From NCBI GenBank assembly GCA_902551895.1, contig CACDEU010000013.1:1-33476 (forward strand): a stretch of 33,476 bases of DNA, in the 5' to 3' direction. Every line of letters starts with the position of its first letter. The stretch's first letter is position 1. The notes under the pieces are model-generated. The model was not told the DNA's origin. It was given only the letters and a program-made list of their open reading frames with translations, and made no database searches. This document shows positions 1-33,476 of the stretch, in pieces. The DNA is from an uncultured Pelagibacteraceae bacterium (GTDB taxonomy: Bacteria > Pseudomonadota > Alphaproteobacteria > Pelagibacterales > Pelagibacteraceae). The position numbers were made by a program, and so were the translations under genes.

Positions 1-198
1 ATTCATTCTGAAAGTGTTGTACCTTTTGATGAAATTGAAAAATATACAACTATAGGAATTTCATCAGGGGCTTCTGCGCCTGAAATATTAGTTGATAACT
101 TTATAAATAATTTAAAAAAACAATTTACAGTTGCGATAGAAGAAATAGAAATAGTTAAAGAAAATATAACATTTAAAATTCCGGGAAAATTAAATTAG
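1..198 (+). CDS. ispH: 4-hydroxy-3-methylbut-2-enyl diphosphate reductase, C-terminal fragment (5' truncated by window)
   Basis: Frame 1 translates to IHSESVVPFDEIEKYTTIGISSGASAPEILVDNFINNL...KIPGKLN*; GISSGASAPE is typical of the IspH C-terminus; directly precedes thrB. Confidence 0.85.
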   Translation: MHSESVVPFDEIEKYTTIGISSGASAPEILVDNFINNLKKQFTVAIEEIEIVKENITFKIPGKLN

Positions 199-1167
199 AT
201 GGCAATTTATACAAAAATATCTTCAAAAGATATTCTATCAATAGAAAAAAATTATAATTTAGGAAAAATAGTTTCTTTCAAAGGTATTAAAAAAGGAATT
301 GAAAATACTAATTATCTTTTAAAAACAAAAGACAAAAAATTCATACTTACACTTTTTGAAAGAAGGGTTCAGAAAAAAGATTTACCTTTCTTTATGAATT
401 TAATGGATAAGTTAAGTAAATATAAAATTAATTGCCCAAAACCTCAAAAAAATAAAAGGGGAAGTTTTTTAATAAAAATTAAAAACAAAACAGCTTCAAT
501 TGTTTCCTTTGTTGAAGGAAAAGATAAGTTAAAATTAAACCCTAAAAATTGTTACGAAATTGGTAAAAATATTGCTAAATTTCATAGAGCATCAAAAAAA
601 ATAAAACTTTATAGAAGAAATTCTTTATCTTTAAAAGATTGGCCAAAATTGCTAAATAATATCGGAAATAAATCTAAAATTATTAGCCCTAATTTAAGTA
701 GTTTAATGAAAAATAGCTTCTTACAAATAAAAAATAACTGGCCCAAAAATTTACCTCATGGAATTATTCATGCTGATTTATTTATTGATAATATCTTTTT
801 TAAGAAAAATAAATTTCACGGATATATAGACTTCTATTTCGCATGTAATGATTTTTTAATTTACGAAATTGCTATTTGTATAAACGCGTTATGTTTTGAT
901 AAAAAAAATAATAAATTTGTATTTAATAAGAAAAAATCAAAAAATCTTATTAAAGGTTATTCAAAAATAAGAAAGTTCTCTACAAAAGAAAAAAAAGCTT
1001 TAAATGTCTTGTGTAGAGGTGCGGCTCTTAGATATTTATTAACAAGAACTTATGATTACTTAAATACTCCAAAAAGTGCTGTTATTAAGATAAAGAATCC
1101 AAGGGAATATATTCAAAAACTTAAAGTGCATAATCAATTTAACAACTTTAAAAATTATTATAATTAA
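199..1167 (+). CDS. thrB: Homoserine kinase (APH-fold ThrB)
   Basis: 322 aa; GIENTNYLL near the N-terminus, LPHGIIHADLFIDNIFF and GYIDFYFACND kinase motifs; starts next to the ispH stop. Confidence 0.9.
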   Translation: MAIYTKISSKDILSIEKNYNLGKIVSFKGIKKGIENTNYLLKTKDKKFILTLFERRVQKKDLPFFMNLMDKLSKYKINCPKPQKNKRGSFLIKIKNKTASIVSFVEGKDKLKLNPKNCYEIGKNIAKFHRASKKIKLYRRNSLSLKDWPKLLNNIGNKSKIISPNLSSLMKNSFLQIKNNWPKNLPHGIIHADLFIDNIFFKKNKFHGYIDFYFACNDFLIYEIAICINALCFDKKNNKFVFNKKKSKNLIKGYSKIRKFSTKEKKALNVLCRGAALRYLLTRTYDYLNTPKSAVIKIKNPREYIQKLKVHNQFNNFKNYYN

Positions 1168-1590
1168 ATGATTAAAATTTATACTGATGGTTCTTGTTTA
1201 GAAAATCCAGGAAATGGTGGATGGGCAGCAATAATCATTGATGATGGAAAAAAAACTAAGATTAAGGGAAGTAAAAAAAATACTACAAACAATCAAATGG
1301 AGTTACTTGCTCCTATTGAGGCATTAAAGAAAATTCCCAAAGGTAGTAAAATTGAAATTTTCACAGACTCTAAATATGTAAAGTCAGGAATAACTGAGTG
1401 GATCCATAATTGGAAAAAAAATGGATGGAAAACTGCGGATAAGCAACCAGTTAAAAATAAAGAACTTTGGGAAGAGTTAGATCTTTTAAATAATGAATTT
1501 GAAATAAATTGGAATTGGGTAAAGGCACATTCTACTGATCAATTAAATAATGAAGTCGATTTGATTGCTAGAGAAGCTGCAAATTTATAA
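1168..1590 (+). CDS. rnhA: Ribonuclease HI
   Basis: 140 aa; IYTDGSCLENPGNGGWAAI, NNQMELLAPIEAL, FTDSKYVKSGI, WVKAHSTDQLNNEVDLIAREAA. Confidence 0.97.
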   Translation: MIKIYTDGSCLENPGNGGWAAIIIDDGKKTKIKGSKKNTTNNQMELLAPIEALKKIPKGSKIEIFTDSKYVKSGITEWIHNWKKNGWKTADKQPVKNKELWEELDLLNNEFEINWNWVKAHSTDQLNNEVDLIAREAANL

Positions 1591-1602
1591 AATATTTAAA
1601 AT

Positions 1603-1668
1603 ATGCAATATTTTTTTGCTCCAGTAATTGTTTTGATTGTATTCATAATTATCATGATGGTAGCTTAA
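1603..1668 (+). CDS. Possible 21-aa hydrophobic single-TM peptide
   Basis: ATG...TAA reading MQYFFAPVIVLIVFIIIMMVA, 12 bp after the rnhA stop; no clear Shine-Dalgarno. Not in the supplied ORF track because of its length. Confidence 0.25.
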   Translation: MQYFFAPVIVLIVFIIIMMVA

Positions 1669-1672
1669 AATT

Positions 1673-1700
1673 CGGGGCACCTGGCAACAGAACGCCCCTT
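1673..1700 (-). terminator. GGGGC/GCCCC hairpin followed on the minus strand by GAATTTT; possible terminator for the minus-strand hsd operon or an ancestral thrC terminator
   Basis: Minus strand reads AAGGGGCGTTCTGTTGCCAGGTGCCCCGAATTTT: 5-bp GC stem then a T-rich tail. Confidence 0.5.
1686..1700. repeat. Left copy of 15-bp direct repeat bordering the R-M cassette (AACAGAACGCCCCTT)
   Basis: 14/15 identical to 6831-6845 (AACAGAACGGCCCTT), same orientation. Confidence 0.6.
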
Positions 1701-1743
1701 ATTAAAGGTTAACGTTGTCCTTACTCATTTTCCTAAAATAAAG

Positions 1744-1774
1744 TTCAATGAAGGTTCAGTGAAGATTCAATGAA
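1744..1774. repeat. Three tandem near-palindromic repeats TTCARTGAA with 11-bp period
   Basis: TTCAATGAA 1744-1752, TTCAGTGAA 1755-1763, TTCAATGAA 1766-1774; starts exactly 11 bp apart. Confidence 0.8.
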
Positions 1775-1820
1775 TTTAGAAAACAAAACTTAAGCGTTAT
1801 AGTCTCATTTGTAACTGTAA

Positions 1821-4223
1821 CTAATTAGACCAAAATTTTTGAATTTTGATTTGAATTTTATTTTGAAAATCATCTATTGTTTTTTTATTAATATTAATCA
1901 TATTCTTTTCATAATTCCATGTATCTATAAATTTTATTTGTTCTTTAATTGGAGCAACTGGAATTTTAACTTTTCTAATAATTGGCATATTCAACCCACT
2001 TCTTTGTTTGTCTCCAGTTAAATTTCTTATTTTTTTATAAATACTATTTAGATATAAATATAAAAATTCTGTTTTAAGAATTTTTTCATCATTTGGGTTG
2101 ATAGATACAATTGATTGATTGCAAGTTGCTTTTGTTCTTAATATTGCTACTGTTCCTCTTGTTTTGCCTTGTCCATTTAAAGCAATTAAAACACTATTAA
2201 TTGGAAGAAATTTTACATTAGAATTTTCTACGCCTTTTTTAGTAATAAACTTTTTAGCAGTATTAATCTCAACATTGTGTATATCACCTGAGACCAACCA
2301 TGGTATGTCACCATTTTCATAAAATTTTTTATTATCAGTTCTGGGTGTTGCACCAGTCATAAGCGAGCATAGTTTTCCTATTTCAACCATCTCCCAACTT
2401 GGGTCAATATCAATTGAAGGTTTATAGTTTTCTACAACCTGTTTGCATCCATCAATAATTTTTTGATATCCATCTAATTCTTCAACTATATGATTTTGAG
2501 TTTCTATTTTTGGTAGTGGTAAGTTGAAGTTTTGTAACATTGGAAGTTTTATAAAAGGAATTGCATTTCCAATTTTAAGTTTATTTAAATATTCTGGCAT
2601 TTTATTTCTAAGCAAGTGATATAAATACTTGCAATTTAATTCTTTAAAGTCACTTAGAACATATGTTCTTTGATATGCTTCAAACTTACCTTTATAATAA
2701 TCAACTTTTCCAGTCCATCTACCATTTCCAACGATTAATAACGCTTCGCAGTCAAAACTAAATTTATCTGAATATGTATTTTTTTCAGCACAAGTAAAAA
2801 ATGGGTAAATTCCATTAGGGTTTCCTTCATTAACATCCTTTTTTCCTGTTTTTATGTTGCACACATCTTTAAGACTTAATGTGGTATATTTTTTTGATTG
2901 AAATGAATAATCTTCATAAGATGAAGTTACTAAACTATAATATTCATTAAGTAGTATTTCTTTTTTTGTAAAAACCTTAATTTTTTCATTTTTAATTTTA
3001 ATTTTATTGAAAAAATCATTTGAAAAATATTCTAGCTCACTACCTTCAATTTTGTTCCTACTAGAAGTTAGTGAGTAACCATCATTATCAATGTTAATAA
3101 AATATATATTTTCATTTTTCTTATTTCTCAATTTGTCAAGTATTAGAATTGATGTTTTAACTCCAGAGTATGGTTGAAATACACCAGCAGGCAAACTTAT
3201 TACTGCTATCAAAGAGTTATTTATTAAATTTTTTCTTAACTGCTTATAGGCAACACCATTCTGAAATATAATTCCATCGGGAATAATTATTCCTGCACGA
3301 CCATTTGGTTTTAAATGTTCATTAATATAATCAACAAATAATACTTCCGCTTTTGTTGATTTAACTCCAAATTTATTGTGTGGTGTAATACCTCCTTTTG
3401 GTGAAAAGAATGGAGGATTTGCAAGTATTACATCATAGTATTCATTCCAATTATCTTCACTTGAAAGAGTGTCATATTCATTAATTTTAGGATTAGTAAA
3501 TTTATGTAAATACATATTTACTAAAGACATTTTCACCATATCGGGAGAAATGTCGTAACCATTTAAATTTTCACCAATCTTTTTTCTATCTGATGCATTT
3601 AGACCGTCACCTAAATTCTTTTTAGTATTTTGTTTTAAAATATGTTTGTAAGAACTAATTAAAAATCCCGCTGTACCACAGGCAGGGTCTAATATTGTTT
3701 CTTTTTTTTGCGGATTAACTATCTCAACAATAAAGTCAATTATATGTCTTGGTGTTCTAAATTGACCTGCGTCTCCCTGTGAACCCATAAAAGATAATAA
3801 ATATTCAAATGCATCTCCTAATTGTTCAGAATTAGAGTAATTAAATTCATTAATCTCTTTTAAAAACATGTTAAGTGTTGCAGCATCTTGGAAAGGAATA
3901 AATGATCCTTTAAAAATTTCTCTAAATAATTCTGGAAGATTTTCATTATTATACATTTCTTTTATTGATTCTGAATAGAGAGAAACTTTTTCAACACCAC
4001 TCGTTTTTGTATCCATTAAATGCTTCCAAGAATATTTCTTAAATTTTCCTGAGAAATAAGTTGCTTTACCACCCATGGATACTGATTCTTGATCCATGTC
4101 ATTCATAAACTTGTAGATTAGACCGTTTGTAATTTGTTCAACTTGTGCTTTTGGATCTGGTAGTTTGCCTACAAGAATGTCTCTTAAACTATTAATCCTT
4201 TTTTTTGTTTCGTTATCAAGCAT
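1821..4223 (-). CDS. Fused type I restriction-modification methyltransferase-specificity protein (HsdM-HsdS), two target recognition domains
   Basis: 800 aa. N-terminal N6-adenine MTase: ILDPACGTAGFL (motif I), VILANPPFFSPKG (motif IV NPPF). C-terminal about 355 aa has two HsdS-like TRD + helical-spacer units: KYTTLSLKDVCNIKTGK...LPLPKIETQNHIVEELDGYQKIIDGCKQ and SWEMVEIGKLCSLMTGATPRT...KIPVAPIKEQIKFIDTW. Confidence 0.92.
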   Translation of the reverse strand: MLDNETKKRINSLRDILVGKLPDPKAQVEQITNGLIYKFMNDMDQESVSMGGKATYFSGKFKKYSWKHLMDTKTSGVEKVSLYSESIKEMYNNENLPELFREIFKGSFIPFQDAATLNMFLKEINEFNYSNSEQLGDAFEYLLSFMGSQGDAGQFRTPRHIIDFIVEIVNPQKKETILDPACGTAGFLISSYKHILKQNTKKNLGDGLNASDRKKIGENLNGYDISPDMVKMSLVNMYLHKFTNPKINEYDTLSSEDNWNEYYDVILANPPFFSPKGGITPHNKFGVKSTKAEVLFVDYINEHLKPNGRAGIIIPDGIIFQNGVAYKQLRKNLINNSLIAVISLPAGVFQPYSGVKTSILILDKLRNKKNENIYFINIDNDGYSLTSSRNKIEGSELEYFSNDFFNKIKIKNEKIKVFTKKEILLNEYYSLVTSSYEDYSFQSKKYTTLSLKDVCNIKTGKKDVNEGNPNGIYPFFTCAEKNTYSDKFSFDCEALLIVGNGRWTGKVDYYKGKFEAYQRTYVLSDFKELNCKYLYHLLRNKMPEYLNKLKIGNAIPFIKLPMLQNFNLPLPKIETQNHIVEELDGYQKIIDGCKQVVENYKPSIDIDPSWEMVEIGKLCSLMTGATPRTDNKKFYENGDIPWLVSGDIHNVEINTAKKFITKKGVENSNVKFLPINSVLIALNGQGKTRGTVAILRTKATCNQSIVSINPNDEKILKTEFLYLYLNSIYKKIRNLTGDKQRSGLNMPIIRKVKIPVAPIKEQIKFIDTWNYEKNMININKKTIDDFQNKIQIKIQKFWSN

Positions 4224-6702
4224 TTATAAATCTGTTTATATCAATATTTTCTTTAATATATGAAGGTAATTTCTCTCTTACTTCAGATGATAGTTTTTTA
4301 AAAAATTCTCCAGATGGATGTGTATTTAACTCAGCAAATTTTTTATTATCGATTATTTCTCTAAAACTTTTATCAGTAACATATGCTTCTAGAACCTGTT
4401 TACTTTCATAAAACTCATTATCTTTAAATTTAAATTTATCATCTAATTTTTCATGCTCATCTAAAATTATTTCATCTTTAGTCTTAATTTTATCAATAAA
4501 TCCAAATGTATATAATAGCAGTTCTTTTATCGAAATATTAATATCTAATCCAAGAGATTTTCTAAGTTTATCTAAAGAAAATTTTGTCTCTGATTTATTT
4601 AATATATTTTGTTTTAAGTATTCATCTGCTTTGTTAAATTCTTGCCTTTCAACAAATTTTTTTAATACATCATCATTAATAACTTTATCTTTAAAAGACT
4701 TATATAGTTCTCTATCTATTCTCATGCCCGTTTGTGGTATAAAAATTTCCTCTGTTTTCTTAACTGGATCCTTTTCTAAATTGTATACTAGATCGTTAGG
4801 TGGAGGTGGCGGAGTCGTAGGAGGGATTTTTCTTGGTTCGGGTAATTTTAGTTTTTCATCATAATTAAACTCATTTTCAAAGTAGTGATAATTATGAAAA
4901 TAATCAAAAAGTTTAAAACTTTGTTTTTTAGGATAATCAATATCAGGTATATCATTTTTTGACATCCAACATTCAGTAAAATCAAATATTCTTGTTCCCC
5001 TTCCTTTCATTTGAATAAATTCTGAAGGAGAAAAAACAGGTCTCATTAAACAAATATTTAATATATCTCTGCAATCATAACCTGTCGTCATCATCGCAAC
5101 TGTTACACAAACTCTTGCTTTTGAAGTTTTGTATAAAGGGTTTAATGGAGAGTTTCCCAAAAGATTATTATTTGAAAAATCTACTGTCATCTGTTGAGGA
5201 TTCATTGAATCCACACTAGAGGTGATCTGGACTGCAAAATCAGAGTTATATCTATTTGGAAATTCTTTTTCTGCAAGTTCGTTTAAAATTTCCGTAATTC
5301 TCTCCGCATGATTTTGGGAAACACAAAAAATTAGTGTTTTTCCAATTTCATCCGTGAAGGGATCTAATAAAGCGTTTTTAATAAACGCATTACAAAAAGA
5401 TAAATTCGTTTCATGAGATTTAAATCTTTTTTCGTAATCTTTTTTTGTAAAAACTTCTTCTTCAACATCATTACCGTCTTCATCAACACCCTTAAATGAT
5501 AATCCTTCTTCTTTCATCATTTCTGCGGAAAGACCTGTCTCTACATCTATAACAGTTGGATTTACTAAAAATCCATCTCTAACTCCATCTGCTAATGTAT
5601 ATTTAAAAGTTGGTTCACCATCTTCGCAACCAAATATAGTGTATGTATCTAAAATTAATCTTCTCTCTAATTGTTTAGGATCAGACACAGACATGTTGTC
5701 AGCATCCACAGATTTTAAGAAATCTCTAGGAGTTGCGGTTAAACCTAATTTAAATCCAACAAAGTATTCAAAAACATTTCTACTTCTAAGTCCTAGACTT
5801 CTGTGTGCTTCATCTGAAATAACAAAGTCAAAATCATTTGGTTGAAATATTCTCTTATATTTATTGTGTTTAGTAAATGATTGTACAGTTGAAATTACAA
5901 TTTCTGCTTTTCTCCAATCATCTTTATTTTCTTTCCAAATAACTGTTTTAAAATCATTTTTTAAAACTTGTTCAAACTCTTTCTTCGCTTGGGTTTCTAA
6001 TTCTAATCTATCTACTAAAAATAAAACTCTTTTTACTTTATACAATCTTAAAAACATTTTAATTATTCCAGCAGAAGTATTTGTTTTTCCAGTACCGGTC
6101 GCCATTTCTAAAAGAAACCTGTCTCCACCATTTTTAATTTTATCCTTTATTGCTTGAATTGCTTTAACTTGATAATCTCTTAAAAACTTAAGTTTATTTT
6201 TTTTAATGAAACTTTCTTTTTTATCTTCATTGTTAAAATCAGGATTTTTTTTGTATTCTGGAAACTGTGTTAATGTTAAATAATCATCATTAACGTCTTC
6301 ATCTTCATCTCTTGGAGGATTAAAAGACTCTCCTCTTAATTCTAAATATTTTTGGGTTGGTAATCTATCTATTAAATGTGGATTGCCTAATTTTGTATCC
6401 CACAAATAATGCTTAATTCCATTAGATAGAATTATAAATCTTGATTTTAAAGATTGGGCGTATTGTCTTGATTTTTCTTTACCTGCTAGAGGAGACTTGG
6501 AACTGTTTTTTGCCTCAACTGTACATAAAAAAAAACCTTTAGAATTTAACAAAACGTAATCTGCTTTTCCATGCTCATTTTTTATTTCAGTTTTGACATT
6601 GATTTCTTTATCTTCATGCCAACCAGGAAGTTTCCAACCTGATTCCAAAAGCATTTTATCTATTTTTATTCTTGCATCAGTTTCTTTTAAACTCATATTC
6701 AA
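4216..6702 (-). CDS. hsdR: Type I restriction enzyme R subunit, EcoEI-like (PD-(D/E)xK nuclease + SF2 translocase)
   Basis: 828 aa; HGKADYVLLNSKGFFLCTVEAK nuclease core, MATGTGKT Walker A, SDEAHRS (DEAH box), LTATP, MKGRGTRIFD motif VI. Overlaps the HsdM-S start by 8 bp (ATGCTTGA). Confidence 0.95.
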   Translation of the reverse strand: MNMSLKETDARIKIDKMLLESGWKLPGWHEDKEINVKTEIKNEHGKADYVLLNSKGFFLCTVEAKNSSKSPLAGKEKSRQYAQSLKSRFIILSNGIKHYLWDTKLGNPHLIDRLPTQKYLELRGESFNPPRDEDEDVNDDYLTLTQFPEYKKNPDFNNEDKKESFIKKNKLKFLRDYQVKAIQAIKDKIKNGGDRFLLEMATGTGKTNTSAGIIKMFLRLYKVKRVLFLVDRLELETQAKKEFEQVLKNDFKTVIWKENKDDWRKAEIVISTVQSFTKHNKYKRIFQPNDFDFVISDEAHRSLGLRSRNVFEYFVGFKLGLTATPRDFLKSVDADNMSVSDPKQLERRLILDTYTIFGCEDGEPTFKYTLADGVRDGFLVNPTVIDVETGLSAEMMKEEGLSFKGVDEDGNDVEEEVFTKKDYEKRFKSHETNLSFCNAFIKNALLDPFTDEIGKTLIFCVSQNHAERITEILNELAEKEFPNRYNSDFAVQITSSVDSMNPQQMTVDFSNNNLLGNSPLNPLYKTSKARVCVTVAMMTTGYDCRDILNICLMRPVFSPSEFIQMKGRGTRIFDFTECWMSKNDIPDIDYPKKQSFKLFDYFHNYHYFENEFNYDEKLKLPEPRKIPPTTPPPPPNDLVYNLEKDPVKKTEEIFIPQTGMRIDRELYKSFKDKVINDDVLKKFVERQEFNKADEYLKQNILNKSETKFSLDKLRKSLGLDINISIKELLLYTFGFIDKIKTKDEIILDEHEKLDDKFKFKDNEFYESKQVLEAYVTDKSFREIIDNKKFAELNTHPSGEFFKKLSSEVREKLPSYIKENIDINRFINA

Positions 6703-6717
6703 ATTTTACCCCAATTC

Positions 6718-6781
6718 TCAGTGAAGTCGAGAAGCAAGGTTTTAGAAATATGGTCAAACTCTCAGTGAATTCCTCAGTGAA
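6718..6781. repeat. Three copies of TCAGTGAA upstream of hsdR
   Basis: TCAGTGAA at 6718-6725, 6762-6769, 6774-6781 (start spacings 44 and 12 bp); same core as the 1744-1774 array. Confidence 0.75.
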
Positions 6782-6830
6782 GTATTTCAAAAAGTCTATA
6801 TTTTATGTTATTAATTAAAATTGAGGGAGA

Positions 6831-6845
6831 AACAGAACGGCCCTT
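6831..6845. repeat. Right copy of 15-bp direct repeat, abutting the thrC stop codon (AACAGAACGGCCCTT)
   Basis: 14/15 match to 1686-1700; last base coincides with the thrC stop codon (minus strand). Confidence 0.6.
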
Positions 6846-8212
6846 TAAATTTTGCTTTTAACAAAGTTTTTTACTTCTTCAGTGTTGTTTTTTAATACTT
6901 GAAAATTCTCATTTTTATCAAGCACATGTTGAAGTTCTTTTGGTAATTTTTCATGCTTATTTATTGCATTATTTGTAGCATCTGGAAATTTACATGGATG
7001 TGCAGTTGATAAAACAACACAGTCATTAAAAGATAGTTTTTTTGCAGCCCCTACTCCAACCGCTGTATGAGGATCTAATATGATATTATTTTCTTCATAA
7101 TTTTTTTTAATAATGTCTAAAGTTTCTTGTTCATTACAAGTTTCTGATAAAAAATCCTTTTGAATTACATCTAAATTGTTCTTTTCAATTTGATAAGAAT
7201 TTTGCTTAACTTTTTTCATAATTTCTACTGTTTTTTCGGAGTCAGAATTATTTACGTAATAAATTAATCTTTCAAAGTTACTTGCTAATTGAATATCCAT
7301 ACTAGGTGACAATGTTTCTTTAACTTCTTTTGAAATATAATCTCCTTTTGAAATCGCTCTATGCAAAATATCATTTTCGTTTGTTGCAACAATTAGTTTA
7401 TCAATTGGTAATCCCATTTTCTTTGCAAGATAGCCCGCAAAAACGTCGCCAAAGTTTCCTGTAGGAACAGAAAATGAAATAGTTTCTTTTCCTAATTTAA
7501 AATATGAATAAAAATAATATACCGCTTGAGCAATAATTCTTGCCCAATTTATTGAGTTCACACCTGACATATTTATTGATTTAGAAAACTCAAGATCAGA
7601 AAACATACTTTTAACTATGTTTTGGCAATCATCAAAGTTTCCATCAATTGCAATATTAAATACATTTTTATCATCAACAGTAGTCATTATCTTTCTTTGA
7701 ACAGAAGAAATTCTATTATTTGGATGTAAAACAAATATATTTAAATTAGATTTTCCTTTAATAGCATCAATTGCTGCTGCTCCAGTATCACCAGAAGTTG
7801 CAACTACTATGTTTATTTTTTTGTCGTTTTTCTTCAAATAATATTCATACAAATTACCAATGAATTGCATTGCAACATCTTTGAAAGCTAACGTTGGTCC
7901 ATGAAATAATTCTAATAATTTTATTTCTCCAACATTTGAGATTTTTACAACCTCTTTTTCTCTAAATGTTGAATATGATTTTTTAATCAAAGACGAAAGT
8001 TCTTCTCTTGAGATAAAATCTCCTGAAAATTGATTTATTATTTCAGCAGATAATTCATTATAATTTAAGTTTTTAAGTTTTAATAATTCTTCTCTGCTAT
8101 ACTTTTTTAATGATTTTGGCACATAAAGACCTCCATCATCAGCAAGACCTTTTAGAAAAACTTCTCCAAAACTGTATTCTTTTTCGTTACTTCTTGTGCT
8201 TATATATTTCAT
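6845..8212 (-). CDS. thrC: Threonine synthase
   Basis: 455 aa; MKYISTRSNEKEYSFGEVFLKGLADDGGLYVP, FHGPTLAFKDVAMQF, VATSGDTGAAAIDA, SVPTGNFGDVFAGY. Confidence 0.96.
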   Translation of the reverse strand: MKYISTRSNEKEYSFGEVFLKGLADDGGLYVPKSLKKYSREELLKLKNLNYNELSAEIINQFSGDFISREELSSLIKKSYSTFREKEVVKISNVGEIKLLELFHGPTLAFKDVAMQFIGNLYEYYLKKNDKKINIVVATSGDTGAAAIDAIKGKSNLNIFVLHPNNRISSVQRKIMTTVDDKNVFNIAIDGNFDDCQNIVKSMFSDLEFSKSINMSGVNSINWARIIAQAVYYFYSYFKLGKETISFSVPTGNFGDVFAGYLAKKMGLPIDKLIVATNENDILHRAISKGDYISKEVKETLSPSMDIQLASNFERLIYYVNNSDSEKTVEIMKKVKQNSYQIEKNNLDVIQKDFLSETCNEQETLDIIKKNYEENNIILDPHTAVGVGAAKKLSFNDCVVLSTAHPCKFPDATNNAINKHEKLPKELQHVLDKNENFQVLKNNTEEVKNFVKSKI

Positions 8213-8236
8213 CTAGAGTATTCATAAACACTCTAG
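8213..8236 (-). promoter_or_regulatory. 7-bp perfect hairpin (CTAGAGT-N10-ACTCTAG) directly abutting the thrC ATG
   Basis: CTAGAGT 8213-8219 and ACTCTAG 8230-8236; on the minus strand the second arm is immediately followed by the thrC ATG (8212). Confidence 0.4.
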
Positions 8237-8260
8237 CGGAATTTTTTTGAGGCGCAATCC

Positions 8261-9175
8261 TTAAATTAAACTGTCGATTAAGAATAATACAAAAATTAAA
8301 AATAAATATAGAATTGAATATCCAAAGACTTTTTTTGCTTTATTTAAATCAAATTTATCTTTTTTAAATTTATATAAATCATAGCAAATATAATTATAAT
8401 AAACGGTAAGTGCTAAAGAACTGACAAGAAACATTTTGCCAGTAAAACCTATGATATATGGCAACATAATCACGGGCAGCATAAATAAAGAATAAACAAA
8501 TATTTTTTTCTTTGTTTCTTCAATTCCATTTGTAATTGGAAGCATTGGAATTTTTGCCTTTGAATAATCTTCAGCTTTATAAAGGCTTAAGGCCCAAAAA
8601 TGAGATGGTGTCCAATAAAATATAATTAAAAAAAATGTTATAGGTTCTATCGTTAAAGAGTTTGTTGCAATGGTCCAGCCTATAACTGGAGGCAAGGCTC
8701 CTGAAGCTCCACCAATAACAATGTTCTGGGGTGTTTTTCTCTTTAACCAAATTGTGTAAACAAAAAGATAAAAGGAAATGGTTACTAATAACAAAAATGC
8801 CGACAAGAGATTTGAAAAATAATAAAGTCCACAAACTGAAATAATTGATAGAGCCACACCGAATATTAAAGCGTGATCTCTATTGATTTTTCCAGTTGGT
8901 ATTGGTCTAAGACAAGTTCTTGTCATTAATTTATCCAAATCAGCCTCATACCACATATTAAGTGCTCCAGCTGCACCTGCTCCGATCGTAACAAAGAAAA
9001 TACTTATTAATGAATCAAATAAAGGAATTGTAGTTTGTGAAGTTAATAATCCAACAGCACATGTAAATATAACCAAAGACATAACCCTTGGTTTCATTAA
9101 TAATAATAAAGATTTTAAATAAGATGAAGTATTTAAAAATACTGAGCTTTTATTTTTTGAAGTAACAGTAGTCAA
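8261..9175 (-). CDS. ctaB: Protoheme IX farnesyltransferase
   Basis: 304 aa; LLLMKPRVMSLVIFTCAVGLL, NMWYEADLDKLMTRTCLRPIPTGKI, GALPPVIGWT, WTPSHFWALSL. Confidence 0.95.
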   Translation of the reverse strand: MTTVTSKNKSSVFLNTSSYLKSLLLLMKPRVMSLVIFTCAVGLLTSQTTIPLFDSLISIFFVTIGAGAAGALNMWYEADLDKLMTRTCLRPIPTGKINRDHALIFGVALSIISVCGLYYFSNLLSAFLLLVTISFYLFVYTIWLKRKTPQNIVIGGASGALPPVIGWTIATNSLTIEPITFFLIIFYWTPSHFWALSLYKAEDYSKAKIPMLPITNGIEETKKKIFVYSLFMLPVIMLPYIIGFTGKMFLVSSLALTVYYNYICYDLYKFKKDKFDLNKAKKVFGYSILYLFLIFVLFLIDSLI

Positions 9176-9177
9176 AA

Positions 9178-9444
9178 CTAATCTACATTCAGACTAACAA
9201 ATACAACTAATAAAATTACACCAATAATAAGAATATGATTGCCTAAATCAAAAATTCCTACTTTTGAATTTTTCTTATCAATTAATCTTCTACTTAGTGG
9301 AAGGTTGTCGTAAGGATTAATTTTTATTTCCGATGTTTGTTCTTCTTTTTCATTTTCTACTTTTACTGAAAATCCAAACCACGTTAGATAAATAAATAAT
9401 AGGAAGAAAATTAAAAAACCAGCTAATATAGTATATCCATCCAT
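9178..9444 (-). CDS. Small membrane protein in cytochrome oxidase operon, unknown function
   Basis: 88 aa with two predicted TM stretches between ctaB and the subunit IV gene, same strand, tight spacing. Confidence 0.7.
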   Translation of the reverse strand: MDGYTILAGFLIFFLLFIYLTWFGFSVKVENEKEEQTSEIKINPYDNLPLSRRLIDKKNSKVGIFDLGNHILIIGVILLVVFVSLNVD

Positions 9445-9450
9445 AATTAA

Positions 9451-9786
9451 TTATCCTCCTACAACAAAATAAAAAAATCTAGTAAAAACTGTATATTCAA
9501 ATTCCGCAACCATAAGAAATATAAAACAAGCAATCGCTGTCATTGGCCATAAAAGAACATTAACTAGAGCATATCTTTCCCAGTATAAGTGCATAAAGAA
9601 AGCCATAATTAATCCTGCTTTTAAAAACATAAAAAATAAAATCAAAGACCATCTAAGCACTCCTTGGAATTGATACCAATCAACCATGTATGAAAAAAAA
9701 CTTAAAACGAATAATAGGCCCCATATCCAAAGATATATTCCAATCTTATGTGTTGATGTTTGTTCTTGTTTTTTTGTTTTTTCCAT
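9451..9786 (-). CDS. Cytochrome c oxidase subunit IV family protein
   Basis: 111 aa, three TMs; FLKAGLIMAFFMHLYWER is typical of prokaryotic COX subunit IV. Confidence 0.8.
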   Translation of the reverse strand: MEKTKKQEQTSTHKIGIYLWIWGLLFVLSFFSYMVDWYQFQGVLRWSLILFFMFLKAGLIMAFFMHLYWERYALVNVLLWPMTAIACFIFLMVAEFEYTVFTRFFYFVVGG

Positions 9787-9794
9787 ATTTCAAC

Positions 9795-10505
9795 TTACCA
9801 TAAATAAAAGAATGCAAAAATAAATACCCATACTAAATCTACAAAGTGCCAATATAAACCAAGAATTTCAATTTCAACATAATCACCTTTCATTGTTGTA
9901 AACCAACCTCTTTTACCTTCATCATAATGACCTGCAAAAGTTTTATAAGCATAGATAAATAAGAAAATTACTCCTATTGATACGTGGGTTCCATGAAATC
10001 CAGTTATCATGAAGAAAAAAGATCCAAATTGTGGTGCACCAAAAGGATTTTCCCAAGGTCTTACACCTTCGTGGATTAATTTACCCCATTCAAAGGCTTG
10101 CATACCTACGAAGGTAAGTCCGCCAATCGCCGTAGCTAATATAAGCCATCCACACATTTTTTTATTTTTTTCATAACCATATTTTACAGCAAGAGCCATA
10201 GTTCCACTGCTTGTGATTAAAACAAATGTCATGATAGCAATAAGTAACAAAGGAACATCTACACCGAATACATGTAACCCAAAAACTTCACTTGGATTAG
10301 GCCAATCAATTATAGTTGAACCTCTACCCTTCATGTATGAAATTAAAAAACAACTAAATATAAAGGTATCACTTAACAAAAAGATCCACATCATTGCCTT
10401 ACCCCAATGAACACCTTTGAACATGGTTTGATCAGAACCAGTGTCCTTTGCCATTCCTTTAAAACCGGGTTTTAATTCGTAGCCTTCTATTTTAAAATCA
10501 GACAT
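9795..10505 (-). CDS. Cytochrome c oxidase subunit III
   Basis: 236 aa; FMITGFHGTHVSIGVIFLFIYAYKT and EILGLYWHFVDLVWVFIFAFFYLW. Confidence 0.93.
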   Translation of the reverse strand: MSDFKIEGYELKPGFKGMAKDTGSDQTMFKGVHWGKAMMWIFLLSDTFIFSCFLISYMKGRGSTIIDWPNPSEVFGLHVFGVDVPLLLIAIMTFVLITSSGTMALAVKYGYEKNKKMCGWLILATAIGGLTFVGMQAFEWGKLIHEGVRPWENPFGAPQFGSFFFMITGFHGTHVSIGVIFLFIYAYKTFAGHYDEGKRGWFTTMKGDYVEIEILGLYWHFVDLVWVFIFAFFYLW

Positions 10506-10515
10506 GATTTAATAT

Positions 10516-12354
10516 TTATGTTTTTTCTACTTTCGTATGCGCCACTTCACTTGGTGGTGTAGTTTGGGTTATAAAATCTTCTTTAGCTCCAGGAACGCTG
10601 TAATCATAAGCCCATCTATGAACTGTTGGAAGTCTATCACCCCAATTACCATGTTCAGGTGGAACTGTTGGTGTTAACCATTCTAGTGAACATGCCTGCC
10701 AAGGATTATGTCCTGCTGGCTTACCCGTCTTTAAAGTTTTAATAATATTATAAATTAAAATAAATTGTGCGGCACCAACTATAAAGGCTGCTAAACTAAT
10801 AAATTCATTCATTCCAACAGCGGATGTAACATATGGACTGTCATACATTTCAAAGTATCTTCTTGGTACTCCAATAAATCCTAAGTAGTGCATTGGGAAA
10901 TAAATTGAATAAGCACCTAAAAATGTTAACCAGAAATGCCATTTGCCCAATTTTTCATCCAAAAACCTTCCTGCTACAAGTGGAAACCAATGGTAAACAG
11001 CACCCATAATTACCATAAGTGGTGCAATACCCATAACCATATGAAAGTGTGCAATAACAAAGTATGTGTCTGACAATGGAACATCAACACTAACATTTCC
11101 TAAGAAAATTCCCGTAATTCCACCATTTACAAAAGTAACAATAAAACCTAAACACCATAGCATAACAGTGTTAAGCCTAATGTTTCCTCTCCAAAGCGTT
11201 AATATCCAGTTATAAACTTTCATTGCTGTAGGGACAGCTATTATAAGAGTGGTAGTTGCAAAAAAGAATCCAAACCAAGGATTCATTCCACTAACATACA
11301 TGTGGTGTGCCCATACAAAAAAGCTTAGTGCACCTATACCAACTATAGCCCAAACCATCATTCTATAACCAAATATATTTTTTCTAGCATGCACAGAAAT
11401 TAAATCTGAAATTATTCCAAATGCAGGTAGTTCAACAATATAAACTTCAGGGTGTCCGAAGAACCAGAATAAATGTTGGAAAAGTATAGGACTTCCACCG
11501 CCATATTCTAAAACTTCTCCTGCTTTTAAAATAGTTGGCATGAAAAAGCTTGTTCCAAGCACATTGTCTAAACTCATCATTAATGCACCTACCAATAATG
11601 CTGGGAAAGCTAGCATTGCTAACACTGTAGCAGTAAAAATTCCCCAAACAGTTAGGGGCATTCTCATCAATGTCATTCCTCTTGTTCTAGCTTGAAGTAC
11701 AGTAATTAAATAGTTTAAGCCACCCATGGTAAATCCGGCTACAAATAAAATTAGGGATATACACATCAACATTATTCCCCATCCTGATCCTGGAGTACCT
11801 TCTAAAATTGCTTGAGGAGGATAAAGCGTCCAGCCTGAACCTGTTGGTCCACCAGGAACAAAAAAACTTGCTAATAAAACTCCTACCGCAACAAAAAAAC
11901 TCCAAAAACTTACCATGTTAAGATAAGGAAAAACCATATCTCTTGCACCAACCATCAATGGTATTAAATAATTTCCAAATCCACCTAAAAACAGTGCAGT
12001 TAAAAAATAAACTACCATTATCATTCCGTGCATTGTTACAAATTGATAATAATGCTCTGCGGTCATAAAAGGAACTAATTCTGGAAAGCCCAATTGTAAA
12101 CGCATCAACCAAGAAAGAATTAAACCAATTATTCCTGTAAAAGTAGCTAAAAGAAAATATTGTACTCCAATAACTTTTGCATCCTGGCAAAAAATCCATT
12201 TTGTTATAAAACTATGGCCATGATATAAATCCTGTTCTCCAACTTCAGCAGGCCTTACATAATCCATATCTGGTGTTATTCCAGATCCTCCTCCGGAAAT
12301 AGTTTCTGAGGATTGGGCTTGTATTGTTTTATTATCGCTAAAATCTTCTGACAT
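10516..12354 (-). CDS. Cytochrome c oxidase subunit I
   Basis: 612 aa; HGMIMVVYFLTALFLGGFGNYLIPLMVGARDMVFPYLN, FFGHPEVYIVELPAFG, VWAHHMYVSGM, AVPTAMKVYNW, FVIAHFHMVMG. Confidence 0.97.
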   Translation of the reverse strand: MSEDFSDNKTIQAQSSETISGGGSGITPDMDYVRPAEVGEQDLYHGHSFITKWIFCQDAKVIGVQYFLLATFTGIIGLILSWLMRLQLGFPELVPFMTAEHYYQFVTMHGMIMVVYFLTALFLGGFGNYLIPLMVGARDMVFPYLNMVSFWSFFVAVGVLLASFFVPGGPTGSGWTLYPPQAILEGTPGSGWGIMLMCISLILFVAGFTMGGLNYLITVLQARTRGMTLMRMPLTVWGIFTATVLAMLAFPALLVGALMMSLDNVLGTSFFMPTILKAGEVLEYGGGSPILFQHLFWFFGHPEVYIVELPAFGIISDLISVHARKNIFGYRMMVWAIVGIGALSFFVWAHHMYVSGMNPWFGFFFATTTLIIAVPTAMKVYNWILTLWRGNIRLNTVMLWCLGFIVTFVNGGITGIFLGNVSVDVPLSDTYFVIAHFHMVMGIAPLMVIMGAVYHWFPLVAGRFLDEKLGKWHFWLTFLGAYSIYFPMHYLGFIGVPRRYFEMYDSPYVTSAVGMNEFISLAAFIVGAAQFILIYNIIKTLKTGKPAGHNPWQACSLEWLTPTVPPEHGNWGDRLPTVHRWAYDYSVPGAKEDFITQTTPPSEVAHTKVEKT

Positions 12355-12386
12355 TTGTTTCCTTTATATATTTTTTACCATTTAAT

Positions 12387-13223
12387 TTATTTTTTTGCCA
12401 ATTTTGTTTTTTCGTTTTCTAATATCTTATGTTTTGCTATTAAGTCTGAAAATGTTTCTTGTTGTTGAAGCCAATTATCATAGTCTTGTTTGTCTTGTAC
12501 TTCTACACCGCCTCTCATAGCATAATGCCCAACTCCACAATATTCAGCACACAAAACTTCAAACTCTCCAGTTTTATTAGGCTCAAACCAGTAATAAGTT
12601 ACAATTCCAGGTACTGCATCCATTTTTGCTCTAAATTGAGGAACATACCAATTATGAAGTACGTCGACTGATCTCAATAATATTTTAACTGGCCTATTGT
12701 TTTCTAAATTTATTACATCACTTTGAATCATTACATCATCATTTCCGAAAGGATCATCTAAATTAATTCCAAAAGGATTATTGTCATTTATATTAACAAC
12801 TTTTGTAGTTCCTAATTTTCCATCTTCACCAGGAAGCCTATATTGCCATCCCCATTGCCATGCCATTACATCTATCTCAATTGCATTTTTTGGAACATTA
12901 ACATACTGATTCCATATAATTAATCCTGGAGCTAAAAGAGCAGCTACACCTAATGTTGTTGCCCATGTAAGTATTTTTTCTAATTTTTTATCTTCGGGTT
13001 TGTATTCTGCTTTTCTTTCTTTTTTATAAGAAAATTTAAAAACGCAGTAAACCATGAAAAGACAAACAGCTATAAAAACTCCTCCACCGATCCAGAATGT
13101 TAAAGTAATGGTATCATCCATTCCTCCCCAGTTTGAAGCAACATCTGTCCAATACCAAGGAGTAAAAATATGGAACAATACTGATCCAAGAATTACTAAA
13201 AAGAATATAATACCTACGTGCAT
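12387..13223 (-). CDS. Cytochrome c oxidase subunit II
   Basis: 278 aa; AWQWGWQYRLPGEDG, DVLHNWYVPQFRAKMDAVPG, CuA ligands CAEYCGVGHYAM. Confidence 0.95.
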   Translation of the reverse strand: MHVGIIFFLVILGSVLFHIFTPWYWTDVASNWGGMDDTITLTFWIGGGVFIAVCLFMVYCVFKFSYKKERKAEYKPEDKKLEKILTWATTLGVAALLAPGLIIWNQYVNVPKNAIEIDVMAWQWGWQYRLPGEDGKLGTTKVVNINDNNPFGINLDDPFGNDDVMIQSDVINLENNRPVKILLRSVDVLHNWYVPQFRAKMDAVPGIVTYYWFEPNKTGEFEVLCAEYCGVGHYAMRGGVEVQDKQDYDNWLQQQETFSDLIAKHKILENEKTKLAKK

Positions 13224-13311
13224 AACAGCCTATATAGAATAAATATCATATAAAAACCTATGACAAAATGTCTTAAGAATCTCCCAAAATATCAAATATA
13301 ACAATGATTAT

Positions 13312-13503
13312 ATGCTCGGAAAAATCGAAATTTTAGCTGTTATTCTAATACTGGTTTTATTATTTTATTTTGTTATTTCTTTTGGCGCAGGAGCATTCTC
13401 AAAAAAAGAAACCAATTCAAGAACAAAAAAATATTTGAAGTCTGTAAATATACTGCTGTCTATAATTGCAGTTGTTGGAGTTGTACTGGTTCTATTTTTA
13501 TAA
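13312..13503 (+). CDS. Small two-TM membrane protein, unknown
   Basis: 63 aa ORF filling the space between divergent coxB and the convergent subunit-III-like gene. Confidence 0.6.
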   Translation: MLGKIEILAVILILVLLFYFVISFGAGAFSKKETNSRTKKYLKSVNILLSIIAVVGVVLVLFL

Positions 13504-13509
13504 TATTTT

Positions 13510-14190
13510 TTAAGCAATTAATGATTTGCACCAAGCTATAACTGAATCGTTGTAAATAAACATAATTCCAAAAAATACCAACCAAACAATAAATAAAAAT
13601 AACCAATAAAGAGATAATGCTTGTAGGTTACTTGTCTCTTTTACATAATCTTTCTCTTTCAATTTAAATATTCTTGAGCTTATTTTGCCCCAAAAAAACA
13701 AACCACCCAATAAATGTAATCCATGCAATGCTGTAAAAATATAGTAAGAAGAAAAATAATTATTTGTTGAAACAAAATGACCTTGTTTCATCAATTGATA
13801 CCAAAGTATAATTTGCAAAAATAAAAATAAATAACTTAAAGCTCCTACTGCAACAATATTATTTTTTATTTTATTTGTTAAATTATTTTTTAAATCTTTG
13901 CTTATTTTGCTAAAAAAATATGTAACAAAAATTAAAACTAAAGTATTAATCCATAATAATTTGTTCTTTAAAATTAAAGTCGTATCTTGTTCTGGAGGTA
14001 TTGAATAAAGATAAGCTGTAAAAATTAAACTAAATATTGCTGTACTAATTCCAAATATTATAATTACCGCTGACATTTGATTTGTAACGCCAAAAGTTTT
14101 GCCTACATGCTTATTATCGATTAAAGCCTGGCTTTCTTCCCATGGTTTTTCTAAAAGTGTGCCAAATAGTTTCTTTATAATGGATGACAT
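13510..14190 (-). CDS. Second heme-copper oxidase subunit III-like protein
   Basis: 226 aa multi-TM; FTALHGLHLLGGLFFWG and ALSLYWLFLFIVWLVFFGIMFI resemble the subunit III HG.H and YWHF.. regions. Confidence 0.8.
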   Translation of the reverse strand: MSSIIKKLFGTLLEKPWEESQALIDNKHVGKTFGVTNQMSAVIIIFGISTAIFSLIFTAYLYSIPPEQDTTLILKNKLLWINTLVLIFVTYFFSKISKDLKNNLTNKIKNNIVAVGALSYLFLFLQIILWYQLMKQGHFVSTNNYFSSYYIFTALHGLHLLGGLFFWGKISSRIFKLKEKDYVKETSNLQALSLYWLFLFIVWLVFFGIMFIYNDSVIAWCKSLIA

Positions 14191-14226
14191 GGTATTTATA
14201 TAATTATTAAAAAATATTTTACAACA

Positions 14227-14817
14227 ATGAATTTAAAAACCTCAATAACAATTATTATAGGTTGTTTGGTAATATTTCTATTTGTTATGTTGCCTATATT
14301 CATATCTATAGAAAAAAAAGAAGATGATTATGTTAAAAAATTTCAAGGATCTTCTTTTTCATTAAATGACGTAAATAATGATATTATAACAGAATCTTCT
14401 TTTGAAGGACCTCTAACTGCAATATTTTTTGGTTTTACAAATTGTCCAGATGTATGTCCAATGACATTAAATAATTTGGATTTAGCAATAAAAAATTTAG
14501 ATCAAGAAAAGAAAAAAAAATTTAAAGTTTTTTTTGTTAGTATTGATCCAGAAAGAGATAGCCCTGAAGTTATAAAAGATTACTTAAATTCATTTGAGAA
14601 TAAAATTTATGGAATTACTGGAGATCCAAAAAAAGTATTTCTTATGTCTAAATCTTGGGGAGTTCTTTCTGAAAAAATTTTTACTGAAGATGGAAACTAT
14701 TTAATAAATCATAGCTCTTCTATTATTTTATTAAAAGATGGAAAATATCTTAGCAGGATTAGTCATCATGCAGAATACGATGATATTTTCAAAAATATAA
14801 ATAAATATTTAAGATAA
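14227..14817 (+). CDS. SCO1/SenC family copper chaperone/thioredoxin-like protein
   Basis: 196 aa; FFGFTNCPDVCPMTLNNL (CxxxC), FVSIDPERDSPEVIKDYL, INHSSSIILL. Confidence 0.93.
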   Translation: MNLKTSITIIIGCLVIFLFVMLPIFISIEKKEDDYVKKFQGSSFSLNDVNNDIITESSFEGPLTAIFFGFTNCPDVCPMTLNNLDLAIKNLDQEKKKKFKVFFVSIDPERDSPEVIKDYLNSFENKIYGITGDPKKVFLMSKSWGVLSEKIFTEDGNYLINHSSSIILLKDGKYLSRISHHAEYDDIFKNINKYLR

Positions 14818-15510
14818 TAAATTAAAACTTATTATTGATATCATTGAAATCGCAGCTGTTTCAGATCTTAAAATATTATCGTTTATTTTGAGTGGTATTA
14901 TATTTTTTAGTTTTAAAATATTTTCTCTTTCTTTTAATGAAAAATCTCCCTCTGGTCCTATTAAAACACATAATGGATTTTTACTTTTAATATCTATTTT
15001 TTTATTGTCTGTATTTAAATCTCCAAAAATTATATTTGTATTTTGATTTGACTTTAAGAAAGCATCTAGTTTTATAAGTTTATCTAAAGATGGGATATTT
15101 AATCTTTTACTTTGTTCAGATGCTTCTATGATAATTTTATTTAATCTTTTATCATTTAACTTTCTTACAACCGTTCTTTCAGTTAATATTGGAATAAATC
15201 TAGTAACTCCAATTTCAGTTGCCTTTTGAATCATTAAGTTTAAATAATTTAGTTTAATTGGAGCAAATGCTAACCAAATTTCTTTTTCACTATTTGCAGA
15301 TCTTAATTTTTTTTTTACTGAAAATTCTACAATTCCTTTATTAATATTCTCTACTTTTGCCTCCCATTCTCCACTTTGATTGAATAAAGAAAAACTTTTG
15401 CCCATATTTATTCTCATGACTTTAGATAAATAGTGAGATTGTGATTTGTCCAATGTAGAATTTAAATTTAATGATAAACTTTTTTCAAAAAATAATCTAA
15501 TATTGCTCAT
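14809..15510 (-). CDS. rsmE: 16S rRNA (uracil1498-N3)-methyltransferase
   Basis: 233 aa; KATEIGVTRFIPILTERTVV, EASEQSKRLNIP, LCVLIGPEGDFSLKE, ILRSETAAI. Confidence 0.94.
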   Translation of the reverse strand: MSNIRLFFEKSLSLNLNSTLDKSQSHYLSKVMRINMGKSFSLFNQSGEWEAKVENINKGIVEFSVKKKLRSANSEKEIWLAFAPIKLNYLNLMIQKATEIGVTRFIPILTERTVVRKLNDKRLNKIIIEASEQSKRLNIPSLDKLIKLDAFLKSNQNTNIIFGDLNTDNKKIDIKSKNPLCVLIGPEGDFSLKERENILKLKNIIPLKINDNILRSETAAISMISIISFNLLS

Positions 15511-15526
15511 CTATACAAGTTAATTT

Positions 15527-16189
15527 ATGAAAAATATTAAAGCAATAATATTTGATGCCTACGGAACATTATTTGACGTTAATTCCGCAGCAGAAAAATG
15601 TAAAAGTAAAATTGGAGATAAATGGGAAAATTTTGCAAATTACTGGAGAAAAACACAATTAGAATATACTTGGCTCAGAAGTCTAATGGGCAGACATAAG
15701 GATTTTTGGCAAATTACAGAAGATAGTCTAGACAAGTCTATGAAAGCTTTCAAAATAGATATTGGAATGAAAAATGAATTATTAGATTTATATAAAGTTT
15801 TATCACCTTACCCAGAAGTAAAACAAACTTTAGAAAAGCTTAAAGAGAAAAAATATAAATTAGCTATACTATCAAACGGAACTCCTGCTTTGCTTAATGA
15901 ATTGGTTAAAAGTAATGATCTTCAAAATTTATTTGATGATATTTTTTCTATAGAAGAAGTTAAAATATATAAACCAAGTTCAAAAGTCTATGATATGCCA
16001 ATTAAAAAATACAACATGAAAAAAGAAGATGCTGCTTTTTTAAGTGCTAATACTTGGGATGTTTCTGGTGGTGGAAATTATGGATTTACTTCTGTTTGGG
16101 TAAATAGAAACAATAATATATTTGATAATCTTGATTATAAACCTAAAAATGAAATTAGTGGGTTAAATCAACTCATTGATATTTTATAG
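15527..16189 (+). CDS. Haloacid dehalogenase type II (L-2-haloacid dehalogenase)
   Basis: 220 aa; IIFDAYGTLFDVNSA, WRKTQLEYTWLRSLMGR, LSNGTPALL, KPSSKVYD, SANTWDVSGG. Confidence 0.9.
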   Translation: MKNIKAIIFDAYGTLFDVNSAAEKCKSKIGDKWENFANYWRKTQLEYTWLRSLMGRHKDFWQITEDSLDKSMKAFKIDIGMKNELLDLYKVLSPYPEVKQTLEKLKEKKYKLAILSNGTPALLNELVKSNDLQNLFDDIFSIEEVKIYKPSSKVYDMPIKKYNMKKEDAAFLSANTWDVSGGGNYGFTSVWVNRNNNIFDNLDYKPKNEISGLNQLIDIL

Positions 16190-16213
16190 AATAAAACTAA
16201 CTAAGAAATTGAC

Positions 16214-16591
16214 ATGACAAATATAGCAGACCTAGTTGGAAGAATTTTAATTTCGGCATTATTCCTCTTAAATGGAATTTTTAAAATTAATAACTACGAT
16301 GGGACTATTGGCTGGATGGAAAGCTTTGGTATGCCTGGAATATTATTAATTCCAGCAATTATTTTAGAAATAGTAGGTCCAGTTTTAGTTATTATTGGTT
16401 ATAAAACAAAGTTGGCTGCAGGATTATTAAGTTTATTTTGTATAGCTACCGCAGTTATTTTTCATAATGACTTTGCTGATCAAATACAGTTTACTTCTTT
16501 TTTAAAAAATATTGCTCTTGCGGGCGGTTTTTTAATACTTTTTGTAAATGGCGCTAAAGACTTTAGTGTAGATAAAAAATTCAAAAAATAA
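16214..16591 (+). CDS. DoxX family membrane protein
   Basis: 125 aa, four TMs; LVGRILISALFLLNGIFKI, EIVGPVLVIIGYKTKLAAGLL. Confidence 0.85.
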   Translation: MTNIADLVGRILISALFLLNGIFKINNYDGTIGWMESFGMPGILLIPAIILEIVGPVLVIIGYKTKLAAGLLSLFCIATAVIFHNDFADQIQFTSFLKNIALAGGFLILFVNGAKDFSVDKKFKK

Positions 16592-16594
16592 AAT

Positions 16595-17431
16595 ATGTCA
16601 AATATTGAAATAAAAAAAATTATTAACCCAATAACAGCCTCTGATGGAGCGGGTGTAAAGTTAAAAAGAAGTATTGGAGTTGAGCCTGATTACTTTGATC
16701 CTTTTTTAATGTTAGATGAATTTGGTTCGGATAATAAAGATGATTACGTAGGAGGCTTTCCTCCTCATCCCCATAGAGGAATAGAAACTGTTACTTATAT
16801 GCTTCAGGGTGAATTTGAACATGAAGATAGCACGGGTGCAAAAGGTAGAATGTCTTCGGGTGATGTCCAATGGATGAAAACAGGTAGCGGTATAATTCAT
16901 TCTGAAATGCCAGCAATGTCAGACGGTCGACTTCACGGATTTCAGCTATGGATTAATATGCCTGCTAAATTAAAGATGAGTAAGCCTGATTATATCTACA
17001 TTGATTCAGATAAAATGAGTGTTCATGAAGATAATGATAAACAAGTAAAAGTTATTGCTGGAAAATTTGAAAAAGCAGAAGGTCTTGTTAAAGGACATAA
17101 CATTGAGCCAGTATATTTTGATGTTGAATTAAATAAAAATAAAAAATTTATTTTTAAACTTCCCTCAACTCACAACACATTTATTTATTTAATAAACGGA
17201 GAAATACAAATTGGTAAAAGAAAACATGATCGAGTTAAAGACAGTACCTTAATATTGTTAGAAAAAGGTGAAGTTTTAAACGTAATAGCTAAATCAAATT
17301 CAAAATTCCTTGTCATTTCCGGAAAACCAATTAATGAGGAAATTGCTAGAGGAGGGCCGTTTGTGATGAATACTAAGGCAGAGATCTTGCAAGCAGTTCA
17401 AGATTATCATAATGGTACATTTGTAAAATAA
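16595..17431 (+). CDS. Pirin family protein
   Basis: 278 aa; FDPFLMLDEFG, GGFPPHPHRGIETVTYMLQGEFEHEDSTG, GDVQWMKTGSGIIHSEMP, GFQLWINMPAKLKM. Confidence 0.96.
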   Translation: MSNIEIKKIINPITASDGAGVKLKRSIGVEPDYFDPFLMLDEFGSDNKDDYVGGFPPHPHRGIETVTYMLQGEFEHEDSTGAKGRMSSGDVQWMKTGSGIIHSEMPAMSDGRLHGFQLWINMPAKLKMSKPDYIYIDSDKMSVHEDNDKQVKVIAGKFEKAEGLVKGHNIEPVYFDVELNKNKKFIFKLPSTHNTFIYLINGEIQIGKRKHDRVKDSTLILLEKGEVLNVIAKSNSKFLVISGKPINEEIARGGPFVMNTKAEILQAVQDYHNGTFVK

Positions 17432-18405
17432 TGAAAGCTGCAATAATTAATAAAACCGGTGGACCAGAAGTAATAGAGCTTAAAGATATCAATCTAGAAA
17501 AGCCAAGTGAAAATGAAGTTACTATTGAACAAAAAGCAATTGGTTTAAACTATATCGATACATATCATAGATCAGGTCTTTATCCTTTAAAGCTTCCAAT
17601 AGGATTGGGTCTTGAAGGTGCTGGGATAATTACTGAGGTTGGATCTAATGTTAAAAATTTCAAAACTGGAGAAAAAGTTGCATATGCTGCAATACCTTTA
17701 GGTTCTTACTCAACACATAGAAATTTTCCTGCTAGCAAACTTGTTAAAATACCTGAAGGAGTTAATTTAGAAGTTGCAGCAACTTTAATGACAAAGGGTT
17801 TAACTACTTATTATCTTTTACACCAAACTTACAAAGTTAAATCGGGTGATACTATATTATTTCATGCAGCTGCAGGTGGTGTTGGACAAATATTTGGTCA
17901 ATGGGCAAAAAGTTTAGGATGTAAAGTAATTGGAACAGTCGGTTCAGAAGAAAAAATTGAAGTGGCTAAAAAATACGGCTACGACCATGTAATAAATTAT
18001 TCTAAAGATAATTTTTCAGCTAAGGTAAAAGAATTAACTGATGGTAAAGGTGTTCCAGTCGTTTACGATGGCGTTGGTAAAGATACTTTGGAAGGTTCAT
18101 TAGAGTGTTTAAAAATGAGAGGAACGATGGTTTCATTTGGAAATGCTTCAGGACCTCTTTCAGATATTAATGTGCCCAAAATGTTGCAACCAAAAGGTTT
18201 GTTTTTTGTAAGACCTTCAATGCAACAATATTTAAGTACTAAAGAAGAATTAGATGTAGCCGCATCAACCATGTTTGAAAAAATCAGGTCCGAAAAAGTT
18301 AAAATCGAAATATTTAAAAAATATAAATTAGAAGATATTGTTCAAGCTCATAAGGATTTGGAAGGAAGAAAAATTTTAGGTCCTGCAGTAATTATTCCTA
18401 ATTAA
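17431..18405 (+). CDS. qor: NADPH:quinone reductase / MDR family oxidoreductase
   Basis: 324 aa; GLNYIDTYHRSGLYPLKLPIGLGLEGAGII, HAAAGGVGQIFGQWAKSLGCKVIGTVGS, VYDGVGKDT. Confidence 0.92.
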   Translation: MKAAIINKTGGPEVIELKDINLEKPSENEVTIEQKAIGLNYIDTYHRSGLYPLKLPIGLGLEGAGIITEVGSNVKNFKTGEKVAYAAIPLGSYSTHRNFPASKLVKIPEGVNLEVAATLMTKGLTTYYLLHQTYKVKSGDTILFHAAAGGVGQIFGQWAKSLGCKVIGTVGSEEKIEVAKKYGYDHVINYSKDNFSAKVKELTDGKGVPVVYDGVGKDTLEGSLECLKMRGTMVSFGNASGPLSDINVPKMLQPKGLFFVRPSMQQYLSTKEELDVAASTMFEKIRSEKVKIEIFKKYKLEDIVQAHKDLEGRKILGPAVIIPN

Positions 18406-18815
18406 TCAATTTTTACATCCATATCTGACATGTGTAACCTTAGGGCATTAGTTGATATTTGAATTTCTCTAATAAAAAATATTATAGATACTATCATTGA
18501 TAAACAACAAGAACCAAAAATTATTCTAGCTAAAAAAACCTCATCTAAATAAAGAGCAAAAACTGTTAACATATTAAATAAAAATCCAAATGAAGCAAAC
18601 ATTATGGTCCATCTTATAATTGTAATTCTATTGCTTAAGTTTATGAACTGTTTTTTCCACTCTGGTGGTATATGTTTCTCATAAACATGTTCGTCATGAA
18701 GCTCTCTTATAAGTTTACTTAGAGTATGAAATCTATTGCTATAAACACTCATAAGCAAGGGGATTGCCGGAAACATAAGTGCTGTTACTGTGTAATCTAC
18801 ATTCATACGAATCAA
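18402..18815 (-). CDS. DUF2721-like membrane protein
   Basis: 137 aa; N-terminal TM with FPAIPLLMSVYSNRF, central R..I.R TM pattern, C-terminal FIREIQISTNALRLHM. Confidence 0.65.
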   Translation of the reverse strand: MIRMNVDYTVTALMFPAIPLLMSVYSNRFHTLSKLIRELHDEHVYEKHIPPEWKKQFINLSNRITIIRWTIMFASFGFLFNMLTVFALYLDEVFLARIIFGSCCLSMIVSIIFFIREIQISTNALRLHMSDMDVKID

Positions 18816-18857
18816 TTTGATTATGAAACTAGGCTTTGTTATTTACAAGAAAATTAA

Positions 18858-19725
18858 ATGGAAAACCTTAAATTATTTATTCAACTAACAAGATTAGATA
18901 AACCAATCGGTTATATGTTGTTATTTTGGCCATGTTTATGGGGCCTTACAATTGCTTATAATTTTGAAGATAGTTTAAACAAATATTTTTTTTATTTATT
19001 TTTATTTTTCATGGGCTCTGTTCTTATGAGGTCTGCAGGATGTATAGTAAATGATATAGTTGATAGAAACTTTGACAAAAAGGTTGAAAGAACAAAAAAT
19101 AGACCTATTGCATCTGGAAAAATTTCTGTTTTTTTGGCTTCACTATATGCATTAATTTTATGTATTTTGGCATTTATAGTTTTAATTAATTTTAATTCTC
19201 TAACTATACTTCTTGCTATCTTATCAATGCCCTTGGCCTTTACTTATCCTTTAATGAAAAGATTTACTTACTGGCCTCAGCTCTTTTTAGGAATAACATT
19301 TAACTATGGATTAATATTGGCATGGATATCAATTCATGAAAGTATTGGTTTGGCTCCAATTTTGTTTTATTTTGGGGCCATATTTTGGACACTTGGTTAT
19401 GACACGATTTACGGATACCAGGATATCAAGGATGATGAAATAATTGGAGTTAAATCAACTTCCATAAAGTTTAAAGAAAATCCAAAGAGAGTTTTATACT
19501 TATTTTATTTTATGACTTTTTTTATCTCTTGTAGGCTTAGGATATTTAATGAAATTTAGTAATATTTATTTTATATTTTTAATAGTACCACTTTTACATT
19601 TTTTTGTTTACCAAATAGGTAGGCTAGATATTAAAAGTCCAATTAAATGTTTAAAATTATTTAAATCAAACAATTTTTTGGGTTTAATAATTTTTTTAAA
19701 TTTATTAATTGGTAAAATTTTATAA
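18858..19725 (+). pseudogene. ubiA: 4-hydroxybenzoate polyprenyltransferase, +1 frameshift near 19517-19523
   Basis: Frame 1 (18858-19559): LTRLDKPIGYMLLFWPCLWG, NDIVDRNFDKKVERTKNRPIASGKIS, LGYDTIYGYQDIKDDEIIGVKSTS. C-terminus continues in another frame to TAA at 19725: LVGLGYLMKFSNIYFIFLIVPLLHFFVYQIGRLDIKSPIKCLKLFKSNNFLGLIIFLNLLIGKIL*. Confidence 0.85.
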
Positions 19726-19728
19726 TTT

Positions 19729-21468
19729 ATGAATAATAAAGAAATATTAAATAAACTTTATAATAATTATACAAAAAGTTTTTTACCAAAAATATTATTT
19801 TCCGTTTTTTTTTCTTTATTAGTGGCAGGGAGCACTTCTGCGATAGCTTGGTTGTTAGACCCAGCAATAAAAAAAATATTTATTGAAAAAGACCAAACAT
19901 TAATATTACTGATACCTGCTGCAATAATTCTTGCATTTACAACCAAGGGCATATCACTTTATATTGCTAAAACAACTTTGATTAAAGTTGGACAAGAAAT
20001 AACTAAAATTCTTCAGTTGCAACTAATGAAATCAATAATAAAAGCTGATGCTGAAATAGTCGACAAAAAACATTCGGGAAAATTTATTTCTCATTTAAAC
20101 TTTGATATCTCCCAGATGACAAATTTAGTAAGTGTTGTAATATTAAATATAGCAAAAGATTCATTAACTCTGATTGGTTTAATTGGTGTTATGTTTTATC
20201 AAAATTGGAGGTTGGCTTTATTTGCACTAATAATGATACCTCTTGCTTCTTTTGCTGCAAAATCACTAGGTAAAAGAATCGGAAAAGTAACAACTCAGGC
20301 TCAGGAGAGTTCGGGTATTCTTACCACCTATATGTTGGAAGTATTTAAGAATCATAAAATAATAAAAATTTTTCAAAAAGAAAATTACGAATTTTTGAGA
20401 GCTGAAAAATTTATAAATAATTTAAAACAAAGATTGGTAAAAACAGCTATGGTTTTAGTAAGAGCTTCTCCAATAATGGAAACATTAACTGGATTTATGA
20501 TTGCTGGTTTAATTTACTATTCAGGAAATTTAATAATAAAACAAGAATTGGATATAAATAATTTCTTTTCCTTTTTAGCAGCAATGATGTTGGCCTATCA
20601 ACCAGTTAGATCTTTGGCGACTATCAATATGTCAATTAATCAAGGTCTGTCAGCTGCAAAAAGAATTTTACCTCTAATTGAGCAAGAAAATAATATTAAA
20701 GAAAAACCCAATGCTTTACCTTTAAAAACAACAAATGGAGAAATAAAATTTGAAAATATAAGTTTTAAATATAATAACGAAGAAAGAGAAGTTTTAAATT
20801 CAATAAATTTAAATATTGTTGGTGGTGAAATGACTTCTTTAGTTGGCCACAGTGGGGCTGGAAAAACAACAATATTAAATTTAATACCTCGATTTTACGA
20901 TAAAGTTTCAGGAGATATAAAAATTGATGGTCAATCAATATATGATATTTCAATATCGTCTTTGAGAAAGAATATTTCTCTTGTTAATCAGGATACAACG
21001 TTATTTGATGATACAATTAAAAATAACATAGCCTATGCAAACCTAGATGCAACTGAGGATGAAATTTTTGAGGCTGCAAGACTTTCACATTGTAATGAGT
21101 TCATTGATAAATTACCAAATAAATTCGATACAGCCATAGGAGAAAATGGGACTAGACTCTCAGGAGGAGAAAAACAAAGACTTTCTATTGCTAGAGCTAT
21201 GTTAAAAAAAAGTAAAATTATTTTATTGGATGAAGCCACTTCATCCTTGGATGCTGAAACAGAAAGTAAAATCCAAGAAGCAATTAAATTACTCACAAAA
21301 GATAGAACAACTTTAGTAATAGCCCATAGACTTTCTACAGTAATGAATTCTAAAACAATCTGTGTAGTTGATAATGGAAAAATTATTGCAGAAGGAAATC
21401 ATGCAGAGTTACTACAAAAATCTGATATTTATAAAAACTTCTATGAAAAACAATTAAGAAAAGATTAA
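19729..21468 (+). CDS. msbA: Lipid A/LPS export ABC transporter, permease-ATPase (MsbA-like)
   Basis: 579 aa; N-terminal TMD, VGHSGAGKTTILNLIPRFYD, LSGGEKQRLSIARAMLKKSKIILLDEATSSLD; followed by waaA-lpxK-lpxL. Confidence 0.93.
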   Translation: MNNKEILNKLYNNYTKSFLPKILFSVFFSLLVAGSTSAIAWLLDPAIKKIFIEKDQTLILLIPAAIILAFTTKGISLYIAKTTLIKVGQEITKILQLQLMKSIIKADAEIVDKKHSGKFISHLNFDISQMTNLVSVVILNIAKDSLTLIGLIGVMFYQNWRLALFALIMIPLASFAAKSLGKRIGKVTTQAQESSGILTTYMLEVFKNHKIIKIFQKENYEFLRAEKFINNLKQRLVKTAMVLVRASPIMETLTGFMIAGLIYYSGNLIIKQELDINNFFSFLAAMMLAYQPVRSLATINMSINQGLSAAKRILPLIEQENNIKEKPNALPLKTTNGEIKFENISFKYNNEEREVLNSINLNIVGGEMTSLVGHSGAGKTTILNLIPRFYDKVSGDIKIDGQSIYDISISSLRKNISLVNQDTTLFDDTIKNNIAYANLDATEDEIFEAARLSHCNEFIDKLPNKFDTAIGENGTRLSGGEKQRLSIARAMLKKSKIILLDEATSSLDAETESKIQEAIKLLTKDRTTLVIAHRLSTVMNSKTICVVDNGKIIAEGNHAELLQKSDIYKNFYEKQLRKD

Positions 21469-22715
21469 TGTTATTTTTTTATAGACTGACAATAAATTTT
21501 ATTTTTATAATTTCGCCAATAATAATAATTTATAGAATTTTAAAAAAAAAAGAAGATCCAAAAAGATTTTTAGAAAAAATAGGTAAATTTAGTAAAAAAA
21601 ATACTAATAATAATTTAATATGGTTTCATGGATCTAGCGTTGGTGAAATCTTAAGCATTATACCTTTGATTGAAAATCTTGAAAAAAGAAAGAATATAAA
21701 AAAAATACTAATTACCTCAAATACTTTAAGTTCAGCTAAGATTATAAATAAATTAAAATTAAAAAAAACCTTCCACCAATTTTTTCCATTAGATGCTAAA
21801 TTCCTCGTAGAAAAGTTTTTAAACCATTGGAAGCCAAAAGCAGTTTTTTTTATAGAATCTGAGATTTGGCCTAATATGATATTAAAAATTAAAGAAAAAA
21901 ATATTCCTCTGATTCTGTTAAATGCAAGAATTACAAAAAAGTCATTTAAAAAATGGAATAGTATTTTGTCTTTTTCTAAAAAAATATTTAGTGAATTTGA
22001 TCTGTGTTTAGGTCAAAATAATAAAACTTGTAATTATTTAAAAGCCTTAGGAGCAAAAAATATAAAAAAAATTGGAAATTTAAAATTCTCACAAACTAGT
22101 TATAAATTAAAAAATAGATCGGACTTAAAAATAAAAAAAAACTTAAAAAAGAAGAAAATTATTTTTTCAGCAATAAGCACACATAAAGGTGAAGAATTGT
22201 TTTGTGCAAAAGTTCATGTTAATTTAAAAAAAAAATACAAAAATATTGTTACAATTATAATTCCCAGGCATATTAATAGAGCCAATGAAATTAAAGAGGA
22301 ATTAAATTCAAATAATTTAAATGTCCATTTGCACACCTCAAAAAGAGCTATTAATATTAATACTGATATTTATCTTGTAGATACATATGGGGAAACCAAA
22401 TCATTTTTAAAACTATCTAGAATAACATTTATGGGAAAGTCGATATATGCTGCTGGAGGACAAAACCCTTTAGAAGCAGCTCGATTGGGAAATAGAATTA
22501 TTCATGGCCCAAATATAGAAAATTTTACAGAAGTTTATGAATTTCTTAAAAAACATCGAATTTCTTCAAAAATTAGATCATATAAAGATTTAGAAAATTT
22601 AGTTGTCAAATTTGACCAAAAAAAAAATTATTCTCAACAAATTACAAAAAAATTGGCCTATATAGGTAATCAAATTTTATTAAATAATGAAAAAGAAATT
22701 AATAAATATTGCTGA
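21468..22715 (+). CDS. waaA: 3-deoxy-D-manno-octulosonic acid transferase
   Basis: 415 aa; LIWFHGSSVGEILSIIPLI, AVFFIESEIWPNMI, LNARITKKSFKKW, STHKGEE, GGQNPLEAARLGNRIIHGPN. Confidence 0.95.
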   Translation: MLFFYRLTINFIFIISPIIIIYRILKKKEDPKRFLEKIGKFSKKNTNNNLIWFHGSSVGEILSIIPLIENLEKRKNIKKILITSNTLSSAKIINKLKLKKTFHQFFPLDAKFLVEKFLNHWKPKAVFFIESEIWPNMILKIKEKNIPLILLNARITKKSFKKWNSILSFSKKIFSEFDLCLGQNNKTCNYLKALGAKNIKKIGNLKFSQTSYKLKNRSDLKIKKNLKKKKIIFSAISTHKGEELFCAKVHVNLKKKYKNIVTIIIPRHINRANEIKEELNSNNLNVHLHTSKRAININTDIYLVDTYGETKSFLKLSRITFMGKSIYAAGGQNPLEAARLGNRIIHGPNIENFTEVYEFLKKHRISSKIRSYKDLENLVVKFDQKKNYSQQITKKLAYIGNQILLNNEKEINKYC

Positions 22716-22718
22716 CTT

Positions 22719-23645
22719 ATGAATTTCAAAAAACCAGAATTTTGGGATGACTCTAGATTATCTTTTTGGTCAGTAATTTTATACCCTTTCTCTCTTTTAT
22801 TTTTAATAGTTTCTTTAATAATCAATATTTTTAAAATTCAAAAAAAATTTCCAATATCTATTATTTGTGTGGGAAATATTTATTTGGGAGGAACTGGAAA
22901 AACTCCTTTAGCTATAGAAATATTTAAAATTATTAAATCTTTTGGAAAAAATCCAGGTTTTATAAAGAAAGGCTATCATAATCTTTATGATGAAATTCAA
23001 ATATTAAAAAAAATTGGAGAAACTTTCACAAATAAAAATAGAAAAAAAGCAATTGGTTCATTAATTTTATCTGGTCATGATATCGCGATTTTAGATGATG
23101 GCTTTCAAGATTTTTCAATTAAAAAAGATTTTTCAGTTTTATGTTTTAACTCAAAACAATTGATTGGTAATGGTTTCATAATTCCATCCGGACCATTAAG
23201 AGAAAATTTTTCTTCAATTAAAAAAGCAGATTGTATTTTTATTAATGGAGATAAAAATTTAGAATTTGAGAATAAATTAAAAGAAGAAAAGAAAGATTTA
23301 AAAATATTTTACTCTAAATATAAAATTAAAAATCTAGATAAATTTAAAAATAAAAAAGTTATAGCTTTTGCTGGAATTGGCAACCCATCAAACTTTTTTG
23401 ATCTTTTAAAAGAAAATAATTTGGATTTAAAAAAAACATATTCATTTCCAGATCATCATAATTATTCTGATAAGGATTTTAAATATCTACTAAAAAAAAA
23501 TGAACTTGGTGAATTATTAGTTACAACCGAAAAAGACTATTCCAGATTAAATGAAAAAATGAAAAAAAATTTTGATTATGTTGAAGTTGATTTGGAAATT
23601 GAAAATAAAAATGAATTTATAAATTTTATAAAGGATAAAATATGA
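22719..23645 (+). CDS. lpxK: Tetraacyldisaccharide 4'-kinase
   Basis: 308 aa; ICVGNIYLGGTGKTPLAIEI, AILDDGFQDFSIKKDFSVLCFN, FPDHHNYSD, TTEKDYSRL. Confidence 0.95.
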   Translation: MNFKKPEFWDDSRLSFWSVILYPFSLLFLIVSLIINIFKIQKKFPISIICVGNIYLGGTGKTPLAIEIFKIIKSFGKNPGFIKKGYHNLYDEIQILKKIGETFTNKNRKKAIGSLILSGHDIAILDDGFQDFSIKKDFSVLCFNSKQLIGNGFIIPSGPLRENFSSIKKADCIFINGDKNLEFENKLKEEKKDLKIFYSKYKIKNLDKFKNKKVIAFAGIGNPSNFFDLLKENNLDLKKTYSFPDHHNYSDKDFKYLLKKNELGELLVTTEKDYSRLNEKMKKNFDYVEVDLEIENKNEFINFIKDKI

Positions 23646-24502
23646 AAATAATAAAATATTTTTTTCAATTTATTTTCATTTATTTTTTATTAATTATTTT
23701 TAAAATAATTGGATATAAAAATGCATCAAACTTGGGAGCAGTTATTGGAAAAACAATTGGTCCTTTATTTCGATCAAATAATAAAATTCAAAGTAATTTA
23801 AAAAATTCTAATATTGGTAGTTCTGAAGAAGAAAGAAAATCTATAATTGATAATATGTGGAGCAATTATGGAAGAATATTATCTGAATATGTTTATTTAA
23901 ATAAATTTAGAAGTAACATGTTAGGTGATTTCGTTAAAATTGAAGGTTTAAATTATTTAAATGAAATTAAAAATAATAATGAAAGAGTAGTATTTATATC
24001 AGGACATTTTAATAATTTTGAGCTAATGGCAATGGAAATAGAAAAAGCTGGTATAAATTTATGTGCAATTTATAGACCTCTTAATAATCCATTTTTAAAT
24101 ATTATTATGGAAAAAATTAGAAAAAACTATATTTGCAAAAATCAAATAAAAAAAGGTAAGAGTGGAACTAGAGATTTATTAAATTTTTTTAAAAAAAATT
24201 TTTCTGCAGCATTAATGATTGACCAAAGAGTAAGTGAAGGTGAAGATGCAAATCTATTTGAACGTACTGCAAAAACTACAACCATACCTGCACAATTAGT
24301 AAAAAAATATGGTTGTAGTATTATTCCAGTTTATATTGAAAGAGTTAGAAACTACCATTTTAAATTATATTTTCAAAAACCATTGAAATTTGATGATAAT
24401 CTATCAGCTCAACAAATAACAACTGAGCTTAATAAAATACTTGAAAAAATGATTTTAAAAAATCCCGATCAATGGATTTGGTCGCATGATAGATGGAAAT
24501 AA
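23642..24502 (+). CDS. Lipid A biosynthesis acyltransferase (LpxL/HtrB family)
   Basis: 286 aa; SGHFNNFELMAMEIEKAG (HX4E), YRPLNNP, MIDQRVSEGE, NPDQWIWSHDRWK. Confidence 0.93.
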   Translation: MKIIKYFFQFIFIYFLLIIFKIIGYKNASNLGAVIGKTIGPLFRSNNKIQSNLKNSNIGSSEEERKSIIDNMWSNYGRILSEYVYLNKFRSNMLGDFVKIEGLNYLNEIKNNNERVVFISGHFNNFELMAMEIEKAGINLCAIYRPLNNPFLNIIMEKIRKNYICKNQIKKGKSGTRDLLNFFKKNFSAALMIDQRVSEGEDANLFERTAKTTTIPAQLVKKYGCSIIPVYIERVRNYHFKLYFQKPLKFDDNLSAQQITTELNKILEKMILKNPDQWIWSHDRWK

Positions 24503-24503
24503 A

Positions 24504-24704
24504 TCAATTTTTTTTAGATAATTCTTCTCTTTTTTGTGAAGCTTCAACATGAGAAAAATAAGGTTCTTGAAGTTCTACATTCCAATAATTTAACTTATCT
24601 AAAAATATTTTCTTTCCTGAAATTGCGCAAATAACATGATCTCCATCTTCTAATATCTCAAAATTATTAGGTAAATATTTTATTCTAGCTAATTTATTTT
24701 TCAT
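24504..24704 (-). CDS. DUF2093 family protein
   Basis: 66 aa; ARIKYLPNNFEILEDGDHVICAISGKKIFLDKLNYWNVELQEPY. Confidence 0.8.
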   Translation of the reverse strand: MKNKLARIKYLPNNFEILEDGDHVICAISGKKIFLDKLNYWNVELQEPYFSHVEASQKREELSKKN

Positions 24705-24725
24705 TATGTAGAAATGTATTTATAT

Positions 24726-25991
24726 ATGATTATTTGTATCATAGGAAGCGGAGGTAGAGAACATGCCATTTGTAAAACAATCTCATTATCTTCAAAAGTA
24801 AGCAAAATATACTGCATACCAGGTAACGCAGGAACTAAACAATTAGCAGAAAATATAGATTTACATATTAATGATTTTGGAAAAATTTTAAAATTTTTAA
24901 AAAAATCAAAAGTTGATCTAGTTATAGTTGGTCCAGAAAAACCATTAGTAAACGGTATTGTAGATTACTTGGAAGACAATAACATTAAAGTTTTTGGTCC
25001 TAGAAAAATACCTTCACAATTAGAAGGTTCAAAAACTTTTACAAAAAATATTTGTAAAGAATATAATATACCAACAGCAAAGTTTGGGATTTTTAAAAAA
25101 AAAGAAGAAACTATAAATTTTTTAAAAAATTCAAAATTTCCAATCGTAATTAAAGCAGATGGATTAGCTGCTGGAAAAGGAGTTTATATATCAAATAATT
25201 TATCTGAAGCAGAAGAAGCAGTTAATGAGATTTTTAATGGGAAATTTGGAATAGCATATAAAATACTAGTTGAAGAATTCTTAAATGGTGAAGAAATGAG
25301 TTTTTTTGTTATTTGTGATGGGAAAAATTTCAAAATTTTTAAAACTGCACAAGATCATAAAAGAGTTAATGAAGGAGATGAAGGAAAAAATACCGGAGGT
25401 ATGGGCGCATACAGTCCGTCAGGATTAATAAACGAAGTCTTAGAGAGAAAAATTATTGAAAAAATAATTTCTCCAACTTTGAAAGCTATAGAAGAAATGG
25501 GAGAGAAATATATAGGATTTCTTTATGCAGGATTAATGATTGTAGATAACGAACCTTTTTTGATTGAGTATAATGTAAGAATGGGAGACCCTGAGTGTCA
25601 AACTATTTTGCCTCTTTTAAAAACTGACTTAATTGATGTTTTTAATGCATGTTGTGAAGAAAATTTAAAAAAATTAAATCTAGAATGGAGAGAAGATAAA
25701 AGTCTTTGTATAGTTTTATGCTCTAATGGATACCCTGAAAAATTTACAAATAATTTACAAATTAATAACCTAAATAATTTAAAATTGAGTAATAATGATT
25801 TTATTTTCCACGCAGGAACAAAAGAAAGGGGGAATAAAATATTTTCAAATGGTGGAAGAGTTTTGAATTTTGTTTCCCTATCTGACTCATTTAAAGATGC
25901 AAGAGAAAGAGCCATAAAACATATAAATCAACTAAATTGGGGAGATGGTTTTTTTAGAAAAGATATTGGATTTAAAATAATAGATAAATGA
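24726..25991 (+). CDS. purD: Phosphoribosylamine-glycine ligase (start probably 24726 rather than 24714)
   Basis: MIICIIGSGGREHAI, GPEKPLVNGIVD, KADGLAAGKGVYI, NTGGMGAYSP, EYNVRMGDPECQ. Confidence 0.96.
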   Translation: MIICIIGSGGREHAICKTISLSSKVSKIYCIPGNAGTKQLAENIDLHINDFGKILKFLKKSKVDLVIVGPEKPLVNGIVDYLEDNNIKVFGPRKIPSQLEGSKTFTKNICKEYNIPTAKFGIFKKKEETINFLKNSKFPIVIKADGLAAGKGVYISNNLSEAEEAVNEIFNGKFGIAYKILVEEFLNGEEMSFFVICDGKNFKIFKTAQDHKRVNEGDEGKNTGGMGAYSPSGLINEVLERKIIEKIISPTLKAIEEMGEKYIGFLYAGLMIVDNEPFLIEYNVRMGDPECQTILPLLKTDLIDVFNACCEENLKKLNLEWREDKSLCIVLCSNGYPEKFTNNLQINNLNNLKLSNNDFIFHAGTKERGNKIFSNGGRVLNFVSLSDSFKDARERAIKHINQLNWGDGFFRKDIGFKIIDK

Positions 25992-26554
25992 GAATAATTG
26001 GAGGAACTTTTAAAGGCGTTAAAATTTTTGAAGCTTTTGATAAAAATACAAGGCCTCTAAAAGATTTGGTAAAAGAGTCTATTCTTAATATTCTTGAACA
26101 TTCTAAAGATTCAAGAATAAAATTGAATAACTCGTTAGTTCTAGATTTGTTTGCAGGTACTGGATCTTTTGGTTTAGAATGCATCTCGAGGGGTTCCAAA
26201 AAAGTTTACTTCGTGGAAAACTATGATCAATCAATAGAAATTTTAGAAAAAAATATTAAAAAATTGAAGAGTGAAAAAAAAACAAGAATATTTAATGAAG
26301 ATGTTTTTAATTTTTTTAAAAATCAAAAATTAAAAGATGAAAAGATGGATTTAATATTTTTAGATCCTCCATATAAAGAAGAAAATTTAAAGGTAATCTT
26401 AGAAAGTATAACTAAATTGAAATTATTAAAAGAATCCGGGTTAATTGTTTTGCACAGACATAAAAAAGCAAAAGATGAGATTGGTAACAATTTTACTATA
26501 CAAAGATCTGTTAGATATGGAATATCAAAAATAATATTTTTAAAAATTATTTAA
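25988..26554 (+). CDS. rsmD: 16S rRNA (guanine966-N2)-methyltransferase
   Basis: 188 aa; MRIIGGTFKG, TRPLKDLVKESILNIL, VLDLFAGTGSFGLECISRG, LIFLDPPYKEE. Confidence 0.95.
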   Translation: MRIIGGTFKGVKIFEAFDKNTRPLKDLVKESILNILEHSKDSRIKLNNSLVLDLFAGTGSFGLECISRGSKKVYFVENYDQSIEILEKNIKKLKSEKKTRIFNEDVFNFFKNQKLKDEKMDLIFLDPPYKEENLKVILESITKLKLLKESGLIVLHRHKKAKDEIGNNFTIQRSVRYGISKIIFLKII

Positions 26555-27701
26555 ATAATATTTTTTTAGTCTCATTTTTTATTAACTCAACAGATGGTTG
26601 ATCAAATGGATTAACTTTTAAAGCTCTACCTAATAAAATTGTTTCCAATATAAAAAAACAAAATAATTCTCCTAATGCTTCTTCATTTTTTTTTGCAACT
26701 TCGAAAGATCTGAATGGTAGTTTTTTTTTATAAAAAACTTTTTCAGTTGCTATTTTTTGTGCATGAATAATTTCAAAAAAAGATTTATTTTTAAGATAGC
26801 TATGTGTCTTTTGTATAAATTTATTATTTAATATTTCTGAAGTTGTATCTTTATTAAAAAAGAAAGTAAAAAAATTATTTTTTGGTCCATCTAAATATAA
26901 TTGCATTAAACTATGGTTATCACTTGGCATCGTAGATATTATCGGAAGAATACCTTTAGACTTTTTGCCTAAGCTTTCTGCAACAAGCTGTTGATACCAT
27001 TTAAATAAGTTTTCTGAATTTTTATCATAATTCAAAATTATTGAATTAAATTTTTTTTCTTTAATAAATTTTAATATTGCATTAACATTTTTTATCAATT
27101 CATTTAAAAAAATCTTATTATTTATTAAATAATTTAATCTTTTAAATTTATTTTCATTAAGACCCATAATTTCTGCGGGCAACATGCCAACCTCTGATAA
27201 AACAGAATAGCGGCCTCCAATATAATTTTTGTGCTCAATAACTTCTGCTCTAAGAGTATTGGCAAGTTTTTTTAAATAACTTTTTTTTTCTTCGGTAATA
27301 AAAATATTTTTATTACCATTAACAAATAAGTTTGAGTTTGCAATTGTCTCAAGGGTATTTCCAGATTTAGATATAATAATATTTATTGCTTTTATTTTTT
27401 TTTCAGAACTTTTTAATTTTGAATTTAAATTATTTATAAAAATAAATTTTTTTTTTATTTTATGTTTTAAAAATTGGTATATTGCTTCAATTCCTAAAGT
27501 TGAACCTCCCATCCCAATTAATCTAAAATTTTTATTTTTACTAATTTTTTTAACTTGATCTTTTGTGTAACTATATTTGTAGTTTGGTTTTAAGGATTCT
27601 ATAAGTCTAATTTTTTTAAACCACTTCTCATTTTTAAAGCTTTGGAATTTTTTAAATTTTTTAATATTAAAGTTTTTAAATTTAATATTGGAGGTCAACA
27701 T
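26547..27701 (-). CDS. pgi: Glucose-6-phosphate isomerase
   Basis: 384 aa; GMGGSTLGIEAIYQFL, IISKSGNTLETIANSNLF, GGRYSVLSEVGMLPA, NPFDQPSVELIK. Confidence 0.9.
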   Translation of the reverse strand: MLTSNIKFKNFNIKKFKKFQSFKNEKWFKKIRLIESLKPNYKYSYTKDQVKKISKNKNFRLIGMGGSTLGIEAIYQFLKHKIKKKFIFINNLNSKLKSSEKKIKAINIIISKSGNTLETIANSNLFVNGNKNIFITEEKKSYLKKLANTLRAEVIEHKNYIGGRYSVLSEVGMLPAEIMGLNENKFKRLNYLINNKIFLNELIKNVNAILKFIKEKKFNSIILNYDKNSENLFKWYQQLVAESLGKKSKGILPIISTMPSDNHSLMQLYLDGPKNNFFTFFFNKDTTSEILNNKFIQKTHSYLKNKSFFEIIHAQKIATEKVFYKKKLPFRSFEVAKKNEEALGELFCFFILETILLGRALKVNPFDQPSVELIKNETKKILFK

Positions 27702-27703
27702 TT

Positions 27704-28030
27704 TTAATCATTTATTTTTTCTATTATTAATTTTTCTATACTTGTTTGACCTTCATTGTTGCTTTGAGTACTTTTTTCTAAATTTTCATCAATTTTTAGA
27801 ACTTTCTTAATATCAATATCTTCCTTGTTTTCAATTTGATCTTCTTCTTGATTTAGTGGTACTGGTAACTCATTGAAGTCTGGGGGAACTGTCAATGGCT
27901 TCTTTTTTTCAACCAAAAACTCATCGCTATTATCAGATCTTTTTTTTCCTTGCAAAGCATCCTTTGCGCCAGAGCAAGAAAACAAAAAAAGCATCGAAAA
28001 TAAAAATATAATTATTTTTTTAAATTTCAT
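27704..28030 (-). CDS. BamF-like / DUF3035 lipoprotein
   Basis: 108 aa; signal peptide with lipobox LFSC, then DEFLVEKKKPLTVPPDFNELPVP, resembling the PDEF.V..r.PL..PPdf.LP.P pattern of alphaproteobacterial BamF. Sits next to lspA. Confidence 0.6.
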   Translation of the reverse strand: MKFKKIIIFLFSMLFLFSCSGAKDALQGKKRSDNSDEFLVEKKKPLTVPPDFNELPVPLNQEEDQIENKEDIDIKKVLKIDENLEKSTQSNNEGQTSIEKLIIEKIND

Positions 28031-28514
28031 TTTTCTTTTTATAATTCAATAATTCAGCAAAAATAAGACAAATAATTCCTAAAGATATAAATATATCAGC
28101 AACATTAAAAATAAACCAATGATAACCTTTATAGCTAATATCTATAAAATCTGGCACAGCAGAATAATAAATACGATCGAATAAATTACCAAGAGATCCA
28201 CCCAATATAATTAGAAAATAATAAACGCTATTATCTTTTGATTTAATGATCAGATATATAATAAATAAATTTACAAAAATAATTAAAGTGGTCATTAAAT
28301 TATAAATCTCAGATTGTTCAAAAGATAATAATCCAAAACCTATACCAGTATTCCAAACTAAAATTAAATTGATATAGGAATTGATATTTATATCTACAAA
28401 GCCTAAATCTTCTAGGACAGATAATATATATAACTTTGAAATTCTATCTGCTAAAAAAATAAATAAAATGATCCAAAAATATATAAAAGTTTTTTTAAAA
28501 AATAATTTATTCAT
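28020..28514 (-). CDS. lspA: Signal peptidase II
   Basis: 164 aa; ADRISKLYI, LVWNTGIGFGLLS, GGSLGNLFDRIYYSAVPDFIDI, FNVADIFISLG. Confidence 0.95.
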   Translation of the reverse strand: MNKLFFKKTFIYFWIILFIFLADRISKLYILSVLEDLGFVDININSYINLILVWNTGIGFGLLSFEQSEIYNLMTTLIIFVNLFIIYLIIKSKDNSVYYFLIILGGSLGNLFDRIYYSAVPDFIDISYKGYHWFIFNVADIFISLGIICLIFAELLNYKKKNEI

Positions 28515-28517
28515 TAA

Positions 28518-31256
28518 TTATTTTAATGCACATCCATGTCTTTCACACTTTTCTTTTTTAATTTTCCAACAAACGCTGCATTTTTTACCCTCAGCTTTGT
28601 TTGTCTCAACAATAATTTCTTCACCTTCATCTTTTTTAATTTTATCTACATCTGCTCCTGATGTAATACATAGTTCAGAAAAATCAGTTCCTTTAAATAA
28701 TTGAATTAGTTTATCATTTAAAAGTATTTTTAAATTTGCTTCTAAACTTGAACCAATTTCTTTAGATGCTCTTTTTAACTCTATGCTACTATTACATTTA
28801 TCCCTTATTTTTATAAGCTCTGTCCATTTGTTATTTAAATCTGGATTATTCCAGTTTGATGGAATTGATGGAAACTTTTCTAGATGAATACTTTCTTTTT
28901 CATTAATTTTTAGAAGTGAATGAATTTCTTCAGTTGTAAATGATAATACCGGTGCAAACCATTTTAATAATATTTCAAGAACAATATTTAAAAACTCTAT
29001 AGTTGAAATTCTTTTTTTACTCTCTAGAGAATCGCAATATAAGGCATCCTTTCTAATATCAAAATAAAAAGCTGATAAATCAGATGTACAAAAATTTATT
29101 ATTTCTTTATAAATAGTATGGAAATTATATTTTTCAAAATTCTTTTCAAATAAAATATTAAGATTATAGATTTTGTGTAACATATACTGTTCTAGCTCTG
29201 GAAAATTACTTGTATTAATTTTTTCAAAATCAACTTTTTCAAATTTGTCATTTAAATTTCCAAGAATGTATCTAAAAGTATTTCTGATTTTTCTGTAAGA
29301 TTCTGCATGCTGCTCTAAAATTGAATAATCTATTCTTAAATCCTCAGCATAATCAGAAGCTGCTACCCAAATCCTTAAGATATCAGCTCCATACTTTTTT
29401 AAAATGTCTTCTGGTGCAATAATATTTCCAAGAGATTTTGACATTTTTAAACCTTTTCCATCAACAACAAATCCGTGGGACAATATAGATTCAAACGGAG
29501 CCCTACCTCTTGTTCCGCAAGACTCTAATAGTGATGAGTGAAACCACCCTCTGTGTTGATCTGAGCCCTCTAGATACATAGAAGCAGGCCATTTTAAATC
29601 TTCTCTTTTTTCAAGAACATAGGCATGAGTAGAGCCACTATCAAACCAAACTTCAACAATATCAGTCATTTTTTTATAATCCTCAATTTTATATTTTTTG
29701 CCTAAAAATCTTTGAGCATCACCTTCAAACCAACAGTCAGCCCCCTCTTTCTCAAATATACTGGCAATATTTTCGTTAACTTCATCGTCGATTAAAACTT
29801 CATTTGATTTTTTTGACATAAAAACAGGAATAGGAACTCCCCATACTCTTTGCCTTGAAACACACCAATCGGGCCTTAGCTCAATCATCGACCTTAGTCT
29901 TTCTTTTCCTTTATTTGGATAAAAATTAGTTTCATCTATAGATTTTAAAGCTTTCTTTCTCAAGCCATGACTTTCCATCGAAATAAACCATTGCGGTGTT
30001 GCTCTATGAACCAAGGGCGCTTTTGAACGCCAAGAATGAGGATAAGAATGAATTAATTCCCCACTAGATAATAAATTTTTTTGTTCATTTAATTTTTCTA
30101 TAACTATTTTGTTTGCCTTAAAAATATGTATACCTTCAAAAGTTGGAACATGCTTTGTATATTTTCCATCATCATCTACTGTTTCTTCAGCTTTTATATT
30201 ATTTTTTAAACACAAATTAAAATCATCAGGACCATGGCTAGGCGCACAATGAACAATACCTGAGCCTTGTTCTGTCGTAACAAAATTTGCACTTAACATC
30301 GGAATATCATAGTCAAATCCAATTTTTGAAAATGGATGGCTGCATATTGTTCCTTCAAATTCATTTCCTAAAAAGCTCAAAACTTTTGTAAACTTTTTGA
30401 TATTACAATCCTCTAGTAAAGATTTTAACAAATCTTCCGCTACTACTATTTGTTTATCTTTAAAATTTGATTGATCTTCTATTTTAATAACTGCATATTT
30501 TAAATTTTCATTGTAAGCCAATGCTCTATTGGCTGGTATTGTCCATGGAGTTGTTGTCCAAATTATAATTTGGCTATTCAAAAGTTTCTCATTTTTTGAT
30601 TTTTTAATATTAAATGCTGCATAAATTGTATCAGACTTATGATCCATGTATTCAACTTCTGCGTCCGCCAATGCTGTTTTTTCTACTGTGGACCAAAGAA
30701 CAGGTTTATAACCTCTGTAAAGACTTCCTTCTTTTAAAAATTTACCAAGCTCTCTAACTATTTGGGCTTCAGCATCAAAACTCATTGTAGAGTAGTAATT
30801 TTCCCAGTCACCTACTACTCCAAGTCTTTTAAATTGCTTTTTATGTACCTCAATCCATTTCTTTGCGAAATCTCTACATTCTTTTCTGAATTCATTTATT
30901 GGAACTTCATTTTTATTTTTTTTGTTTTTTTTATATTGTTCCTCAATTTTCCATTCAATCGGCAAACCGTGACAATCCCAACCTGGCACATAAACAGAAT
31001 CTTCTCCTTTCATCTGATGAAATTTTACTATTACATCTTTAAGAATTTTATTAAGTGCTGTTCCCATGTGTATATCTCCATTGGCATATGGAGGGCCATC
31101 ATGAAGGACAAATTTTGTTTTTCCTTTGCTAGAAGATCTTAACTTTTTATATAAATCAATTTTATCCCAGTAATCAATTATTCCAGGTTCTTTGTTTTGT
31201 AAATTTGCTTTCATTGAAAAAGCAGTTTTGGGAAGATTGATATTGCTTTTGCTCAT
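28518..31256 (-). CDS. ileS: Isoleucyl-tRNA synthetase
   Basis: 912 aa; HDGPPYANGDIHMGTALNKILKD, PGWDCHGLPIEW, KMSKSLGN, C-terminal Cys cluster CSVCWKIKKEKCERHGC. Confidence 0.97.
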   Translation of the reverse strand: MSKSNINLPKTAFSMKANLQNKEPGIIDYWDKIDLYKKLRSSSKGKTKFVLHDGPPYANGDIHMGTALNKILKDVIVKFHQMKGEDSVYVPGWDCHGLPIEWKIEEQYKKNKKNKNEVPINEFRKECRDFAKKWIEVHKKQFKRLGVVGDWENYYSTMSFDAEAQIVRELGKFLKEGSLYRGYKPVLWSTVEKTALADAEVEYMDHKSDTIYAAFNIKKSKNEKLLNSQIIIWTTTPWTIPANRALAYNENLKYAVIKIEDQSNFKDKQIVVAEDLLKSLLEDCNIKKFTKVLSFLGNEFEGTICSHPFSKIGFDYDIPMLSANFVTTEQGSGIVHCAPSHGPDDFNLCLKNNIKAEETVDDDGKYTKHVPTFEGIHIFKANKIVIEKLNEQKNLLSSGELIHSYPHSWRSKAPLVHRATPQWFISMESHGLRKKALKSIDETNFYPNKGKERLRSMIELRPDWCVSRQRVWGVPIPVFMSKKSNEVLIDDEVNENIASIFEKEGADCWFEGDAQRFLGKKYKIEDYKKMTDIVEVWFDSGSTHAYVLEKREDLKWPASMYLEGSDQHRGWFHSSLLESCGTRGRAPFESILSHGFVVDGKGLKMSKSLGNIIAPEDILKKYGADILRIWVAASDYAEDLRIDYSILEQHAESYRKIRNTFRYILGNLNDKFEKVDFEKINTSNFPELEQYMLHKIYNLNILFEKNFEKYNFHTIYKEIINFCTSDLSAFYFDIRKDALYCDSLESKKRISTIEFLNIVLEILLKWFAPVLSFTTEEIHSLLKINEKESIHLEKFPSIPSNWNNPDLNNKWTELIKIRDKCNSSIELKRASKEIGSSLEANLKILLNDKLIQLFKGTDFSELCITSGADVDKIKKDEGEEIIVETNKAEGKKCSVCWKIKKEKCERHGCALK

Positions 31257-31260
31257 TATT

Positions 31261-32193
31261 TTAATTTAATTTTTTTGCTTTTCTGATGTCTAAATTAATT
31301 TGTTTTTTTAATTGGTTTATATTTTTAAATTTCTTTTCTTTTCTTATAAAGTCTATGAACTCAATAGTTAAGTGCTTATTATAAAGATTCCTTGAAAAAT
31401 TAAATATGTGAACCTCTAAAAGTATTTCTTTTTGATTAAAAGTTGGCCTATAACCTAAATTTGCAATTCCCCTTAATAATTTTTTATTTTTATTTATTAA
31501 AATATTCACTGCATATACTCCAGGTTTTGCAATAACATAATCATTAAGTTTAATATTACATGTTGGAAATCCAATTTTTCGTCCCATTTTTCTTCCCACA
31601 CTTACTTTTCCGTCTATAGACCAATTTCGATCTAAATATCTATTAACAATATTAATTTTCCCATTAGATATTAATTTTCTAATTAATGTAGATGAAATAA
31701 TTTTAGTTTTTTTCTTTAGTGGCTTGGGATTAATTATTTTAAAATTATATTTTTTTTCAAAAAATTTTAATTTATTTACATTTCCTTCTCTTTTATTGCC
31801 AAACCTAAAATTATTACTGACAAAAATATATTTCGGTCTGAGTTTCTTAAATAAAACATTATCAATAAATTTTATATAATTCATTTTGGAAAATTTTTTA
31901 TCAAACTTTTTAATTATGACAAAATCTATTTTAAATTTTCCGAAGGAGTTTATTTTTTGATTTAGATTAGAAATTTTAAAGTTTTTTAATTTTTTATCAA
32001 AAAACATTTTAGGCATAGGATCAAAAGTTAATACCCCAATTTTTATTTTATGTTTTTTTTTATATTGTTTTGCAAAATTAAATAACTTTTGATGTCCAAT
32101 ATGCAAACCATCAAAATTACCAATTAATAAAATTGAATTTTTATGATTTTTGGAAACAGAAAAATTTTTATATAACTTCAATTTTTTTACCAT
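31261..32193 (-). CDS. ribF: Bifunctional riboflavin kinase/FAD synthetase
   Basis: 310 aa; LLIGNFDGLHIGHQKLF, FVSNNFRFGNKREGN, SSTLIRKLI, GRKIGFPTCNI, GIANLGYRPTFN. Confidence 0.94.
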   Translation of the reverse strand: MVKKLKLYKNFSVSKNHKNSILLIGNFDGLHIGHQKLFNFAKQYKKKHKIKIGVLTFDPMPKMFFDKKLKNFKISNLNQKINSFGKFKIDFVIIKKFDKKFSKMNYIKFIDNVLFKKLRPKYIFVSNNFRFGNKREGNVNKLKFFEKKYNFKIINPKPLKKKTKIISSTLIRKLISNGKINIVNRYLDRNWSIDGKVSVGRKMGRKIGFPTCNIKLNDYVIAKPGVYAVNILINKNKKLLRGIANLGYRPTFNQKEILLEVHIFNFSRNLYNKHLTIEFIDFIRKEKKFKNINQLKKQINLDIRKAKKLN

Positions 32194-33005
32194 TTTAATT
32201 TTGATTGTGTATAATCAACTTTAGTTTTGTATTTTTTCATAATTTTTTCAAAATTTTCATTTTCTACTTCTCGTCTATGAATTCCATTGGTAATTAATAA
32301 GCTAGCAAAATTTTGATTATTTGCTCCTTTAATGTCTGTATTTAAATTATCTCCTATACAAAAAACTTTTTTGTTATTTACATTTGCTGCAAGATTATAA
32401 ACTTTTGGGTGAGGTTTACCAAAATATTCTACTGTTCCTCCTATCTCTTCAAAGACCTTTGCAACTGATCCTGCACAAAACTCTCTTTTTTGTCCTCTAT
32501 CGACAATTAAATCTGGATTAGTACAAATCATAATTTTATCTATCTCATTCTTTAGTAGTGTTTTGTAGTATGACAATTCTTTGTCCTGCTCATCAAATAA
32601 GCCAGTACAAAGTAAATAATTGGCTTCACTAATTTTTTGTATTTTATTTTTTTTAAAATCATTAAATAATCCAAAATCTCTAGGTGGTCCAATATGAAAA
32701 AAGGTTTTGTCTTTAAAGTTTAATGTTAAATAATTCAATGCTGCTTCCCCAGATGTATATACTTTTGAATAATATTTTTCTTCTAATCCCATTTTTTTTA
32801 AAAAATTTTTTACATCATTATTGGGTCTAGGAGCATTGGTGAGTAATACTAGATCTTTATTTTTCTCTAATAATTTTTCTAAAGCATTGATAGAGTCTTT
32901 GTAAAGTTCAATTCCGTTATGTACAACGCCCCATAAGTCTACAAAGAACAAGTCGTAATGATCTGCAACAGATTTTAGTCCAATATCATCTAAGTTTTTG
33001 GTCAT
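32187..33005 (-). CDS. HAD superfamily (class IIA-type) hydrolase
   Basis: 272 aa; LFFVDLWGVVHNGIELY, LLTNAPRP, CTNPDLIVDRG, GKPHPKVYNLA, CIGDNLNTDIKGANNQNF. Confidence 0.88.
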   Translation of the reverse strand: MTKNLDDIGLKSVADHYDLFFVDLWGVVHNGIELYKDSINALEKLLEKNKDLVLLTNAPRPNNDVKNFLKKMGLEEKYYSKVYTSGEAALNYLTLNFKDKTFFHIGPPRDFGLFNDFKKNKIQKISEANYLLCTGLFDEQDKELSYYKTLLKNEIDKIMICTNPDLIVDRGQKREFCAGSVAKVFEEIGGTVEYFGKPHPKVYNLAANVNNKKVFCIGDNLNTDIKGANNQNFASLLITNGIHRREVENENFEKIMKKYKTKVDYTQSKLKW

Positions 33006-33073
33006 TTTTCAGATATAACTTAAAAATAACCATATTTCTTGGTTTTTTTAGGGTTATAAATTTTACAAAGCTT

Positions 33074-33102
33074 CTTGAAATAAAATGGACTCATAGCTAT
33101 AT
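33074..33102 (+). promoter_or_regulatory. Possible RpoH (sigma-32) promoter for groESL
   Basis: CTTGAAA (33074-33080), 16-bp spacer, CTATAT (33097-33102), upstream of groES; resembles alphaproteobacterial RpoH consensus. Confidence 0.45.
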
Positions 33103-33129
33103 GAACCTTCATATTTATAGGAGTTTTAT

Positions 33130-33423
33130 ATGAAATTTAAACCGTTACACGACAGAGTTTTAATCGAAGTCCTAGATAGCAGTGAAAAAACTGCTGGAGG
33201 CATTATCATACCAGACACAGCTCAAGAAAAACCCCAAGAAGGCAAGGTAGTTGCTATTGGTGGTGGGGCTAAAACTGAAGATGGAAAAATAATTCCAATG
33301 GATGTTAAAGTTGGAGACAAGGTTCTATTTGGCAAATGGTCAGGGACTGAAGTCAAAATTGATGGAAAAGAATACAGCATAATGAAAGAGTCAGACATTA
33401 TGGGTATTTCAACAAGTAAATAA
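33130..33423 (+). CDS. groES: Co-chaperonin GroES
   Basis: 97 aa; [67 protein letters not shown]. Confidence 0.98.
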
Positions 33424-33443
33424 ATTAATACAAGGAGTTTATA

Positions 33444-33476
33444 ATGGCTAAAATAGTAAAATTCGACTCTGAAGCA
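33444..33476 (+). CDS. groEL: Chaperonin GroEL, 5' fragment (truncated by window end)
   Basis: MAKIVKFDSEA..., AGGAG upstream, directly after groES. Confidence 0.9.
   Translation, partial: MAKIVKFDSEA

Follow-up and report, generated by a model that had tools for sequence, protein, structure and literature searches.

The term Type IMS was coined in 2012 for an engineered M-S fusion of EcoKI and extends to fusions carrying either one TRD or two (Roberts et al, 2012; PMC3510504). The two-TRD EcoKI fusion was active in vivo and, once purified, required added HsdM in vitro (PMC3510504). The engineered CC398 MSfus, which likewise carries two TRDs, methylated both strands in vivo at about 76% of sites and, together with HsdR, cut DNA without added HsdM; it gave a gel-filtration peak that its authors took for a possible dimer, and a clipped fragment containing M co-purified with it (Bower et al, 2018; PMC6158711). 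A comparable ratio of methylase to recognition parts is found in single-chain enzymes: TstI combines one methylase with a two-part DNA-binding domain per chain and, as a homotetramer, methylates the strands in turn (PMC4027205), and in the main review the methylase:TRD ratio of AloI and CjeI is described as 'a mystery' (PMC3874165).

The window analysed here, the whole stretch of 33,476 nucleotides from an uncultured Pelagibacteraceae bacterium (contig CACDEU010000013.1), carries on its reverse strand an hsdR gene and an hsdM-hsdS fusion gene (hereafter the MS gene), and we consider it highly probable that the two constitute a Type I-like system in which both TRDs are used. Both open reading frames lie where the preliminary description of this DNA had placed them, at 4216-6702 (hsdR) and 1821-4223 (MS gene, 800 aa), and overlap by the 8 bp it reported (4216-4223). 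No RNA gene was recognised in the window by ARAGORN or by Rfam at its gathering cut-offs. The features of the locus are the following:

1673..1700, forward strand: left boundary, copy of the ssrA (tmRNA) 3' end, CGGGGCACCTGGCAACAGAACGCCCCTT; 1673-1699 identical to the end of the genome's ssrA
1744..1774, forward strand: iteron-like repeats YTCARTGAA, just inside the left boundary
1821..4223, reverse strand: hsdMS fusion gene, 800 aa; methylase, then two TRD/helix units
1827..1949, reverse strand: C-terminal helix CR2, aa 759-799 (41 residues), predicted by the AlphaFold model
1956..2393, reverse strand: TRD2, aa 611-756
2427..2507, reverse strand: central helix CR1, aa 573-599 (27 residues), predicted by the AlphaFold model
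2508..2891, reverse strand: TRD1, aa 445-572
2890..2896, reverse strand: A7 run at the M/S junction, codons 443-445; not conserved in relatives
2892..3038, reverse strand: variable M tail/junction, aa 396-444; 10-27% identity despite 83-88% in the M core
3039..4223, reverse strand: HsdM-like N-terminal and catalytic domains, aa 1-395; 83-88% identity within SAR11
4216..6702, reverse strand: hsdR restriction subunit; PD-(D/E)xK nuclease and SF2 translocase, with ResIII/DEAD/HSDR_N_2 domains
6713..6784, forward strand: iteron-like repeats CTCAGTGAAGT, between the hsdR start and the right boundary
6832..6845, forward strand: right boundary ACAGAACGGCCCTT, in the same orientation as the left

The architecture of the 800-aa protein is clear from its domain content. 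Pfam assigned N6_Mtase to aa 132-436 (E 1e-53) and Methylase_S to two stretches (E 1.6e-36), and the two TRDs scored separately in the genome search (E 6.8e-23 and 5.7e-19); these results bear out the covalent M-S fusion with two TRDs that had been proposed, and with it the count of one methylase per two TRDs in each chain. The motifs DPACGTAGF (aa 179) and NPPF (aa 269) are present as claimed, and D, P, G, T, G and F of the first, together with NPPF, are invariant in 43 relatives. The M/S junction, initially put near nt 2890, agrees with the start of TRD1 at aa ~445 (nt ~2891). In a first AlphaFold model, based on 17 sequences, the methylase core was of poor quality (pTM 0.42); a second, based on 43 related sequences and computed as a single chain, reached a mean pLDDT of 85 with a pTM of 0.55, and because of this pTM the placement of the M and S domains relative to each other is untrustworthy and was not used. 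Following the methylase, the second model predicts TRD1, a helix at 573-599, TRD2 and a helix at 759-799, with its lowest pLDDT at aa 440-443, in the M/S linker. The S part of the first model was matched by Foldseek to the complete two-TRD HsdS 1yf2_A (TMt 0.70, 408 columns), and the methylase of the second to the solved HsdM 2okc_A (TMt 0.75). SAR11 members share 83-88% identity in the methylase core (aa 1-395) but only 10-35% in the M tail, TRD1 and TRD2; for the central segment, aa 567-612, the figure is 57-78% within SAR11 and 54-78% over the two-TRD members. Judged from these alignments, a conserved methylase with divergent TRDs is the pattern left when specificity modules can be exchanged while the methylase stays fixed. 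An internal start for a free TRD2 half was also considered, at the ATG of aa 611, and was discarded since GGGAG directly abuts this codon, too close for a ribosome site.

The hsdR frame may begin at a TTG (828 aa) or at the ATG at 6696 (826 aa), the latter fitting the 826-aa relatives. The protein keeps D48...E63-A-K65, Walker A, DEAH and motif VI, the key residues being invariant in 23 relatives. Its earlier designation as 'EcoEI-like' is only loosely right: the best NCBIfam match is indeed EcoAI/FtnUII (NF046051, Type IB), but at 222.6 bits it falls short of the 550-bit equivalog cut-off. The curated defence families MADS MAD2/MAD5 scored far under their cut-offs and were rejected.

The host assembly comprises 1.03 Mb in 56 contigs and is 81% complete. 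Within it, a genome-wide profile search found no HsdS beyond the MS fusion, and an N6_Mtase search found no separate HsdM, the two remaining matches being identified by sequence as PrmC and a CcrM-like enzyme. The supposition that no further hsdM or hsdS completes the system is thus upheld in this 81%-complete genome, and to the extent of the assembly the system is a two-gene one. CcrM-like methylases are expected in Alphaproteobacteria; the one identified here from its sequence adjoins a ribonuclease HII-like gene (L005, G000:C20).

A scan of a genome collection, a kind of check that the preliminary description had suggested, found 24 loci, mostly with hsdR directly upstream. Counted from the match table of an even draw, a fusion or a contig-end piece of one occurs in 10 of 397 Pelagibacterales genomes; among 399 Pseudomonadota there are four with a fusion, including the study genome, and one of these four has an in-frame stop. 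Relatives outside SAR11 include a two-TRD fusion on a Paracoccus plasmid and a one-TRD fusion of 677 aa, adjoining hsdR, on E. coli IncF plasmids. Among 5,426 E. coli genomes, 78 carry the IncF form, in every case on a plasmid and with at least 99% identity; in one example (L066, 3406-8034) the one-TRD fusion and hsdR lie beside a TrlF-family ATPase. Two loci with interrupted genes were also observed, L133 (2437-4988), in which hsdR is broken into two overlapping ORFs, and L068, whose MS gene has an in-frame TAA past codon ~364; each may reflect decay or sequencing error.

In a maximum-likelihood tree of the methylase domain, in which canonical HsdM and unfused systems were included, the whole group is set apart from canonical HsdM by long branches (support 100/100) and the fused proteins form one clade of 36 members (support 95/93). 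Outside this clade branch the unfused R-M-S systems L139 and L140, in which M and S are separate ORFs, the S of L140 having no Pfam match at E 0.1. On the evidence of the tree, the fused proteins make up an old and well-supported clade, with unfused R-M-S systems as its closest relatives. Its members are assigned to at least seven phyla (Pseudomonadota, Actinomycetota, Bacteroidota, Bacillota, Cloacimonadota, Chloroflexota and Cyanobacteriota); many of the relatives are metagenome bins, and some of these are possibly misassigned. The idea that the fusion arose as a streamlined variant is not supported by this distribution, since the family is also found in Cloacimonadota, Chloroflexota, Bacillota, Bacteroidota and Paracoccus; streamlining was rejected as the reason for the fusion because the clade spans non-streamlined phyla besides streamlined marine lineages.

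Members with a single TRD (L016, L029, L135 and the pair L066/L137) are scattered among the two-TRD members, and from their separate positions in the tree at least four changes of TRD number can be deduced. L135, with one TRD, and L136, with two, are 88.6% identical in DNA over hsdR and the methylase to codon ~422; beyond this point their specificity parts are unrelated, and the downstream flank is then 89.5% identical. By this alignment, the swap between L135 and L136 is a visible cassette exchange beginning at methylase codon ~422. Both contigs are listed as viral and stem from one common metagenome. Across the family both TRDs are retained and diversified, and individual TRDs recur in the other position: TRD1 of L006 pairs with TRD2 of L009 (54%), TRD2 of L008 with TRD1 of L027 (50%) and TRD1 of L016 with TRD2 of L070 (60%). 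This recurrence suggests that both TRDs are probably used and can replace one another; most likely they are interchangeable modules of which neither is vestigial.

We propose, with a moderate preference over other arrangements, that the locus is a horizontally acquired Type I-like R-M system of Type IMS layout, whose fusion chains oligomerise and so bring two methylases to each bipartite site. Within one chain, the two TRDs together with the two helices would fold as an ordinary bipartite HsdS reading two half-sites, and a second fusion chain, in a homodimer or a higher assembly, would provide the second methylase. Each half-site would be read and methylated on its own strand, while HsdR would dock on M, translocate and cleave DNA that lacks the modification. 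Relatives with one TRD would attain the same geometry by means of symmetric dimers on a palindromic bipartite site. Published work on the engineered fusions and on TstI speaks for the feasibility of such an arrangement; it counts against the proposal that a dimer of full fusions leaves a second S half without an assigned role. The stoichiometry had initially been regarded as unusual; the ratio was given correctly, but it is not unique, since AloI and TstI share the 1:2 proportion (PMC3874165, PMC4027205) and engineered two-TRD fusions are active (PMC3510504, PMC6158711).

The alternative that survives best, although we judge it rather unlikely, is that the fusion gene also yields free HsdM, by frameshifting, stalled translation or proteolysis near aa 445, and that the active core consists of one fusion plus one free M, an ordinary M2S1. 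The EcoKI fusion acts in this way in vitro, and released HsdM was sought and invoked in vivo (PMC3510504); because that fusion needed HsdM in vitro and a clipped M fragment accompanied the CC398 fusion (PMC6158711), free M retains some probability. The junction itself offers the A7 run at codons 443-445, stops within about seven codons in both alternative frames, and a linker that is the least confident stretch of the AlphaFold model. However, at 27% G+C a shifted frame would be expected to meet an early stop, an A/T run of at least 7 within about 10 codons of the junction occurs in three of eight AT-rich full-length SAR11 members where ~1.3 are expected, and the GC-richer members are without any such run. 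Programmed frameshifting at the A7 run was rejected on the ground that the run is not conserved across the family, and for the same reason the release of free HsdM is placed second to the oligomerisation of fusion chains.

It is less probable still that single chains or higher oligomers work in the manner of TstI and AloI, with one methylase serving both half-sites successively. The proportion of one methylase to two recognition parts per chain is identical, and the TstI homotetramer offers a precedent for strand-by-strand modification; those enzymes, however, carry their own nuclease domain and work without a translocating HsdR, and the fact that a Type I M contacts one TRD while HsdR docks on M favours a defined M2 core. 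We regard as very improbable a scheme in which only the TRD1 half-site is methylated and TRD2 serves for recognition alone, with asymmetric modification as the outcome. Although the single methylase of each chain covalently adjoins TRD1, and single-strand schemes are known in Type ISP and MmeI-like enzymes (PMC3874165), the TRDs recur in both positions and both are complete, the engineered two-TRD fusion methylated both strands (PMC6158711), and daughter duplexes would be unprotected after replication unless special cutting rules applied. An artefact or a dead gene (misassembly, contamination or a decayed system), as might be suspected in so fragmented an assembly (56 contigs, 81% complete), is effectively refuted by full-length homologues that show this architecture in numerous independent genomes and plasmids, by the intact catalytic residues and by flanks of SAR11 core genes that are adjacent to each other in close relatives.

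The restriction pair is best explained as a horizontal acquisition. The close homologues are Pelagibacteraceae (SAR11) records, and the flanking genes are common to genomes of the same genus. As rnhA and thrC are adjacent in the closest relatives (L098, L099), the hsdR/MS pair is an insertion between them; hsdR is 92% DNA-identical to that of L006, from another SAR11 species (genome G009), as against 74% for rnhA and 78% for thrC, and the island was therefore transferred recently. The genome's own tmRNA gene (contig 5) ends in CGGGGCACCTGGCAACAGAACGCCCCT, identical to 1673-1699, and ACAGAACGNCCCTT is found at 1687 and 6832, the sole two copies in the genome. The link to ssrA was first seen in relatives and then confirmed in the study genome; the boundary repeats are not classical integron attC sites, a reading that was abandoned when they proved to be ssrA 3' ends. 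The iteron-like repeats that lie inside both boundaries are possibly operator or recombinase arm sites. Similar tandem repeats inside boundaries were observed in L026 (4846-5007 and 10054-10095) and L009 (around 5230-5440 and 10420-10450), and the unit sequences vary among genomes (TCARTGAAG, AAACTTCGTGT, TTCATCACTCC).

The exact boundary 14-mer is present in 161 of 297 Pelagibacterales genomes sampled, with ~0.0009 per genome expected and zero for the reversed control. Copies within one cluster lie on the same strand in 42 of 42 neighbouring pairs of the clusters inspected; they often separate cassettes of 0.2-5.8 kb, and no kept ORF crosses a site. Among 76 internal alignment ends between arrays, many of which share one chromosomal flank and hence are not independent, 34 fall at a site in both sequences, such positions representing 2% of the sequence. 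These alignments indicate that homology between arrays tends to end at ssrA-type sites. Arrays begin at ssrA itself, beside thyX, and further copies are located at rnhA-thrC (the window, L213, L214) and near a pnp-like gene (L212); loci with cassettes bounded by ssrA ends are L205-L214 and L026. No recombinase was seen inside the arrays that were read, and one or two tyrosine recombinases per genome are encoded elsewhere in 13 of 14 genomes checked. The genes for tmRNA are known integration sites in other bacteria. As far as the sequences can tell, the cassette strings look like integron-like accretion at ssrA, and dense strings of small recombinase-free cassettes look unusual. According to a 2007 study, the variable regions of SAR11 show no integron signature. 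In Candidatus Actinomarina (L012), a direct repeat of 65 bp, at 5373 and 10650, encloses a related restriction pair; the repeat looks like a tRNA 3' end and would point to tRNA-site integration.

The fused layout as such is not new, having been named in 2012, with engineered examples and a natural structure of the one-TRD type (PDB 7eew). What is new, on the basis of the tree and alignments, is a natural two-TRD fused clade with unfused nearest relatives and repeated change between one and two TRDs; in the open-licence literature, no description was found of such a natural clade or of one-to-two TRD switching, nor of an integron-like arrangement of tmRNA-3'-end cassettes. The side finding on ssrA-end cassettes may be more novel than the restriction system. 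It can be hypothesised, tentatively, that this is a natural, self-sufficient fused Type I family with one methylase and one or two TRDs per chain, in which one cassette exchange behind methylase codon ~420 switches between a symmetric (palindromic) and an asymmetric bipartite target, and which in SAR11 would travel as one among many small recombinase-free tmRNA-3'-end cassettes. The matched natural one-TRD/two-TRD pairs are of a design for which open-licence papers have so far offered engineered Type I fusions and Type IIB enzymes of a single chain; the long-standing question of one methylase to two TRDs becomes directly testable with the E. coli plasmid relatives. In addition, intact-looking restriction systems are documented here in SAR11, for which a 2022 survey stated that none were known (PMC9516812), and the ssrA-bounded island hints at how such genes may enter highly streamlined SAR11 genomes.

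Among described systems, Type IMS (the EcoKI fusion and CC398 MSfus; PMC3510504, PMC6158711) corresponds best in layout, with HsdM fused in frame to HsdS, one or two TRDs and a separate HsdR; those proteins are laboratory constructs made from Type I enzymes, whereas the present ones form a natural, separately evolved clade with frequent one/two-TRD change. The locus shares with Type I an HsdR with nuclease and SF2 translocase motifs, an HsdM-related gamma-class N6-adenine methylase and a specificity region of two TRDs parted by conserved helices, and departs from it in that HsdM and HsdS are not separate polypeptides but one ORF. EcoAI and EcoEI (Type IB) are the reference for HsdR, which is nearest to EcoAI/FtnUII among NCBIfam models but lies far below the family cut-off, and Type IB has a separate HsdM and a long HsdS. 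The best fold match of the whole model in Foldseek is the 'intact MTase' of Vibrio vulnificus YJ016 (PDB 7eew, 638 aa), described as a subunit of a Type I methyltransferase, whose alignment covers the methylase and TRD1 of the present protein; only one TRD aligns, however, and an identity of about 20% makes it a distant relative. AloI, TstI and CjeI (Type IIB) likewise combine one methylase with a two-TRD recognition region per chain, but their chain includes the nuclease and cuts near the site, whereas here HsdR is separate and ATP-dependent and Pfam matched no nuclease family in the 800-aa protein, which places it outside the AloI group of Type IIB/IIG. Finally, the Type ISP enzymes LlaGI and LlaBIII resemble the present system in the fusion of Type I parts and in their ATP-dependent translocase, but they unite R, M and one TRD in a single polypeptide, whereas here HsdR is a separate ORF and the methylase is joined to two TRDs.
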